Shown in pieces: positions 1 to 64,000 of a stretch of DNA of 64,000 bases. How positions within the stretch are numbered: position 1 is the first letter of the stretch; each line of letters begins with the position of its first letter. The position numbers and the translations under genes were made by a program. Under the pieces are notes generated by a model, which saw only the letters and a list, made by a program, of their open reading frames with translations, ran no database searches and was not told where the DNA came from. The stretch is from Weissella diestrammenae (GTDB lineage: Bacteria > Bacillota > Bacilli > Lactobacillales > Lactobacillaceae): NCBI RefSeq assembly GCF_014397255.1, contig NZ_CP060724.1, positions 496,001 to 560,000 of the forward strand. Direction: 5' to 3'.

Positions 1-255
1 ATCGCCTCCCCCAGCAGTTGGTTTTGTCGCGGTTGACGAAGATTCCGATGTCGATGTATCAGCGTTTGAATTTACCCGACTGGTTGTCATGGTTGATTGT
101 TTTGGGGTACTTTGTCGTTTTGACTGCGTTAAATGAGTGGTGTTATTAGTATCGTGTGTGGTCGCTAGGCGACCGACCGCATAAACCCCACCTACAACAA
201 GCCCTAAAGTCAAAAGTCCACCGACTAATCCAATGGTCCACTTATTAATTCTCAT
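1..255 (-). CDS. Membrane-anchored Ser/Thr-rich protein, N-terminal part (cut by window edge)
   Basis: An ATG at 255 opens a frame of 85 codons that runs off the window without a stop. The product begins with a short charged stretch (MRINK), has one hydrophobic segment at about residues 7-26, then a low-complexity linker rich in Thr, Ser, Asn and Gln (about residues 30-85). A GGGAG Shine-Dalgarno lies 5 nt upstream. There is no lipobox cysteine, so a signal anchor or uncleaved signal peptide followed by an extracellular spacer is most likely. The functional domain lies outside the window and I do not recognise the family. Confidence 0.7.
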   Translation of the reverse strand, partial: MRINKWTIGLVGGLLTLGLVVGGVYAVGRLATTHDTNNTTHLTQSKRQSTPKQSTMTTSRVNSNADTSTSESSSTATKPTAGGGD

Positions 256-288
256 AATTTCTCCCTTTCCAACCTCATTTTCAGCTTC

Positions 289-317
289 ACTATAATCTAA
301 ACGTAACAAAATTGAAA
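289..317 (-). promoter_or_regulatory. Putative promoter of the partial gene at 1-255
   Basis: On the minus strand a -10 TATAGT (294-289) is preceded after 17 nt by TTTCAA (317-312), a weak -35. It sits about 35 nt upstream of the start codon and downstream of the small-RNA terminator, so the gene probably has its own transcript. Confidence 0.4.
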
Positions 318-426
318 CATAAAAGTAGCAAACTTTAGGTTTTCCTATGAAACGATTCATCATTCCTGAATATATTAAAACATTTTAACAATGATTAAAT
401 ATGCAAAGTTAATCACTTATTTGGCA

Positions 427-469
427 CAAAAAAACCACGGTCGCAAGAGGGGGAACGCGACCGTGGTTT
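427..469 (-). terminator. Rho-independent terminator of the candidate small RNA
   Basis: A perfect 13-bp stem (432-444 with 457-469), loop 445-456, followed on the minus strand by a run of seven T. The loop is C-rich in the minus-strand RNA (TTCCCCCTCTT). Confidence 0.85.
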
Positions 470-573
470 GTTATCAACTACAAATAGCAATTGATAACAA
501 GGGTTCTGGCGCTTTGGGGAAGCGCACAGATTCTTCATGTACTTTGGGGAGTAATGAAATCCACTTTAGCAGT
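427..573 (-). ncRNA. Candidate small regulatory RNA with C-rich loops
   Basis: No protein-coding frame of convincing quality occupies this stretch, yet it has a complete transcription unit on the minus strand: an extended -10 promoter just upstream, then a series of perfect hairpins ending in a terminator. Seen in order 5' to 3': the hairpin region around 577-560; an unpaired TCCCCAAAG at 550-542; a GCGCTT/AAGCGC hairpin (525-509) whose loop is CCCCA, so that TCCCCAAAG appears a second time; an 8-bp GTTATCAA/TTGATAAC hairpin (498-470); and a 13-bp terminator hairpin whose 12-nt loop contains CCCCC. Several exposed C-runs able to pair with Shine-Dalgarno GGGGA sequences are known from csRNA, RsaE/RoxS and LhrC-type Firmicute sRNAs; the function here is inference. 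It could instead be a structured 3' end of read-through htrA mRNA. Confidence 0.6.
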
Positions 574-578
574 GGATA

Positions 579-606
579 TTTATATCATACACGTCTTTTG
601 TGTAAA
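579..606 (-). promoter_or_regulatory. Promoter of the candidate small RNA
   Basis: Minus-strand TTTACA (606-601), 16-nt spacer, TATAAA (584-579), with TGA directly before the -10 giving an extended TGnTATAAA box. Predicted start is near 573. It lies in the 110 nt after the htrA stop codon, so the small RNA would be transcribed independently of htrA. Confidence 0.6.
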
Positions 607-683
607 ATGTGTGAATACTACTTTGCGAATATTTTTCAAAAATATTCTTTTATTGAATTATTATTTTTCTCATTAAATTAACT

Positions 684-1940
684 TCACTTATTAATCTTAG
701 CCGTTGTGGCCGTTAACTTGACTTCACCATTTTGAACTTTACCATCTCGATAATAAGTGATTTTAACCGTATCGCCAGTTTTATGTGCATATAAGATATC
801 TCTCAAATCACCAGAGCTACTTACCGCCTTATCATCAATCTTTGTAATGACATCGTATTTCTTCAAGCCCAGAGTTTTAGCAGGTGTATTATCAACAACG
901 CTCATCACAACGACCCCACCGGTAACACTCTCTGGTAACTTCAAAATTTCCTTTTGATCAGTTTCAGTGACATTCACCAAATCAATCATTTTAATTCCTA
1001 AGGCTGGTCGGCTAACTTTACCATCCTTTTCAAGTTGATTAATAATATTGACAACTATATTGGAAGGAATTGCAAAGCCCATCCCCTCAACACTTGTTCC
1101 CGAGGTAGATGAGGCTAATTTCATCGAATTAATCCCAACCACTTGTCCGGCCAAGTTAATCAAGGCACCACCTGAGTTACCCGGATTAATTGCAGCGTCA
1201 GTTTGCATAACAGTCGCTTTCCCTAATGAATTACCGCTTTCGTCAGTCGCTGCGACCTCCCGTTTGGTTGCTGAAATAATTCCCTCGGTTACTGATGTTG
1301 CATATTCAGAACCTAAAGGCGAACCGATTGCTAAGACAGACTCCCCCGCCTGCACTTCATTGGAATTTGCAAATTGTGCAACTTCACTCACCTTATCAGC
1401 TTTAATCTTAATCACTGCCAGGTCAGTAATATTATCAGTTCCGACCAGTGTACCTGTCAATTTAGTACCGTCACTCAATAACACTTGCAGGGCATTCGAA
1501 CCTTCAACCACGTGATTATTTGTTACAACATACGCAGTATTATCCGTCTTCTTATAAATCACACCTGAACCTTCAGATGCAGTTTCCAAACTTGATTTAG
1601 TAGTTGATGAATCTGTTGACTCATCTGATCCTTCACCAAAGATATTCAAACCTGATGATTTTTGCTTTTGTAAGTTGATAACAGATACTACCGCACCTGA
1701 TGTCTTTTTAAATGCCTTAGTCGCGGCGCTCTCGCCCTTAACATTTGTATCTGCAACTTTGACCGGTGTCGTTTTCCCCACCGTCACAGTTGAATTCATC
1801 GCATTTAATTGTTGAATGCCAAACGCACCAGCACCACCACCAATGATGCCGGCAACTAATGCTATCACAACAACTTTTGATGATCCTTGCCAAAACTGTT
1901 GAAAACTCCGATTAATCTTTTTCATACCATCTTTTTTCAT
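684..1940 (-). CDS. htrA: HtrA/DegP-type surface serine protease
   Basis: Membrane-anchored trypsin-like quality-control protease that degrades or refolds misfolded exported proteins. The 418-residue product has a short cytoplasmic N-terminus, one TM segment (about 20-45), a low-complexity linker, a protease domain with TNNHVV (catalytic His), DITDLAVIKI (Asp) and GNSGG (Ser), and a C-terminal PDZ domain (about 310-410). SD GGAG precedes the ATG. It is the last gene of the wal operon, 87 nt behind walJ, and that gap holds its own CiaR-like promoter, so both wal read-through and stress induction are plausible. No terminator directly follows the stop; the next one closes the small RNA downstream. 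Confidence 0.95.
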   Translation of the reverse strand: MKKDGMKKINRSFQQFWQGSSKVVVIALVAGIIGGGAGAFGIQQLNAMNSTVTVGKTTPVKVADTNVKGESAATKAFKKTSGAVVSVINLQKQKSSGLNIFGEGSDESTDSSTTKSSLETASEGSGVIYKKTDNTAYVVTNNHVVEGSNALQVLLSDGTKLTGTLVGTDNITDLAVIKIKADKVSEVAQFANSNEVQAGESVLAIGSPLGSEYATSVTEGIISATKREVAATDESGNSLGKATVMQTDAAINPGNSGGALINLAGQVVGINSMKLASSTSGTSVEGMGFAIPSNIVVNIINQLEKDGKVSRPALGIKMIDLVNVTETDQKEILKLPESVTGGVVVMSVVDNTPAKTLGLKKYDVITKIDDKAVSSSGDLRDILYAHKTGDTVKITYYRDGKVQNGEVKLTATTAKINK

Positions 1941-1973
1941 GTTTTTTACTCCAAGAATAATATTATGATTATG

Positions 1974-2011
1974 ATCTTATCTTACTGCATCTTTCTTAAT
2001 CTTTGCTTAAT
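1974..2011 (-). promoter_or_regulatory. CiaR-like direct repeat and promoter of htrA
   Basis: On the minus strand two identical hexamers ATTAAG (2011-2006 and 2000-1995) are separated by exactly 5 nt. The second is followed after 10 nt by a -10-like TAAGAT (1984-1979; a second, overlapping TAAGAT is at 1979-1974). No -35 hexamer is visible. The arrangement NTTAAG-N5-WTTAAG is the published CiaR-binding site of streptococci, where htrA is a direct target. That a CiaR orthologue acts here is inference. Confidence 0.55.
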
Positions 2012-2027
2012 TTTTCATTGATAAAGC

Positions 2028-2828
2028 TTAAATACTAGCCAAAGTGGTCGCTCGGTCTGGATTTGTATCAAAAAGTGAGAAATCGTGATTGACCCCCAAA
2101 TCATTTTCCTGCAAAATTTGTTCAACAGTTAAATGCGCCAGTGGCACCTGGTTATTTTCTTGACTCAAATGACCCAAATAGACTTGTTTCGTATTTGAAC
2201 CAATGATATTAGCTAATGTGAGCGCACCATCTTCATTTGATAGATGTCCCTCGTCGCCTAAAATACGTTGTTTAAGCGACCATGCGTACCCACCATAACG
2301 TAACATAGCAACATCATGATTAGCCTCCATTAAAATCGCATCGGCATTATTAATCAAGCCTGCGACCTGTCCACTCACATAACCTGTATCAGTCAGCATA
2401 GCAAAGGTTTTATTGGCATGATGAAATAAATAAAATTGTGGATCAGCCGCGTCATGTGAAACTGAAAAACTTTCGACATCTAAATCACCAAACAACTTGG
2501 TTTGTCCGGCCTCAAAAATTTGTTTTTGTTCTGGGTTAATCGTCCCAATTTTGTCCGACATTACCTGCCACGTTTTCTCATTTGCGTAAACGGGCATCCC
2601 ATATTTGCGTGCCAATATACCAACACCCTTAATGTGATCAACATGTTCGTGAGTGACAAACAATTGATCAACATCATTTAGGGACCGTCCAATCGATTGC
2701 ATCAATGTTTCAATCTTTTTGCCACTTAAACCTGCATCTACTAACACTTTATGCTCTGGTGTTTCAATATAAGTTACATTCCCAGAACTACCCGATGCTA
2801 GCATTGATACTTTAAATTCATCGTTCAT
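2028..2828 (-). CDS. walJ: WalJ/VicX (YycJ) metallo-beta-lactamase-fold protein
   Basis: Predicted cytoplasmic metal hydrolase of the YycJ/VicX family encoded with WalRK; the family is linked to cell-wall homeostasis and DNA processing but its substrate is not settled. The metal-binding motif THEHVDH (HxHxDH) is present at about residues 57-63, with further His/Asp ligands (SVSHDAAD, LTDTGY, GHLSQEN). I place the start at 2828 because AAAGGA lies 9 nt upstream; an in-frame ATG 30 nt earlier lacks a site. Product 266 aa, normal for the family. It lies between walI and htrA. Confidence 0.9.
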   Translation of the reverse strand: MNDEFKVSMLASGSSGNVTYIETPEHKVLVDAGLSGKKIETLMQSIGRSLNDVDQLFVTHEHVDHIKGVGILARKYGMPVYANEKTWQVMSDKIGTINPEQKQIFEAGQTKLFGDLDVESFSVSHDAADPQFYLFHHANKTFAMLTDTGYVSGQVAGLINNADAILMEANHDVAMLRYGGYAWSLKQRILGDEGHLSNEDGALTLANIIGSNTKQVYLGHLSQENNQVPLAHLTVEQILQENDLGVNHDFSLFDTNPDRATTLASI

Positions 2829-2854
2829 GCTTTTGCATCCTTTCATACCAGCCA

Positions 2855-3673
2855 TCAATTCATCAATTTACCATCAAAAGCATTAATACGTAACACATTT
2901 TGTTTTGATCCGTTTTGAATTAAAACAAACCATGTTGGCACAAAGACTGTATTCTGATCAACCTCAATTAATGGACTATATCCCATTTTACACCATAAAA
3001 TTACCGAATTATTTGGTAACTCATTATATTGATACAAGTCAATCACTGCTGTTTCAGCGGTAATCGTTGGCATCGGTTCACGTAACACCTCAGTATCTGA
3101 AATATAAGTTTGGGTGTATTTTTCTAACTCAAAATGGGTGTTTAAGTAGATTTTGATTTGCCCAACTTCCCCCATTGTTGTTGCTCGGTTGGGTAAGACC
3201 TGCTGATAAACCAAAATGTGTCCGTTCCCAACGAGCTGACGTCCAGCTGTTTTTGTCGCAAGCGCACTATACCGATAACGCTGACCATGAAGAAACGTTT
3301 GCTTATTCTTTAACATTTCCCCTGCCATCTTTCGTGCACTTGCTAAATCTTTGCCCAAGGTTAATTTTTCATTCGGCGTGACAATTAATTGATGTTTGTC
3401 AGCATCAATTTGCGTCTGCATGGCCACAAATTTTTGACTACCTGTTTGCGCCCATTGCATGTCTGTCGCATCACCACCAACATAATTACCATTTTCACTC
3501 ACCGTTGATAGTGTATCAAATTTAATATTATCACTGCGCATATTGTTCAAAACAGCAGCATTATCATCATTATTTCGTGCTTGTGCATTAATTTGAATGA
3601 GTTGATAGCCTAAAAATAAATCAATTAACAAAAAAACGCCAATAAACGTCACGATAATTTTTTTAAAATCCAC
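2855..3673 (-). CDS. walI: WalI (YycI) regulatory membrane protein, GTG start
   Basis: Accessory protein of the WalRK system; with WalH it contacts the membrane segments of WalK and modulates kinase activity. A single N-terminal TM helix (about residues 5-27) is followed by an extracytoplasmic YycI domain, about 272 aa in total. The preferred start is GTG at 3673, with GGAGG 7 nt upstream; it shares one base with the walH stop codon (TAGTG), which implies coupled translation. A longer frame upstream overlaps walH and is unlikely to be used. Confidence 0.88.
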   Translation of the reverse strand: MDFKKIIVTFIGVFLLIDLFLGYQLIQINAQARNNDDNAAVLNNMRSDNIKFDTLSTVSENGNYVGGDATDMQWAQTGSQKFVAMQTQIDADKHQLIVTPNEKLTLGKDLASARKMAGEMLKNKQTFLHGQRYRYSALATKTAGRQLVGNGHILVYQQVLPNRATTMGEVGQIKIYLNTHFELEKYTQTYISDTEVLREPMPTITAETAVIDLYQYNELPNNSVILWCKMGYSPLIEVDQNTVFVPTWFVLIQNGSKQNVLRINAFDGKLMN

Positions 3674-5016
3674 TAGTCTCCTCCTAACAACGTGCGATTG
3701 ACTTGCATATCGTTTTGGATTGGATGCCAACTATCATCCTTTAACTGTACAAACCACATCGGATTTAATGTCACAAAGCGGTTATCCTCACTAGATACCC
3801 ATTGATAGCCGATTGACCAATTCTCAATCTTATTTGTTTTCACACCTGCTTTTTTTAGCGCTACTAATTGTTCTTCAACCGAGGGCAAATAAACAACTTC
3901 AGACTTAGAACTTGGTAAAGGCACCTTCAAAGTATACTTCGAAAATTGCATGCGTAAATGACGATTAGAAAGTTGGATCACTTGAACGGCACCAAATCCT
4001 TGATCACTGAAAACTGGTACGCCATCAACAAAGACGCGAAATTGTAACGTCCGATGATTGCTATTACTTTCAAAATAGCCCAGATTGTCAGCGGATTGAT
4101 GAATTTTATTAGCCCACTTGGTAGCAGTTGTAATGTGTTTGTCCAATCCGTTTAGTGGCCAGTGAACATTATAATTATCAAAGACCATTGAGCCGTTATT
4201 GACATTTTCAGTCAATTGACGATTTTCACCATCGCTGTATTGCACATCATTGCCAGTCTGGAAATTTCTTTGGGGAATATCACTACCTGAAAACAAAGCA
4301 TTAACAAAGACTTCTGGACTCTCTTCACCTAACAAATACGTATGTACTTTTAAAGGTATTTTTTGCAATAACCGCATATGCACTTTCTGATTTTGCCAAA
4401 CCAATTCTGTTTTCACCCGTTGACCTTCAAAAGTCAGCTTATTTGGTGTTGTTCTCGCTAGGATAACTGGGAAAATATAGATTGTCTGATGCCGATTATC
4501 ATACATCTTCACTTCACTTGGGTAACCTTGCGCCGAAACTTGAATAAAATCAATTGTCGCATTTTCAGGTAATTTGTATTGTCGACCAATCGTTGCAGTA
4601 ATACCATTTTGGGTAACTGTGTGACCAAACCCGACTAGAATCGAATCTTTGCGATTCAGCGCTGTGAGATACGCTGCTTTTGAAGATTTTTTTGTAATCA
4701 CTCGCCCCACTTGCCAGTTCTTCATCATCTCTGAGAGCGTATTTAGACGAGTTCGACTTTCAATATAATAATTGGTTTCACCACTAGTATCTGTATATAG
4801 TAATTGATTAAGCGTGAACAGATTAGTCGTGGCACCTAACGTCACTGATGCTTCATTGTTTGCGCTTTTACGAATTAGGTTTTTATCCTGATTAATAATC
4901 TGCGCCCAAATTAATAGGGATAACACCACACTTAAAACCACCACAACCGATAATACAAGTTGCGGCCAATTACGCTGCAAAAATAAACGCATTGGGCGTC
5001 GCTTATCCCATTTCAT
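3673..5016 (-). CDS. walH: WalH (YycH) regulatory membrane protein
   Basis: Second accessory regulator of WalK. One TM helix near the N-terminus (LVLSVVVVLSVVLSLLIW), then a large extracytoplasmic domain of the YycH type. Several in-frame ATGs exist; I use 5016 (MKWDKRRP), which overlaps the end of walK by 14 nt and has GGGAGG about 12 nt upstream, but an ATG 9 nt further upstream is possible. The overlap with both walK and walI indicates one coupled transcript. Sequence conservation in this family is low, so the call rests mainly on topology and synteny. Confidence 0.88.
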   Translation of the reverse strand: MKWDKRRPMRLFLQRNWPQLVLSVVVVLSVVLSLLIWAQIINQDKNLIRKSANNEASVTLGATTNLFTLNQLLYTDTSGETNYYIESRTRLNTLSEMMKNWQVGRVITKKSSKAAYLTALNRKDSILVGFGHTVTQNGITATIGRQYKLPENATIDFIQVSAQGYPSEVKMYDNRHQTIYIFPVILARTTPNKLTFEGQRVKTELVWQNQKVHMRLLQKIPLKVHTYLLGEESPEVFVNALFSGSDIPQRNFQTGNDVQYSDGENRQLTENVNNGSMVFDNYNVHWPLNGLDKHITTATKWANKIHQSADNLGYFESNSNHRTLQFRVFVDGVPVFSDQGFGAVQVIQLSNRHLRMQFSKYTLKVPLPSSKSEVVYLPSVEEQLVALKKAGVKTNKIENWSIGYQWVSSEDNRFVTLNPMWFVQLKDDSWHPIQNDMQVNRTLLGGD

Positions 5017-6880
5017 CAAAATCATCGTCCTCCCAATCGTCATCTAAATTACCTTCGATTGTATACGGTAGGGCAATATTAAAAGTCGACCCCTGACCTT
5101 CCTGCGATGTCACCCAGATTTTTCCTTTAAAACTTTCAACAATTTCTTTTGAAATAGCGAGTCCAAGACCGGTACCACCTTGTGCTCGTGAACGTGCTTT
5201 ATCAACACGGAAGAAACGATCAAAGACATGGTTTAAATCTTTTTGTGGAATTCCCAACCCTTGGTCACTGATACTCAAAACGACCTGTCGTTCTTCTTTG
5301 ACCATACGCGTTGTAATAACACCCCCATCAGGCGAGTACTTAATCGCATTATTCATAATATTATCAATAACCTGCGTCAATTTCGATGGATCAATCTCCA
5401 CCCAGATTGACTCATCCGTCACATCTCGAACAATCGAATACTGTTTTTGGTCTGGTTGCTGTTCATTTGAAATTATCATATCAAACCGGTTCAAAATATA
5501 ATTGAATAGCTCACTCAGATTCACATACTCTAAAGTCAAACGCATGGTTCCAGAATCCATTCGTGATAATTCAAGCAAATCATTAATCATGTGAATCATG
5601 CGGGTCGTTTCATCTTGGGCAACTTTTAAGAAATGCGGTGCTACTTCTTGATCGTTCATTGCACCGTCTTGCAAAGCATCAATATATGACTTGACTGATG
5701 TCAGTGGTGTACGCAATTCATGTGAGACATTAGACACAAACTGACGCCGTTCCTCATTGATGCGCTGCTCTTCCGTCACATCATGCAAGACAATGACCAT
5801 CCCGGAAATAAAGCCAGACTCGCGTTGAATCTGAGTGTTATACACTTTGACTTTTAATTGTCGATCGTCATCACTGAAGTCCAAAAACAGATTGTCATCA
5901 TTTTCAAAGAATTCGCGTAATTGATATTGTTCATTCAAATGCAAAATTTGAAGGACATATTGTCCCAAAACCTCTGAGACATCTTCAATACCAATCATAG
6001 CCAAGGCGGCAGAATTAATCAGATTAATTGAACCACGACGGTCAGTTGCAATCACCCCATCTGTCATATGCTCTAGCACAGAGTCCAGACGTCGCCGTTC
6101 AAGTTCTTGTGAGTTCGTTGTTTCTTCAATCCGTTGTGCCAATGCATTGACATTTGTAGCCAACTGGCCAATTTCATCATGACTACGGACATCAATATCA
6201 CCCGAGTAATCACCCGCAGCAATTCGAATTGTTCGTTGATTAATATCTGAAATTGGTTTAGCTAGCGCTCGTGAAATAATAACTGCCATGATGACACCTA
6301 ACATGACCGCTAGTAATGTCGCCGACAAATAAATCACAGATATACGCTGTAAAGTTGCGTAAACGCTCTCCAAGTTGGCCTTGACGATTACCGCACCAAC
6401 CGTTGTATTATCACCATTCGTTGTTTCAATCAATGGTTTAACAACGGTTTGATAACGACTTGATCCATGCTGCTCCACCGGATTTTTCAGATAAGTTTGA
6501 TTATTAGCCGCATGCCTAAGATTACTATCTGTCGTCTTTTGACCAACGGCATCTTGATCATTAATATCACTCGTCCCACGAATGATACCTTGTGTATCAA
6601 CCACTTCTATTTCCGTGATCAAAACATTGTTGACTGATGATAGCACGTTATGAATATTGGCATTACTACTAGCTGTTTCTGAACCGGTTAATTGTTGCGT
6701 TAACTGATCTGATACATATGCCGGTAAAGTAATCTGTTGTCTAAAATTGGACAAATTAGACCGTTCCAACTGTTTGATGAAAAAAGCGCCGATTAATTCC
6801 AAAGTCACTAAAAGTGTCAATGTAAAAACGAGTGCTATTTTAAAGTGAATTGATGCAACAAATTTTATCCCTTTTTTCAC
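5003..6880 (-). CDS. walK: WalK (VicK/YycG) sensor histidine kinase
   Basis: Sensor of the essential WalRK system controlling peptidoglycan hydrolases. The 625-residue product shows two TM helices (about 14-34 and 180-200) flanking an extracellular sensor domain, then HAMP (about 200-255), PAS (about 260-370), HisKA with FVSNVSHELRTPLTS (phospho-His) and an HATPase domain with N-box NNAIKYSP and the glycine box GLGIPQKD and GGTGLGLAI. The C-terminus is strongly acidic (DDDWEDDDFDEMG). The streptococcal form has one TM helix; the two-helix form here matches lactobacilli and bacilli. It overlaps walH. Confidence 0.95.
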   Translation of the reverse strand: MKKGIKFVASIHFKIALVFTLTLLVTLELIGAFFIKQLERSNLSNFRQQITLPAYVSDQLTQQLTGSETASSNANIHNVLSSVNNVLITEIEVVDTQGIIRGTSDINDQDAVGQKTTDSNLRHAANNQTYLKNPVEQHGSSRYQTVVKPLIETTNGDNTTVGAVIVKANLESVYATLQRISVIYLSATLLAVMLGVIMAVIISRALAKPISDINQRTIRIAAGDYSGDIDVRSHDEIGQLATNVNALAQRIEETTNSQELERRRLDSVLEHMTDGVIATDRRGSINLINSAALAMIGIEDVSEVLGQYVLQILHLNEQYQLREFFENDDNLFLDFSDDDRQLKVKVYNTQIQRESGFISGMVIVLHDVTEEQRINEERRQFVSNVSHELRTPLTSVKSYIDALQDGAMNDQEVAPHFLKVAQDETTRMIHMINDLLELSRMDSGTMRLTLEYVNLSELFNYILNRFDMIISNEQQPDQKQYSIVRDVTDESIWVEIDPSKLTQVIDNIMNNAIKYSPDGGVITTRMVKEERQVVLSISDQGLGIPQKDLNHVFDRFFRVDKARSRAQGGTGLGLAISKEIVESFKGKIWVTSQEGQGSTFNIALPYTIEGNLDDDWEDDDFDEMG

Positions 6881-6897
6881 GTGGCTACCCCAATATA

Positions 6898-6940
6898 TAC
6901 AAAAAGCCCCCGGACTATCGAACCCCGTCGGCTTTCACTA
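6898..6940 (-). terminator. Possible attenuator between walR and walK
   Basis: In the 65-nt gap the minus strand can form an AAAGCC...GGCTTT stem with internal bulges, followed by TTTTTG. The stem is imperfect, so partial termination adjusting the walR:walK ratio is only a possibility. Confidence 0.35.
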
Positions 6941-6945
6941 CTTCA

Positions 6946-7650
6946 CTATTCTTCTGATGCCTTCAAATAATAACCCACCCCACGGCGCGTCATTAGAATT
7001 TGTGGATGACTTGGCGTTTCTTCAATTTTTTCGCGAATCCGTCGGACTGTCACGTCGACCGTACGCACGTCACCAAAATAATCAAAGCCCCAAACTGTTT
7101 GTAACAAATCATCACGTGTCATCACCTGCCCAATGTGTTTAGCAAGATGTGACAACAATTCGAATTCACGATGCGTTAGTTCGATATCTTTACCGTCTTT
7201 TGTCACCATATATGCGTCAGGATGAATCGTCAAAACACCAATTTTAATGTCATCCGTTTCATCAGCGGCATCACTATTGGCTGCCCCGGCACCTTGTCGT
7301 CGAAGATTTGCTTTAATCCGTGCGAGAAGTTCACGATTTGAAAAAGGCTTAGTGACATAGTCATCCGCCCCCATTTCAAGTCCAAGCACTTTATCAATTT
7401 CAGAATCTTTTGCAGTTACCATAATTACCGGAATCTGTGATGTCGACCGAATTTGGCGCAAAACCTCTGTTCCATCCAATTCGGGCAACATCTGATCTAA
7501 TAGAACTAAATCTGGCTTTTCAGCTTCAAATTGATCGAGGGCTTCACGACCATCCATCGCGATGACCACGTCATATCCTTCTTTAGTTAAATTAAATTTA
7601 ATAATATCGGAAATCGGCTTTTCATCGTCCACGACTAAGATTTTGCTCAT
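6946..7650 (-). CDS. walR: WalR (VicR/YycF) response regulator
   Basis: OmpR-family DNA-binding response regulator partnered with WalK. Receiver domain in residues 1-120 with acidic DDE, phospho-acceptor Asp in LVLLDQML and Lys in YVTKPF, and a C-terminal winged helix with LTHREFELL and [15 protein letters not shown]. Start at 7650 ([10 protein letters not shown]) chosen because GGAGG lies about 9 nt upstream; 234 aa is the normal size. First gene of the six-gene wal operon, transcribed divergently from the small plus-strand cluster. Confidence 0.96.
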
Positions 7651-7687
7651 CTTTATATTCCTCCAACGGAAAACTTTATATGACGTC

Positions 7688-7696
7688 ATTATATCA
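7688..7696 (-). promoter_or_regulatory. Extended -10 promoter of the wal operon
   Basis: TGATATAAT (7696-7688) is a perfect extended -10 box about 38 nt upstream of the walR start; the -35 position (TACATG) is poor, as often with TGn promoters. The palindrome ATGACGTCAT (about 7680-7689) overlaps the end of the -10 and the start region, and a further ATGACGT half lies 18 bp upstream, a possible operator. Confidence 0.5.
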
Positions 7697-7927
7697 TATT
7701 ACGTCATTTTCATGTATTTCATGTCATCAATCCCAGGCGTTTGTGACACAACGAAGCGTATTGTTGAATTTTTGTCACGCCGCACCAAATTGAAATTACT
7801 CGTCTAATCCTAACTAATTAATTTGTCACATTTTTTGCTTCATTCACGTTACTATTTAATGTCACAGTCAATGTGGCATTAATTCCCGGTGGCCACCAAC
7901 ATCATTTATCTCAAAGGAGTATGTATT

Positions 7928-8131
7928 ATGTCTGAAGTTAAAAAGGTAATGAAAGTTCGTTTTACTGGTGCAATTTCGAATCAGCCAAAGAACATTAACC
8001 GTATTTTTTATGCAGTACCAGTAACTGATTCGAATCAATTCCGTCAGTTTGGCCAGTTACTAACGCGAATTGGTCAAGAATCAAGTATTGCTCGAATCAC
8101 GCTCTTAACCCACGAAACGCTAACCAACTAA
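7928..8131 (+). CDS. Small DUF1659-like protein
   Basis: A 67-residue protein beginning MSEVKKVMKVRF, preceded by a good AAAGGAG with 8-nt spacing. Pattern of a short beta-strand-rich protein (KVMKVRFTG ... IARITLLTHE). The next gene encodes a DUF2922 protein; in many Firmicutes a DUF1659 protein sits beside a DUF2922 protein, and size and strand pattern fit, but the sequence similarity I can see by eye is weak. Function unknown. A longer frame starting 39 nt upstream has no ribosome site. Confidence 0.6.
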   Translation: MSEVKKVMKVRFTGAISNQPKNINRIFYAVPVTDSNQFRQFGQLLTRIGQESSIARITLLTHETLTN

Positions 8132-8178
8132 TCTCATATACCCAAATGACCACTATCAAGCATTTAAAGGAGTAACCC

Positions 8179-8439
8179 ATGGAACAAACACCGTATAAAT
8201 TAGAATTAATCTTTACTAAAGCGACAGGTAATCAATTTACTATCATGTTTAATCACGTCAAACCAGATTTAACTGCCGAAATCGTCTTAAACACCATGAA
8301 CGAACTCGTTGCATGCGAATGGCTCACTGATGGTCTGGGTGAATCACGCTTTCCAAAAGGTGTCAAACCAAAAGCCGCAATTTACACAAGACAAGAACGC
8401 CGAACCGTCTGGTCAGCCGCACCCAACCAGAATAATTAA
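8179..8439 (+). CDS. DUF2922 family protein
   Basis: An 86-residue protein with the DUF2922 pattern: LELIFTKATG at the N-terminus, DLTAEIVLNTMNELV in the middle and a late strand PKAAIYTRQERRTVW. It starts with ATG 10 nt after AAAGGAG and lies 47 nt behind the DUF1659-like gene, so the two are probably co-transcribed; a terminator follows 20 nt after the stop. The family has no known function. Confidence 0.7.
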   Translation: MEQTPYKLELIFTKATGNQFTIMFNHVKPDLTAEIVLNTMNELVACEWLTDGLGESRFPKGVKPKAAIYTRQERRTVWSAAPNQNN

Positions 8440-8458
8440 TCTATTTCAAATTTAAATC

Positions 8459-8494
8459 ACGCCCAATCTTTGCAGTTTAAGATTGGGTGTTTTA
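8459..8494 (+). terminator. Terminator after the DUF2922 gene
   Basis: A 12-bp stem (8459-8470 with 8479-8490, one G-U pair), loop of 8, followed by TTTTA. It separates the two small genes from the sigma-like gene, implying attenuation or a second promoter for the latter. Confidence 0.75.
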
Positions 8495-8558
8495 CCATTC
8501 ATTTATGCTAACACAAATCAACTTACCTTAACTTTAACCTCGAGAGGAACCACTATCG

Positions 8559-9056
8559 ATGACAAATAATCGTATGCTCGAATTTGAACAACTTATTTAT
8601 GGCGTTTTACGCTTTACCCACATTTGGTCGAGCGCCCCACACCGAGAGGACTTAATCCAAATCTGTTATGAACGTATTTGGTGTCAATTACTTCTCAACC
8701 CCGACTTGTCCGCCAACAACAATCGTTATCTTTTTCAGATTTTATGCAATGCCATCCATGACTACAATCGTAAACTAAAAGTGCGCAGTGAAAACGAAAA
8801 CAATCAACCAATCCTTGAAAATCAATTCACCGACGATCCTAGTATGCTATGTCATCTACATCTGACATTACTCGATATTAAGCAAACAACTAGCCATCCC
8901 ATATTACAAGCCTTAATTGACGACTTAATTGCTTTCCCTGATGCACGCATCAACGAACGTTCGCGACGTTTAAATCGTTCCCGGCAAACAATTCACCGTC
9001 AACGCCTTCTTTTGCAACAGCTTATCTCTATAGCAGAACGTGATAGCGAGCATTAA
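8559..9056 (+). CDS. Sigma-70-like (ComX/SigH-type) alternative sigma factor candidate
   Basis: A 165-residue protein resembling the short competence-type sigma factors of lactic acid bacteria. An N-terminal region 2-like helix pair is suggested by EDLIQICYERIW and RYLFQILCNAIHDYNRKL, and a C-terminal region 4-like helix-turn-helix by RLNRSRQTIHRQRLLLQQL. SD GAGAGGA lies about 10 nt upstream of the ATG. Region 2 is degenerate by eye, so it could also be a sigma-like regulator. It is the third gene of the plus-strand cluster and the only transcription factor near the DUF pair. No terminator is obvious before the convergent gene at 9100. Confidence 0.6.
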   Translation: MTNNRMLEFEQLIYGVLRFTHIWSSAPHREDLIQICYERIWCQLLLNPDLSANNNRYLFQILCNAIHDYNRKLKVRSENENNQPILENQFTDDPSMLCHLHLTLLDIKQTTSHPILQALIDDLIAFPDARINERSRRLNRSRQTIHRQRLLLQQLISIAERDSEH

Positions 9057-9099
9057 AAATAGCCCGCATAGCTAAAATATTAATCATGGCACCATACAA

Positions 9100-10227
9100 T
9101 CAATACGATACAATATCCCCAGAATAATATGGCACAATACCACCGACATTCATGTAAAACCCAAAGAAAAGATTAATTAAGAAAAAGAGAGTAATCAAGC
9201 CCAGCAACAATGTCCGCCAAACTTTCGACTCTAAAGTAGCTATTAAAACTGGTAGAATGATAACCAATAATGCGTCTGCATATTGCATCATCCGAGTCAG
9301 CGCTGGGGCATTAAACTTCAAAGCATATGCAAACAGTAGACCAAGTCCCATTTGATATAGAACGCGCGATGTTCGGTTTGGAAATGTCACCTGTCGATTT
9401 AAATACAATAATGGCCACAGAATGCCACCTTTACCAAATGCAATTAAATAGCGTGCCGCGCTCTCACGGTCGGCAGCAAAGAATTCACTTGGATCGTATA
9501 ATTTAAAAATGTAATTAACACCTGGAATTCGTTCAAGCATACTCATTGAAATGGGTGGTAGACAGACTAATATCAATAAAGCTACCCATAACAGCATCTG
9601 ACGCTGACGAAAGGACGTTTTGATCGTAGCCAGAAATAAAAACGGGATAAAAATAATTGAACTCCGATGAAAATTAAATGCTAGATATGCTGTTATGGCG
9701 AACATGGTGTACTGCCATAGTCGACTTAATAGCATTTTTGCTAGAATATACACACTGATTACGACCACTGACATCGCAAGATACTGACGCATGATATTGA
9801 AACTATACAGATACAAATACATTGCAATAAACAGATAAAGCGAGAATAATTTATATGGCGATAATTGACGAATCACCCAAAGGATAGGTGCAATTGTCAA
9901 TGCACTTACCACAACCTTGAATCCATCAAAATTCAGCCCAAGTTGGGCGACCGTATTTTGCAGCCAAACAAACCCTGGTTCCATATACATACTGCGATTT
10001 TCAAAAACACCTTGATACGTCCCCGTGTCTGTGCCAACCTCCCCACCCCGAAGTCCAGCAAATAAAATCAGACATAATCCGCAAAAACACAAATATACTG
10101 TATAACGTCGCTCATAAGCCACCGTTTGGTCAATCTGGCCGTTGCGCGCATCAAATGAAAAATACATTAGCCAATTAACGAAGCCAACGCTAATCAAAAT
10201 TAAAAATAATACATAATACGGTACCAT
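9100..10227 (-). CDS. EpsG/Wzy-like polysaccharide polymerase
   Basis: A 375-residue integral membrane protein with about ten hydrophobic segments and the EpsG-family signature region AGLRGGEVGTDTGTYQGVF after the second to third helix (RGxxxGTDT...Y). Members polymerise repeat units of exopolysaccharide. It lies downstream of cpsC-cpsD-cpsB remnants, but no priming transferase, glycosyltransferase or flippase accompanies it, so it is probably an orphan. The frame itself is uninterrupted. Confidence 0.8.
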   Translation of the reverse strand: MVPYYVLFLILISVGFVNWLMYFSFDARNGQIDQTVAYERRYTVYLCFCGLCLILFAGLRGGEVGTDTGTYQGVFENRSMYMEPGFVWLQNTVAQLGLNFDGFKVVVSALTIAPILWVIRQLSPYKLFSLYLFIAMYLYLYSFNIMRQYLAMSVVVISVYILAKMLLSRLWQYTMFAITAYLAFNFHRSSIIFIPFLFLATIKTSFRQRQMLLWVALLILVCLPPISMSMLERIPGVNYIFKLYDPSEFFAADRESAARYLIAFGKGGILWPLLYLNRQVTFPNRTSRVLYQMGLGLLFAYALKFNAPALTRMMQYADALLVIILPVLIATLESKVWRTLLLGLITLFFLINLFFGFYMNVGGIVPYYSGDIVSY

Positions 10228-10334
10228 AAGATTCTCATTTTCAATAAATTATTTAGCCTCATCTACCATCAAAGGATGACTTAGGCGACACCATTTCGAT
10301 CGACACCCCTTAACCGGCTCACTCATCACCTAAT
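10228..10334 (-). other. Gap between wzy-like gene and cpsB remnant
   Basis: Where glycosyltransferase genes would be expected there are only 107 nt. The minus strand holds a 26-codon frame (MSEPVKGCRSK...) without a convincing ribosome site that I cannot assign. This may be the scar of a large deletion in the locus. Confidence 0.35.
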
Positions 10335-11005
10335 TCAGTCCATGCCACGACGTGTTTTTAGTAAATCAGCTGCATTTAGTTGGAACATCGCCGCTAAATC
10401 TGGATTCTGTCGTTGTAATTTGCGATAGGCACATTGCATACTAAAAGGTCGCAATGACATATCGTGGGCATCTGAGGCCATATAATGGACAAGGTGCCGT
10501 TTCAGTAACTTTTTTGTCACGCGACGCGTTCGAAACCCAAAATAACCCAGATAACTGCCAGCAGTAATCTGACTTTGTGCACCTTGCGCTATTAATTCTG
10601 CTAACTTATCTGGCTCACGACTAAAGATTTGGTGCCGTTCAGGATGAACAATAATCGGTGTCACTCCTCTTTGCAACAGCTGAAAAATCGTCTCTTTCGT
10701 GAATAACGGAATACTATCATTTGGTAATTCGAGCAACAAATAGCGTCCACCATTAGCGACCGTTAATATATGCTTAGCATCATATTCAGCAATTAGTTGA
10801 CCCACCAAGCGTACTTCTTGAGCAGGGCATATCTGTAACGGAATACCTGCTTCTAACAACGCCTCTTGCAAATTTTTAGTAGCTGCTAAAACCGCTTCAA
10901 TATCATGTTTATAACGGCCGTTCAATTGATGTGGCGCGGCAATCAGTGTTGTTATACCATCATCAACTGCCTTTCGCCCCATTGACAGCGCACGAACTAA
11001 ATCAT
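10335..11005 (-). pseudogene. cpsB: CpsB/Wzb-type PHP phosphotyrosine phosphatase, 5'-deleted
   Basis: From residue DLVRALSMGRKAV onward the frame matches manganese-dependent CpsB phosphatases (GITTLIAAPH, EVRLVGQL, LLELPND, IVHPERH, ASDAHD). The usual start (MIDIHxHxLPxxDDG), which carries metal-binding His residues, is missing. Instead a good SD GAGGGG (11016-11011) and ATG (11005) are followed by ATT TAG, immediately joined to GATTTAGTTCG of the later gene. This is what an out-of-frame deletion of roughly 50 nt between short GATT repeats would leave. Without the HxH residues the enzyme should be inactive even if an internal start is used. Confidence 0.75.
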
Positions 11006-11025
11006 AATAGCCCCTCACACAGCCA

Positions 11026-11777
11026 TTACCTAGCACGTCTTTTCGTTTTTGTATTCGCTGCATACGCTTCTTCCTTGTAATAACCTTCATTACGGCGATG
11101 TGCCTGCATAGACCGCGTCACCACACCTAATAGATTCGCCTGAGAAATTTTCAAACTCGCAACCGCGCGTTGCATATTACTCCGCCAAGTTTTACCTAGT
11201 GTCACAATCAGCACGACACCATCAACATGTGGCAAAATGACTTGCGCATCAGTGACAACCGTAAAAGGTGGGACATCAATAATAATCAAATCATATTTTT
11301 GTCGAAGATCATTTAGAATAGCAGCCAGCTGTGGTGATTCTAGTAGATCAGCAGGATTGGGTGGGACAGGCCCTGCTGTTAAAACATCAAGTCCCGCCAC
11401 AATTGTTGGTTGAATGACCTGTTCAGCAGACAACTGATCTGCTAGGACACCTGTCAGTCCTTGTCCATTTGGTACTTGAAAGGTTTTATCGACCGTTGAA
11501 CGCCGCAAATCAGCATCAATCAATAAAACACGTTTCCCGAGATCAGCCCATGTAATTGCCAAATTCGCACTCACCGTTGACTTGCCGTCTGACATTTCTG
11601 CTGAGCCAATCATTAAAACTTGAAACTTTGCTAAAGGCGCCGCTGTGTATTCAATATTGGTCCGAATCAACCGATACTGTTCAGCAATCACACTTTGCGG
11701 TGCTGTATAGGTAGGTAATCCAACCCCTCACTTAATGCCTTTGGCTGTAATTGCCAACGTTGTTTAAACCACTGCAT
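11026..11777 (-). pseudogene. cpsD: CpsD/Wze tyrosine autokinase with an N-terminal frameshift
   Basis: BY-kinase that drives polysaccharide export and chain length with CpsC. Start ATG at 11777 (AGGAGG 7 nt upstream) reads MQWFKQRWQLQPKALSEG, then shifts and stops; the kinase frame (GLPTYTAPQSVIAEQYRLIR) follows in the -1 frame. Adding one G to the GGGG at 11724-11727 joins them. The remainder is intact: Walker A SDGKSTVSANLA, Walker A' LLIDADLR, Walker B IIIDVPP and a C-terminal tail with Tyr residues (NEGYYKEEAY). Internal initiation at GTG 11691 could give a 221-aa kinase lacking the N-terminal CpsC-contact part. Stop TAA overlaps an ATG at the start of the cpsB remnant region. Confidence 0.75.
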
Positions 11778-11809
11778 AAATGACCTCCTCAATCGATCTT
11801 TTGATTACG

Positions 11810-12547
11810 TTACTTCATCTTTTCGTGCTGCGTTTGTTTGTAGCCCTTGAGTGTCATCACCTTTTGAGAAATGTTAATGTTGCCTAGATTGATCAAGCCC
11901 AAAGTGTCTGAAATATAAGTGCTGTGCTTAATCGTTCGATCCATCTGCTCACGGATAAATGCAAATGCCAAAGCGAATAAGAAACTGAAAAAAACACCTA
12001 CTAGGGTTAATAACTGATAATTTGGACCACTTGGCCGTTTCGGGACACTTGCGTAACCCAAAATGGTAACCCCTTGAACTGACATAATGTCACCTATTTT
12101 AGCTTTGAAAGTTCGTGCCACTTCATTGTCAATGCGTTGGGCCCGACGCGCATCATGATCGGTCACTTGAATCGTAAAGACCTGCGAATTTGGTTTGTTA
12201 CGTACAACAATTTTACGGCTCAGTTCTGACAATGATAGATTATAACCATACTTCACAGCTAGTTCATCAGAAACAGTGTTTAAAATTGCTGGTTGAATAA
12301 TGATATCTTTATAAGTAGTCACAATTTTTTCATTTGCACCTTGACCAGCCAACTGAGCTGCTAGTGATAAGGACTTATCGCTCGAAACAAGCAACGCTGA
12401 CTCAACTGTATACTGTTTTTTTAACACCAAACGGCTGACGCCATAAACAATACCACCGCCGACAACACCTGCCAAAATGATACCTATCAAATAGCGTTTC
12501 ACAACTTGAAACACCCAAACAACAGTTAATCGATTTTCATTGTCCAT
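11810..12547 (-). CDS. cpsC: CpsC/Wzd polysaccharide co-polymerase (chain-length regulator)
   Basis: Membrane adaptor that activates the CpsD kinase. Two TM helices (about 20-40 and 165-190 of the preferred product) flank an extracellular Wzz-type domain, and the P-rich motif KRPSGPNYQ precedes TM2 as usual. Start at 12547 (MDNENRL) is favoured by family length (245 aa); two ATGs upstream in frame lack clear sites. First gene of the remnant polysaccharide locus and its only intact regulatory gene. Confidence 0.88.
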   Translation of the reverse strand: MDNENRLTVVWVFQVVKRYLIGIILAGVVGGGIVYGVSRLVLKKQYTVESALLVSSDKSLSLAAQLAGQGANEKIVTTYKDIIIQPAILNTVSDELAVKYGYNLSLSELSRKIVVRNKPNSQVFTIQVTDHDARRAQRIDNEVARTFKAKIGDIMSVQGVTILGYASVPKRPSGPNYQLLTLVGVFFSFLFALAFAFIREQMDRTIKHSTYISDTLGLINLGNINISQKVMTLKGYKQTQHEKMK

Positions 12548-12667
12548 ATAGCTCAATTCCATCCCTTTATCACAAATTAGCATTTTTATGCGGCGCCACG
12601 CGCCTTCATTTAACCGTTAGCGGTCAATCAACATTCAATGAATTTAGTACTTAATTATGCAAAATTA

Positions 12668-12696
12668 ATTATATTTTTCTATGCCTATTTTGTGAA
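12668..12696 (-). promoter_or_regulatory. Promoter of the cps locus
   Basis: TTCACA (12696-12691), 17-nt spacer, TATAAT (12673-12668) on the minus strand, five of six and six of six matches to the housekeeping consensus, about 120 nt upstream of cpsC. The leader contains a small ACCG/CGGT dyad. The promoter looks intact although the genes below it are damaged. Confidence 0.7.
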
Positions 12697-12740
12697 AAAA
12701 GTTATTACTCAGACTAAATCCCAGTCAGATTTAAATGCAA

Positions 12741-12769
12741 TAAAAAAACGCCACCGAGATGGTAGCGTT
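12741..12769 (-). terminator. Terminator of the rpsF-ssb-rpsR operon
   Basis: A 9-bp stem AACGCTACC/GGTGGCGTT (12769-12761 with 12755-12747) with a 5-nt loop followed by T7 on the minus strand, directly after rpsR. Confidence 0.85.
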
Positions 12770-12778
12770 TATTAATGA

Positions 12779-13021
12779 TTAGTCTTCAGCCACGAATGGC
12801 AATAATGCCATAATACGTGCACGCTTGATAGCCGTAGTTACCTTACGTTGGTTCTTAGCAGAAGTTCCAGTCACACGACGTGGCAAGATCTTACCGCGTT
12901 CTGAGATGAAACGTTCTAACAATTCTGTATCCTTGTAGTCAACATATTCAATATGATTGGCTGCAATGAAGTCAACCTTACGACGGCGGCGAGGTCCGCC
13001 ACCACGACGTTGTTGTGCCAT
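12779..13021 (-). CDS. rpsR: Small-subunit ribosomal protein S18
   Basis: An 80-residue S18: Arg-rich N-terminus ([14 protein letters not shown]), conserved [18 protein letters not shown] and [22 protein letters not shown]. Partner of S6 on the 30S platform. AGGAGG precedes the ATG. Last gene of rpsF-ssb-rpsR, 51 nt behind ssb. Confidence 0.97.
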
Positions 13022-13072
13022 GCTTAAATTCCTCCTGATAGTGATGATGTTTCTGACGATAATTTCACGTGT

Positions 13073-13633
13073 TTAGAACGGCAAGTCATCATCTGAGATG
13101 TCAATTTCTTGACCCCCACCAAATGGATCGTTATTAGAACTGGCTGCACTTGATGGATTATTCGCACCACCAAATACATTACCATTATTATTGGTAGCTG
13201 CAGGGTTGCCAAATGGATTCTCTGCAGGAGCAGCATTAAAGCCACCACCATTATTACCACCAAAATTATTGGCATTATTGTTCCCACTACCATTTGCCCG
13301 ACGCGCTTCTGATTCAGCGCGCGTTTCTAGCAAATCGAAGTTTTCAACGATAACCTCTGTCCGATAAACCGTTTGCCCTTGCTGATTTTGATAGCTGCTT
13401 GTTTGCAAACGGCCCTCAATCGCAACACGTGAACCTTTTGACGTAAAGTTCGCAAAGTTCTCCGCGGCTTTTTGCCAAATCGTTGCGTTGAAGAAATCAG
13501 TTTCTCGCTCACCGTTTTGATTCGTACGACGGCGATCAACCGCAATACTAAATGATCCAACTGCGGTTCCTGACTGCGTATAACGCAATTCAACGTCACG
13601 TGCTAAACGACCAACTAGTACAACTCGATTCAT
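13073..13633 (-). CDS. ssb: Single-stranded DNA-binding protein
   Basis: 186 residues: OB-fold in 1-105 (MNRVVLVGRLARDVELRYT, FNATIWQKAAENFANF), then a long Gly/Asn-rich disordered linker and the conserved acidic tip DISDDDLPF that recruits repair and replication proteins. Sits between rpsF and rpsR as in most Firmicutes; the polymer acts at forks and in recombination. Confidence 0.97.
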   Translation of the reverse strand: MNRVVLVGRLARDVELRYTQSGTAVGSFSIAVDRRRTNQNGERETDFFNATIWQKAAENFANFTSKGSRVAIEGRLQTSSYQNQQGQTVYRTEVIVENFDLLETRAESEARRANGSGNNNANNFGGNNGGGFNAAPAENPFGNPAATNNNGNVFGGANNPSSAASSNNDPFGGGQEIDISDDDLPF

Positions 13634-13693
13634 GTCAGAGTCTCCTTTCCGTTCTCAAGTAATTGATGTTAAATAGCCAAAGCTATCAACTCA

Positions 13694-13993
13694 TTACTTC
13701 ACTGGTGATACAACTTCGCGCTTAACAACCATGTGACGTAAGATATCTTGTGAAATCTTAGCCAAACGATCGAATTCGTTAATTGCAGCTGCATCGTCAG
13801 CACTAAAGTTAACGATGTGGTAAGTACCTTCATGGTACCCAGCAATTTCATAAGCAAAACGACGTGATGCCCAATCTGCTGAATCAGCGATAGTTGCACC
13901 GTTGTCAGTCAAGATTTTGTCGAAACGCTCAACCAATGCCTTCTTAGCATCAGAATCCAAATCAGGGCGAACGATATAAGTCAATTCGTACAT
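13694..13993 (-). CDS. rpsF: Small-subunit ribosomal protein S6
   Basis: 99-residue S6 starting [17 protein letters not shown] lies 8 nt upstream of the ATG at 13993, whereas a longer frame upstream has none. The ferredoxin-like fold is supported by [20 protein letters not shown] and [10 protein letters not shown]. First gene of the operon and, with S18, its likely autoregulator. Confidence 0.97.
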
Positions 13994-14069
13994 AATAGTT
14001 TCCTCCTTTTGGTCTATGGCCAGTCCAAATGCTGGCAAGGAGCTGCACCATTTCTGGTGTTACTCACAA
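13994..14069 (-). promoter_or_regulatory. rpsF leader, possible S6:S18 autoregulatory RNA
   Basis: The 5' leader forms a CACC/GGTG hairpin (14059-14046) and a GCCAG/CTGGC hairpin (14036-14019). CTCCTT occurs twice in it and could pair with AAGGAG of the rpsF ribosome site. S6:S18-binding leaders are established for this operon in many bacteria; I cannot confirm the conserved CCG bulge here. Confidence 0.4.
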
Positions 14070-14075
14070 AGGAGT

Positions 14076-14104
14076 ATTTTAGCAGATTTTTTTGTTTTTG
14101 ACAA
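14076..14104 (-). promoter_or_regulatory. Promoter of rpsF-ssb-rpsR
   Basis: TTGTCA (14104-14099), 17-nt spacer, TAAAAT (14081-14076) on the minus strand; start expected near 14069. Confidence 0.7.
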
Positions 14105-14261
14105 GTTTTCATTCGTCAGATTAAATCAACATTCAACGCCATTCATTGAACAACCACTGTTCAAAATTAATTTTACTCGGCTATTATGTGATTGTCACTT
14201 TAGCTAATGGATTTACCTACCATCCAACCGATGACCAATAAGCAGGCTGAATTTTCGCAAA

Positions 14262-14290
14262 TAAAAAACACTGACGCTAGCGTCAGTATT
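14262..14290 (-). terminator. Terminator of prs
   Basis: Perfect palindromic stem ACTGACGC/GCGTCAGT (14287-14270), minimal loop, followed by GTTTTTTATTT on the minus strand. The T-rich flank on the other side would also allow plus-strand termination. Confidence 0.8.
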
Positions 14291-14307
14291 TTTTTAGAAT
14301 ACGTTTA

Positions 14308-15294
14308 TTAATAATGATCTGCACGGAAACGGGTCTTAAAGAGCGGTGAAACCGCCTTATTCTCATTAATGCGGACAATCGCTTCACCAATTAGATCCGA
14401 CACCGTTACTTGAACTAGCTTAGGAAACTTCTTATCTTCGGGCAAATCAATTGAATCCGTCACAATGACCTTTTCAAAAACAGAATTTTGTAGGTTATCC
14501 ACGGCTGCGCTCGAGAACACAGCATGCGTTGCGACAACATACACTTCTGATGCACCTTCATCTTTCAACTTTTGAGCACCCTTAGTGATTGTACCACCAG
14601 TATCAATCATATCGTCAATCATGATGGCCCGTTTACCTTTGACGTCACCGATGATATTCATTATCTGAGCCACATTGGCTTTAGGACGACGCTTATCAAT
14701 GATTGCAATCGGTTCACTTGAGCCCAAAAGCTCAGCTAATGTCCGGGCACGTGTCACGCCCCCATGATCAGGTGAAACCACGATTGTATTATCATCAGCA
14801 ATACCACTCGTCAACAAATAATCAGCTAGTTTCGCAGCCCCTGCCATATGGTCGACTGGAATGTCAAAGAAGCCTTGAATTTGAGCGGCATGTAAGTCTA
14901 AGACCAAAACTCGTGTTGCCCCAACCATTTCAAGCATATTAGCCACTAATTTAGCCGTGATTGGTTCACGTGAACGCGCTTTACGGTCTTGACGTGCATA
15001 GCCATAATATGGCATGACAACGTTAATTGTCTTAGCACTTGCACGTCGCAATGCATCAATCATAATCATCAATTCCATGAGATTATCATTAACTGGTGCA
15101 GACGTTGATTGAATGATATAGACATTGTCACCACGGACGGATTCTTCAATGTTGATTTGGATTTCGCCATCTGAAAAACGGGCAATATTTATATCAGAAA
15201 GCGTCACACCAATTGAAGTTGCGATCTTTTCTGCTAAGGGTCGGTTACCACTCAGTGAAAAAACTTTCAAATGTGGATCTGCGTATGTCGCCAT
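14308..15294 (-). CDS. prs: Ribose-phosphate pyrophosphokinase (PRPP synthetase)
   Basis: Makes PRPP from ribose 5-phosphate and ATP for nucleotide, histidine and NAD synthesis. Start [12 protein letters not shown] at 15294 is set by GGAGG 5-6 nt upstream. Family marks: [37 protein letters not shown] (flexible loop), [13 protein letters not shown] and the PRPP loop [13 protein letters not shown]. 328 aa. Monocistronic with its own promoter and terminator. Confidence 0.97.
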
Positions 15295-15307
15295 GTTTTC
15301 CTCCATC

Positions 15308-15323
15308 GACACTCAACAGTGTC
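15308..15323 (-). promoter_or_regulatory. Hairpin just upstream of the prs ribosome site
   Basis: GACACT/AGTGTC stem with 4-nt loop ends about 6 nt before the SD GGAGG. It could limit ribosome access; no known riboswitch is recognised. Confidence 0.35.
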
Positions 15324-15343
15324 AGTCGTAATTGATTCAATCT

Positions 15344-15372
15344 ATTTTAACTTTTTTTAACTGACTTCTCAA
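15344..15372 (-). promoter_or_regulatory. Promoter of prs
   Basis: TTGAGA (15372-15367), 17-nt spacer, TAAAAT (15349-15344) on the minus strand, immediately after the glmU stop codon. Confidence 0.65.
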
Positions 15373-15379
15373 CGCCTAA

Positions 15380-16771
15380 TTATTGCTTCGGCCCACTAAA
15401 TTTTTTAAAAAGGGCTGTTTTTTTCCAAAAATCAATTTTATTTGTCTGACGTGAACGAGCAATGCCCATCGCATGAATTGGAATGTCATCTGTAATCGTT
15501 GAGCCAGCTGCAGTGATTGTTTCATCTCCAAGGACCACCGGGGCAATCAATTTCGTATTTGAACCGATAAATGCCCGGTCACCAACGAGTGTCTGGTACT
15601 TATTTTGACCATCATAATTCACAAAAATCGTACCTGCTCCGATATTGACCGCTTGGCCAACTGTAGCATCCCCAATATAACTCAAGTGACCTGCCTTTGC
15701 ATCAGCACCCAAGTGTGCCTGTTTAACCTCAACAAAGTTACCCACATGCGCACGCGCATCTAAAATCGCACCGGGCCGCAAATGGGCATAAGGACCAATG
15801 GTCACGCCCGTTGCAACTTTTGCATGATCCAAGGTAGATGACTGAATCACAACATCATCTGCCACTTGCGAGGCAATCATTCGCGTCCCATTTGTCAAAA
15901 TAACATGTGACCCGACTTCTGTTTGCCCTTTCAAAGTCACATTACCTTCAATCACTGTATCCGGTCCGATCGTCACATCAGCATCAATATATGTTGTGGT
16001 GGGGTCAATGAGTGTCACACCATTTCGCATATGCTGTTGATTAATTCGCTGTCGTAAAATCCGATTAGCCTCGGCTAAGGCAATCCGATCATTAACACCC
16101 ATTGACTCTGTAAAATCAGCCATTTGGTATGCACCAACCGTTTGCCCCTGCTCCCGCAAAATTGAGAGGGTATCTGGTAGATAGTATTCACCTTGTGCAT
16201 TCTCATTAGTCACGAGTCGCAGGGCTTGGAACAATAATTGATTGTCAAAGACGTAAACACCGGTGTTAACTTCATCAACTGCTGCTTCAACATCAGTTGC
16301 ATCTTTTTGCTCAACAATACGTAAAACATGGCCTTTTTCATCTCTAATAATGCGCCCATATCCAAATGGATTTGGTGCCTTGGCAGTCAAAACTGTCACT
16401 GCATTCCCGCTTTGTTCATGCCATTCAAATAATTTTGTATAAGTCTGTTGCGTAAACAATGGTGCATCACCAGATGCAATCAGTGTCACGCCAGATTTAG
16501 TTCCTAAAAGTGGTTCAGTCATCAAAACCGCATGGCCAGTGCCCAATTGTTGCGTTTGTTTAACCACTTCTGACCGGTCGCTAATTTGAGCTTTCACCTG
16601 CTGGGCACCGTGCCCAACAACCGTCACAATCTGATCCACACCAACTGCTAAAATCATATCTAATACCATCTCAACCATTGGTTTACCACCGACTTCATGC
16701 AACACTTTAGGCAAGTCTGACTTCATTCGTGTGCCCTTACCGGCTGCCATTATTATGCTATATCGTGCCAT
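15380..16771 (-). CDS. glmU: Bifunctional GlmU: UDP-GlcNAc pyrophosphorylase / GlcN-1-P acetyltransferase
   Basis: Supplies UDP-GlcNAc for peptidoglycan and teichoic acid. The 463-residue protein has an N-terminal nucleotidyltransferase domain (MAAGKGTRMKSDLPKVLHE, GTGHAVL, GDAPL) and a C-terminal left-handed beta-helix of hexapeptide repeats (LRPGAILDARAHVGNFVEVK, IGAGTIFVNYDG). It follows purR by 23 nt, so both are likely on one transcript, as in many Firmicutes. Confidence 0.97.
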   Translation of the reverse strand: MARYSIIMAAGKGTRMKSDLPKVLHEVGGKPMVEMVLDMILAVGVDQIVTVVGHGAQQVKAQISDRSEVVKQTQQLGTGHAVLMTEPLLGTKSGVTLIASGDAPLFTQQTYTKLFEWHEQSGNAVTVLTAKAPNPFGYGRIIRDEKGHVLRIVEQKDATDVEAAVDEVNTGVYVFDNQLLFQALRLVTNENAQGEYYLPDTLSILREQGQTVGAYQMADFTESMGVNDRIALAEANRILRQRINQQHMRNGVTLIDPTTTYIDADVTIGPDTVIEGNVTLKGQTEVGSHVILTNGTRMIASQVADDVVIQSSTLDHAKVATGVTIGPYAHLRPGAILDARAHVGNFVEVKQAHLGADAKAGHLSYIGDATVGQAVNIGAGTIFVNYDGQNKYQTLVGDRAFIGSNTKLIAPVVLGDETITAAGSTITDDIPIHAMGIARSRQTNKIDFWKKTALFKKFSGPKQ

Positions 16772-16794
16772 TATTCTTTCACCTATACCTCAAC

Positions 16795-17652
16795 CTAATC
16801 AGTAACGTTGACTTGCGTCGTGAAATTGCCCGGCGCAAATATCTCAGTGGCATAATTGCCGGATTGAACATCAATCAAGCCACCCTCTTTATCTGTGTTC
16901 ACATGCACCAGTGACGTGTATTTATCAATCACTCGGTGTGCCACTTCACCAGCGACAACGACTGCAACACCGACCACTTCACCTTCAAATTCTTTAACCA
17001 GTGATGCCATACCGCGAATCGTACCCCCAGCTTTCATGAAATCATCAACGATCAATACGCGTGATCCCATTGGTAGTGAGCGCCGTGAAAGTTCTAATTT
17101 TTCTAGTCGCTTTGATTGACCCGTCACATAATTGACTGACATTGTAGGCCCTTCAGTCACTTTCGTATCATTTCGCACAATGACAAACGGTACGTTGAGC
17201 GATTCTGCGACAGCTTGGGCCACTGGGACCCCTTTTGTCGCAGCGGTCATTACCGCATCAATGGGTTCTTTTAAATACTGGGTTGCAATCAGTCGTCCAA
17301 CTTTTTGCAAAACCCAGGGTTGTCCAAGGAGGTCTGAAAGATAGACATATCCACCGGGTAAAACTCGAGTCTCGTCATTAATTTCATTAACCAATGTTGC
17401 GACAAATTCTGCGGCATTTTCTTGCGTCATATATGGTGTAAATTTCGCACCACCGGCGGCGCCTGGAATGGTTTCTAACAATCCTACCCCGCGTTCAGCA
17501 AAAGTACGCTTTAAAATCGCCAAATCTTCAGAAATTGATGACTTAGCTGACTCATACAGATTAGCAAATTTTGTTAATGAAACCAGCGTTCTTGGATGTT
17601 CCAATAAATAACGTGTCATATCAACTAAGCGATCACTACGTCGTGTTTTCAT
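16795..17652 (-). CDS. purR: Purine operon regulator PurR
   Basis: PRPP-sensing repressor/activator of purine genes. N-terminal winged helix (RRSDRLVDMTRYLLEHPR; SISEDLAILKRTF) and a phosphoribosyltransferase-like domain with the PRPP motif VLIVDDFMKAGGTI. 285 aa, normal length. Located upstream of glmU and near prs, whose product PRPP is its effector. Two PurBox-like sequences lie in front of the gene, so autoregulation is plausible. Confidence 0.95.
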   Translation of the reverse strand: MKTRRSDRLVDMTRYLLEHPRTLVSLTKFANLYESAKSSISEDLAILKRTFAERGVGLLETIPGAAGGAKFTPYMTQENAAEFVATLVNEINDETRVLPGGYVYLSDLLGQPWVLQKVGRLIATQYLKEPIDAVMTAATKGVPVAQAVAESLNVPFVIVRNDTKVTEGPTMSVNYVTGQSKRLEKLELSRRSLPMGSRVLIVDDFMKAGGTIRGMASLVKEFEGEVVGVAVVVAGEVAHRVIDKYTSLVHVNTDKEGGLIDVQSGNYATEIFAPGNFTTQVNVTD

Positions 17653-17674
17653 ATTTTTTCCTTCAATGTTCGTA

Positions 17675-17714
17675 TTTTATCTTATCTATATGCTCTATCA
17701 TAACACGAACGTTC
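17675..17714. promoter_or_regulatory. PurBox-like pair upstream of purR
   Basis: Minus strand AAATACGAACATT (around 17687-17675) matches the lactococcal PurBox AWWWCCGAACWWT at 12 of 13 positions. An oppositely oriented copy AACACGAACGTT lies at about 17702-17713. The two CGAA cores face each other with 23 nt between, somewhat more than the published 16-17 nt, so the second half is uncertain. Confidence 0.4.
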
Positions 17715-17875
17715 AATCTGAATGATAAAAAACAACTAGAAAACGGACAATAATATATAATTCCAAACATTATGCCAGTAACTCATCTTATCATCAAGAT
17801 TGATGCTAATCATACTTTGGCCTCACCATGATGCTTGATTTAACAGAATTAATAACCAAAAAAGTTTTTAATCCA

Positions 17876-17909
17876 ATAAAACCGGTATGTCTGCATGACA
17901 TACCGGTTT
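17876..17909 (-). terminator. Terminator of the MFS transporter gene
   Basis: A perfect 13-bp stem (17879-17891 with 17897-17909), loop of 5, followed by TTTTATT on the minus strand right behind the gene. Confidence 0.85.
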
Positions 17910-17913
17910 GTTG

Positions 17914-19107
17914 TTAATTTTTTTGCATCGATACAAGCCATGAAATCAGGATAAAGACAATCATAATGACAAAGATGATTGCAAATAACGTTTGATAACT
18001 CGCCGCATCAATAACAAATCCCCCAAACAGTGGACCTAGTGCCCGACCAAATGAAGTAAACATCATCACCTGACCTTGAGCCCGTCCTTGCGCATTTGGA
18101 TCACTAATATGGGCAATCCATGCTGGTATTTGCGGTGAAGCTAGCATTTCTCCTACGGTTAAAATCATGAAGGCGCCTAGGAAAGCCGCATATGATTTGG
18201 CTGTGATTAAAAACAGAAATGAACTGGCAAATAATAACCCACCACCAAGCACGCTCGTTTTGAATTTAATTCGATCGGCATAGCGATTTAAAATACTCTG
18301 CCCAATAATTAGGACGACCCCATTAATTGTCCATAATGACGAATAATCTTGGATTGTCAGTCCCAAATCTGTCATATGGGTTGCGACAACACTTTCCCAC
18401 AAAATATAACCGAAATAAATCGAAAAGGTTAGTCCAAGCAAGGCATAAACCAAATTCGGGGTTTTGAAATGGCTCTGTTCAGCACGTTCAGCAGCCTTGG
18501 CTGCTTGCAGTGCGAGACCTTGTACTTTAAATTTAAAACCAGCTAAGATGGCAAAAACAAAATACATCGCAAAAGCCGTCCCAAAAACATAAGCAACCCC
18601 ATAGTTGTATAGGGAACCCACCACAACCGTGCCAATTACAACGCCAACATTCATAAACATATAATTCATATTAAACACACGACGTGAATCAATTGCTTGA
18701 ATCGTAGAGGCGTACGCGCTAAGTAAGGTGTACAAAACGCCATCGGCAAAGCCAATAATCAACATTAATACGGCAAATAGTGGCCAACCGTGCCAAATCG
18801 TAATTAAACCCAAGGTCACAGTAGCCACAGAAACGGCTGTCATCACCGCTCGATACGGATTCCAATGGTCAAATAAGTAACCACCCAGATAGCCACCGAG
18901 CATCATAGCAATGGAAATCGCCATAAGAACCACACCGGCAACAGTCATTGACTCGTGCAAATCTTGATGCATATATAAAGTCGTAATCGGCCAGAGCATC
19001 GCCGCACCTGAGCTCTGTAATAAGGTACCTAGATATAATACCCAAGGTTGAATTTCAACGTGGCGCGGTTTGGACCCCACATCTTCGTTGCTACTTTGAA
19101 CGACCAT
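17914..19107 (-). CDS. Major facilitator superfamily efflux transporter
   Basis: 397 residues with about twelve hydrophobic segments. The loop between helices 2 and 3 reads GGYLGGYLFDHWNPYRAV, the MFS motif A position with Asp-Arg conserved. A soluble loop (KAAERAEQSH) separates the two halves. Resembles YttB/MdtG-like drug efflux carriers; the substrate cannot be told. Divergent from glpK, with its own terminator and no neighbouring regulator. Confidence 0.85.
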   Translation of the reverse strand: MVVQSSNEDVGSKPRHVEIQPWVLYLGTLLQSSGAAMLWPITTLYMHQDLHESMTVAGVVLMAISIAMMLGGYLGGYLFDHWNPYRAVMTAVSVATVTLGLITIWHGWPLFAVLMLIIGFADGVLYTLLSAYASTIQAIDSRRVFNMNYMFMNVGVVIGTVVVGSLYNYGVAYVFGTAFAMYFVFAILAGFKFKVQGLALQAAKAAERAEQSHFKTPNLVYALLGLTFSIYFGYILWESVVATHMTDLGLTIQDYSSLWTINGVVLIIGQSILNRYADRIKFKTSVLGGGLLFASSFLFLITAKSYAAFLGAFMILTVGEMLASPQIPAWIAHISDPNAQGRAQGQVMMFTSFGRALGPLFGGFVIDAASYQTLFAIIFVIMIVFILISWLVSMQKN

Positions 19108-19235
19108 TCTTAATTACTCCTACTATTTTGACGATTTCAAACGATAAGCATCGCATTTTAAGCTACGTGCTGATTCAATTTGAAACAAATTGCATGACAT
19201 TTCTATAGATGAAAGTTTAGCACACTCAAAAAAAT

Positions 19236-19268
19236 TGGTATACTTATATTTGAATAAAACCGCTTTCA
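19236..19268 (+). promoter_or_regulatory. glpK promoter with CcpA cre site
   Basis: Extended -10 TGGTATACT (19236-19244) with a poor -35 (TTTAGC). Eleven nt downstream TAAAACCGCTTTCA (19255-19268) matches the cre consensus TGWAANCGNTWNCA at 13 of 14 positions, placed to block transcription as expected for a catabolite-repressed glycerol kinase. The same bases form the left arm of an ACCGCTTT/AAAGCGGT hairpin in the leader. Confidence 0.6.
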
Positions 19269-19303
19269 ATTTTAAAAGCGGTCAGAGACGAAAAGGAGTA
19301 ATT

Positions 19304-20818
19304 ATGGCAATCAAACGTCCAGAATATATTTTGGCCATTGACCAAGGCACAACTGGTACACGGGCCGTTATTTTTAATAAAAACGCACGCCGTGTCGCCG
19401 CCACGTCAATTGCAATGGATCCAATTAACCCGCATTCTGGGTGGGTCGAACAAGCACCGATTGACATTTGGCGCACCACCCAAACCGCGATTACCGAAAC
19501 TATGATTGAAGCTGGAATTAGAGCAGATGCAATTAAAGCCATTGGTATTGCCAGTCAACGAGAAACAACAATTATTTGGGATAAAAAAACCGGCCAGCCC
19601 ATTTATAATGCGATTGTCTGGTCTTCAACTCAATCACAAGCAATTGCTGACCAAATTCTCCAGGCTGGCCACACTGAGATGATTCGCGAAAAAACTGGAC
19701 TACCTCTAAGCGCATATTTTTCAGCAACGAAAATTCGCTGGATTTTAGACCACGTCCCTGGTGCGCAGGCCGAAGCTGAACGTGGCAACTTGCTCTTTGG
19801 TACCGTTGATAGCTGGCTAATTTGGAACCTTACCGATCACCAAGCACATTTGACCGACATTTCAAATGCGGCGCGTACCATGTTGTTTAACATTCACACG
19901 CAAGCCTGGGATGATGAACTACTCAGTTTATTTAATATTCCAAAATCAATGCTGCCAACTGTGACACGGTCAAATGGACAGATTGCAACGACCAACCCCA
20001 TGCAGTTTTTCGGCAGCGAAATTCCAATCACAGCGGTCATTGGTGACCAAAATGCCGGCTTAATTGGCCAATTAGGTTTCAACCCTGGCACCGTTAAAAG
20101 CACTTATGGTTCAGGTGCTTTCCTCCTATTAAATACTGGTCATCACTTAATTGATTCACAGCATGATTTAGCTAGCACCATTGCCTATCAAATTGATGAT
20201 CAACCAGTTTATGCGCTAGAAGGGTCCGTCTTTACGGCCGGTTCGGCGATTCAATGGCTGAATGAACAGCTCAATTTAATCGATGAAGTGACCGATTCTT
20301 GGGAAGCAGCGCAACAAGCAACTAGTGACGACTCACTGTATGTCGTTCCAGCATTCTTAGGGTTGGGGGCACCATATTGGGATCCACAAGCTCGCGGTGC
20401 TGTTTTCGGCATTACTCGCACAACGAACCGAAATGACTTTATCAAGGCAACCTTGCAATCAATTGCCTATCAAACAGCTGATATTTTACGGACGATGAAG
20501 GCCGACACCGGTCACCAAATTGATGTTTTAAAGGCCGATGGTTCAGTCTCACGTAATCCGTATTTAATGCAATTCCAATCGGATATCACCGGCTTGACGA
20601 TTGAACGGTCGGTCTACGAAGATACAACCCCACTCGGGGCCGCCTTCTTAGCCGGCTTAGCTGTTGGCTATTGGGAATCCTTGGACGACTTAGCAACGCT
20701 AACTAGTCAAGGCCGGACCTTTCAGCCCACAATGTCAGTTGAAAAACGACTACAGCTTAAAAAAGGGTGGCAACGAGCCATTGATGCGACACGATTTTTT
20801 GCAAATGAAAACGCTTAA
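19304..20818 (+). CDS. glpK: Glycerol kinase
   Basis: Phosphorylates glycerol to sn-glycerol 3-phosphate. Start at 19304 (MAIKRPEYILAIDQGTTGTR) is set by AAAAGGAG; a frame beginning 114 nt earlier has no site. FGGY-family signs: DQGTTGTRAVIF, TYGSGAFLLLNTG, GLGAPYWDPQARGAVFGITR, LKADGSVSRNPYLMQFQSD. 504 aa, normal. No glpF or glpO/glpD next to it, so catabolism needs genes elsewhere. Confidence 0.96.
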   Translation: MAIKRPEYILAIDQGTTGTRAVIFNKNARRVAATSIAMDPINPHSGWVEQAPIDIWRTTQTAITETMIEAGIRADAIKAIGIASQRETTIIWDKKTGQPIYNAIVWSSTQSQAIADQILQAGHTEMIREKTGLPLSAYFSATKIRWILDHVPGAQAEAERGNLLFGTVDSWLIWNLTDHQAHLTDISNAARTMLFNIHTQAWDDELLSLFNIPKSMLPTVTRSNGQIATTNPMQFFGSEIPITAVIGDQNAGLIGQLGFNPGTVKSTYGSGAFLLLNTGHHLIDSQHDLASTIAYQIDDQPVYALEGSVFTAGSAIQWLNEQLNLIDEVTDSWEAAQQATSDDSLYVVPAFLGLGAPYWDPQARGAVFGITRTTNRNDFIKATLQSIAYQTADILRTMKADTGHQIDVLKADGSVSRNPYLMQFQSDITGLTIERSVYEDTTPLGAAFLAGLAVGYWESLDDLATLTSQGRTFQPTMSVEKRLQLKKGWQRAIDATRFFANENA

Positions 20819-20868
20819 TGTAAAACGCTTACATTTTTGTCACGCATTTGTGTAAAGTTTGCTATAAT
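20819..20868 (+). promoter_or_regulatory. zwf promoter region with cre-like dyad
   Basis: TATAAT at 20863-20868 is a good -10; TTGTCA at 20837 is 20 nt upstream, too far for a standard -35. TGTAAAACGCTTACA (20819-20833) is a near-palindrome resembling cre (12 of 14 over its best 14 bases), directly after the glpK stop. Confidence 0.45.
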
Positions 20869-20918
20869 GAAGTTATAAAAGTTATTTCACACATGACTAA
20901 TCCAAAGGAGCTATGACC

Positions 20919-22379
20919 ATGCCTCAAGAAATCACAACCTTGTTAACATTTTTCGGTGGAACTGGTGATCTTGCCAAACGTAAGTTATACCCATCAGTCT
21001 ACAACCTTTATAAAAAAGGTTTCTTAAAAGAGCACTTTGCGATTGTCGGAACTTCTCGTGCTGATTTAACCGCCGCTGAGTTTTCTGATATGGTTCGTGA
21101 ATCAATTAACCACGTCGTTGAAGATGAAGATAATGCAAAAGAATTCATCTCACATTTCCGTTACATCAAATTGGATGTCGGTGATGAAGCTGGTTACCAA
21201 GAAATGCTCAAGCTCAATAATGAATTAGACGCACAATACGAGCTAAAAGGTAATCGCATCTTTTATATGTCTGTTGCCCCACGTTTCTTTGGCACAATTG
21301 CAGGTTACCTAAAGTCAGAAGGGTTAACCACTGAAAATGGCGAATTCAATCGTCTGATGATTGAAAAGCCATTTGGGGTTAGCTATGAAACAGCTGAGCA
21401 GTTAAATAATCAATTGCACGAAGTCTTTGAAGAAGACCAAATTTTCCGGATTGACCACTATCTTGGAAAAGAAATGGTGCAAAATATTTCTTCCGTTCGA
21501 TTTGGAAATCCACTATTTGATGCCGCTTGGAATAAAGACTATATTCAAAACGTCCAGGTCACATTGTCAGAAGTTCTAGGCGTTGAAGAACGTGCCGGTT
21601 ATTATGATGATGCTGGTGCCCTACGAGATATGATTCAAAATCATACGATGCAAATCGTTGCATGGCTCGCGATGGAAAAGCCAGCATCATTTACAGACAA
21701 GGATATTCGTGCAGCCAAAAATGTTGCCTTTAATTCATTGCATATCTATACGCCAGAAGAAGTAAAAAAGAATTTTGTTCGTGGCCAATATGGCGAAAAC
21801 ATCGACGGCACACAAGTCAAATATTTGGACGAAGACGGCGTACCTGAAGGGTCACAAAATGACACATTTGTCGCTGGACGCCTCAAATTCCGTTCAGCCC
21901 GTTGGGATGGTGTGCCATTCTATATCCGAACTGGAAAGCGCCTCAAGTCAAAGCAGACTCGCGTTGATGTCGTCTTCAAGAAAGGCATTAGCATTTTCGG
22001 GGATGACATTGAATTGGAAAACCCAGTTTTATCAATTTTAATTGACCCTAAGGGTGGTATTGAATTCCGGATTAATGCTAAGGATACAACGTCTGACTTT
22101 AAAACTCGGGTTGACACAATGAAGTGGCAAGTATCATATCTTGACATGGAACGTACGCCTGAGCCATATGAGCGGATGATTCATGACGCAATGAATGGTG
22201 ATGGTTCTAACTTCGCTGATTGGAACGGGGTTGGTATCTCATGGAAATTCGTGGATGCAATTCAAGATGCTTGGGATTCAGAACATGCTGAATTCCCCAA
22301 CTATATCTCTGGCACGATGGGGCCAAAAGCTTCAGATGACTTATTAGCTGAAGACGGTAATCATTGGATTTATAAGTAA
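20919..22379 (+). CDS. zwf: Glucose-6-phosphate 1-dehydrogenase
   Basis: First enzyme of the oxidative pentose phosphate / phosphoketolase route; its presence suits a heterofermentative lactic acid bacterium. Start at the second ATG (MPQEITTLLT), 8 nt after GGAG; the first ATG is only 2 nt from it. Motifs: FGGTGDLAKRK (NADP-binding GxxGDLA), RIDHYLGKEMVQN (active-site His and Lys) and EKPFG. 486 aa. Confidence 0.97.
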   Translation: MPQEITTLLTFFGGTGDLAKRKLYPSVYNLYKKGFLKEHFAIVGTSRADLTAAEFSDMVRESINHVVEDEDNAKEFISHFRYIKLDVGDEAGYQEMLKLNNELDAQYELKGNRIFYMSVAPRFFGTIAGYLKSEGLTTENGEFNRLMIEKPFGVSYETAEQLNNQLHEVFEEDQIFRIDHYLGKEMVQNISSVRFGNPLFDAAWNKDYIQNVQVTLSEVLGVEERAGYYDDAGALRDMIQNHTMQIVAWLAMEKPASFTDKDIRAAKNVAFNSLHIYTPEEVKKNFVRGQYGENIDGTQVKYLDEDGVPEGSQNDTFVAGRLKFRSARWDGVPFYIRTGKRLKSKQTRVDVVFKKGISIFGDDIELENPVLSILIDPKGGIEFRINAKDTTSDFKTRVDTMKWQVSYLDMERTPEPYERMIHDAMNGDGSNFADWNGVGISWKFVDAIQDAWDSEHAEFPNYISGTMGPKASDDLLAEDGNHWIYK

Positions 22380-22385
22380 ATAAAA

Positions 22386-22417
22386 AACAATCGATTTAAC
22401 ATCGGTTGTTTTTTTAT
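22386..22417. terminator. Bidirectional terminator between zwf and rexA
   Basis: Stem AACAATCGAT/ATCGGTTGTT (22386-22395 with 22401-22410; one G-U pair) flanked by T7 on the plus side and TTTTTTATT on the minus side, between the two convergent genes. Confidence 0.85.
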
Positions 22418-22428
22418 TGTCTTAAATT

Positions 22429-25400
22429 TTAAAACTCATACACCTTATTAGCACCAAAGGACATCACAAAGCGACGAATGTCACCCTGGCCCATTGCTGT
22501 CAATGCAGAAGCATAAACATTCAACTGACTTTGATAACGCGCTTGCAAGAAAGCTTTAGCATCAGTGATTTCAGGTGCGATGTAATCTGTCTTGTAATCA
22601 TACAACCATAACGTCTGGTCCACCATAAAATATCCGTCAATAATACCGTGAACCAAGACCCGTTCATCACCTTCGTAGTCTTGATATAACGTTTTTGCGG
22701 CCATTAACATTGAAAATGGCACTTCGCGCTGAAGCGTATCTGCATGCTTGACCATTTGTTTCCCAAGTGTTGTGTCATTAAAGAAAGCGACAATTTGCTT
22801 GACTGGTATCAAATGCTGGAGCGTGGGTTCAATTAATTCTTCGGCAATCAATGTTTCAATTAATTGTTCAACCTGAGGTATGGTTGGTGCTCCAGCCGAC
22901 AGGTCAACTTTTTGCATCACTAAATGCGTTGCGGTCCCACGTGCCGCACCACTTGGACGAGTTGCCATTTCAGTTAAGAAATGTGGTTCGCGAAGATTTT
23001 TTTGAGTAAAGCGCAATCCACTCTCCTGTGTCTCATCACTGGCTAATCGTTGATCTTGATACGGTTGTCCAGCAATAATGTCTGGATCTTCAAATAAACG
23101 TTTGATTTCAGAAACGGATTGGTAAGCCGTGGTCCGGGTTGCCATCTCATGTGGATATCGAAAATCAAAGACATTTTGTAGGTCAATGTGTTCTACCGTT
23201 GGCACAACGACACTATCTGTTCGGTCATCATCAACATGCCCGACCGGCCCCATGGCTTGAACTGCCTGTTCAGCAACCGCCACATCATTTGAATTTTGGA
23301 ATGACAACGAAAACTCAAATGATTCATCGGGTTCAACTGACTGGGTGGCCAGATTATCCAAATCAAGGGCGCTCATGATTTTTGATGCTTTTAGTTTGGC
23401 TTCAAATTGTGGATGTCGAGCTAACGCCATTCCTATTAAGTCCATAAATGAATTGGCTTGCAAACGGATTGCGTCATCCAGCATCCATTGTTCAGCCTGT
23501 GGCATATATGCCAATTGCCATTTTTTCAGTAGTTCTTCAGGTTTTTTATAAGCACCAACAATAAACAACTGTTGTTCGGCACGCGTTAATGCGACATACA
23601 AGACACGTAGTTGCTCAGCAAATGAACTGCGATTAATAGCTGACCTCACAGCTAGATACTGCGGTGGTGTTAATTTCAAAGCATGCTCTAAATCTAAATA
23701 TTGCATCCCAACACCCGCATCAGCATCAATGATCATCTGTCCCGATTGATCCTCCGTATTGAAGCCTTTATTGGCATTTAACATAAATACGATTGGAAAT
23801 TCTAAGCCTTTTGAACCGTGAATAGTCATCAATTTAACCGTATCACTACTCTCATTCGCGTCAGCCTCGCCCAAATCATCAGCGGCGTTTTTTTGCAATT
23901 GCTCAATATACCGATTAAATTGATAAAGGCCTGTGAAATTTGTCTGCTGATAGGCAGCAGCGCGTTCATACAAAGCGTGCAAGTTGGCTTGTCGTTGGTT
24001 ACCTCCCAACATCGCACTCACATAATCCAGCCAACCAGTACGCTGATAAATTGCCCAAATCAATTGCACAATCTGATTTTGGATAGCATAGGTTTTAAAA
24101 TCTGCCAAATCTTGCAATAATCGTTTTCCGGCAGCTTGTGTCGTTTCAAAAGTTGCCTTTAATTCCGCCGACACTTGGTCTGAGTTTAACGTCATAAAAT
24201 GTTGTAGCGCATCGTAAAAATCGCCTTGCTTTTGTTGTGCCCGAATCATAGCTAAGCCATTTTCACCGACTTGATAAATCGGTGACCGCAAAACAGTGAC
24301 CAAAGGAACATCTTGATGTGGATTGTCAATAATTTTCAAGAGACTCATCATCACCGAAATCTCAAGTGTTTGAAAATAATTACCGCTATCATTCACTGTT
24401 AATGGAATATCTAAGACTTTAAAAATATCGATGACCTGCGGATTTTGTGACCGTGAAGGCACTAATATTGTGATATCGGCATATCGCACTGGACGAGATA
24501 GTCCTGCGCGCCGATCAAAAACTGTAAAACCCTCTGCCACCATCGTCTTGATTTTGGCACCAAGCATCGTAATTTGACCAGTTGTCGCATTATATCCGCT
24601 CACGTCAACTGGTTCATCCGCCACATTTTCACCCTGGTCCTCATCCGAATCAGCATCATTAAAATACACCATGAGTTCAGCTTTTTTCGGCAAATCTAGC
24701 GGATAATAACTGGCTCCGGCAACTAACTTTGCTTCCCCAGTATAGGTCACGCCACCAAGTTGGTCACTCATAAATTGCATGAATAGATAATTAATAAACT
24801 GGGTTACGTTGGGTTGCGAACGGAAATTTTCAGCTAACGTAATGACCTCAGAATCCTGCGTATCCGCCAGAGGATAATTTTTCATTTTATTAGCAAACAG
24901 TTTCGGGTCTGCTTGACGGAACTTGTAAATTGATTGTTTAATGTCACCCACTTGAAAGACATTATTCGGTTTGGCGATGGCTTGCACAATGGCTTCTTGC
25001 AAATAACTTGTATCTTGATATTCATCAACCATAATTTCAACATATTGTTGCGCTAAAGTTGCTGCAATTTTTGGCTGTGACACAATTTGCAACGCAAAAT
25101 GCTCTAAATCATTGAAATCAAATACACGCTTCTGAATTTTTTCAGCCAAGTAAACCGCTCTAAATTGATTTGTGAGGGCTACCAACTGGGTAATATTTTG
25201 TTGGGCACCGCTCACCGCAGTTGTGATACCGACTTCATCCAACACGAAGATTTTTGTCACTAATTCTTGATACTGTTCTTTGCTTGCGCTCCGGAGGGCT
25301 GTAATTTGTTGCCACGTCGCTTTACTCTCATCGTCCATATTTCGGGGTAAAGGTCGACCTTTGGCGTTCCATCTCGTAAACGCCAGACTCAAAAATTGTT

Positions 25401-26232
25401 GCCGTAAATGCCCCCAATTCGATTCTTCAGTTAACTGTTGAGATAAAACATTTAAAGTATTGCATTCTATCAATAAATCATTCTTGCGATTGAGTGGCGC
25501 CCCTTCAAGGTCATCACCAAATTCTTGCACCAAATCAACAATTTGCTGATACTGATGCCTAATGTCCGTCAGTCCATTCTTAATTTCCGGCAATAACGTG
25601 ACTAAATAAGTCTGTGAACTCAAAAAATCACCATCAGATTGATATTGATGACTTAACTGCGCTAACCATTCATCTGTATCTGGTCGTGCCATCGCAAAAT
25701 TAAACAATTTAAACACAGCCTGTTGAAGTGCACTATCAGAACCATTCTTGATAAACTGTTTAGCAAAAGTTTTGAAGCGGTCATCTTGATCATTCTCATA
25801 CTGTTGCGTCAAAACGGTATCAAAAATTTGCATCATCGTTAATTGTCTTTCGGCATTATCAGCAATTCGAAATTGCGGATCTAAATCAATTGTGTAGTGA
25901 TACTGTTCAATTAAGCGTAAAGCAAAGGCATCGACTGTTGAAATATTAGTAACCCGTAAGAGCCGAAGTTGTCGTCTTAAATGTTGTTGTCCTTCGCCTT
26001 CAGCCTGGTTAGCGGCTTGGCGAATTTCATTTTCTAACCGTTCACGCATCTCAGCTGCGGCCGCCTCAGTGAAGGTGACAATCAAAAAGCCATCAAGGTT
26101 ATCACCTTGTTTCAAACGCTGTAGGACTCTTTCAACTAAGACCCGTGTCTTACCCGAACCCGCTGATGCAGAAACTAAAATATTTTGATTACGATCAACA
26201 ATTGCTTGTTGTTGTTGTTTAGTGAATTCCAT
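22429..26232 (-). CDS. rexA: RexA (AddA-type) helicase/nuclease subunit
   Basis: ATP-dependent exonuclease/helicase that resects double-strand breaks up to Chi with RexB. UvrD-like helicase: Walker A SASAGSGKT, motif II DEYQDTS, motif VI LYVALTRAEQQLF. C-terminal nuclease GIIDGY...LYDYKTDY. 1267 aa. Start at 26232 (MEFTKQQQQ) with AAGGAG upstream; overlaps rexB by 14 nt, so the subunits are translationally coupled. Confidence 0.96.
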   Translation of the reverse strand: MEFTKQQQQAIVDRNQNILVSASAGSGKTRVLVERVLQRLKQGDNLDGFLIVTFTEAAAAEMRERLENEIRQAANQAEGEGQQHLRRQLRLLRVTNISTVDAFALRLIEQYHYTIDLDPQFRIADNAERQLTMMQIFDTVLTQQYENDQDDRFKTFAKQFIKNGSDSALQQAVFKLFNFAMARPDTDEWLAQLSHQYQSDGDFLSSQTYLVTLLPEIKNGLTDIRHQYQQIVDLVQEFGDDLEGAPLNRKNDLLIECNTLNVLSQQLTEESNWGHLRQQFLSLAFTRWNAKGRPLPRNMDDESKATWQQITALRSASKEQYQELVTKIFVLDEVGITTAVSGAQQNITQLVALTNQFRAVYLAEKIQKRVFDFNDLEHFALQIVSQPKIAATLAQQYVEIMVDEYQDTSYLQEAIVQAIAKPNNVFQVGDIKQSIYKFRQADPKLFANKMKNYPLADTQDSEVITLAENFRSQPNVTQFINYLFMQFMSDQLGGVTYTGEAKLVAGASYYPLDLPKKAELMVYFNDADSDEDQGENVADEPVDVSGYNATTGQITMLGAKIKTMVAEGFTVFDRRAGLSRPVRYADITILVPSRSQNPQVIDIFKVLDIPLTVNDSGNYFQTLEISVMMSLLKIIDNPHQDVPLVTVLRSPIYQVGENGLAMIRAQQKQGDFYDALQHFMTLNSDQVSAELKATFETTQAAGKRLLQDLADFKTYAIQNQIVQLIWAIYQRTGWLDYVSAMLGGNQRQANLHALYERAAAYQQTNFTGLYQFNRYIEQLQKNAADDLGEADANESSDTVKLMTIHGSKGLEFPIVFMLNANKGFNTEDQSGQMIIDADAGVGMQYLDLEHALKLTPPQYLAVRSAINRSSFAEQLRVLYVALTRAEQQLFIVGAYKKPEELLKKWQLAYMPQAEQWMLDDAIRLQANSFMDLIGMALARHPQFEAKLKASKIMSALDLDNLATQSVEPDESFEFSLSFQNSNDVAVAEQAVQAMGPVGHVDDDRTDSVVVPTVEHIDLQNVFDFRYPHEMATRTTAYQSVSEIKRLFEDPDIIAGQPYQDQRLASDETQESGLRFTQKNLREPHFLTEMATRPSGAARGTATHLVMQKVDLSAGAPTIPQVEQLIETLIAEELIEPTLQHLIPVKQIVAFFNDTTLGKQMVKHADTLQREVPFSMLMAAKTLYQDYEGDERVLVHGIIDGYFMVDQTLWLYDYKTDYIAPEITDAKAFLQARYQSQLNVYASALTAMGQGDIRRFVMSFGANKVYEF

Positions 26233-29200
26233 CGTCAGAGGCTCCTTGTGTCTCAATATCGTGTTGCATTTTAGCTAGAATATCTTTCTTCTTACCCTTC
26301 ACTAAATCATGATAACGATTATCCAATTTAGCATCAAAACGCATCACATCTTTATAATCTGTATAGGTTAACCCTGTTTTCGTGCCATCGCGATATGGCA
26401 TCAATGGAAATTGACCCGCTAAAATTCTCTGCGTTAGCGCTGTGATTTTTAAATGATTAAATTGCTTTAAAATTGTCAACTCATCAGATGATACAACATC
26501 TGACCCACTTTGACTGTAGCTTCCGTTTTTATTGCGAGCAATCGCAAAGGGTGAGTAGGCACTTTGTGATTCTAGCGTTGCCACAAACTGCTCATCATCT
26601 AAAATCAAACCACGATACATGCCAGCATTGTCATGGGCTTCTTTTGCTAATGCTTGCTGCTGAGAAAAGGATTCAGCCGCCGAGGTAACAACTGGCTTGG
26701 TTGGTTCATCTTTCAATGACCAAAAACTAGCTGAACCAACGGCCATTTCAGGATAATTAGCTTGCATCGCTTGCCAATAAGTCATTAATTGTAATTCAAG
26801 GCCATTGTAAGCTTGTGCAAAATCGAATTCGCGTTTACCAGCTTTATAATCAACAATTGATAAATACGATTGTGCTGACTCTGGTACGCTAATTTCATCA
26901 TACCGATCGACTTTTCCGCGCACCACAACTGGATGACCGTCAATTTCAAATTCAATCGGCGCCAACCCTTCTGCCCCAAAAGCGGTTTCCGTCCCTAAGG
27001 TTTTAATTTGCCCAGCGGCTGGTTGCCCATTTTGCATATTAATGAGTGCCTGATGCACACGAGCCACCAGGTTATCCGTCAACGCCAGCATGCGCTGAGA
27101 TGACTGGAAAATGTCGAACGTTGGGTCATCACTCGCAAAAATAGCGGCTACAGCTTGCTGCTCTAATTGCTGTAACCCATCAACTGATAACACACCAAGT
27201 GGTTGTCCTTGTAATGATTGAAAAACCTGTTCCAAAATAGCGTGCATCAATGTACCCTGTTCAGCTGGTGTTAATTGTAGCTCTTGCCGTGGTTGTAATC
27301 TCAAACCATACATTAAAAAGAATTCATAGGGATTTTTTGCATATGTTTCCAAGCGCGAAATCGACGTTTTAAGAGTGTTTGAAAAGAGCTGCGTTATTAA
27401 TTCCGAAGCCACAGTTTCTGTTTGATTTGAATAATGCAGTGCCGTAATGGCCGCTTCTAAATCAGCTTTAGCCACGCGACGCAAGACGTTTTCAACTTGT
27501 TGCCAGCTCGCCGATAGTTGCTGGTTATTGCGCTGTACTTCACGTTTGGCTAACAATAAATGACTCAAAGTACTTGCAACCGTCCCAATTTTTTGGGCCA
27601 AAATGGTCTCATCTTCTCGCCCAGTCGGCTGCACTTCAAAGCGCTTAATCGGCACCTGAAAACTTTGCTGTAAACGCTCAACATACGTTGATGCTTTGAG
27701 TTTAACCGTCCCATCACCCGTTGGGTATGACCACAACAAACTTTGTGTCCCGATTAACATGGCGTTGTAGATTCGCAAACTATCTTGAGCCATGGTGACT
27801 TCTGCTGTATCACGTAATTGCGTCCCCTCCGGTAATAATGCTTGCAGCTTTATCCGGTCTCGATCTTGTAACAATGCACGTTGTCTTGTCGTGACTGGTA
27901 GATTATTACTGGTGGCACCAAAGATAATGACATGCGGTACACCTTGAATTTGGACAATGCCTGATTCACTGACTAAAACTTGATCCATCGCAGCCGGTAC
28001 ACCAGAATATTTTGCATTACTAAACGCCGCATTCAACATTTCACGTAGATTATCAGCCGTTAGCTGCTCAGTATCAAAGACCATTACGAAGTCATCTAAG
28101 ACATCAATCAATTTATCCCAGACTTGCTCTGATTGTTGCGCAGCAAATAAATTCCCCTGTGCAATTGCCTGATCACGCCAATTAATTAATTGTTGTTGCA
28201 CACCATGCGTCATTAAAAATTGATACAATAATTGCGCCATCTGACGGGCATCTTTTGCTGCTGATAGCTGAGTCAAAAACGGTGCAATTTGTTTTGAAAT
28301 TTGATCATGAATCAAGGCCAATTGTGCATCATATTTGGCTGCACGTTGGCGCAATGTTGCATCTGAATCTTCAGTTACCCGATAATCGTATTGCCACGCG
28401 TCTGAATTAGTCCAAAAACCACCCATCATATTTTTAGCTAACGCATAATTTTCAGTAATGGCTAAAGCCTCACGATAATCATCTATTGCAACTGATTCAG
28501 GAATGAACAGTTCAGTCTTCAATACCGTCATTATATTTTGTAACGTATACTGGGGAGCCAATGTTAATAACTGGTCAATGAATGTAACCAATGGGTGATG
28601 ACGCATTAAATGATCAACATCCATAAAGAGCGGTAACTCATATTTAGCAAATATCGCAGGAATGACATTCTCATACTGTTTTAAATCTGGTGTTAATAGT
28701 ACAAAATCACGATACCGTGCTTGGCCATTCACGACCATCATTCTAATCTTTTGCGCTAACTGTTCTATTTCTTGATAGCGGGAAGTGGTTTCCCAAATTG
28801 CTAGTTCAGGTCCATCAAACTGTTGAATCCCTTTTTGTTCATAGGTTGACCAAAATCTTGCCACATTTTGTTGCGTCAGACTTAATGTCCGCGCTGTTTC
28901 AACCGGCATCATTTTGACCGCAATTTGATTCTGAATGGCAAATTGTTGCAATTGGAGAGCTAATTTTTTAGGTGCTGCAAACAGATCATTCTCATTACCC
29001 ACTTGATGACTGATTGTGCCTGTTAAATGGTCAATTGGCAAAGCTAATGTGACGTCTGCCGCTTGTACCATTAAGGCTTCTACGACCCCTTTTTCTTGCT
29101 GATTCATTTGGGAATAGCCGTTAATGAAAAAATACTGCTGACTTAAATCACGTTCACCACGCAACAAAAAGGCCTTTAAGACCCCTAATAAATCACTACT

Positions 29201-29755
29201 TAAATATTGATCGCGCTCACCTAATTCAGTATCTAGGGCTTGTCCGATTAATGCGAGATCCGATAATTTATTTTGTAAAACGACATCATCCGTTAATGCA
29301 TCAGCCATTTTTTGCAGTGCTGACCATTGCAAGCCGGCTTCTTTAATTTCAAGTAACTGACTGGTAAATTGGCTAATAAAGCCTTGTTTATTTCGTAAGT
29401 TAGCATATAACTGTAAGTCATTTTGGTGGGCCTGCAATAATTGCTGAACAAGCATTGCTAAAGCCTCTGGTGACACTGTAGCATGGCGATAAAGCTTAGT
29501 GTCATTCATGTAAAACCAAGCTAATCGGCTCAGTGAAAAAACCTGCACATTTTGAGTCGCAATTGTAGCACCCTGTCGGTCATCTAGCGCTGCTAACCGT
29601 GTCAAAATATTAATTTCAGTTTGAAATTTGATTTTATTGGGCACAATATAGAAAATTTGTGCCTGTGGTTGTTGCTTTAATACATGTTGCATTTGTTTTA
29701 ATAATGCCAATTCATGATCTTTGGTGCCATCACCAAAAAGGATCGATAATGTCAT
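26219..29755 (-). CDS. rexB: RexB (AddB-type) nuclease subunit
   Basis: Partner of RexA. 1178 residues with the C-terminal RecB-type nuclease marks GTLMHAILEQVF, GKVDRYDEIS and SIVDYKAGKREFD. I find no cysteine in the whole protein. At the place where Bacillus AddB has ACPF (iron-sulfur ligand) the sequence is SRLETYAKNPYEFFL, so the Fe-S cluster is absent, as expected for the RexB branch. No canonical Walker A motif either. Upstream gene of the rexB-rexA pair. Confidence 0.94.
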   Translation of the reverse strand: MTLSILFGDGTKDHELALLKQMQHVLKQQPQAQIFYIVPNKIKFQTEINILTRLAALDDRQGATIATQNVQVFSLSRLAWFYMNDTKLYRHATVSPEALAMLVQQLLQAHQNDLQLYANLRNKQGFISQFTSQLLEIKEAGLQWSALQKMADALTDDVVLQNKLSDLALIGQALDTELGERDQYLSSDLLGVLKAFLLRGERDLSQQYFFINGYSQMNQQEKGVVEALMVQAADVTLALPIDHLTGTISHQVGNENDLFAAPKKLALQLQQFAIQNQIAVKMMPVETARTLSLTQQNVARFWSTYEQKGIQQFDGPELAIWETTSRYQEIEQLAQKIRMMVVNGQARYRDFVLLTPDLKQYENVIPAIFAKYELPLFMDVDHLMRHHPLVTFIDQLLTLAPQYTLQNIMTVLKTELFIPESVAIDDYREALAITENYALAKNMMGGFWTNSDAWQYDYRVTEDSDATLRQRAAKYDAQLALIHDQISKQIAPFLTQLSAAKDARQMAQLLYQFLMTHGVQQQLINWRDQAIAQGNLFAAQQSEQVWDKLIDVLDDFVMVFDTEQLTADNLREMLNAAFSNAKYSGVPAAMDQVLVSESGIVQIQGVPHVIIFGATSNNLPVTTRQRALLQDRDRIKLQALLPEGTQLRDTAEVTMAQDSLRIYNAMLIGTQSLLWSYPTGDGTVKLKASTYVERLQQSFQVPIKRFEVQPTGREDETILAQKIGTVASTLSHLLLAKREVQRNNQQLSASWQQVENVLRRVAKADLEAAITALHYSNQTETVASELITQLFSNTLKTSISRLETYAKNPYEFFLMYGLRLQPRQELQLTPAEQGTLMHAILEQVFQSLQGQPLGVLSVDGLQQLEQQAVAAIFASDDPTFDIFQSSQRMLALTDNLVARVHQALINMQNGQPAAGQIKTLGTETAFGAEGLAPIEFEIDGHPVVVRGKVDRYDEISVPESAQSYLSIVDYKAGKREFDFAQAYNGLELQLMTYWQAMQANYPEMAVGSASFWSLKDEPTKPVVTSAAESFSQQQALAKEAHDNAGMYRGLILDDEQFVATLESQSAYSPFAIARNKNGSYSQSGSDVVSSDELTILKQFNHLKITALTQRILAGQFPLMPYRDGTKTGLTYTDYKDVMRFDAKLDNRYHDLVKGKKKDILAKMQHDIETQGASDDGIH

Positions 29756-29859
29756 ATCGTTGCCCCCGTTTCTTCGGAATCTATGCTTATCTTATTGTAC
29801 AATTTTTAAAGCAGGATAAGAAGACAAGGTCAAATAAAAAAGCCCATACAAGCACGCCT

Positions 29860-30366
29860 TTATTTTGTGACTTGATTGGCTTGATATTTGATTTTTTCTT
29901 GCTTTCGTCGTTGCCGAATGGCACGAAAAAAATGACGCAATAAGTTACCCGTTTCCTCAGCGCGAACGCCCGGATACACGGCCACTTGGTGATTTAATCG
30001 TGAGTCTGACAAAATGTGATACATTGATTCAACGCCACCAGCTTTTGGATCGGCTGCGCCATAATAAACTGACTCAATTCGAGCCTGTTGAATCAACCCG
30101 GCACACATAATACATGGTTCAATCGTCACAAAAACTTGGGCGCCTGTCAGCCGCCATGATTTCATGTACCGACTCGCCGCTAAAATGGCTTGGAATTCAG
30201 CGTGCTGGCTAGGGTCATGAAACCGCTCACGTAAGTTGAACCCACGCCCAATGATTTGACCATTCAAGACGACTACCGCTCCGATTGGGACTTCACCCAA
30301 CGCCGCCGCTTTTTTTGCCTCTTGAATCGCTTCACCCATAAAGCCATCAATTTGCGCTGGTGTCAT
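29860..30366 (-). CDS. tadA: tRNA adenosine(34) deaminase TadA
   Basis: Converts A34 to inosine in tRNA-Arg(ACG). Zinc deaminase motifs HAEFQAI and EPCIMCAGLIQQARI are intact, with GEVPIGAVVV before them. Start at 30366 (MTPAQIDGF) with GGAGAG upstream; overlaps the methyltransferase gene by 20 nt. A minus-strand GGGCTTTTTT run after the stop may be a weak terminator. Confidence 0.94.
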   Translation of the reverse strand: MTPAQIDGFMGEAIQEAKKAAALGEVPIGAVVVLNGQIIGRGFNLRERFHDPSQHAEFQAILAASRYMKSWRLTGAQVFVTIEPCIMCAGLIQQARIESVYYGAADPKAGGVESMYHILSDSRLNHQVAVYPGVRAEETGNLLRHFFRAIRQRRKQEKIKYQANQVTK

Positions 30367-30970
30367 GATAAATACTCTCCAAAATGTAATACCCTTTATT
30401 TTTAGCAATCACTGCAACGTTACCAAAAGTTTCTGCCATTAATTGTTTTGCTGAAGGTGCGCCTTGTTTCTTTTGCAACACCACCGTTAGTGTCCCATTA
30501 GCAACTAAATGCTCAGCTGCACCGGTAATCATATCATTCACAACTGACTTACCAGCACGGACTGGTGGATTGGTCAAAATAGCAGCATATTTATCATGTA
30601 CCTGTTGGTAGCGGTCAGATTGAATGCCAGTGATTTGTTCGGCAACTTGATTATCTGCCGCATTACGTAATGTTAAAGCCAACGCACGTTCATTGACTTC
30701 GACCGCATCAATTTGCCGTTTTGGTAAAGCTTTGGCCAAACTAATAGCCACTGGCCCATAACCGGCGCCCAAATCAAGGATTTTACCAGCTGGCAATTGT
30801 TCTGTATTAAAAGCTTCTAACATGGTACGCGTCCCGAAATCGACGGTTTGTTTTGAGAAAACACCCGCGTCAGTCGTAAACTGAAGCGTATGGTTCAACA
30901 ACGAAAACGACCATGTCTGTTCATCGTGTTCGGTGGTGGGATTCTGTGTATAATAATGTTCTTCTGTCAT
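30347..30970 (-). CDS. RsmC-like class I SAM methyltransferase (16S rRNA G1207 type)
   Basis: Begins MTEEHYYTQNP and contains the SAM site LDLGAGYGPVAISLA and the N2-guanine methyltransferase motif ILTNPPVRAGK, then LQKKQGAPSA near the end; closely patterned like Bacillus YbxB. An alternative start 12 nt upstream is possible, as neither has a strong ribosome site. It overlaps tadA and follows a LOG-family gene closely, so these form one operon. Confidence 0.88.
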   Translation of the reverse strand: MTEEHYYTQNPTTEHDEQTWSFSLLNHTLQFTTDAGVFSKQTVDFGTRTMLEAFNTEQLPAGKILDLGAGYGPVAISLAKALPKRQIDAVEVNERALALTLRNAADNQVAEQITGIQSDRYQQVHDKYAAILTNPPVRAGKSVVNDMITGAAEHLVANGTLTVVLQKKQGAPSAKQLMAETFGNVAVIAKNKGYYILESIYHDTSAN

Positions 30971-31013
30971 ACTTTTCTTCATTCCAATTTCTAACCTCAT
31001 CTCGAGGTCCTGC

Positions 31014-31562
31014 TTAAACAATCGTATCTAAAAATTCAAATGCACGGCTCACTGAATCAAAGATATGTAGCTGTTCAATTGCCGTGACATCAAAAAATGC
31101 TTCTTGTTGTGACCGCTGTATCCATAATTCTAACGGCTCATAAAAGCCATCAATATTCAAAATTACAATTGGCTTGGTAAAGATATTTAATTTTGACCAA
31201 GACAACGCCTGACCCAACTCTTCCAGCGTACCTAAACCACCGGGCAGAAAAACACAAGCATCTGCCAATTCAAACATGCGTTGTTTACGGTCAGACATAT
31301 TATCAACTTTTAACATGTTGGTAATGTAGGTGGTATTTGCGGCCTCTGGTAACAAGACATTGGGCCAAACACCCGTCACGGATGCGCCATTGGTAAATGC
31401 TGCTTTAGCAACATCGCCCATCAACCCCGTCGAAGAACCACCATAGACTAAATGCCATTTTCGATCCGCTATTTGTAAACCAGTTTCGTCAGCCGCTAGT
31501 TGGAAGTGATCATTTTTCCCAGATTGCGAGCCCATAAAAACACCAATTTTTTGAATTTTCAT
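31014..31562 (-). CDS. LOG-family (TIGR00730) nucleoside 5'-monophosphate phosphoribohydrolase
   Basis: 182 residues with the LOG signature: GSQSGKN near the N-terminus, LVYGGSSTGLMG, and catalytic PGGLGTLEE (PGGxGTxxE) plus the Arg in SDRKQRMFELAD. Family members hydrolyse AMP-type nucleotides or cytokinin ribotides; many are mis-annotated as lysine decarboxylases. The bacterial role is uncertain. Confidence 0.9.
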   Translation of the reverse strand: MKIQKIGVFMGSQSGKNDHFQLAADETGLQIADRKWHLVYGGSSTGLMGDVAKAAFTNGASVTGVWPNVLLPEAANTTYITNMLKVDNMSDRKQRMFELADACVFLPGGLGTLEELGQALSWSKLNIFTKPIVILNIDGFYEPLELWIQRSQQEAFFDVTAIEQLHIFDSVSRAFEFLDTIV

Positions 31563-31577
31563 TTATGCTCCCTTTAT

Positions 31578-32534
31578 TTAATCATGAACATATTGTGCTA
31601 GGAAATTTGCAACACGTTGTTCATACATCTTAATATCCGTCGCGTAAGATTGCACATGCTGCGCTTTTTTCACAATCATCTTGGCTTTAGGCCCCTTTTG
31701 CGCTTGATAATTGTCATTAATAAAGCGGGTTGGGACAAATGTGTCATTTGCGCCATGAATGAAGAACATTGGCCGCGTATTTTTAGCAAGATATTGGGTC
31801 ACATTACCTTGTGAATACGCATAGCCAGCAAATAATTTAGAATAACCGGAAACCACCGCCAATAAAGGCTTAGCTATCCACTTTGGTAAGCCATACATTT
31901 GTTCTGCTTGATACATCAATTCCGCATGAATTGAGGCATAGCCCGCGTCTTCCACATATGCTTTCACTTGCTTTGGTGGCTGCATCCCCGATAACATCAT
32001 CGTTGTTGCACCGCCAAGCGATGCACCCATTACCACAATCTGTGTCTGTTGGCCTTGGACTGCCACGATCTTTTGGGTCCATTGTTTAGCATCTTGTGCT
32101 TCAAGGTAACCAAAGCCAATATAGTGGCCACCAGATTTACCAGCCGCGCGATTATCAAGTAGCAACACATTATAGCCTTGTTGATGGAACATCGCTGCAT
32201 AAGGGGCCATTGCGCGATGATCAACCCCAAATCCATGAATAACTAAAGCAGTTTTGGTCGTTTTCACCGTTGCTGGGGTATAATATCCCACCAACTTAGT
32301 CCCATCATGAGCGGTTAACTGCCATTCTTGATGTTGGTACTGTTGATAGGCTTGTTGTTGGGGATATAACGGGTCATTTTTACTTAAAACGCCACTACCG
32401 ATAAAGTTCTTTTTAGCTCGTACTTCAGCAACATGAAAAAAATATGCACCAGCACCCGCAACGACAATCGCAAGGCTTGCACCAACTACAGCCGTACCAA
32501 TCAATAGACGCCGTAAATGAGATTTTTTTTGCAT
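31578..32534 (-). CDS. Membrane-anchored alpha/beta hydrolase
   Basis: 318 residues with an N-terminal TM anchor (about 9-30), then an alpha/beta hydrolase fold facing outward. HGFGVDH forms the oxyanion region, GASLGGA carries the nucleophilic Ser, HGANDTFVP the Asp and AQHVQSY the His. Matches the BEM46/YqkD-like group of peptidase S9-type hydrolases of lactic acid bacteria; substrate unknown. 15 nt upstream of the LOG gene. Confidence 0.85.
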   Translation of the reverse strand: MQKKSHLRRLLIGTAVVGASLAIVVAGAGAYFFHVAEVRAKKNFIGSGVLSKNDPLYPQQQAYQQYQHQEWQLTAHDGTKLVGYYTPATVKTTKTALVIHGFGVDHRAMAPYAAMFHQQGYNVLLLDNRAAGKSGGHYIGFGYLEAQDAKQWTQKIVAVQGQQTQIVVMGASLGGATTMMLSGMQPPKQVKAYVEDAGYASIHAELMYQAEQMYGLPKWIAKPLLAVVSGYSKLFAGYAYSQGNVTQYLAKNTRPMFFIHGANDTFVPTRFINDNYQAQKGPKAKMIVKKAQHVQSYATDIKMYEQRVANFLAQYVHD

Positions 32535-32578
32535 GATTCCACCATCATCTCTATTTTTTTATTTATCAGAATATTTTC

Positions 32579-32608
32579 ATTTTAGCATTTAATCATTCTA
32601 ATACGCAA
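32579..32608 (-). promoter_or_regulatory. Promoter of the hydrolase-LOG-methyltransferase-tadA operon
   Basis: Extended -10 TGCTAAAAT (TAAAAT 32584-32579) with TTGCGT 18 nt upstream (32608-32603) on the minus strand. Confidence 0.55.
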
Positions 32609-32762
32609 TTTATCTCCTGACAAACCAAACCACTTCGACAGTTACGTTAACCATTTTAAATCAGGTCTCGCCTGATTTGAAAAACACCCGGTTATTTTTA
32701 TTCTTAAGTCATCATTTTAAAAGGCACCGGCAAAAATAAAAATATAGCTTGTCAGCAATGCA

Positions 32763-32815
32763 GATTAAAGCGCGATGCATCAGCATTTAAAATACTGGCG
32801 TACCGCGCTCTAATC
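32763..32815 (-). repeat. Long imperfect hairpin downstream of the last pilin gene
   Basis: Minus strand GATTAGAGCGCG pairs with CGCGCTTTAATC (12 bp with one G-U), enclosing a symmetric 6/6 internal loop and an inner CAGTATT/AATGCTG stem. 53 nt in all, about 35 nt beyond the pilin stop. It lacks an immediate U-tract, so it is more likely a 3'-end stabiliser or a repeat-type element than a simple terminator. Confidence 0.5.
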
Positions 32816-32849
32816 AAACATTTGCATTGATTAAAAAATTCGACCCTAA

Positions 32850-35662
32850 TTATTGTTGGCGTCGATTTTTAATCAATAGGTAACCGGCTAATAACATACC
32901 AAACAGACCAAGACCGTATAAACCGATCATTCCTGTCTTTGGCAACATCCCTAATAATACTTTTGCTGAACGATGGGAGTAATTAGCAATGACAATATCT
33001 GCATCATCAGCTGTGCCATTAATTTTGCCCCCTTGTGTGTGACCTAACGTTAAAGAATAAGCCTGATTCATTCGCTGAAAACCAGGGGGGCAGTTGTTTC
33101 AATCAATTCATAGTCACCAGAAGCTAAGCCACAATATTGCAGATAACCGTCTTGGCCCGAAAGATGCGTGGTCGCATTTTCAGATTTTAACGTCCAAATC
33201 ACATCCCCCATGGCATCATGGTCAGTGGTTGTCATATTGACCATTGGCTGTTCATTTTTCACATCAAGGTGCATAAAATACACCCATCTTGGCTTGCCTG
33301 CTAAGACATCCTTTTTCAATTGCTCAAGTTCAGACAGAGACGCAGTATTTTGATAATTCGGATAGTGTTGCGCATCATAACAATTAGCAATTATAGTTGT
33401 GAGATTCTTCGGTGTGACCCGATAAGCCAAATTAAATCCTGCCCCAGCTAACCCATTCACAATGCGCTGATGAGATATTTTGGGTGTACCATTTGTTTTA
33501 GCTATTTCCCACCCAGCAACAAAAGTATGGGTCCGATCAGTATCAACGCCATGTTCATACTCGGTTGCATAGCGGAGTTCGACCGAATTGACTAAATCGC
33601 CAGCCTGCGCTGCTGTGTTTGCAAACGCATCAATCGTCCACTCGAGTTGGCAACTATCCGGCTGAATGCCATCCGCTAGTAATTGATACATCTTTGCTGA
33701 TAACCATTGACGAAGCGCGCCATTGGTCCGCATTAATGCGAACCCATTTTCAGGTTTGTGTGCAGTATCAATAGTGCGACCATCAGTCGTCATTTGATAA
33801 TATGACGTTTTTCCTGATATTTCAACGGTTGCATCAGAGGGTAAGCTTGAATCTAATGGTTTAATCGTCGGTGCTACCTCTGGCACATAAGGAATATATT
33901 GCCCATTCACAACCGCACCAGCTGGATTAGTCGAATAAAACAAGCCATGTCCGGTCGCATGTTCTAAATGCGCAATCCCAGTCGCATCACGCTGAAAAAA
34001 GTGTTGTTCAATTGCATAGAGCGGGATACGTTGTAAGACATTCTTCGCGTCACGATAGGTTAACGCCACCTGCATGTCAGACCAATTAGTTGCATACGGG
34101 GTTGTGTCAAACAAATCAAACTGTGACCAAGTTTCAATATTGCGATTAATTTCAGTATTAATCAACCACTGAAAATTGTTGCCCCGTGCGACACCTTCAG
34201 AATCATCACCCGAATTTGCCTGATGTAGGCCGAACGTTCGATCATTGACTTTAACCGCCTTATCAACTGTTGGTACATCAAAATCTTGAAATTCAGTGGC
34301 TCCTACTCCAATAATGGCAGAAGTTTCGTAGCCACCATTCGGATCACGAATTTTTTGACACTCAACTTCATGAATATCTTCATAACCAGACACTGAATCT
34401 GATGAATGAATCATGTCAACCATATACCCATCAGGCGCATGAATTTCTGATATGTAATATTTTTCCCCCGCTTCTGGGACGTTATACCCCTCGGTATTTT
34501 CCGAGGTAAACAATGCCACACCAGACTTATCAGTACTTGCAATACTCCACAATGGATTGCCCTTAGGACCAACAAAACTCCCGAGATACTTGGTCATAAT
34601 TTGTTTGCTATGTTTTGGGTCTGCATTGATTTCTGGAATCACCTGTTTGATTAACTGATTGAGTCCAACCAGGTTATTTTGCCAATCTGACACACGTACC
34701 ATCAAAAATTGTGCGCCAGCCATTGATGACCCATCGTTGGCGTTTTTCTTAGTTACTTTGACTTCAGCCGGATCATATTGTTTCGCATAGATGTGAAGTG
34801 GTGTGGCTGCATTATCAAAATAATAGTGCTGATCTTTAATACTAGTAGCCATTGGGTTTAGCATTGGTAAATTTAGAAAAATGGGAACAGACAGCGTTGA
34901 TTGCAAATCCGGATTTTCATTTTCACGTAAAGTTTGGAAAATAATCCATTGCCCATTCGCTAAATGAAGATGTGTCTGCCCATTTTTATCCGTTGGTTCT
35001 GAAATAATCCGGACTTGATTTTCAGACAATGCGTGTTTTTGCCAATAGTCAACCACAAAAGTTCGAATAATCGTTCGCAAGGCCGTGATGTAGGCAACAC
35101 TTGCCTGTCCATTATAGTCTTGGTATTGAATGGTATAGGCAGAGGTCGTATTTTCACCTGCATCATAGTTTTTGACCGTATATGTCCCGCCATATTGTTG
35201 ATCAACTTTCACCGGTAACAAGACATCCGACCAACGGATTACTTTTTCTTTGCCATCTGGTGTCACTCCACCTGACAATGTCCCAAGCACAGTTTTTGAT
35301 ACCGTTGGTGTTGATTCATGACCGTTTTTATCAATGTGTAAGTGGACAACATCATCGGGTATCCGTAATGCACGATATGTATTACCTTCACTCACTCGCC
35401 AATCGGACTCATAATTTGTATCCGCATCATACCGTGCCACCGCTTCTGAAAATCCATTTTCAGTCCCATTGCCCCAATACATCGCCCGATTTATCGCTGC
35501 CTTACTCGAAAAATCAGTCACAGAATGGATTACAACATCCGTCATTGTCGGCCGTTGTGCCAACGTTGCAGCAGAACAAACAGGGCTCAACAACCATCCT
35601 GTCATTCCGACAAAACAAGTCAACAAAAACACCGCCAATCTTTTATTTATCTCTTGTTTCAT
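32850..35662 (-). pseudogene. LPxTG pilin subunit, frameshifted at its E-box (fourth pilin gene)
   Basis: Sortase-anchored pilin/adhesin of about 937 aa if repaired. Signal peptide at residues 1-30 (start 35662, AAAGGA upstream), N-terminal pilin domain with YWGNGTE, pilin-like YAKQ, a Cna-B start MAGAQFL, an ornate middle region and C-terminal LPKTG plus TM and RRQQ tail. The frame ends early because GCCCCCC at 33085-33090 (complement) has six C; one more C joins YELIETTAP to PGFQRMNQAYSL, restoring the E-box. As it stands the protein lacks its anchor and would be secreted. Codon use resembles the neighbours. Confidence 0.8.
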
Positions 35663-35688
35663 GACAATCAGGTTCCTTTCTATCGGCC

Positions 35689-38258
35689 TTAATTTTGTTC
35701 TTGACGATGCATAACACGATAGCGATAGTAAGCAACGCCCATTAGGCATACACCAAGCACTACCAACACCAGTAGCCATTTGGCTCCCGTGACTGGGAAG
35801 AGCGACTTCTCATAATTTTTCAATAGCACAAAATTACTCTCAGATGTATTATTCGCCGTAATAACACTTGCTGAAGGTGTCGGCCCCTCATTTTGAGAGC
35901 CAGTTAGATTATCCGCACTCGGACGCCCTAGAACAAAGTCGTGGTCATCCATTTTGGTATATCCTGAGGGCACAATATTTTCAATCAAGCGATACTGTCC
36001 GGCTGGTAAACTACAATATTGAAAATAACCATCACCACCAGTAACATACGTTGTCGCTACATTAAGTTGCGATGTCCACTTGATACCTGTCATTTTTTCA
36101 TTAGATGCGCAAACAGCCATACCTCCCGTACCCTCTGGATTCGGGTGAACTAAATAAACGTAACTACCAATGGTCATTTGGTCATGGTCAGATGACGACA
36201 AGGCATTTTGCTGAATAACCGCTTGATTTTCTGCGGTCACTAATTGACCGAGAATAAACCCAGCCCGCTCAAAGCCTCACCTTGTCCGTTTTCTTTTTTA
36301 AACTGCCAACCAACATCAAAGGTCTTACTTTCAGCGCCTTCACTGTAATTTGGCTGATAACTATTACTAAGGGTTAATTTAGCTTGATTGTTAATCGTTC
36401 CAACCTGGGCCGCTGCATTGACTTCAACATCCAAAGTCACGTCAAAGTAGGCCAATACGTCATGACTATGTGCCATGGCTGTTTGAATCAATGCTAGCCC
36501 ATCTTTAGTCGCGCTAATCGTCAATGCGCCATCCGCGTGTGATGTCACCGTACGATTGGTTTCATCAAATGAATATGTCCCGTGATGCCCCGAAACTGCA
36601 ATTAAACTTGACAAGTAATTTGAAATTTCGATGTTAGTTTTGTTTTCAAGGCCAACCCCCAAATCTTTAAAGAAGGTGACGCTATGCTCATTGGCCAAAC
36701 TCAGCTGATAATTATGTGCCTCACCACTACCAGTATTTGCCACCGACTGAGTTACTTTAATTAATGGGTATGACTTACCGCTTGGTGTCGTAACAGCAAT
36801 GACAAATTTTTTTAAATCTACCTAATAGGGTAGCGTATCACTGAGTGAATAAGTTGCTAATTTTTCCGCATGATTAATTTCACTGCGAATGGCCCACTGA
36901 ATCTGCTGACCGCGTGCTACACCAGACTTTTCATCATTAGTCACAAAGTCTGAGTGCGTAATGGGCGCAGTTTGTGCGTTCTCCGCATCAATTGGAACGT
37001 TTGGATTTACCTTTTTTGTAATTGTAAAATCATCATTTTCAAGGTCAACATGTCCCCCATAATATCGAATCGTTTGCCCGCCCCCACTGCCGTTAGTAGG
37101 CCCGTTGATTTCATCAGCTGAACTGAGGGTCACGGTCGTCACATTTGGATCTAGCAAAAATTCCGCGTCAGTTTGATTTTTGGGATGCACTGGACTTGCC
37201 AACTCAACAATTGTGTAGGTTTGACCAGGTTCCAAGTCATTAAACGTCGTTCCGGTTTCTTGCGTTGTTTTGATAGCATTAAAATCACCACTTGATCCGG
37301 CAATGGCTGTTTTGATGGCCGTATTTAATGCTGTCACCTCAGTGGCATCAGCCGGCTTACCTTTTGCTGCAGCCAATAGCGCTTGACCGGTCACACTTTG
37401 CAAATAATTAATGACTTGTGCTTTCACATCCCCCTGATATATAGCAATCACCGCACCTGGTAATTGCTGCTTTTTGGTCGCATCATCTGAATCATACTTT
37501 TTAACCGTTAAATCACCTGTCACACGTTGATTTTTAGCATAAAGATTTAAAGCATGTTGAGTGTCATCGAACCAATATCCAGCGTCATGTTTCGTCGTAT
37601 CTGGATTAATCAATGGTAAATGTAAGACCATTGGCACCGCTCGTTCAGTTGTTTTTATGTATGCCGGATGTGCAGTCTCTAAAACGATGTAGTTACCATT
37701 TTTTAAGGCGTTAAATGTGGCGGCACCGCTTTCATTGGTTGAAACAGTTTCGTCATGACGTTCATCATTACGTAACGCGGTTTCTAATGCGGCGAGATTA
37801 ATGTCTGATTTAACTTTAATTGTCCATTCCGACTTGATGGGACTAGTCGTTTCGACATCTCCTTCGGTAACTTTTGGACTAGCTACCTTAACGGTTTCTA
37901 GAATTTGCGACCAGGTTTTCGTTTCGCCGCCAATTGTCAAACCAGTTTCCGAATTAAACACAATTTTATTTGCTTCGCCAACATCAAAGCCGGTAATCGC
38001 ACTACGTGGAATTCTAAAAGCTGTAAAACTAAACTGATTTCCCGCCGGCTGCCAGCCAGCGAATGCGGTTGTTTCGTTTCCATTTCCCCAATAATAATTT
38101 TCTAATGCGGGATTTGCTTCATGAATCAGATATTTATGAACGACAACTTTTGTCGCGGTCGGTCGATATTCTTTTGTATTGGCACTGACAATCAGCGAAG
38201 CGCTTGTACCAAAGAACAAACCAGCTAGAACAGTAGCCGTTAAGTATAATTTTTTCAT
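35689..38258 (-). pseudogene. LPxTG-like pilin subunit with an in-frame stop and a frameshift (third pilin gene)
   Basis: Paralogue of the fourth pilin. Start 38258 (AAAGGAG upstream), signal peptide MKKLYLTATVLAG..., motif YYWGNGNET, pilin-like LNLYAKN, Cna-B domain LPGAVIAIY, and C-terminal LFPVTG plus TM and basic tail. Two lesions: TAG at 36824-36822 after SLSDTLPY, with the same frame continuing VDLKKFVIAVTT; and loss of one G at 36264-36266, where one extra G rejoins EALSGAGFILGQLV. Repaired length about 856 aa; the E-box YRLIENIVPSGY is intact. At present only a truncated, unanchored product of 478 aa is predicted. Confidence 0.8.
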
Positions 38259-38286
38259 TTAAGACTCCTTTCAAATTCAAAGTCAC

Positions 38287-39126
38287 TCAGCGTTCAATAT
38301 GTTTGCGATTATAACGATTGATTTGATAAACACCCAATCCAATCACCCCCATTAAAAATATTGCTTTCATTAAAGGCCGTGCAATTGGGGCAGCTATACT
38401 TGCTGCTTGCAGGTGTTGCTGATTTGGATCCAACCGCCCTCGAACTAACAAACGATGTGAATTGATAAGGTACGGGGTACACGTCATCAATGTGGTGTAA
38501 TTTGATTCAGTATTGATTGCGAGTGATGCCACATCATCCGGTTTAACCACTCGTATACAATCAACACGGTAGCGCAGTGGCCTTTCAATACCCTCAACGT
38601 AGAAAACATCTCCTTTTTTCAATCGATTCAAATGGGCAAACAATTCGGCATTTGGTAGTCCGCGATGACCCGTTAACACAGTATGGACACCTTTACCAGA
38701 AACTGGATATGATGAATTCGGTAACAAGCCAATGCCGTGGGCCAATACATCAGATGACACACCATTGAAAATTGGCAGCAACAATTCCAATTTTGGAATC
38801 CGTAAAACGCCAATAATCTGTTTTGCTTGTTTTTGACCAATGTCATAATGCGCAAGTAATGCCGCGCGACGTTTCTGATTTGCAGTCAAGGGCTGATTAG
38901 CAGTATCAGGCGATGCGCTCAAAGTTTGATTTGCCTTTTTAACTTCAGCAATTAAGTGCTTTGACTGACGCTTTGAAATATGCTTCAAATTTTGTTGAAA
39001 TGACTGTACTTGATTGCTTTGTAAAAATGCCGCTCCCACCATTTGAAAACACGTTGTAAAAATAATCATTGCAGCCACGGCAAACAAACCGATTACCAGC
39101 CAAAACCATTTCTTAGTACTGCGCAT
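38287..39126 (-). CDS. srtC: Class C (pilus-assembly) sortase
   Basis: Polymerises pilins by transpeptidation. 279 residues: N-terminal TM anchor, class C core with catalytic His in TGHRG, Cys in LMTCTPY and Arg in HRLLVRGR, and a C-terminal TM helix with a basic tail, typical of class C. A lid-like DPW/F motif is not evident. The start lies 2 nt after the second pilin's stop with GAGGG upstream. It is the intact enzyme in the middle of the pilus cluster. Confidence 0.92.
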   Translation of the reverse strand: MRSTKKWFWLVIGLFAVAAMIIFTTCFQMVGAAFLQSNQVQSFQQNLKHISKRQSKHLIAEVKKANQTLSASPDTANQPLTANQKRRAALLAHYDIGQKQAKQIIGVLRIPKLELLLPIFNGVSSDVLAHGIGLLPNSSYPVSGKGVHTVLTGHRGLPNAELFAHLNRLKKGDVFYVEGIERPLRYRVDCIRVVKPDDVASLAINTESNYTTLMTCTPYLINSHRLLVRGRLDPNQQHLQAASIAAPIARPLMKAIFLMGVIGLGVYQINRYNRKHIER

Positions 39127-39128
39127 AC

Positions 39129-41137
39129 TTAGGCCCTCACTTTTGCCTTTTTACCACGATGGACTAAGGTAGCCACCATAATCAGTCCGCCAATTAAAAG
39201 TAATATCAATAAGCCGCCTTTACCGGTAACTGGGAAAATTGATTGCTGATAATTAACAATATTGATCTCATTACCATCAATGACACCATCTGTAATCCCG
39301 CTACCCACTAACGTGCCATCATCTAAAGTTGACAAATCTTCAACCGTTGCCGCCGGATTTTGAGCGTCATTATTGAGATGATAAACACTAGCAATATTAA
39401 AGCGTAATGCCGGTTGAGATAGTGCCAGATACCCACTTGCCGGCTTGACCTCTTGCAATTCATATTGTCCACTCCGCAAACCTGAAAATGAGAAATAGCC
39501 ATCACTGGCACTCTTAACCGTTAATACATGTGCCGGTTGTGCCGTTCATTCACCCCCATCACTTGCCCGTCCAGCATAATAAAGTGTGTCATCAGCTTTA
39601 GAGACCCCACCCTCTTTCAAGGTAATTCCAGCTGGCGCGTGGTGCCAAAGAAGCTGAAAGGTAGCATCTGCCACAGGATTAAAAACCTGGGTTGTGAGGT
39701 GACCGTCCGCATCTTCATGGTATCGAGCCGGTCCATTTGTTTTGACAAAATCATAACCACCAACCCACGTTGATGCCTTATCTTGTCGCGTTCGTAAATC
39801 GTCAGTCAGCCGCGCTTCATTTGTGATTAAGCCAGTTGTGGCAGCGGCATTCACAATTGTTGTGACCTCAACTCGAAGACTGGTAATGCCTTTTTCAACT
39901 AGATTTTTTAAATGTGGTTGCAAGTTGATTTCAAACCACCCACACCGTTGATTAGTTTTGTTAATTTCATTGCCAGACCAACAATCAATCGAATTAACAA
40001 TGGGCTCACGTGCCATGCTACCGTCTGAATGCGTCAACTGATAATAACCATCCTGTCCGGTTACCGCCAATCCATTTTGACTTAAATCATACGTTTGTCC
40101 ATGACCAGATATGCCATTAGTCATATATGTATCAGCCGGTCGAAAATCTGACGACCACAATACGTCGCCATGATTAGCACCTGCTAATTGGAAAATTTTA
40201 ATTTGTTGTAAATCAACTTGATGAGGTAAAACGTCCTTTAGCATGAACGTTTGAAAATCTTCAGCCGTTGCCGGCAAGGTAATATCTATGGCCCATTTAA
40301 ATGAGTGTCCACGGTAAACGCCAATTTTATCATCATTTTCCACATAACCTTGACCATCAGGATCAACCATCTTATTTAACGATGTCGACATTGTATAGTT
40401 CTTTGGATAAAAATGAACCGTATCATTGGGCCCATAGCGGACCCCATTCTGATTTTCAGTTGGTAATGACAATAGCATCGGTGTCGCGATTTGACTAACG
40501 CCATGTGGTCGCCCATCCTCGATGATTAACCAAAGGCCCTTGGAGAGCGATAAATCAACATTCCCCTTACCCGACGTCGTACTTTTGCCCGTCATTTCGG
40601 TATGCGTTAACTGACTACTATCGGTTTTTCCGGCAACCACCGTTAAATCATGTAATAATTGGTCATTCGTTAGGTGTTGCTGATGATCAATGGTATGAAA
40701 TTCAAATTGCCACCTTGAAGCACTATTACTACTCTGGACAATTGAAAAATGCGCCGTTATCTGGTCTAAGGCATTGGCTTTAGTTGCATTATCTGGAAAG
40801 ACTGTGGTCCCCGTCCGCCACACTGGTTGAATTTCACCATCTTTCCAATCCAGATATGACATCATATCATAGTAAACAAAATTAACATTATCTAGTGGTC
40901 GCCAATTACCAAGGTCGGTCAGTTCAGCCCCCAGTTTTCAAAACTATCCGCCCCAATACCTGTACCTGTACCTGTACCTGTACCTGTACCTGTACCTGTA
41001 CCTAAGACTACTTTATGTAGTCGAATATGCGTGACATAATCGTCACTATCTGCGTAGATTTTTAATCGTTCAGTACTATAAAAAACCGCAAAGCATACGA
41101 ATAACAGTGATAACCATTTAATCCATTGTTTTGTCAT
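39129..41137 (-). pseudogene. Backbone-like pilin with frameshift and nonsense codon (second pilin gene)
   Basis: About 669 aa if repaired. Start 41137 (GGGAGG upstream) gives a signal peptide, then LHKVV, a (Gly-Thr)n tract coded by a hexamer repeat, the pilin motif VHFYPKN with the linkage Lys, Cna-B regions, E-box YELQEVKPASGY and the anchor IFPVTG with TM and basic tail. Lesion 1: GGGGG at 40928-40932 (complement); a sixth G links SFENWG to AELTDLG. Lesion 2: TGA at 39548-39546 in an otherwise continuous frame (DGGE*TAQPAHVLTV), probably from TGG. The YPK motif makes it the best backbone candidate, so pilus polymerisation is probably off. It overlaps the tip gene by 20 nt. Confidence 0.8.
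40958..41003 (-). repeat. Hexanucleotide tandem repeat coding (Gly-Thr)n
   Basis: Seven perfect copies of ACCTGT (plus strand) and a partial eighth; read on the minus strand as GGTACA, giving alternating Gly-Thr. The 6-bp unit keeps the frame, so copy-number change would alter length only. It lies near the N-terminus of the mature second pilin. Confidence 0.95.
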
Positions 41138-44100
41138 CAGTCGGCCTCCCGTCTCGATCATTAATCATTAACGTCCCAACAATGATCACAACAATCAATA
41201 TCGCACCCAGTACAATAATTATTTTTCGATCACCAGTTGCTGGCATCATAAATTGACGTAAATCTTTTGCTGTGACATGAATCACATTATCTACCGTACC
41301 GTCAGTCAGATGGTCGGCCAATGTCCAAGCTGCATCTGGATTGGTAGTGATGATCGTCCCATCACTTTTGATTTCAAAGATTAAATCGACAGTAATTCGC
41401 GAATAGCCATCGGGGGCATGCGTTTCAACCAATCGGTATTTAGCAGGTACTTTAATGTTTGCGTCTAAGGTCACCTGTCCTGATTCATTAGTCGTCATTT
41501 CACTGCCTAATGTCTGCCAATGGTCTGAACTATCTGCTTGAAACAATTGAAAACGCGCCCCAGCTAAACTGCCATGCCCAGAATTTAATTTTGTAATGTC
41601 GAGTGCATATCGTTTCAGTTGATTCGTAAGACTAAAATATGTTAAGTCATTTTGAATTGAGAGTTTCATCCCATCAATCGCACTACTTGGGCTAATTAAT
41701 GTTGCATACGTCGCATCTGTGAACAAGAATAATTTCTGCCTTTGCGCCCAATTATCAATTGCATGACCGTCTGCATCTTTACGTTCGGCATCGTACGCAT
41801 CCAAGTCGACCAAATGATCACCGCCAAGTGTCACAGGTTCAGGTGCATTTGAACCATCGCTGACAACGCCATAAATGTAGCGATTTGCCAACAATTCAAA
41901 ACCTTTAGGCGCTGAAATTTCACTGATTCGAAACTTTTGCCCATATTCCGCATTATATGGTGGCAGGTCATATGTGCCATTGTTATCTAAGGTCACAATT
42001 CCATTTCCACTATGATCAGCAACCGTCTGCCCATTTAAAATTCGATTGTAAGAAATCCACGTACCAGCAGTGACCATTGTTCCAGCGGGGATCACACCTT
42101 GACTCGTTATCACATCATTTTCAAACGTCTTATCGACGTCTAACTGATTTTCAATTAAGAAAGTAGCCCCAGTCAATGAATGACCAGACTGGTCAACTTT
42201 TCGTAGCTGATATTTAAAATCAGTTAAGGTATTTGTAAAATGATACTGATTTTGATCGGTCACCGATAAGCTCGTCGCGTAACCAGGAATGTTTTGTTCT
42301 ACTAATTCGTATGTAATGTTCTCGCCTTGATTGTTAAAAATTGGCAACCATAAGTCATGATCTGTCTGCTGATATGATTTTCCCCACGCTTCCTTTAATT
42401 TTTCATCGTTTAACGGGACGTCATCGTCTTTATATGGTTTTGCTAGTGTTAATGTATCATTAACCCATGCTTGACCATCCGTTAGATTTTTACGGGTCAA
42501 ATTAAATTGTAACGTGTCCGGTCGTGTTCGAACGTTATCACTGTTATCGCCAATCCAAGTTTTTTTAACGACCAATTGTCTACCAGGTGCTTTAACCGAC
42601 GGCACACCAATTTGAACTAATATCGCATTTAGTTGTTGGGGCTGAAAGGTGGTTGTGCCATTGGTTTGTAACCATTGATTTGGCACAAAATCTGCACGCT
42701 CAGTCACCACATGAATCCGATAGATAATTTCTATCATCTCTCCTTGTGGAATATCAATATGATTTAAATCAATTGCCCCAGTACTAGCATCGTACGTCCC
42801 TGTCACCGGCGTGAGCACATCATATTGAGAATTCGCATTAAACGCATTGCCAATATTGATCGTTGGTAAATCCGATAAGTGACTGAAATCTGCTTGCCGC
42901 CAACGATTGACTTTAATTGGGCCATCGCCGTTTAAAGTTTCACTAGGCTGACCATCAATTAACATTGTTTTGGGAATACTATCATGTAAATGCGCATTTT
43001 TAACGAAATCAAACAACTCTGTGACTAGTTCGTTCAGATGATTCAATAATTTGTCCGTTGCAATTGCGTTATAGTAATAATTAACATTGCCTTTAGGATC
43101 AATGGATGCAATTGCTTGCAACAAATCTTGTGCGAGCCGAGTTGACCGTGCTGACTGTGTCTCTCCATCTCTGACCACCATTGTACCAATCGTATAAAGC
43201 GCGCGAATTTTTGTATCTTTTTTGATTTGATTGGCTTCCTCAATAGCTGCTTGTCCTGAGATATAGTCACCATCTCCAATCGAGTGCGAAATTCGGTAAG
43301 GATTCGCGTCGTTACCTGCACCAATCCGAGAATAGTAACCACTAAAAGGGTTATTATTAGTCATCGTTTGATTGTTATTATAATTTGCGGCGCTTGGATA
43401 GGTCATATTATTGTTGGTTGCACCTTTAATTAATAAATCCGATGTATATGGATAATTCGTGCCCCATGGCCTACTATTTCCGCTCAATGAAGTTGGCGAA
43501 TCGTGTTGACTAGCTGCGCCATCAGAAAGCAAAACGATGATTTTATTGTTCTCAGTAAAATTGCTGGCATCTAACATTTTATGCGCTGCACGTAATGCAC
43601 CTTGGGTATAGGTACCGGCATCGTTTCCCGCAGTAATCTGCATACTTCGAATATAATCATCGATTGATTTTAACGCATTCTCACCACCGATTTGAACGAT
43701 ATCATTGGTTTTCACCCCATCTGAATAGGGTACCAACCCAACTCGTAATTGATTATTTGTCACGTATGGTCTAATTACCTTCACGAAATCCGTAAAGGCG
43801 CGCTGTGCTTTAACTAGTCGATTTTCTTGGGCATTTCCTGGATCTTCATTGCTAATCATCGAATAGGACCGGTCAAATACAAAAACAATTTCAGCTTTGT
43901 TTTTCGTATATTCCGTTTGCGTCCCGCCCGTCATTTTTAATGAAATATCATAAGCTCCTGGGATAATTTTATTACTACTGTCCTTGGCTGGTGATGCCGT
44001 TTTTTTGGCTCGAAAACCTGTATACTCGGGTCCTAAATGCTCCCAATTCAACCAATTCTTACTACCATACCAATTTTCTTGGGCCCCACCATAATTACGA

Positions 44101-44411
44101 GTAGTTGCATCTAGTTCAGATTTTTCTTTTGGTTGCTCGCTAAAAAAACTGTTTGTATTCGGTGCTAATGTTCCAGCATCTAATGAGTATGGGTGTACCG
44201 GCAGTACTGAGCCGGCGACGCCATCTGCTTCTTCAGTTGTATATGTATGATACCCTTCACCGATATCTGGTGTTAATTTTTGCTGACTATCAGCTGCATG
44301 TGCGTGATGCCCGGAATGAAAAATGTGCGGGGCAATCAAAACAAGTGACGTCACCAATGGCAATACAATGATGATACAACCCAACCATTTGAAAAGTTTC
44401 CTCTTAAACAT
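41118..44411 (-). CDS. VWA-domain pilus tip adhesin with MPATG anchor
   Basis: 1097 residues. Signal peptide (about 1-40), then a von Willebrand A domain (about 170-490) with the MIDAS DRSYS, matching tip pilins that bind host or matrix ligands. Next come Cna-B type repeats (YQLRKVDQSG...EISAPKGFE; ITKLNSGHGSLAGARFQLF...RLVETHAPDGYS) and the anchor MMPATG followed by a TM segment and charged tail. AGGGAGGAT precedes the ATG. The frame is intact, first in the pilus cluster. Confidence 0.92.
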   Translation of the reverse strand: MFKRKLFKWLGCIIIVLPLVTSLVLIAPHIFHSGHHAHAADSQQKLTPDIGEGYHTYTTEEADGVAGSVLPVHPYSLDAGTLAPNTNSFFSEQPKEKSELDATTRNYGGAQENWYGSKNWLNWEHLGPEYTGFRAKKTASPAKDSSNKIIPGAYDISLKMTGGTQTEYTKNKAEIVFVFDRSYSMISNEDPGNAQENRLVKAQRAFTDFVKVIRPYVTNNQLRVGLVPYSDGVKTNDIVQIGGENALKSIDDYIRSMQITAGNDAGTYTQGALRAAHKMLDASNFTENNKIIVLLSDGAASQHDSPTSLSGNSRPWGTNYPYTSDLLIKGATNNNMTYPSAANYNNNQTMTNNNPFSGYYSRIGAGNDANPYRISHSIGDGDYISGQAAIEEANQIKKDTKIRALYTIGTMVVRDGETQSARSTRLAQDLLQAIASIDPKGNVNYYYNAIATDKLLNHLNELVTELFDFVKNAHLHDSIPKTMLIDGQPSETLNGDGPIKVNRWRQADFSHLSDLPTINIGNAFNANSQYDVLTPVTGTYDASTGAIDLNHIDIPQGEMIEIIYRIHVVTERADFVPNQWLQTNGTTTFQPQQLNAILVQIGVPSVKAPGRQLVVKKTWIGDNSDNVRTRPDTLQFNLTRKNLTDGQAWVNDTLTLAKPYKDDDVPLNDEKLKEAWGKSYQQTDHDLWLPIFNNQGENITYELVEQNIPGYATSLSVTDQNQYHFTNTLTDFKYQLRKVDQSGHSLTGATFLIENQLDVDKTFENDVITSQGVIPAGTMVTAGTWISYNRILNGQTVADHSGNGIVTLDNNGTYDLPPYNAEYGQKFRISEISAPKGFELLANRYIYGVVSDGSNAPEPVTLGGDHLVDLDAYDAERKDADGHAIDNWAQRQKLFLFTDATYATLISPSSAIDGMKLSIQNDLTYFSLTNQLKRYALDITKLNSGHGSLAGARFQLFQADSSDHWQTLGSEMTTNESGQVTLDANIKVPAKYRLVETHAPDGYSRITVDLIFEIKSDGTIITTNPDAAWTLADHLTDGTVDNVIHVTAKDLRQFMMPATGDRKIIIVLGAILIVVIIVGTLMINDRDGRPTDDKTMD

Positions 44412-44743
44412 ATGTATTTATCCTCCCTATTAAATTAGGATAATTGTCCACTTTTTAAGATAATATGATATTTTTCATTATAGGTATGAGATATGAATTT
44501 TTTTCGTCCCCCGACTTTTTTTTAACCAAATTGATATCATATATCAACGTTTATTTTTCATACAGCATACATATATTCATTTGAGATATTAGTATATATA
44601 GATAAAATATTGGCTAACACGTCTAATCGTAGCGATATCATCTTTTTGAATGAAATAGTTGCAGCCTGAATTTTAAGCAGTTTAAGTAATAAAAAACTGA
44701 TAAGCCGATGCTTATCAGTGGACACTTTTTTGACTATTTTAAC
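44412..44743 (-). promoter_or_regulatory. AT-rich promoter region of the pilus cluster
   Basis: 332 nt very rich in A/T. The minus strand has several -10-like boxes (CCTATAAT, CATATTAT) but no convincing -35, an inverted repeat TTGATAT-N3-ATATCAA (44531-44547), and GGGGG next to a run of nine A. Activator dependence or control by tract length is possible; no start can be fixed. The adhP terminator occupies the right end. Confidence 0.45.
44690..44719 (-). terminator. Terminator of adhP
   Basis: Perfect 10-bp stem ACTGATAAGC/GCTTATCAGT (44719-44696), loop of 4, followed by TTTTTTATT on the minus strand. Confidence 0.88.
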
Positions 44744-45796
44744 TTATAGCGTTGTAAAATCAAACACCTTACGACCCGTGATTTTACCATGACGCATTTC
44801 ATCAATCACGCTGTTAATTTCTGAGAATGGAACTTTCTCAACAATTGGCTTAACTTTACCTTCGGCTCCAAATTGGAAAGCTTCCTTCAAATCAGCACGC
44901 GTACCAACTAATGATCCACGGACTTCAATCCCATCAAGGACTGTCTTAGCAATATTCAATGCCATATCACCTTGTGGTAATGCGACAGCCACTAACTTTC
45001 CCATTGGCCGCAACACATTAACCGCTTGAGAAAAGGCGGCGTCATTAACGGCTGTTACCTGCGCATTATGCACACCACCAGTGAGCTCATTAACTCGTGC
45101 GACTACATCTTCGGTCTTCCGATTAATCATCACTTCAGCGCCGTTTTGATGGGCTGCTTCTAACTTATCTGGGTTACCGTCAATTACAGCAACATGAGCA
45201 CCAAAAACATTATGTGCATATTGAACCGCTAAATTACCGAGACCACCGGCGCCGTGCACAGAAACCCATTGACCTGGCTTTGTCTCTCCAACCTTCAATG
45301 ACTTATACATCGTCACACCAGCACATGTGATTGAAGTTGCTTCAAGTGGATCAAGACCATCCGGCACTTTGACCGCATATTTCGCATTCACTACACATTG
45401 TTGTGACATTGCACCATCAATTGTATAACCAGAATTGCGGACATTTCGACAGAATGTTTCATTTCCTGAAACACAGTAATCGCAAACACCACAGGCATCA
45501 TAAAACCATGCAATTGAAACCCGATCACCAAGCTTTAGGTAATCACCAGCGCCCTCACCCAATTTTGATACACGTCCAACACCTTCATGTCCGATTACAC
45601 GCCGGAAATTACCATTGCGGTCACCTAATTTATTTGGATCTCCGAAATCGCCACTTGCACAATGTAAATCAGTATGACACAATCCAACATATTCGACATC
45701 AACTAATGCTTCACCAAAGCCCAATTGACGCGGTGTCCAATCATCGATTAAATCAACATAACCATCATTTGTCTCACGTACTACAGCAGCTTTCAT
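44744..45796 (-). CDS. adhP: Zinc-dependent alcohol dehydrogenase (AdhP type)
   Basis: Medium-chain NAD-linked alcohol/aldehyde oxidoreductase, 350 aa. Catalytic zinc ligands in GLCHTDLH and GHEGVGRV, structural zinc cysteines in [17 protein letters not shown], and the Rossmann motif [10 protein letters not shown]. In heterofermenters it recycles NADH by reducing acetaldehyde. AAGGGGA precedes the ATG. Monocistronic, with Rex-like and cre-like sites upstream. Confidence 0.94.
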
Positions 45797-45847
45797 GTTC
45801 AGTCCCCTTTTTCATCCATTTCTATTTGTGAAAGTTTTTACATATCT

Positions 45848-45863
45848 ATTGTAACCGTTTTCT
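45848..45863 (-). promoter_or_regulatory. adhP -10 overlapped by a cre-like site
   Basis: TACAAT (45853-45848 on the minus strand) is the best -10. TGTAACCGTTTTCT (45850-45863, plus strand) matches cre TGWAANCGNTWNCA at 13 of 14 and covers it, so CcpA repression is likely. Confidence 0.5.
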
Positions 45864-45925
45864 TTCAAAAATAAAAGCATTTTATTGCTTAAATCACACA
45901 CAATAAACCGGAAAATTTATTATTT

Positions 45926-45943
45926 TTGTGAAATTTATGACAA
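45926..45943. promoter_or_regulatory. Rex-box-like site upstream of adhP
   Basis: TTGTGAAATTTATGACAA matches the Rex consensus TTGTGAAWWWWTTCACAA at 16 of 18 positions. Rex (NADH-sensing repressor) commonly controls adh and ldh genes in Firmicutes. It lies about 75 nt upstream of the -10, rather far for direct occlusion. Confidence 0.4.
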
Positions 45944-45962
45944 TCCAAGATGATTTCAGGAT

Positions 45963-46070
45963 ATAAAAAAAACCTCACAAATTATAGTGCGCGATCCGTT
46001 TAAGATCATTCAACCTAGACTTGGCTTTGAGCCATCATCGTAACAGTTTATGCATTATAATTTGGAGATT
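45963..46070 (-). ncRNA. L17 downstream element (L17DE) with terminator
   Basis: Directly behind rplQ the minus strand has a long closing stem: CTCCAAATTATAATGC (46067-46052) pairs with GCACTATAATTTGTGAG (45990-45974) with one bulge and one mismatch. It encloses smaller hairpins including GGCTCAAAGCC and GATC/GATC, and is followed by T8-9. Position and form fit the L17DE motif described for lactic acid bacteria and Listeria as a 3'-UTR element of the L17 operon. Its role is unknown; it also ends the ribosomal transcript. Confidence 0.65.
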
Positions 46071-46105
46071 TTAAAGTATGTTTATCGATTTTGGCAACTA
46101 ACGAA

Positions 46106-46492
46106 TTAGTCAACCAATTCCAAGATAACCATTTGTGCAGCGTCACCACGACGTTGTACTGTCTTTAAGATGCGTGTGTATCCACCCGCACGGCCTTCAA
46201 AACGAGGTGCAACATGATTAAACAAGTGTTGCAAAGCGTTTTCAACCTTAACCTTGTTGTCTTCAGTTGTCGAAACTTCCGCAACAACGTTACGCAAGAA
46301 AGCAGCTGCCTTACGACGAGAAGCTAAGTCTCCGTGCTTTCCCAACGTAATCATTTTTTCAGCAGTCTTACGAACTTCCTTGGCGCGAGCCTCAGTTGTC
46401 TCGATACGACCGTTAATTAACAATGCAGTTGTTAAATCACGCAACAAAGCCTTACGTTGTGAGCTTGTGCGTCCCAACTTACGGTATGACAT
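46106..46492 (-). CDS. rplQ: Large-subunit ribosomal protein L17
   Basis: 128 residues, [20 protein letters not shown] and [21 protein letters not shown] are typical. Last gene of the alpha operon, 39 nt after rpoA, followed by the L17DE element. Confidence 0.98.
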
Positions 46493-46531
46493 GAGTCATT
46501 CCTCCTTCTTTGGTATTCTTATCTATATAAT

Positions 46532-47476
46532 CTAATCTTCCTTGCGGAATCCCAAACCAAGCAATGTTAGCTTTTCTTGGATTTCGTCAAGTGATTTCCG
46601 ACCGAGGTTACGTACAGACATCATTTGGATTTCTGTCCGATCTACTAACTCTTGAACAGAGTTAATCCCAGCCCGTTTGAGACAATTATAAGAACGAACT
46701 GATAGATCAAGCTCTTCGATTGGCATCTCAGTATGCTTAGGTGCTACAGTTTCTTCCTTGTCCACCATCACTTGTGCCGTCACAGCACGCTCTGACAATC
46801 CGACAAATGCATTTAAGTGAGATGAGAGAACTTGTGCTGCCAATGAAATTGCTTCCGTTGGTGTCAAAGAACCATCTGTCCAAACATCAAATGTTAATTT
46901 ATCAAAGTCATCACGTTGACCAACACGTGTACTCTCAACTTGATAGTTGACACGTTCAATTGGGGTAAAGATTGAATCAATTGCAAGAACGCCAATTGGC
47001 AAATCTTCATGCAATTCCTTATTCTGGTCTGCGGACACATATCCACGACCACGTTCAGCGGTCAAAGTCATGTGCAAGGTTGCCCCAGCCGCAACAGTAG
47101 CAATGTATAAGTCTTTATTCAAAACTGTTACATCACTATCTCCAGTAATATCAGCAGCAGTCACAGTGGCTGGACCGGCGACATTAATTTCGAGTGTCTT
47201 CTCTTCATCGCTTTCGATACTTAATGAAACTTTTTTAAGATTCAAGATGATTTGCGTCACATCTTCAACAACCCCTTCGATTGTTGAAAATTCATGCAAA
47301 ACAGTATCGATTTGTACAGAATTGATCGCTGCTCCTGGCAAAGATGACAACAATACACGACGCAAAGAATTACCAAGCGTTGTTCCGTAGCCGCGCTCAA
47401 GTGGCTCAACTACAAATTTTCCGTAATTGTCATTTTCTTCAACAAGAGTGATCTTTGGGTTTTCGAATTCAAGCAT
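46532..47476 (-). CDS. rpoA: RNA polymerase alpha subunit
   Basis: 314 residues from [10 protein letters not shown] (47476; AAAGGGG about 12 nt upstream). N-terminal dimerisation domain with [21 protein letters not shown], and C-terminal domain [31 protein letters not shown] that contacts UP elements and activators. Confidence 0.98.
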
Positions 47477-47532
47477 AGTGTTTGTTACCCCTTTCATCAA
47501 AGCTTACATGTGAACCTAGTTGCAAGTGGCAA

Positions 47533-47919
47533 TTAGACACGACGACGCTTTGGTGGGCGAGAACCGTTGTGTGGTACTGGAGTGACATCCTTGATAGAAG
47601 TAACTTCCAAACCTGCAGCGGCCAATGCACGGATAGCAGATTCACGTCCTGAACCAGGACCCTTAACAGTTACTTCAACTGTCTTCATTCCGTTTTCCAT
47701 TGCTCCCTTGGCAGCAGCTTCAGAAGCCATTTGCGCAGCAAATGGCGTTGACTTACGGCTACCCTTAAATCCAAGTGAACCAGCAGATGACCAGGCAACA
47801 GCGTTACCTTGGACATCAGTAATCATTACGATCGTGTTGTTGAATGTTGCGTGGATGTGTGCTACACCACTTTCAATATTCTTTTTTACACGACGCTTAC
47901 GAGTATTACGACCTGCCAT
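47533..47919 (-). CDS. rpsK: Small-subunit ribosomal protein S11
   Basis: 128 residues with [36 protein letters not shown] and the C-terminal [13 protein letters not shown]. Lies between rpsM and rpoA as usual. Confidence 0.98.
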
Positions 47920-47950
47920 GAATAAATAAGCTCCTTTCTACGGTAGTTAA

Positions 47951-48316
47951 TTACTTCTTCTTACCTGCAATCGCAGTAGCTGGGCCTTTGCGCGTACGAG
48001 CGTTGTTCTTGGTATTTTGACCACGAACAGGCAAGCCCTTACGATGGCGAATGCCGCGGTATGATGCGATTTCTTGTAACTTTTTAATGTTCAATGAGAC
48101 TTCACGACGCAAGTCACCTTCCACCTTGATACCATCAACGATGGCACGGATGGCGTCTTCTTGGTCTGGTGTCAAGTCACGAACACGTACGTCTTCAGAA
48201 ACTCCAGCTTCTGCCAAAATCTTTTCAGCAGTAGTGTTACCGATTCCGTATACATATGTCAATGCGATCACGATACGCTTATCGCGAGGCAAATCGATTC
48301 CTGCAATACGAGCCAT
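47951..48316 (-). CDS. rpsM: Small-subunit ribosomal protein S13
   Basis: 121 residues: [20 protein letters not shown], the YGIG helix-hairpin and the basic tail [15 protein letters not shown]. Its SD AGGAGG abuts the 83-bp tandem duplication that extends from the end of rpmJ, lengthening the intergenic distance to 132 nt. Confidence 0.98.
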
Positions 48317-48327
48317 TGCTATTACCT

Positions 48328-48493
48328 CCTATAGTAAGTTATTTATTTGTGAAACCGAAGTGCTATTATGCACCTTGGCGTTGTTTGTGCTTGGGATTTG
48401 TGCAAATCACCCTATAGTAAGTTATTTATTTGTGAAACCGAAGTGCTATTATGCACCTTGGCGTTGTTTGTGCTTGGGATTTGTGCAAATCAC
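48328..48493. repeat. Exact 83-bp tandem duplication over the rpmJ 3' end
   Basis: Two directly adjacent, identical 83-bp copies (48328-48410 and 48411-48493). Each contains the last 14 codons of rpmJ, the stop codon and the spacer up to the rpsM ribosome site. The copy next to the rpmJ start completes the gene; the other leaves a startless [14 protein letters not shown] remnant (about 48366-48410). Perfect identity points to a recent event, or to an assembly artefact. Confidence 0.95.
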
Positions 48494-48565
48494 CATCACA
48501 CGACCGTTACGGCGGATAACCTTGCAGTTATCACACATAGGCTTTACTGATGGGCGAACCTTCAT
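48449..48565 (-). CDS. rpmJ: Large-subunit ribosomal protein L36
   Basis: 38 residues: [19 protein letters not shown] ... [15 protein letters not shown]. The zinc ligands (CxxC, C and H) are present, so this is the zinc-binding form. AGGAGG precedes the ATG, 31 nt after infA. Its 3' part is duplicated in tandem downstream. Confidence 0.96.
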
Positions 48566-48596
48566 TGTATTTACCTCCTAAAATTCAACGACTTGA

Positions 48597-48812
48597 TTAC
48601 TTGAAACGGTAAGTAATCCGTCCCTTCGTCAAATCGTATGGCGACATCTCAACTGTTACACGATCACCAGGTAAAATTCGAATAAAATTCTTTCGAATCT
48701 TGCCAGAAACGTGCGCAAGAATTACGGCGCCGTTTTCCAATTCAACGGTAAACATGGCATTTGGCAAAGTTTCCTTTACCATACCTGAAATTTCAATAAC
48801 ATCGCTGGCCAC
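48597..48812 (-). CDS. infA: Translation initiation factor IF-1, GTG start
   Basis: 71-residue OB-fold protein ([36 protein letters not shown]). Start at GTG 48812 is set by GAAGGAGG 7 nt upstream and by family length; the 19 extra codons of the longer frame fit no IF-1. Between adk and rpmJ. Confidence 0.96.
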
Positions 48813-48898
48813 GTTTATGCCTCCTTCGTTGTTCACATGAAGAACGTAACATCTCATTATAACATGCAAGGTGACCCTGCCTATTAATCATCGATGCT

Positions 48899-49468
48899 TT
48901 ATGCGTTCTTCAAATTATCAAGCAACTCTTTTACGTCGGCAAAAATGACTTCAAGTTCACGTGCGCCGTCGATTTCATGCAAGATACCTTGCTTTTGATA
49001 GAAATCAGCAATCGGTGCCGTTAATTCACCATTAACTGCCAAACGATTTTTGATAACTTCAGGTGTGTCATCTGCTCGACCACGTGCCATCATGCGTTCT
49101 ACCAACACAGCTTCATCAGCTGTGAAATATAGAACACCATCTAGCTTGCGACCTTGTGCTGACAACATCGCATCTAAAGCAGTTGCTTGGTCTAAGTTAC
49201 GAGGAAATCCATCAAGAATGAATCCCTCTTTTGTATCGGCTTCAGCTAAGCGTTCAGCAACAATACCGTTTGTAACTTCATCAGGCACCAAATTACCAGC
49301 GTCCATAAACGCTTTGGCCTTTAGTCCTAATTCAGTTTCGTTTGCCATTGCAGCACGGAACATATCGCCCGTACTGATATGTGGCAAAGCGTAAGTTTCA
49401 ACAATCATCTCTGCTTGGGTACCTTTACCAACACCTGGTAAGCCCAACAACATGATATTTAAACTCAT
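48899..49468 (-). CDS. adk: Adenylate kinase, short-lid form
   Basis: Interconverts AMP+ATP and 2 ADP. 189 residues with the P-loop GLPGVGKGTQ, AMP site HISTGDMFR and DGFPRNLDQA. The LID is short (MMARGRADDTPEVIKNRL), without the zinc-cysteine insert of Bacillus enzymes, as in some Leuconostoc-type bacteria. Overlaps secY by one base (TAATG-type coupling). Confidence 0.96.
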   Translation of the reverse strand: MSLNIMLLGLPGVGKGTQAEMIVETYALPHISTGDMFRAAMANETELGLKAKAFMDAGNLVPDEVTNGIVAERLAEADTKEGFILDGFPRNLDQATALDAMLSAQGRKLDGVLYFTADEAVLVERMMARGRADDTPEVIKNRLAVNGELTAPIADFYQKQGILHEIDGARELEVIFADVKELLDNLKNA

Positions 49469-50769
49469 TATTTAGCTCCTTCATGAATAAAGCCAACATA
49501 TGCCTTTTTCATCATCAAACCTTCAAGTTGTCGAATCAAATCGATTGCGACACCAATCACGATCAGTAATGATGTACCAGACATACCAAGATTACTATCC
49601 AAACCAAACACGTGTGTGGCAAGGATAGGTGCCAAAGCGATCAACCCAAGGAAAAGTGCCCCAACTACTGAGAGACGCATCAACAATTGACGCATCCACT
49701 TTTCAGTCGCAGGTCCTGGCCAAACGCCAACAATATAACTTCCCTGTTTTTGTAGATTCTCTGCCACTTTTTCAGGATTAACCTGCACAAAAGCGTAAAA
49801 GAATGTGAACAATACAATCAGAAGTGTATATAATATACCACCTTGTAAGGTTTGCATTGACAACCAACTCGTCAATGTCGTATACCAACTTGCATCCGCA
49901 AACTTAGTTGAAAATGCTTGCAACACGGTTTGTGGTGTGACCAATAATGATGACGCAAAGATAACAGGGATAACACCCGCAACGTTAATCTTTAACGGCA
50001 AATACGATGAACTACCAGAACCGGCAGAACGTCGTGTATATTGCATTGGGATTTTACGAATGGCTTGGTTAAACCAAGTCACAAATGAGATAGCCAAAAT
50101 CATAATCAACATCAAGCCTAACACTAAAGCGAGACCTTTTGTTGGATTAGAATTTTGGAATACATTTTCGTTAACCAGTCGATAGATACCGGCCGGTACA
50201 CGCGCAATGATTCCCGCAAAAATCAGCATCGAAACACCTTGCCCCAATCCGCGCTCAGTGATCATCTCACCAAGCCAGACCGCAAACATTGTTCCTGATG
50301 TAAGGATAAATCCAATCAACAGGTATGTTTGCCAATTCGGCGTTTGTACTAACTTAACTTGACTAAGCTGGTTAAACCCAGCTGTAATACCAATTGATTG
50401 CACAAATGCTAGGACAATAGTCAAATACCGAGTAACTTGGTTTAAATGACGACGACCAACTTCACCTTGTTTTGACCATTCGACAAATCGTGGAACAATG
50501 TCCATTTGTAACAATTGCACCACGATTTGAGCAGTGACGTATGGTGAAACACCCATTGCAAACAATGAGTAATTCGTTAACCCGCCGCCACTGAACATAT
50601 TTAAAATGCTGCCGAGCCCAGAATTCGCAACCTCAGTTAGTGCTTTCGGGTTAATTCCCGGTACAGTAATGTACGCACCAATACGGTATACAATCAAAAT
50701 CCCCAGAGTGAAGAATAACTTTTTACGGATATCCTTTTCTTTAAGTGAATTGAGCACGGTTTGTAGCAT
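49468..50769 (-). CDS. secY: Protein translocase subunit SecY
   Basis: 433 residues, ten TM helices; signatures YRIGAYITVPGIN (TM1) and GVSPYVTAQIVVQLLQMD (TM2), and the cytoplasmic loop MQYTRRS. Channel for exported proteins, which here include the pilins, HtrA and sortases. Shares one base with the rplO stop. Confidence 0.98.
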   Translation of the reverse strand: MLQTVLNSLKEKDIRKKLFFTLGILIVYRIGAYITVPGINPKALTEVANSGLGSILNMFSGGGLTNYSLFAMGVSPYVTAQIVVQLLQMDIVPRFVEWSKQGEVGRRHLNQVTRYLTIVLAFVQSIGITAGFNQLSQVKLVQTPNWQTYLLIGFILTSGTMFAVWLGEMITERGLGQGVSMLIFAGIIARVPAGIYRLVNENVFQNSNPTKGLALVLGLMLIMILAISFVTWFNQAIRKIPMQYTRRSAGSGSSSYLPLKINVAGVIPVIFASSLLVTPQTVLQAFSTKFADASWYTTLTSWLSMQTLQGGILYTLLIVLFTFFYAFVQVNPEKVAENLQKQGSYIVGVWPGPATEKWMRQLLMRLSVVGALFLGLIALAPILATHVFGLDSNLGMSGTSLLIVIGVAIDLIRQLEGLMMKKAYVGFIHEGAK

Positions 50770-51203
50770 TAGATCACCTCAGTCTTACCACCGGCTGCTT
50801 CAATTGCAGTCACGGCTGATGCTGAGAACTTGTTAGCCTTCACTGTCAAAGACTTGTCAAGTTGACCATTAGCTAAAATCTTGATTCCAGACAATTCCTT
50901 CTTAATAATACCTGATTCAACCAACAATGCTGGTGTTACTTCAGTACCATTATCGAACTTGTTCAATTGGTCCAAGTTAACAACCGCAAATTCTTTACGG
51001 TTGATGTTTGTAAAGCCACGCTTAGGCATACGACGGAACAAAGGCATTTGTCCACCTTCAAAGCCCAAACGTACCTTACCACGAGCCTTTTGCCCTTTTT
51101 GACCACGTCCTGCAGTCTTACCATTACCAGAAGATTCACCACGACCCACACGATTGCGGACCTTGCGTGCACCTTCGGCAATTTCAAGCTCATTAAGCTT
51201 CAT
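50769..51203 (-). CDS. rplO: Large-subunit ribosomal protein L15
   Basis: 144 residues; Gly/Arg-rich N-terminal extension ([20 protein letters not shown]), [17 protein letters not shown] and a C-terminal globular part. Followed by secY with 1-nt overlap. Confidence 0.98.
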
Positions 51204-51236
51204 TAGGTTTTTCCTCCTTCAGAGCGATTTCGTTGC

Positions 51237-51422
51237 TTACTTAACTACTTCAACAGTAACTAAGTGAGCGATCTTGAATACAGCGCCACGCGTTTGCGCG
51301 TTGTCAGGCAATACAACTGATGAAGAAACCTTGCTTAATCCAAGGGCCTTAACAATTGCACGTTGCTTTGGCAAACGGTGGGCAGCACTCTTAACAAGAG
51401 TTACTTTAACTTGTTCAGCCAT
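51237..51422 (-). CDS. rpmD: Large-subunit ribosomal protein L30
   Basis: 61 residues: [25 protein letters not shown] is diagnostic. 14 nt after rpsE. Confidence 0.97.
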
Positions 51423-51436
51423 GTTAATCTGCCTCC

Positions 51437-51940
51437 TTAATCTGCCAAGTGCTCAAGAGCGACCTGACGCAAATCAGCGACTTCTTCAGCGTTCTTCAAT
51501 TCAGAAATTGCTTCGAAAGTTGCGCGTACAACGTTGATTGGTGTTGCTGAACCAAGTGACTTTGCAGACACGTCAGCAATTCCAGCCAATTCCAAAACGG
51601 CACGAGCAGCACCACCGGCAGCTACTCCAGAACCTTCAGCGGCTGGCTTAAGCAAAATGCGACCACCACCGAAGATACCCAATGCAGAGTGAGGAAGAGT
51701 TGTACCAACAGTTGGTACGGCAACGATATTACGCTTTGCGGCTTCAATAGCCTTGCGGATGGCTTCAGGAACTTCCTGAGCCTTACCTGTACCAAAGCCG
51801 ACGTGACCGTTACGATCACCAACAACAACCAAAGCAGCAAAACGCAAACGACGTCCACCCTTAACAACCTTAGTAACACGGTTGATGGCTACGACGTTTT
51901 CTTCGAGCTCACCAAGAGTCTTTGGATCGATAAATGCCAT
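51437..51940 (-). CDS. rpsE: Small-subunit ribosomal protein S5
   Basis: 167 residues; dsRBD-like N-terminal domain with [20 protein letters not shown] and [20 protein letters not shown], and the C-terminal [16 protein letters not shown]. Confidence 0.98.
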
Positions 51941-51958
51941 GATTATTTCCTCCTTCCC

Positions 51959-52315
51959 TTAGAACTTCAAACCAGCTTCACGAGCTGATTCGGCCAATGC
52001 CTTAACACGTCCGTGATACAAGTATCCACCACGATCGAAAACAACGTCTTCGATCCCAGCAGCCTTAGCACGGTCAGCAATTAATGCACCAACTTTTGTT
52101 GCTTGTTCAGTTTTTGGTGCTTCAGCAATTGAAGCGTCCAAAGTTGAGGCACTAGCAAGCGTCACACCCGCTACGTCATCAATTAATTGAGCGTAGATGT
52201 TTTTGTTAGAACGGAAAACGTTCAAGCGTGGGCGCTCTGCAGTACCAGAAATCTTACCACGAACTCGAGTGTGTCGGTGTTGACGCACTTTATTCTTGTC
52301 TGACTTCGTAATCAT
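51959..52315 (-). CDS. rplR: Large-subunit ribosomal protein L18
   Basis: 118 residues starting [20 protein letters not shown] (AGAGG 8 nt upstream). [20 protein letters not shown] and [20 protein letters not shown] are typical; binds 5S rRNA. A longer frame upstream is spurious. The 91-nt gap to rplF shows no hairpin of note. Confidence 0.97.
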
Positions 52316-52406
52316 GTTCGTAACCTCTTTTTTTCTTATTGAAAGATATACTGTGTAAGTACATTTGGGACGTTGCCCCCGCACTTTATGCCTTTAAGCA
52401 CAAAGA

Positions 52407-52943
52407 TTACTTACCAGTCTTACCTTCCTTACGTGCAACGTATTCATTTTCGTAACGGATTCCCTTACCCTTATAAGGTTCAGGTGCACGAACGGCACGG
52501 ATCTCAGCAGATAAATCTCCAACCTTTTGCTTTGAAATACCAGAAACAATAACCGTTACTGAATCAGGTACTTCAACAGTCAAACCATCGCGGTCTTCAA
52601 ATTCAACTGGGTGTGAGTAACCAACGTTCAACACAAGCTTGTTGCCTTGCTTGGCTGCACGGTAACCAACACCGACAAGCTTCAAAGTCTTTTTGAAGCC
52701 TTCTGAGACACCCTCAACCATGTTGGCTACATTGGCACGGGTTGTACCGTGCAAAGCCTTGATTTTTCCATCGTCTGAAGGACGTTCAAACTTTACTTCA
52801 GGACCATCAACAGTAAAAGTGATTACTGATGCGATTTCGCGTGACAATTCACCCTTAGGTCCTTTAACAGTAACAACGTCACCTTCGCGTTTAATTTCAA
52901 CGCCAGCAGGCAAAGTCAAAATCTTGTTACCAATACGACTCAT
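52407..52943 (-). CDS. rplF: Large-subunit ribosomal protein L6
   Basis: 178 residues, two similar domains; [17 protein letters not shown] and the C-terminal [18 protein letters not shown] are diagnostic. Confidence 0.98.
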
Positions 52944-52974
52944 CGTAGGATACCTCCTTTATTAGATTTCTTTC

Positions 52975-53373
52975 TTACCAAACGTATGCCAATACCTCGC
53001 CACCAATGTTCTTGGCGCGAGCTTCTTTATCGGTGATAACACCTTCAGAAGTTGAGATGATAGCAATTCCTAAACCATTCAAAACCTTTGGTAATGAATC
53101 AGCTTTAACGTATGAACGCAATCCAGGCTTTGAAATACGCTTCAAACCTGAGATAACACGTTGCTTTTCAGCACCATACTTAAGGAAGACGCGGATTACG
53201 CCTTGCTTGTCATCATCAATGTATTCAACGTCGCGGACAAAGCCTTCATTTTTCAAAATTTCGGCGATGTCTTTCTTGATCTTTGATGCAGGAACTTCAA
53301 CTGAATCGTGACGAACCATGTTGGCGTTACGAATGCGAGTCAAGAAATCTGCAATTGGGTCAGTCATTGACAT
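52975..53373 (-). CDS. rpsH: Small-subunit ribosomal protein S8
   Basis: 132 residues; [20 protein letters not shown] at the start and [18 protein letters not shown] near the end. It follows rplE directly after 52 nt: the rpsN gene that usually lies between them is absent. Confidence 0.98.
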
Positions 53374-53425
53374 TGATGTTGCCTCCTATAAAATTTCTTA
53401 CTGATTTAACAGTGACTATTTATGA

Positions 53426-53968
53426 TTACTTAGTGAAAGGCATACCCAATTGAGTAAGCATTTCACGTGATTCTTCATCAGAATTTGCAGTGGTTACGAT
53501 AACAATGTCTAATCCACGTACGCGGTTAACTGCATCGTAATCAATTTCTGGGAAAATAAGTTGCTCACGGATTCCCAATGTGTAATTTCCGCGACCATCA
53601 AAGGCCTTTGGTGAAACACCACGGAAGTCACGAACACGTGGTAATGAAACGTTGATCAACTTATCTAAGAAGTCATACATACGTTCCCCACGCAAAGTAA
53701 CTTTAGTTCCGATAGCCATTCCTTCACGCAAACGGAAGCCAGCGATTGACTTCTTTGCACGAGTAACCACTGGCTTTTGACCAGCAATCAATTCTAATTC
53801 TGCAACAGCTTCATCTAAGTTCTTTGAGTTTGATACAGCATCACCAACACCCATATTCAAAACAATCTTTTCGATCTTAGGTGTTTGCATAATTGAGCTG
53901 TAGTTAAACTTTTCGATCAATGAAGGTTGAACTTCATTAACATACTTTTCTTTCAAGCGATTTGCCAT
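53426..53968 (-). CDS. rplE: Large-subunit ribosomal protein L5
   Basis: 180 residues; [36 protein letters not shown] and [10 protein letters not shown]. Binds 5S rRNA and contacts the P-site tRNA. Confidence 0.98.
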
Positions 53969-53996
53969 GATAATGATTTCCTCCTTTCACCCTTTA

Positions 53997-54302
53997 TTAC
54001 AAAGCCGTTCCAGACTTCTTTGATACGCGTACCTTCTTACCATCTTCAATCTTGACACCAACACGCGTTGGTTCATTAGTTGAAGGGTCAAGCAATTGTA
54101 CGTTTGATACGTGGATAGGAGCTTCAAGCTCGATAATTCCACCTTGTGGGTATTGGTTATTAGGCTTTTGGTGCTTCTTCATAATATTCACACCTTCGAC
54201 AACAACACGGTCTTTAGCTGCAATTGTTTTAACAATTACGCCTTCCTTGCCTTTGTCCTTGCCGGCGATAACCTTAACCTTGTCACCTGTCTTCACAAAC
54301 AT
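53997..54302 (-). CDS. rplX: Large-subunit ribosomal protein L24
   Basis: 101 residues with the KOW motif ([20 protein letters not shown]) and [12 protein letters not shown]. Assembly initiator of the 50S subunit. Confidence 0.98.
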
Positions 54303-54335
54303 GCGAGGCTTCCTCCTTGATTTAATGATGGAAAA

Positions 54336-54704
54336 TTACAATACTTCTGGTGCCAATGACACAATACGCATGTAATCGTTGTCACGTAATTCACGTGCAA
54401 CAGGGCCGAAGATACGAGTTCCAACAGGACTCTTATCATCTTTAACGATAACAGCAGCGTTCTCATCAAACTTGATGTATGAACCATCTGCACGGTGTGT
54501 TGATGAAACAGTACGAACGATAACCGCCTTTACGACGTCACCCTTCTTAACAGTTCCACCAGGAATAGCTTGCTTTACTGTTGCAACGATCATGTCACCG
54601 ATTCCGGCGAACTTACGCCCTGAACCACCCAAAACCTTAATAGTTAAGATTTCACGTGCTCCTGAGTTATCAGCAACTTTCAAACGACTTTCTTGTTGAA
54701 TCAC
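54336..54704 (-). CDS. rplN: Large-subunit ribosomal protein L14
   Basis: 122 residues; [19 protein letters not shown] and [14 protein letters not shown] are diagnostic. Confidence 0.98.
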
Positions 54705-54750
54705 GATTTTGTCCTCCTTCCGTTATTGGTAAAATTCGAGATTAAAACGA

Positions 54751-55017
54751 TTAGATAATAACGGCCTTCTCGACGATTTCTACCAAACGGAAGCGCTTTG
54801 TTGCAGAAGTTGGACGCGTCTCCATGATGCGTACGACATCTCCTGCTTTAGCTTCGTTGTTCTCATCGTGAGCCTTAAACTTCTTCGTGTACTTAACACG
54901 CTTACCATAAACTGGGTGGTTTTTGTAAGTTTCGATGGCAACAGTAATTGTTTTTTCCATCTTATCTGAAACCACGCGGCCTGTGTAAACCTTACGTGCG
55001 TTACGAGCTTCAGTCAT
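54751..55017 (-). CDS. rpsQ: Small-subunit ribosomal protein S17
   Basis: 88-residue OB-fold protein; [19 protein letters not shown] and [19 protein letters not shown], then [11 protein letters not shown]. Confidence 0.98.
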
Positions 55018-55036
55018 CTCGGTCTCCTCTCTTCTA

Positions 55037-55243
55037 CTACTTGTTCAATTCTTGTTGACGAATCACAGTCTTAATACGAGCAATTTGCTTACGTACTTCT
55101 GACAAACGAGCCGTGTTTTCAAGTTGACCAGTAGCTAGTTGGAAACGTAAGTTAAACAACTCTTCCTTGTAGCTCTTTTCCTTAGCCACCAATTCAGCTG
55201 TGCTGAGGCCCTTGATTTCGTTTTGTAAATCTTTGGTCTTCAT
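55037..55243 (-). CDS. rpmC: Large-subunit ribosomal protein L29
   Basis: 68 residues, two-helix protein: [20 protein letters not shown], then [17 protein letters not shown]. Docking site near the exit tunnel for SRP and trigger factor. Shares one base with the rplP stop. Confidence 0.97.
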
Positions 55244-55662
55244 TATTCACCCTCCACTTGGCGAGTTAAGATTTTAGTCTTAACTGGCAACTTGTTAGCT
55301 GCAAGGCGTAGGGCTTCACGGGCAACTTCTTCAGGAACACCGGCAACTTCGAACAAAACCTTGCCGCGCTTGACTGGGGCAACCCAACCTACAGGCGCAC
55401 CCTTACCGTTACCCATACGAACTCCGACACCCTTAGAAGTGTATGACAAGTGTGGGAAAATCTTGATCCACACCTTACCACCACGCTTCATGTGACGCGT
55501 CATAGCGATACGAGCAGCTTCAATTTGGCGGTTTGAAATCCAGTGTGATGTCACAGCTTGCAATCCGTATTCACCGAATGCAACTGTTTTACCACCCTTA
55601 GCTTCACCGCGCATGTGACCACGATGTGGCTTGCGGTACTTAACACGCTTTGGAACTAGCAT
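55243..55662 (-). CDS. rplP: Large-subunit ribosomal protein L16
   Basis: 139 residues: [28 protein letters not shown] and [15 protein letters not shown]. Near the A-site tRNA elbow. Confidence 0.98.
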
Positions 55663-55664
55663 GA

Positions 55665-56330
55665 TTACTTCGCCTCCTTGCTCTTAGACTTCTTCTCTGG
55701 CAAGATATCACCACGGTAAATCCAAGTTTTAATACCTAGTTGACCGTATGTGGTAGTTGCCTCATCCCAAGAGTAATCAATGTCTGCACGCAATGTGTGC
55801 AATGGCACTGTTCCCTCAGTGTATTGCTCAATACGAGCAATGTCTGCACCGTTTAGACGTCCAGCAACTTGTGTCTTGATACCCTTGGCACCAGCACGCA
55901 TTGCACGTTGGATTGCACCACGCATTGCACGACGGAAGGCCACACGGCGCTCCAAGTCTTGTGCAATTTGTGACCCAACCAAGTGAGCGTCCAAATCAGG
56001 CTTTTTAATCTCAATGATGTTAATGTGTACGCGTTCACCCTTTGCCACTAATTGTGTCAACTTGCTACGCAATGCATCAACTTCAGATCCACCCTTACCA
56101 ATAACCATTCCAGGCTTAGCAGTGTGGATTGAGACGTTAACACGGTTAGCAGTACGCTCAATTTCAATACGTGAAACTGATGCATCAGCTAACTTAGTCT
56201 CGATATACTTACGCAATTTCATGTCTTCTAACAATAACGTTGCATAGTCCTTCTTGTTTGCGTACCATTTTGCATCCCAGTCGCGGATGATTCCGACACG
56301 GAAACCAGTTGGGTTAATCTTTTGACCCAT
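55665..56330 (-). CDS. rpsC: Small-subunit ribosomal protein S3
   Basis: 221 residues; type-2 KH domain with [15 protein letters not shown], and the C-terminal domain [18 protein letters not shown]. Part of the mRNA entry pore. Confidence 0.98.
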
Positions 56331-56343
56331 GACTCAATCCTCC

Positions 56344-56691
56344 TTACTTTTCTTTTACCACAATTGAAATGTGGCTTGTGCGCTTATTGATTGGTGAAGC
56401 TGAGCCCTTGGCACGGGGACGGAAACGCTTAAGCGTTGGTCCTTCGTTAGCAAAGGCTTCTGCAACTACCAAATCTTCGCGATCTAGTGAGAAGTTGTTC
56501 TCAGCGTTAGCAACAGCTGAGTTCAACACCTTATAAACATCTTCTGATGAGTGGTTAGGCCAAAATTGCAAAATTGCAAATGCTTCTGCCACTCGCTTTC
56601 CACGAATTTGGTCAAGCACAAGGCGGACCTTACGTGGTGCGACACGAACGATTTTCGCTGTGGCGCGTGCTGACGTGATTTGTTCAGCCAT
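56344..56691 (-). CDS. rplV: Large-subunit ribosomal protein L22
   Basis: 115 residues: [20 protein letters not shown] and the hairpin tip [19 protein letters not shown] that lines the exit tunnel (macrolide site). Confidence 0.98.
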
Positions 56692-56707
56692 TGTATTGTC
56701 CTCCTAA

Positions 56708-56989
56708 TTACTTACGCTTTGTTTTCTTATCATCCGCTGCGTGTCCATGGAATGTACGCGTAGGGACAAATTCACCAAGCTTGTGACCGACCATGTCTTC
56801 TTGTACCAACACTGGCACATGCTTACGACCATCGTAAACGGCAAATGTCAATCCGATGAAGCTTGGGAAAATCGTTGAACGACGTGACCATGTCTTGATA
56901 ACGACTTGTTTTTCAGAAGCATTAGCTGCTTCAACTTTCTTCAACAAGTGAGCGTCAGCAAATGGCCCCTTCTTCAGGCTGCGACCCAT
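56708..56989 (-). CDS. rpsS: Small-subunit ribosomal protein S19
   Basis: 93 residues: [36 protein letters not shown] and [13 protein letters not shown]. Head of the 30S subunit. Confidence 0.98.
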
Positions 56990-57040
56990 AATGAAGTCTC
57001 CTCTCGTATGCTTTGATTCTTATCTAATAGGATGATTAGA

Positions 57041-57874
57041 CTACTTGCTCTTACGACCACGAACGATAAACTTGCTTGAGCGAGCATTAACGTCACGAGT
57101 CTTCTTACCAGCAGTCTTCTTACCCCATGGTGACATTGGAGATGGACGTCCAACAGGCGCCTTACCTTCTCCTCCTCCATGAGGGTGATCGTTAGGATTC
57201 ATAACAGATCCACGAACGTGTGGACGTTGACCCTTCCAACGACGACGACCAGCCTTACCCCAGTTGATCAATGAGTGTTGTTCGTTTCCGACAACCCCAA
57301 CTGTCGCACGGTTAACGGCAAGAATCATACGTACTTCACCTGATTGAAGGCGAACCAAAACGTACTTTCCTTCCTTACCCAACAATTGTGCAGATGCACC
57401 AGCTGAACGAGCAAGTTGTCCACCCTTACCAGGCTTCAATTCAATATTATGAATTTGTGTTCCGTCAGGAATGTTAGCCAATGGCAAAGCGTTTCCGACC
57501 TTGATGTCGGCTTCAGGACCAGATTGAACAGTCATACCGACTTCCAATCCCTTAGGCGCCAAGATGTATGCCTTAGTACCATCAGTATATTGTAACAAGG
57601 CAATGTTAGCTGTACGGTTTGGATCGTATTCGATCGCAACAACCTTAGCAGTAACTTCATCCTTAGTACGCTTGAAGTCGATGATACGGTATTGACGCTT
57701 GTGTCCGCCACCACGGTGACGAACTGTCATGTGCCCGTATGAATTACGAGCACCAGTGTTTGACTTTGATTCCAACAAGCTCTTCTCGGGCGTAGTCTTT
57801 GTGATCTCAGCAAAATCTGAGCTCGTCATGTTACGACGTCCGTTAGAGGTTGGCTTGTATTTCTTGATAGCCAC
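57041..57874 (-). CDS. rplB: Large-subunit ribosomal protein L2
   Basis: 277 residues; [18 protein letters not shown] carries the conserved His near the peptidyl-transferase centre, and [18 protein letters not shown] precedes it. Confidence 0.98.
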
Positions 57875-57892
57875 GCTGCTTTCCTCCTATGA

Positions 57893-58180
57893 TTAGTTTT
57901 CGTTGAACAATTGAATGTCCGAAGAAGCAGCAGACAACTTAACAGTTGCCTTCTTACGCTTCTTAGTGTAACCAGCGAAACGTCCTTGACGCTTCAACTT
58001 TCCACGTACATTTGCAGTATTGATTTTTTCAACTTTTACGTCAAAAATTTCTTCAATAGCGCGCTTGATTTGTGGCTTAGTAGCACGAACATCGACTTCA
58101 AACGTGTAGCGTTTTTCATCCAAAACACTCATCGTTTGTTCAGTGATGATCGGGCGCAAAATGATATCGCGTGCGTCCAT
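57893..58180 (-). CDS. rplW: Large-subunit ribosomal protein L23
   Basis: 95 residues: [20 protein letters not shown] and [20 protein letters not shown]. Tunnel-exit protein. Start shares one base with the rplD stop. Confidence 0.98.
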
Positions 58181-58803
58181 TATGCCAAAACCTCCTCAAC
58201 TTGTGACAATGCTGATTGAACAACAACCAACTTATCGTTGTTGATAACATCAAGTACGTTAACACCCTTAGCAGTCATTACTGTAACATTTTCAATGTTA
58301 CGTGCTGCTAATGCGGCGTTAGTATTGTTGTCATCTAAGACAACCAACGTCTTTTCGTTAACGTTCAAATTGTTCAATACAGCCTTGAAGTCTTTCGTCT
58401 TTGGTGCGTCAAATGCCAATGCATCAACAATTACCAAAGCAGAATCCAAAACTTTTTGTGACAACACTGACTTCAATGCCAAACGGTATACCTTCTTAGG
58501 TAACTTGTAGGCATATGAACGAGGCGTAGGTCCGAAGACGATTCCTCCACCACGCCATTGTGGGCTACGAATAGACCCTTGACGGGCACGACCAGTTCCC
58601 TTTTGACGCCAAGGCTTACGCCCACCACCACGAACTGCAGAGCGGTTCTTGACAGCGTGTGTTCCTTGACGTAGTGATGCGCGTTGCATCAAAACAGCGT
58701 CAGTGATGACATTATTATTAGGCTCAATCCCAAAAATTGCGTCGTTTAACTCAACTTCTCCGGCATTTGAACCATCTTGCTTAAATAAAGCAACCTTAGT
58801 CAT
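58180..58803 (-). CDS. rplD: Large-subunit ribosomal protein L4
   Basis: 207 residues with the tunnel loop [19 protein letters not shown] and [18 protein letters not shown]. In other bacteria L4 also autoregulates this operon by binding the S10 leader. Confidence 0.98.
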
Positions 58804-58827
58804 GTTTAAATCCTCCCTTCGTCCTTA

Positions 58828-59454
58828 TTACTTAGCTTTAACTGAGTTCTTAACAGTAACAAGTGACTTGTTTGCTCCAGGGACGTTACCCTTGACCAAG
58901 ATTACGTTGTTTTCAACGTCTACGCGTACAACTTGTAAGTTTTGAACCGTGCGCTTGTGGTTACCCATGCGTCCTGGCAACTTCTTACCCTTGAAGACGC
59001 GATTGATAACGGCTCCCAATGAACCTGGACGACGGTGATAACGAGAACCGTGCGCCATAGGGCCACGAGATTGGCCATCTTTTTTAATGTTACCTTGGTA
59101 ACCATGACCCTTTGTGATTCCAGTAACGTCGACAGCTTCACCAGCAGCGAAAATATCAACCTTTACTTCATCCCCGACATTGTATTCTCCCTCAGCGTCG
59201 CGAATTTCACGAATGTAGCGCTTAGGGGTCGTATTTGCTTTTGCAACGTGACCTTGCTCAGGCTTGTTTGACAAAACAGTACGCTTATCTGAGAAACCTA
59301 ATTGAATAGCGTTGTAACCATCGTTTTCAAGTGACTTAACTTGTAAAACAACGTTTGGCGTTGATTCAATCACAGTAACTGGGATAAGTTCACCTTCGTC
59401 AGTGAACACCTGAGTCATGCCGACTTTGCGGCCTAAGATACCCTTAGTAGTCAT
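58828..59454 (-). CDS. rplC: Large-subunit ribosomal protein L3
   Basis: 208 residues: [37 protein letters not shown] and [20 protein letters not shown]. Confidence 0.98.
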
Positions 59455-59538
59455 GACTATCTCCTTTGATTAGTAAATCTATTTTTGATTAGTTGAAATG
59501 CATAATCAGGCATTTAACACGTCAAATCGTAATGTGAA

Positions 59539-59847
59539 TTACAATTTAATTTCGATGTTGACACCACTTGGTAATTCAAGCTTTGACAACGCATCAACTG
59601 TTTGCGCAGTTGGGTTAACAATGTCGATCAAACGCTTGTGTGTGCGCATTTCGAATTGTTCACGTGAATCCTTATGCTTGTGGGGTGAACGTAACACAGT
59701 GTACAAAGTACGCTCTGTTGGCAATGGGATTGGTCCTGAAATCTCAGCACCAGTCCGCTTTGCCGTTTCAACAATTTTCTCTGCAGATGCGTCGATAATT
59801 GTGTGTTCGTATGCCTTCAAGCGGATACGGATCTTCTTGTTTGCCAT
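59539..59847 (-). CDS. rpsJ: Small-subunit ribosomal protein S10
   Basis: 102 residues from [15 protein letters not shown] (59847; GGAAGGAG upstream); the frame extends 42 codons further but that part is leader [23 protein letters not shown] and [20 protein letters not shown] are typical. First gene of the 28-gene ribosomal block; also NusB's partner in antitermination. Confidence 0.98.
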
Positions 59848-60036
59848 GAATGACTCCTTCCTTCGTCCATATTGGAATATGAGACTAACTCCGTGAGAAA
59901 ACCAACACACCACTGTGGAATCCATGGCAGTGGTTCCCGTGGCAATGCTGCCGGGTGTGTCGCAACCTCTCACATCATCGCTCGTTGCCGTACTTCCTTA
60001 CTTCAGCGCATAATTCGCCCGTCAGTAAATAACGTA
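59848..60036 (-). promoter_or_regulatory. Structured leader of the S10 operon
   Basis: The ~190-nt leader folds into a long hairpin at 59973-59893: GTGAGA with TCTCAC and GACACACC with GGTGTGTT, enclosing GGCAGCATTGCC- and CCACTG/CAGTGG-type inner stems. Position and size fit an L4-responsive S10 leader; I could not match it to a known consensus. Confidence 0.5.
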
Positions 60037-60043
60037 CTTGAAT

Positions 60044-60072
60044 ATAATACCGCATCACGCAAGGCATTGCAA
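60044..60072 (-). promoter_or_regulatory. Promoter of the S10 operon
   Basis: TTGCAA (60072-60067), 17-nt spacer, TATTAT (60049-60044) on the minus strand. Confidence 0.7.
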
Positions 60073-60257
60073 GCTTTTTGTTTGATTAATTGATAACATC
60101 CTGATAACAATTTTTCTTCCTATAAAAGACCTAAAACATTATTTTTAACAATTTCAAACAGTTTAACAATAAAATATGACACACAAAATTTCGACTGTTG
60201 CCCATCCAATAAAAAAAGACGACCTCTTATTTTGGATCATCTCTTTTAATTTATCAT
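60073..60257. other. Gap between the S10 promoter and tsaD
   Basis: AT-rich, no coding frame. Apart from the tsaD terminator I see nothing beyond a possible UP-element-like A/T tract upstream of the S10 -35. Confidence 0.5.
60211..60247 (-). terminator. Terminator of the tsaB-GNAT-rimI-tsaD operon
   Basis: GATGATC/GGTCGTC stem (with G-U pairs, extendable by A-T pairs) followed by T7 on the minus strand, 10 nt beyond the tsaD stop. Confidence 0.75.
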
Positions 60258-61304
60258 TTACATTGGGGTAATAAAGGCCATATCTGGTGAAAGATAATCA
60301 AATTCCAACCCTGGTTTAGCGTTTAAATCGTAGCCCGCCCGTTTGCCATGCCGATAAGCAATATCGCCCGCAGCACCAATCATGGCTGCATTGTCTCCCG
60401 CCAGTGCCAACGGTACCTTGATGAATTTCACGTCTGGAAATTGTACCTGCAATTGATCAATACCATCTCGCAATCCCCGATTAGCAGCGACACCACCTGC
60501 TACAATAAACGTTTTAACAGAATATGTTGTCAAAGCCGTCTGCGTCTTAGTTAACAACATTTCAAGCACTGCATTTTGAAAACTTGTGGCAAGATTTTGC
60601 AAATTAATTGTCTCGCCACGTTGCTCCGCATTATGCTTCAGATTAATCACAGCACTTTTTAGGCCAGAAAAACTGAAATCTAATTTTCCATCATGCATCA
60701 ATGCTCGAGGAAGATGATATTCATCAACCCCTTGATGTGCCATTTGATCGATCGTCTTACCTGCTGGATAGTCTAATCCCATCGTGCGCCCAACTTTATC
60801 ATACGATTCACCAGCTGCATCATCTCTTGTGTCACCAACAACAACATATTCATATTCACTTTGCATCAACACAAACTCGGTATGCCCGCCTGAGACCATC
60901 AGCGCTAAAGCTGGATACTCAATTGGCGCAACAAACTGTGCTGCCGCAATATGACCAGCCATATGAACTACCGGTACCAGTGGTAATTGATGTGCCCACG
61001 CAATTGTTTTAGCAGCTGTCACGCCGATTAATAATGCGCCTACCAATCCTGGCCCATATGTCACAGCAACAGCTGTGATATCGTCATACGACAGCCCTGC
61101 ATCAGATAAGGCGGCATCAATTAAAAGCGTAATTTGTTCGATATGATGACGACTAGCCACCTCTGGTACGATTCCCCCAAAACGCTGATGACTTTTAATT
61201 TGCGTCGCTATTTCTAAGCTAATAATTTCAGTGCCATTTTTAACCAGCGCAACACTCGTTTCATCGGCACTTGATTCAAACGCTAAAATAATTCGATCGT
61301 GCAT
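60258..61304 (-). CDS. tsaD: tRNA N6-threonylcarbamoyltransferase TsaD
   Basis: Transfers the threonylcarbamoyl group to A37 of ANN-decoding tRNAs with TsaB and TsaE. 348 residues, ASKHA fold: [26 protein letters not shown], the metal motif HMAGH (both His kept; the usual Glu between them is Ala), [10 protein letters not shown] and [18 protein letters not shown] precedes the ATG, 13 nt after rimI. Confidence 0.96.
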
Positions 61305-61317
61305 ATTTCCATCCCTC

Positions 61318-61755
61318 TCATGATAATTTCAAATCCATTAAATAGGCGTCTTCCTTGGGATCGCGGTAATAATCTTCACGAATATTATAAATTTCAAATC
61401 CAAGCCTTTCATATAAGCGTAACGCCCTTTGGTTTGAACTGCGGACTTCTAATAAGATCCGTGTGCCCTTGGGAAAACGGGAAAAATACATTTTAAGTAG
61501 TTTTTCACCAATACGTTGTCCCTGATGACCCGGTAAAATTGCGACGTTACTGATTGATAATTCATCCAAGACCAGATTTCCGCCAACAAAACCAACCAAT
61601 TCACCCGCAATTTCGACCATTAAATATTCTGCATTATGGTTGCGTAAATCATTCAAAAACAATTGCTTTGACCACGGCGACCCACGATATGCTGCCTTGG
61701 AAATTTGAAAGATTTCATCAGCGTTTGGAACACTACGCCATATCAATTCCGTCAT
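61318..61755 (-). CDS. rimI: RimI-type ribosomal protein S18 alanine N-acetyltransferase
   Basis: 145-residue GNAT with the acetyl-CoA loop [15 protein letters not shown] and [20 protein letters not shown]. Position between tsaB and tsaD is the standard one for RimI. Overlaps the preceding GNAT gene by 4 nt (ATGA). Confidence 0.9.
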
Positions 61756-62318
61756 AAGCGCCCCTTCCCTAACGTTGAACGCATTTCAACTGCATCTTCG
61801 CCATCATCATAATAATGGTGTTTGGTACGTACTTTACGGAATCCAAGCCGCGAATACAGCTTTTGCGCAGCTTGATTCGTCATCCGAACTTCTAAAGAGA
61901 CCGTTTCAAATTGAATTTGTGCCGCAACCGACATGATGTATGACAACATGAATTTACCGAGCCCACGCTTTTGCCATTGGCGATTAACCGCAAGATTTGT
62001 AATATGCACTTCTCTTAAACTGGGACGAAACGCCGTACCAATATATGCGACCGTCGTATGGGTCGCTTTAATCTGAACAATCAAATACAACCGTTCATGT
62101 TGGCGGTTGATTTCATTCCAAAACAGTTCAATCGGCCATGGCTCTTGCCCAAAATATGCATCCCGTTCAACTGCTAGCATCGCTTCAGCATGCGCTAATT
62201 GAGCTGGCATTAAATCATACTCAATCCCATCAATCACAACGCTCTGGTGAAATTCGCGCAACTCAGTTGGCAACGGATGTCGATACCATCGCCACCAGTT
62301 ATTTAACTTTTTCAACAT
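61752..62318 (-). CDS. GNAT-family acetyltransferase (RimI-like paralogue)
   Basis: 188 residues with VNRQWQKRGLGKFMLSYI and LEVRMTNQAAQKLYSRLGF, closely like the RimI next to it but with a ~40-residue N-terminal extension. Many lactobacilli carry such a second GNAT in the tsa operon. The acceptor is unknown. Overlaps tsaB by 20 nt and rimI by 4 nt. Confidence 0.85.
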   Translation of the reverse strand: MLKKLNNWWRWYRHPLPTELREFHQSVVIDGIEYDLMPAQLAHAEAMLAVERDAYFGQEPWPIELFWNEINRQHERLYLIVQIKATHTTVAYIGTAFRPSLREVHITNLAVNRQWQKRGLGKFMLSYIMSVAAQIQFETVSLEVRMTNQAAQKLYSRLGFRKVRTKHHYYDDGEDAVEMRSTLGKGRL

Positions 62319-63021
62319 AATTCTGCCGTCCTACATTCGGATGTGCCGCTTGCCACTCAGCCTCCGCTTGGGTTACCCGAAGATATTGTGGATTAAATTG
62401 ATGAATTGCCTCATTTGTACGTAAAACTGACTCATCAGCGATTAACGTCAACATATGCCTCGCATGTGGCACATTATCTTTTGAAAATTCAGCTTGTGGT
62501 ACCTGAGCCTTAATGACCGCTTCATACTTTTCCCAATCGCCAACATAAATGACCCGTTCTTGCGAATTAACAGCCATTGGCAAATCATAGATTGACGTGT
62601 GTTGGTCAGCCACGACATTGACCAATTTACCATCACGCCAGCGATACTGTCCGGCATAAACATTATCATTACGTGCGTCCATTAATGGGATCACTATGGT
62701 ATCATTTGCAATCACATTACCAGCTAAGAGTGCAAGGCCCGAAAGTCCAATCAATTCTAAATGTAACGAAAAGGCCAAGGTCTTAGCCGTTGTCACCGCA
62801 ATTCTTAACCCAGTATACGAACCAGGCCCTTGACTCGTTATCACACGATTCAAATCACTTGGTTGCCAGCCTGCTGATTTAACCAATTCATCTATCGATA
62901 ATAATAGCTGTTCTGAATGATTTTTGGCCAAATTTGTTTCAATTTCACCAACTAGACGGTCTGCATCAAACAAAGCTACCGACATGGGTTGATTTGATGT
63001 ATCAAACGCAATTGTTTTCAC
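62299..63021 (-). CDS. tsaB: TsaB, t6A synthesis scaffold, GTG start
   Basis: 240 residues, inactive ASKHA paralogue of TsaD: IAFDTSNQPMSVALFDADRL, QGPGSYTGLRIAVTTAKTLA. Bridges TsaD and TsaE. GTG start at 63021 with AAGGGG upstream. First gene of the tsa operon. Confidence 0.95.
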   Translation of the reverse strand: MKTIAFDTSNQPMSVALFDADRLVGEIETNLAKNHSEQLLLSIDELVKSAGWQPSDLNRVITSQGPGSYTGLRIAVTTAKTLAFSLHLELIGLSGLALLAGNVIANDTIVIPLMDARNDNVYAGQYRWRDGKLVNVVADQHTSIYDLPMAVNSQERVIYVGDWEKYEAVIKAQVPQAEFSKDNVPHARHMLTLIADESVLRTNEAIHQFNPQYLRVTQAEAEWQAAHPNVGRQNYVEKVK

Positions 63022-63089
63022 AATACTAACCCCTTATTTATCTCTTGTATAATTAAAAAATGTTTCTTCTCTATTTTACACGCTCAATC

Positions 63090-63114
63090 AAAAAAAAGCG
63101 CCAAACTTCGACGC
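63090..63114 (-). terminator. Terminator of the partial sortase gene
   Basis: GCGTC/GGCGC stem (63114-63110 with 63102-63098), loop of 7, followed by T8 on the minus strand. Confidence 0.7.
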
Positions 63115-63136
63115 AATTTTTCGCTTGATTTAATTT

Positions 63137-63245
63137 CTACTTGGTTCCACCTGCATCACCATTAACACCTTCTTCAACACCCGGATTAAACCAACTTGCA
63201 CGTGCATTAGTTGCTTGAACTTTCAAATTAAAGTAACCAACCAAT
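63137..63245 (-). other. Out-of-frame coding-like tail of the sortase gene
   Basis: Directly beyond the sortase stop (63223) the -1 frame stays open with strong codon bias (LVGYFNLKVQATNARASW, then FNPGVEEGVNGDAGGTK) to TAG at 63139-63137. One extra A in the A5 run at 63248-63244 (complement), or one extra G just upstream, would fuse it to the sortase as WQKALKKLVGYFNL. It therefore looks like the original C-terminus separated by a one-base loss. Confidence 0.5.
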
Positions 63246-64000
63246 TTTTGAGGGCCTTTTGCCATGTGTATTGTTTAACCAATTTAGCATGTGTAATAAT
63301 CCGATAATTTGTGTTTGGAAATAGACAACTCACAATCGTTAATTGTGGCTGGTCTGTTTGATTCAAAACTGCCACATTAGTTGGTAAGGTCGTCGTTTGC
63401 TTTGTAATGCGATATTCGTAAATGCCATCACCATTTGCTAAGTAAACTGGCTTATTCTTCAACCAACGGTTCGTCCCGGTCTGCCCGTTGACTAAATATG
63501 AGGCGTTGACGTTTAACTTTTCCTGCAAAGCACTAAAACCCGTCCGACCATCATTAAAGTTGTGCGCCGCTAACCCATAATTGCCGCGCCCCATCATTGG
63601 CGTTTGTTCACCCTTTGGGTCCTCAGCCGAACGATTTGCAAAATCAGCACCTAAATTAAGTCCAGCCACAGAGTACGCATCGTCATAAATCGGCAGTAAA
63701 ATCGACACACTAGGAATGGCAACAAAACCTTTTTTCTCATACTTATCATTTTTATTTTGATCCCGCATCACCATCTTTGCAACCAATTTACGATCCACCG
63801 GTTTGGCAGCTCGTTTTTTTATTGTCCGACTTTGTTGCTGTACTTGAAACTTTGCAAAGTAGTCTTTAATGCCAAATAAATTACTATGGTATGCAAAAAT
63901 ACCCAAACTTAAAATCAGTAATAAAACAGATGTAATAAACAAGAAATCGCCATGGGCCCTACCGCGTGCCTTCCGAATGCGGCTAATAATAAACGCCAAC
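63223..64000 (-). CDS. srtA: Class A-like sortase, N-terminus cut by window edge
   Basis: At least 258 residues in one frame reaching the window edge; a TTG at 63999 could be a start but the gene more likely continues. TM anchor (about 20-40), then a sortase domain with catalytic His in GLAAHNF, Cys in TIVSCLFPN and Arg in NYRIITHAK. The usual TLxTC is TIVSC here. It probably anchors ordinary LPxTG proteins to the wall, including unpolymerised pilins. The reading frame may be shifted near the 3' end (see the adjoining entry) but after the catalytic Arg. Confidence 0.82.
   Translation of the reverse strand, partial: LAFIISRIRKARGRAHGDFLFITSVLLLILSLGIFAYHSNLFGIKDYFAKFQVQQQSRTIKKRAAKPVDRKLVAKMVMRDQNKNDKYEKKGFVAIPSVSILLPIYDDAYSVAGLNLGADFANRSAEDPKGEQTPMMGRGNYGLAAHNFNDGRTGFSALQEKLNVNASYLVNGQTGTNRWLKNKPVYLANGDGIYEYRITKQTTTLPTNVAVLNQTDQPQLTIVSCLFPNTNYRIITHAKLVKQYTWQKALKNWLVTLI

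Follow-up and report, generated by a model that had tools for sequence, protein, structure and literature searches.

Streptococcal csRNAs depend on CiaR, an OmpR-family regulator that recognizes direct repeats with an 11-bp period (TTTAAG-N5-TTTAAG) and whose regulon includes htrA. Other small RNAs (sRNAs) of Bacillota, such as RsaE/RoxS, FsrA, RNAIII and SprD, expose a C-rich motif of a kind shown to pair with Shine-Dalgarno sequences. To our knowledge, studies of trans-acting sRNAs in food and probiotic lactic acid bacteria are few. The nearest worked-out parallel to the RNA described here is LhrC of Listeria monocytogenes, which directs three redundant UCCC sites against a G-rich region upstream of the start codon of its target (PMC4132741). 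In LhrC1-5, one of these sites lies in the terminator loop, and expression is reported to be under LisRK, a two-component system for envelope stress, through an element upstream of -53 (PMC4132741).

The locus lies on the minus strand of the window, the 64,000-nucleotide stretch of the 1.66-Mb Weissella diestrammenae chromosome that was analysed (positions 496001-560000). It is almost certainly a genuine sRNA gene, and it represents an RNA family absent from Rfam but of an already known functional kind. No Rfam family reaches its threshold at the locus or E <= 5 over the RNA, and the relatives are likewise unmatched. No report of this RNA was found in the open-access literature, which included the Lacticaseibacillus casei BL23 catalogue without its supplementary tables. 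Like LhrC, the RNA bears multiple redundant C-rich sites (three in the window), the terminator loop holding one, and its lactobacillar relatives are multicopy, as are LhrC1-5. It differs in having five hairpins instead of two and a single-stranded stretch, and the Weissella gene is single copy, linked to wal-htrA and without an Rfam match. The best reading by analogy is that it would work as LhrC does; kinship is not claimed. The exposed C-rich motif is shared with the RsaE/RoxS group, whose sequences and structures give no Rfam match to it and whose promoter context is different. With csRNAs it has in common OmpR-type direct repeats of 11-bp period and a connection to htrA, but neither structure nor size, and the CiaR box is absent from the window's promoter.

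Fold, conservation and putative pairing loops

The predicted gene is about 150 nt long (428-577, minus strand), starting near 577 and ending in a run of seven T residues (434-428). The fold of 576-427 reaches -63.9 kcal/mol compared with -25.7 +/- 3.1 for shuffled sequences (z = -12.25), and none of 200 shuffles was as good. Five consecutive hairpins are predicted within 577-428, all on the minus strand. Hairpin 1 (559-577), ATCCACT..AGTGGAT in ATCCACTGCTAAAGTGGAT, forms the 5′ end of the RNA and was left out of the preliminary description of this DNA; five of its six consensus pairs show changes on both sides and 99.2% of cells are paired. Hairpin 2 (UUCAUUACUCCCCAAAGUACAUGAA, 534-558; 96.5% of cells paired) holds the first copy of TCCCCAAAG (550-542) in its loop, which is better conserved than any other part of the RNA and where T21-T25, C27-C29 and A35-A38 are invariant among 21 sequences. 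The second copy lies in the loop of hairpin 3 (UUCCCCAAAG, 520-512; hairpin 505-530), so that both copies, rather than only one as first thought, are presented in loops. The hairpin 3 stem varies freely (9/9 pairs with both-side changes; 99.5% paired), while its C-rich loop is retained in most relatives; the C run is lost at three loci (L004, L017 and L018). Hairpin 4 (UUGUUAUCAA..UUGAUAACAA, 468-500), with both-side changes in 9 of 11 consensus pairs, precedes the terminator and is longer than the perfect 8 bp initially ascribed to it, having 10 perfect base pairs and about 14 with G-U. Hairpin 5 (428-467; 11/13 pairs with both-side changes) is the intrinsic terminator, with the loop UUCCCCCUCU and the T7 tail. 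Its loop contains the CCCCC noted earlier (453-449), the third C-rich loop run besides those of hairpins 2 and 3, and CCCCUCUU in the terminator is invariant among 21 sequences.

A DNA search matched most Weissella genomes. Covariance searching, already suggested as a check in the preliminary description, was carried out with a model (R2) built from the sequences of 11 Weissella genomes; it matches the window at 578-426 with 115.7 bits and finds one copy per genome in 27 of 28 Weissella genomes. In the 28th genome (G020, locus L084), the same plan can be read behind htrA as CCATTACTCCCCGAAGTAATG.. GGTCCCCACC.. CACCCCGAA.. CAACCCCCTTG. An apparent second copy in G009 (324795) was rejected, as it sits inside a transporter gene.

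All five hairpins are backed by compensatory changes. An alignment of 22 distinct sequences has 97.3% of its cells in standard pairs, where shuffles reach 76.7%; both-side changes are seen at 35 of 48 pairs (shuffles, 22.4), and covariation scores 0.614, compared with 0.21 in shuffles and 0.06-0.20 when the structure is slid by 1-3 columns, all figures that are somewhat inflated by an alignment fitted to the structure. None of 500 shuffles attained the observed pairing, both-side-change count or covariation score. Hairpins 3, 4 and 5 differ at almost all of their pairs, and when folded singly, nearly all the sequences arrive at this plan. The loops are frozen while the stems drift: the most invariant parts are CUCCCCAAAG in hairpin 2 and CCCCCUCUU in the terminator, and the terminator's CCCCUCUU hardly varies either. 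Pairing seeds usually show themselves in this way, as invariant loops carried by changing stems, and the C-rich loops look like such seeds for this reason. Loss of the loops and promoter among relatives had been named beforehand as evidence that would count against the RNA; both are retained throughout the genus.

Hairpins 2, 3 and 5 would use their C-rich loops to bind the G-rich Shine-Dalgarno regions of several mRNAs and so prevent translation, and three redundant sites would permit several targets, or the tight binding of one. By analogy with described sRNAs, the RNA probably acts in trans through these loops. These genomes have many start regions rich in G, and no target is therefore named: the pattern GGGGAR-N3-9-ATG occurs at about 120 sites in the genome, singling out no specific target, and TTTGGGG before ATG at 72, likewise too many to pick genes. 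A duplex comparison within the window favoured starts over coding interiors, a result that was discounted as strong Shine-Dalgarno sequences had guided the choice of starts and one of the values was artefactual. The loops might alternatively serve as a protein decoy or RNA sponge, given that similar loops recur in separate hairpins, as in sponges of the CsrA-binding type; four are found at L081 and L084 as against three in the window. However, they are C-rich, lack the GGA of CsrA sites and are complementary to G-rich Shine-Dalgarno sequences. Moreover, the UCCC motifs of several Bacillota sRNAs turned out to pair with mRNAs (PMC4132741), and a decoy or sponge is unlikely.

Relatives beyond Weissella

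A second model (R3), made from 22 sequences and run on 301 Lactobacillaceae genomes, matches 79 genomes from 12 genera at E <= 0.05. When R3 was run on 298 genomes drawn from the order, matches outside Lactobacillaceae reached E = 0.005 at best; because the best matches in other families fall between 0.005 and 0.05, matches in that range were taken as chance and only clearly better ones were counted. The genera counted besides Weissella are g36 (to 6e-11), g34, which is probably Leuconostoc (to 1e-9), g8 (7e-9), g50 (6e-7, one genome), g33 (to 4e-6) and g37 (to 3e-5). Related RNAs are present in at least six other genera of the family; the more distant ones, recognized by plan and motif, are likely homologues. 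The shared plan consists of UUUCAUU(UU)ACUCC(U)CCAAAGUA.., followed by hairpins with CCCC loops and a terminator. The L. casei BL23 catalogue lists intergenic sRNAs that mostly lack an Rfam match (PMC8220740), and a relative of the Weissella family could be among them.

Outside Weissella the neighbouring genes vary (gntP, gnd, rplS, murI), and the g34 and g36 copies are not linked to htrA. Relatives in g36, g34 and g8 genomes (L094, L096, L098, L101) lie near gluconate permease (gntP) genes and those at L095 and L109 near 6-phosphogluconate dehydrogenase, a proximity that could reflect ancestral order or a functional link. About 500 bases from one relative, at L108:907-1037 (minus strand), there is a sub-threshold match to the Clostridiales-1 RNA (31.5 vs 48 bits, E 0.0013). 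Two or three sRNA copies occur in four genomes (G332, G229, G337, G145). Among the multiple lactobacillar copies, such as L121/L122 in G229 and L128/L129/L199 in G337, some share the same promoter box, and L199 (89497), which looks like a further G337 copy, was found only through its TTCACA-N5-TTCACA box.

Promoter, candidate regulators and gene neighbourhood

The likely -10 box is TATGAT (584-589, minus strand), 6 nt before the predicted start. The TTTACA-16-TGATATAAA promoter first described is present as written (606-601 and 584-579), but the relatives favour TATGAT (589-584) over its second half as the -10 box. Most loci have a conserved TA....T hexamer 6-7 nt upstream of hairpin 1, which takes the 7-nt register in 76% of loci vs 12% for the register of the earlier assignment. 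With TATGAT as the -10 box the start falls near 577 and hairpin 1 is left whole, whereas a start at 573, as previously placed, would cut it.

Further upstream, a direct repeat, TTCACA-N5-TACACA (599-615, minus strand; -38 to -22), occupies the place of the -35 box and forms a putative site for an OmpR-family response regulator. Direct-repeat half-sites, TGTWAH or TTCACA, spaced 11 bp apart precede the sRNAs of relatives as well. In three sets of relatives, a spacing of 11 outscores all others from 7 to 16 and clearly exceeds shuffles: TGTWAH reaches 10.70 of 12 matches in the Weissella set (9.53 +/- 0.15 in shuffles) and 10.79 in the g34-like (Leuconostoc-like) set (9.45 +/- 0.22), and TTHACA-like sites reach 10.76 of 12 in lactobacilli (9.50 +/- 0.19), in each case with z-scores inflated by the relatedness of the sequences. 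The boxes begin mostly at -38 to -40, -51/-52 and -62/-63, in steps of about 11. Judging from these repeats, the sRNA is probably controlled by an OmpR-type regulator.

WalR and its two-component system, essential in several Bacillota, come first among the six OmpR-family regulators of the genome, all of them candidates. That WalR is the regulator in question is a tentative assignment, put at somewhat below even. The published WalR/VicR consensus is TGTWAH-N5-TGTWAH, bound in either orientation (PMC4168254). It is matched exactly at seven loci (L025, L026, L029, L079, L098, L102, L103) and at 11 of 12 positions at many others; exact copies of TGTAAT-N5-TGTAAT, which fits it, occur in the W. 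viridescens group and some g34 genomes. The window's own box, TTCACA-N5-TACACA, does not match this consensus. Exact WalR-type boxes also stand upstream of envelope genes, as in the window's genome before a LysM/CAP cell-wall protein (L145, TGTAAT-N5-TGTTAC at G000:C1:315103-315119) and in G134 before a CpsB-led polysaccharide operon. Such single sites prove nothing, since the TGTWAY pattern shows no clear genome-wide enrichment over its control. The 2.8 Mb of G229 contain only two exact TTCACA-N5-TTCACA sites, which lie at its two sRNA copies; elsewhere this box precedes a Transgly_assoc protein and is found close to a gene for a PrsA-like foldase and to a LysM protein. Two pstS promoters lack a repeat with at least 11 of 12 matches, weak evidence against PhoP/phosphate control.

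In all 28 Weissella genomes the sRNA adjoins the 3′ side of htrA, closing the walRKHIJ-htrA cluster on the minus strand. In the window, the stress-protease gene htrA (684-1940, minus strand) encodes a trypsin-like domain and a PDZ domain (PF13365, PF13180) and is the fixed upstream neighbour of the sRNA, in relatives too. Upstream of it on the same strand lie walJ (MBL fold), walI, walH and walK (Cache_WalK kinase) at 2028-6880 and the DNA-binding domain of walR at about 7194-6964. The walK-H-I-J-htrA order is kept in the named Weissella loci (eight kilobases each), and wherever relatives have sequence on both sides, the sRNA follows htrA directly on the same strand. Only L011 departs from this layout; it belongs to a genome estimated to be only 66% complete, whose htrA fragments are located elsewhere.

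This constant position behind htrA raises the question of whether the RNA is processed from the 3′-UTR of the htrA mRNA or is an elaborate htrA terminator, with no promoter of its own, and the window's own htrA-sRNA interval indeed has no clear terminator. Nevertheless, an intrinsic terminator separates the two in 10 of 26 loci, relatives keep the in-register -10 hexamer and the 11-bp repeats immediately before the RNA, and those in g34 and g36 stand apart from htrA altogether; a 3′-UTR origin is accordingly given about a one-in-ten chance, slightly behind the decoy. Looking downstream, the structure might instead be the 5′-UTR of the next gene and its terminator a regulated attenuator, because in the window that gene follows the terminator and is read from the strand of the RNA. 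It encodes a small predicted membrane-anchored, Ser/Thr-rich protein (window 1-253, minus strand; start codon near 252), and is inserted between the sRNA and the usual convergent DUF1934-family gene. A similar insertion is present in L005 and absent from most relatives. A leader is very improbable: the DUF1934-family gene points the opposite way in most relatives with the RNA itself unchanged, the g34 and g36 genomes have altogether different neighbours, and neither an anti-terminator or ligand-type core nor an Rfam cis-regulatory match is seen at the locus. Least probable of all is a short messenger or dual-function RNA, since the window's 41-aa frame, which opens with an AUG at 538, has no Shine-Dalgarno sequence and is conserved in neither length nor sequence among relatives, where no conserved reading frame was found, in keeping with the original judgement that there is no good coding frame. 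Elsewhere in the window, an S10-Clostridia ribosomal protein leader at 59860-59986 (minus strand) barely exceeds its Rfam threshold (35.6 vs 35.1 bits).

A candidate envelope-stress sRNA

The comparative evidence is read far better as a discrete trans-acting sRNA with C-rich loops, as originally proposed, than in any other way. Like the C-rich, Shine-Dalgarno-pairing sRNAs of Bacillota, it is a discrete unit with a predicted promoter and terminator of its own, as its convergent neighbours in relatives also indicate, and it has exposed C-rich loops (hairpins 2 and 5) that are nearly invariant on covarying stems. The tie to envelope stress, at first suggested by the neighbourhood, gains support from the fixed wal-htrA linkage and the conserved OmpR/WalR-type 11-bp promoter repeats. 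In the proposed mechanism, envelope stress would activate an envelope-sensing response regulator of the OmpR family, which would bind the promoter repeats and switch the RNA on; the first candidate is the cluster's own WalR, with a LisR- or PhoP-like protein as the alternative. As a whole, the explanation of a free-standing, regulator-induced sRNA that is controlled by envelope stress and pairs in trans with Shine-Dalgarno sequences appears likely from sequence comparison.

For a genus-wide, single-copy RNA behind htrA, the analysis supplies an entry point in the form of the gene, its strand, predicted ends, seeds and candidate regulators. If WalR drives it, the locus would allow WalR control of an sRNA to be tested directly. 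A bolder possibility, which we hold to be roughly a one-in-three prospect, is a Lactobacillaceae-wide family of envelope-stress sRNAs under direct control of WalR (or a LisR-like regulator), adding a translational arm to the cell-wall regulon. If so, the regulator would induce envelope genes such as autolysins and foldases while silencing others through the sRNA, and the system would independently parallel the circuit of LisR and LhrC.

Follow-up and report, generated by a model that had tools for sequence, protein, structure and literature searches.

A small, probably ECF-type sigma factor gene with a DUF1659-like/DUF2922 gene pair in Weissella, a possible SigS–SroAB-type switch of lactic acid bacteria

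Introduction

In Staphylococcus aureus, sroAB is a direct target of the sigma factor SigS, with SroA raising the accumulation of sigS mRNA and SroB having the opposite effect, as stated in a preprint (PMC13192611). The 2008 SigS paper reports one small linked gene downstream of sigS. Another sigma factor, SigH of L. sakei, is encoded at the nusG locus and activates com genes (PMC3364868). Within the literature text that was searched, DUF2922 was not found and DUF1659 occurred a single time.

Here we analyze a locus of the lactic acid bacterium Weissella diestrammenae in which two very small genes precede the gene of a short sigma-like factor. The original prediction described it as a DUF1659-like/DUF2922 pair coupled to a ComX/SigH-like sigma factor, together making a small undescribed regulatory module. 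We propose instead, with a probability of roughly 0.6, that the three genes constitute a switch of the SigS–SroAB type, in which an SroAB-like pair feeds back on a SigS-like sigma factor.

Results

The locus lies in the window, by which we mean the whole stretch of 64,000 nt that was analyzed (contig NZ_CP060724.1, positions 496,001 to 560,000); the host genome is a single contig of 1.66 Mb. Three plus-strand genes form an island between two minus-strand genes, one for a response regulator, which we take to be walR, and one for EpsG (Table 1). The minus strand carries 55 of the 61 non-overlapping open reading frames of at least 100 aa in the window, and both architectural claims of the original prediction, a plus-strand island in a mostly minus-strand region and a terminator separating the pair from the sigma gene, agree with what we find. 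The hairpin at 8459-8490 has a 12-bp stem and a folding energy of -17.7 kcal/mol (z -6.1), a stability matched by none of 200 shuffles. It has a short U run (GUUUUACC) and is absent from the list produced by a simple terminator scan. Elsewhere in the window, at 59860-59986 on the minus strand, an S10 ribosomal protein leader was recognized (Rfam RF03136; 35.6 bits against a gathering score of 35.1).

Table 1 Features of the sigma factor locus, in window coordinates
Feature	Position	Strand	Remark
-35-like block TTTGTCACATTT	7822..7833	+	two-block motif, best site in window
-10-like block ACGTTACTA	7846..7854	+	12 nt past the -35-like block
Leader hairpin, 11-bp stem, 5-nt loop	7856..7882	+	directly past the -10-like block
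10-bp perfect palindrome GGTGGCCACC in leader	7888..7897	+	read from the sequence
Gene of the 67-aa DUF1659-like (SroA-like) protein	7928..8131	+	ATG at 7928
Gene of the 86-aa DUF2922 (SroB-like) protein	8179..8439	+	ATG at 8179
Terminator-like hairpin between pair and sigma gene	8459..8490	+	short U run; by folding
Gene of the 165-aa ECF-type (SigS-like) sigma factor	8559..9056	+	ATG at 8559

The 86-aa protein belongs to DUF2922 (PF11148), passing the Pfam gathering score with 36.5 bits (cut-off 25.5), and members of this family were found in 160 of the 201 Lactobacillaceae genomes and 149 of the 250 Bacilli genomes sampled. The 67-aa protein gave no match in scans of Pfam and NCBIfam, the DUF1659 (PF07872) and SroA (NF049869) models included. 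Among four of its Weissella relatives that were scanned, one (L029) reached 16.4 bits with PF07872, under the cut-off of 24.1, and the other three gave no match to that model. Profile-profile comparison of the 67-aa protein with a DUF1659/SroA set gave 87%. Because the protein matches no model of its own and the likeness comes from this profile-profile value, we name it DUF1659-like only.

Both small proteins are predicted to fold as strand-strand-helix-strand (pLDDT 86.9 for the 67-aa and 89.1 for the 86-aa protein), and their profiles are alike (76.6%, P 2e-5); they may be ancient paralogues. The common predicted fold also fits a pair, and on these models the two proteins may associate with each other. 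Sequence searches retrieved no convincing relative of known structure (best E 0.26 and 0.06), Foldseek of the predicted folds gave no clear solved relative (best E 0.11 and 0.40), and the VIA structural matches were in the noise range, the best being phage p56 (Z 4.6) and phage Dmd (Z 5.4).

Proteins of this build might instead serve as a chaperone or anti-sigma pair whose target is the sigma protein and not its mRNA. Anti-sigma genes often adjoin ECF sigma genes, both proteins are predicted to be small strand-strand-helix-strand domains, and the weak matches of Z about 4 to 5 include the protein inhibitors p56 and Dmd. However, these structural matches are not significant, and the effect reported for S. 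aureus is on sigS mRNA (PMC13192611). We regard action on the sigma protein as possible but rather doubtful.

The connection of the pair to SroA and SroB comes from a group of genomes that we labeled Staphylococcus-type on the basis of an SroA model match and gene content. In one of them, a DUF1659 gene passes the SroA model NF049869 with 114.9 bits (cut-off 80), its product being the sole protein scanned to do so, and the next gene encodes a DUF2922 protein (64 bits); a DUF1659 protein from Bacilli matched the SroA model weakly. Because the DUF1659 gene passes the SroA model and DUF2922 comes directly after it, we infer from these sequence matches that DUF1659–DUF2922 corresponds to SroA–SroB, with SroB assigned by gene position. 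In addition, the sigma genes of four Staphylococcus-type loci, which we infer from size and neighbours to be sigS, adjoin ComK-family genes scoring 54.8, 26.6, 22.1 and 19.6 bits (Pfam cut-off 22.3).

We next consider the sigma-like protein itself. It matched TIGR02937, the model of the ECF sigma superfamily, with 23.6 bits (E 3.2e-5), under the cut-off of 42.9, and Pfam sigma region 2 with 13.8 bits (cut-off 24), and the Pfam scan gave no match to sigma region 4. Profile-profile comparison yielded 98.7% against small sigma factors pooled from Staphylococcus-type genomes, other Lactobacillales and Bacillales, 90.5% against the Weissella factors encoded at the sigH locus, and 73% against the four Staphylococcus-type factors alone. 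The sigma-like assignment of the original prediction is thus upheld by profile comparison but not by the Pfam regions, which fall below cut-off or find no match.

Relatives of the 165-aa protein were detected in 24 of the 28 Weissella genomes (E<=0.1), and a profile search found them in 135 of the 201 Lactobacillaceae genomes. In the tree, the 13 Weissella factors of the window type cluster together (99/97) and share a side with the Lactobacillaceae factors. The sigH-locus factors make up a separate cluster (99/94), and it is with them and the Bacillales factors that the Staphylococcus-type ones are placed (93/89). Support is lacking at the deepest forks (45/23). We considered orthology to SigS or to SigH, and neither the profiles (73% and 90.5%) nor the tree, with its deep forks at 45/23, settles it. 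Because profiles and tree do not decide descent, our term SigS-like refers to arrangement and partners and not to proven descent.

Gene neighbourhoods were compared in 124 Lactobacillaceae genomes for which coordinates of both genes were available among the matches listed, five Weissella DUF2922 entries having been added from a separate search, and all counts are lower bounds. The coupling of DUF2922 to a sigma factor gene, which the original prediction proposed to follow across Lactobacillales, does recur: the two genes lie within 1.5 kb of each other in at least 49 of the 124 genomes (14 genera), within 5 kb in at least 57 (15 of the 28 genera) and within 30 kb in at least 74 (22 genera), in every case on the same strand. 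Among the matches listed, they were split over different contigs in 33 of the 124 genomes and stood far apart in several genera (g37 and some Weissella). Some of the distant matches may be sigH genes, the sigH-type neighbourhood having been checked for the best 30 sigma loci. As a control, sigma and comGA (74 comGA entries) lay within 30 kb of each other in none of the 15 genomes with both on one contig, and the same held for DUF2922 and comGA (0 of 15).

The two genes also tend to occur together, DUF2922 being present in 129 of the 135 sigma-bearing genomes versus 31 of the 66 others (kinship ignored). No sigma match was found in 31 of the 160 DUF2922 genomes, where sensitivity was perhaps lacking. 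As to gene order, 47 of the 57 close pairs among the matches listed start with the sigma gene; the reverse order is seen in the window and in g15 and g35. The original prediction had suggested co-regulation by read-through of the terminator; since the sigma gene precedes the pair in most of these close pairs, read-through is not a general rule. Beyond the family, a sigma-like gene stands directly upstream of the pair in four of five loci of other Lactobacillales (two of the four profile-checked), and a sigma-70 gene does so in at least 4 of 29 loci of Bacilli.

Could this neighbourhood be a product of shared ancestry only, with no present link between the genes? Gene order is common to related genomes, and our counts ignore kinship. 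Yet the two genes are found within 5 kb in 15 genera and always on one strand among the matches listed, and their presence is correlated as well. Moreover, even within Weissella the adjacency of pair and sigma gene occurs in both orders and in three or more gene contexts (neighbour names assigned by eye), and at 24 Weissella sigma loci the sigma gene adjoins a ComK-like gene in 12 cases, the pair in 8 and neither in 4. We therefore consider ancestry without a present link very unlikely.

Two further arrangements were noted. In three loci of other Lactobacillales (L311, L312 and L315), a sigma-like gene and the pair are followed by a gene that by eye is GH25-lysozyme-like. At L331 1924-3223 (genome G129), a further ECF sigma gene is followed by a 272-aa gene that is anti-sigma-like by eye; sigma matches like that of L331 occur in G122, G124, G125 and G126, and four of the five such genomes have two DUF2922 matches.

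We then turned to the upstream regions of the DUF1659-like genes, which share a -35-like block close to TGTNACANTTTT and a -10-like CGTTA(N)TA, 10-13 nt apart and usually 50-85 nt upstream of the start codon, the CGTTA-like core being present in most of 63 regions. Weights for the two-block motif were trained on 45 non-Weissella regions, in three of which no DUF1659 ORF was found. The seeds had been picked by eye from both sets, and 'held-out' accordingly refers to the weights and not to the idea. A 20-nt version including the leader start transferred less well to Weissella and was replaced by the two-block version. Over both strands of the 64-kb window, the best match is the site at 7822 with a score of 20.9, the next distinct site scoring 14.6. 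Of the 18 held-out Weissella regions, 14 had the motif at p<=0.05 (a repeat gave 15) and 8 at p<=0.01. By eye, the same promoter is visible in four regions of other Lactobacillales, and a related one upstream of the Bacillales and Staphylococcus-type genes. Judged by these motif matches, the pair has a dedicated promoter.

Upstream of the sigma genes, the motif stands at chance level (p<=0.05 in 1 of 24 and 1 of 22 regions, none at p<=0.01), so no autoregulation of the sigma factor is seen. ComK-like genes likewise gave p<=0.05 in 0 of 8 upstream regions and none at p<=0.01.

The leader of the window (7856-7912) folds with a z of -3.55, and none of 200 shuffles was as stable. Over 59 loci, which were left of the 63 upstream regions after removal of three whose promoter region was not found or not usable and of one that was too short, the mean z was -0.5, with 21 loci below -1 and 7 below -2. 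At this mean, a conserved RNA hairpin in the leader is a weak candidate. The palindromes give a clearer signal: one of at least 8 bp past the -10-like block is present in 42 of the 59 loci, with p<=0.05 in 24; the 8-bp core of the window palindrome taken alone is not above chance (p 0.17). These palindromes lie near the expected transcript start and have genus-specific letters (GTTGGCCAAC, CACCGGTG, TGTACGCGTACA and others); besides the window at 7888-7897, examples after the -10-like block of DUF1659 promoters are found in L011, L014, L039, L242 and L266.

The ComX/SigH label attached by the original prediction calls for separate treatment. The 165-aa protein might be a ComX/SigH-type competence factor with the pair in its regulon: it is a small, ECF-like sigma of SigH size in Lactobacillaceae, its profile gave the 90.5% noted above against the sigH-locus factors, the SigH-like factor of L. 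sakei activates com genes (PMC3364868), and a ComK-like gene adjoins the sigma gene in 12 of the 24 Weissella loci. The profile for ComK-like genes was built from six Weissella sigma-adjacent genes. In a Pfam ComK scan of four Weissella genes (cut-off 22.3), L004 scored 25.7 and L007 22.1, L020 scored 14.7, and L025 gave no match. Of 22 loci outside Weissella, nine have a ComK-like gene next to sigma according to low-scoring profile matches; for these nine genes, Pfam gave a below-cut-off ComK match in three cases and none in six. In three loci (L119, L128 and L137), the ComK-like gene lies on one side of the sigma gene, divergent from it, and the DUF1659-like and DUF2922 pair on the other; among the three, L137 alone matched Pfam ComK (20.7 bits).

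Against the competence reading, the sigH locus of the window's genome, between rlmB and nusG, is occupied by a second sigma gene, which encodes 177 aa (L320 1938-2471, minus strand; G000 C1 621137-621670), and similar genes occupy this place in other Weissella (L321, L322 and L328). The TIGR02937 match of the second factor carries a stop mark, though its 177-aa ORF is complete, and it is probably the SigH/ComX of this genome. The 165-aa sigma gene, on the other hand, is not at rlmB–nusG but beside EpsG and the pair, and NusG, RlmB and MrnC were within reach of none of the best 30 sigma loci. Late-competence promoters also differ by eye: in the comGA and comE regions of Weissella (L051-L108), a T tract is followed by CGTCTTTATTA, and those of other Lactobacillaceae (L269-L296) are of CGTAATTA type, elements that are possible ComX boxes. 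Upstream of comGA, the motif of the pair is at chance level: 2 of 26 regions from Weissella and 0 of 28 others reached p<=0.05, and none reached p<=0.01. A partial likeness is nevertheless visible in the two Weissella matches and in the -35-like GACATTTT that some comGA regions carry. We rejected the ComX/SigH label on the strength of the second sigma at the sigH locus and the different com promoters, and a competence role for the 165-aa factor and the pair appears unlikely.

Discussion

The SigS–SroAB-type reading that we favor would work as follows. RNA polymerase carrying the 165-aa ECF-type sigma would transcribe the pair from the promoter at 7822-7854. The SroA-like and SroB-like proteins, built on one shared small fold, probably act as a pair and, by analogy with S. 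aureus, would in turn influence how much sigma mRNA is present. In the window, read-through of the 8459-8490 hairpin may supply some of the sigma mRNA, because the sigma gene lies downstream, the terminator has a short U run and no copy of the pair's promoter is seen at the sigma gene; a positive loop would then result.

A wider conjecture goes beyond this reading. Throughout the Bacilli, the two small proteins, of one ancestral fold, might form a heterodimer that binds nucleic acid, possibly the palindromic leader, and so sets the level of its partner sigma factor. We put this forward tentatively and think it unlikely; if it is true, small ECF sigma factors would in general be controlled post-transcriptionally, with SroAB as one example.

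The claim that the module is undescribed survives in part. Within the literature text that was searched, we found no match for a spread through lactic acid bacteria, for the compact locus, for the promoter with its palindrome or for the ComK-like link; its pair, on the other hand, corresponds to SroA–SroB of the SigS system, and the kind of system is already known from Staphylococcus. A trio resembling this stress-control system of Staphylococcus thus looks more widely spread than was known. Taken together, the pair, the sigma factor, the dedicated promoter and the link to SigS–SroAB give DUF1659 and DUF2922 proteins a testable role. The action of SroA and SroB becomes open to study in harmless food bacteria, where sigma factor and pair sometimes share one short locus, and the sigma factor of the window is set apart from the competence sigma, for which it might otherwise be mistaken.

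How does the locus compare with the systems described so far? With SigH/ComX it has in common a small ECF-like sigma factor of Lactobacillaceae and a high profile similarity to the sigH-locus factors of Weissella, but it stands elsewhere than rlmB–nusG, where a second sigma factor is encoded, and the promoter motif of its pair is at chance level at comGA. The DUF1659–DUF2922–YvrJ trio of Bacillales shares both small genes and their order; many of its loci have a YvrJ-like third gene (by eye; one confirmed as PF12841), whereas no YvrJ-like ORF was noticed on reading the window or the Lactobacillaceae loci. As for SigS–SroAB, the pair of the window adjoins its sigma gene, whereas no sigma gene was seen near the Staphylococcus-type sroAB loci L316 and L317, and the window has a promoter followed by a palindrome, which was not seen by eye upstream of the L316 and L317 pairs. 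Common to both are a small sigma factor, probably of ECF type in the window, a DUF1659-like gene followed by a DUF2922 gene, present together with the sigma gene in the window, and a ComK-family gene beside sigma in the Staphylococcus-type loci and in many Weissella.
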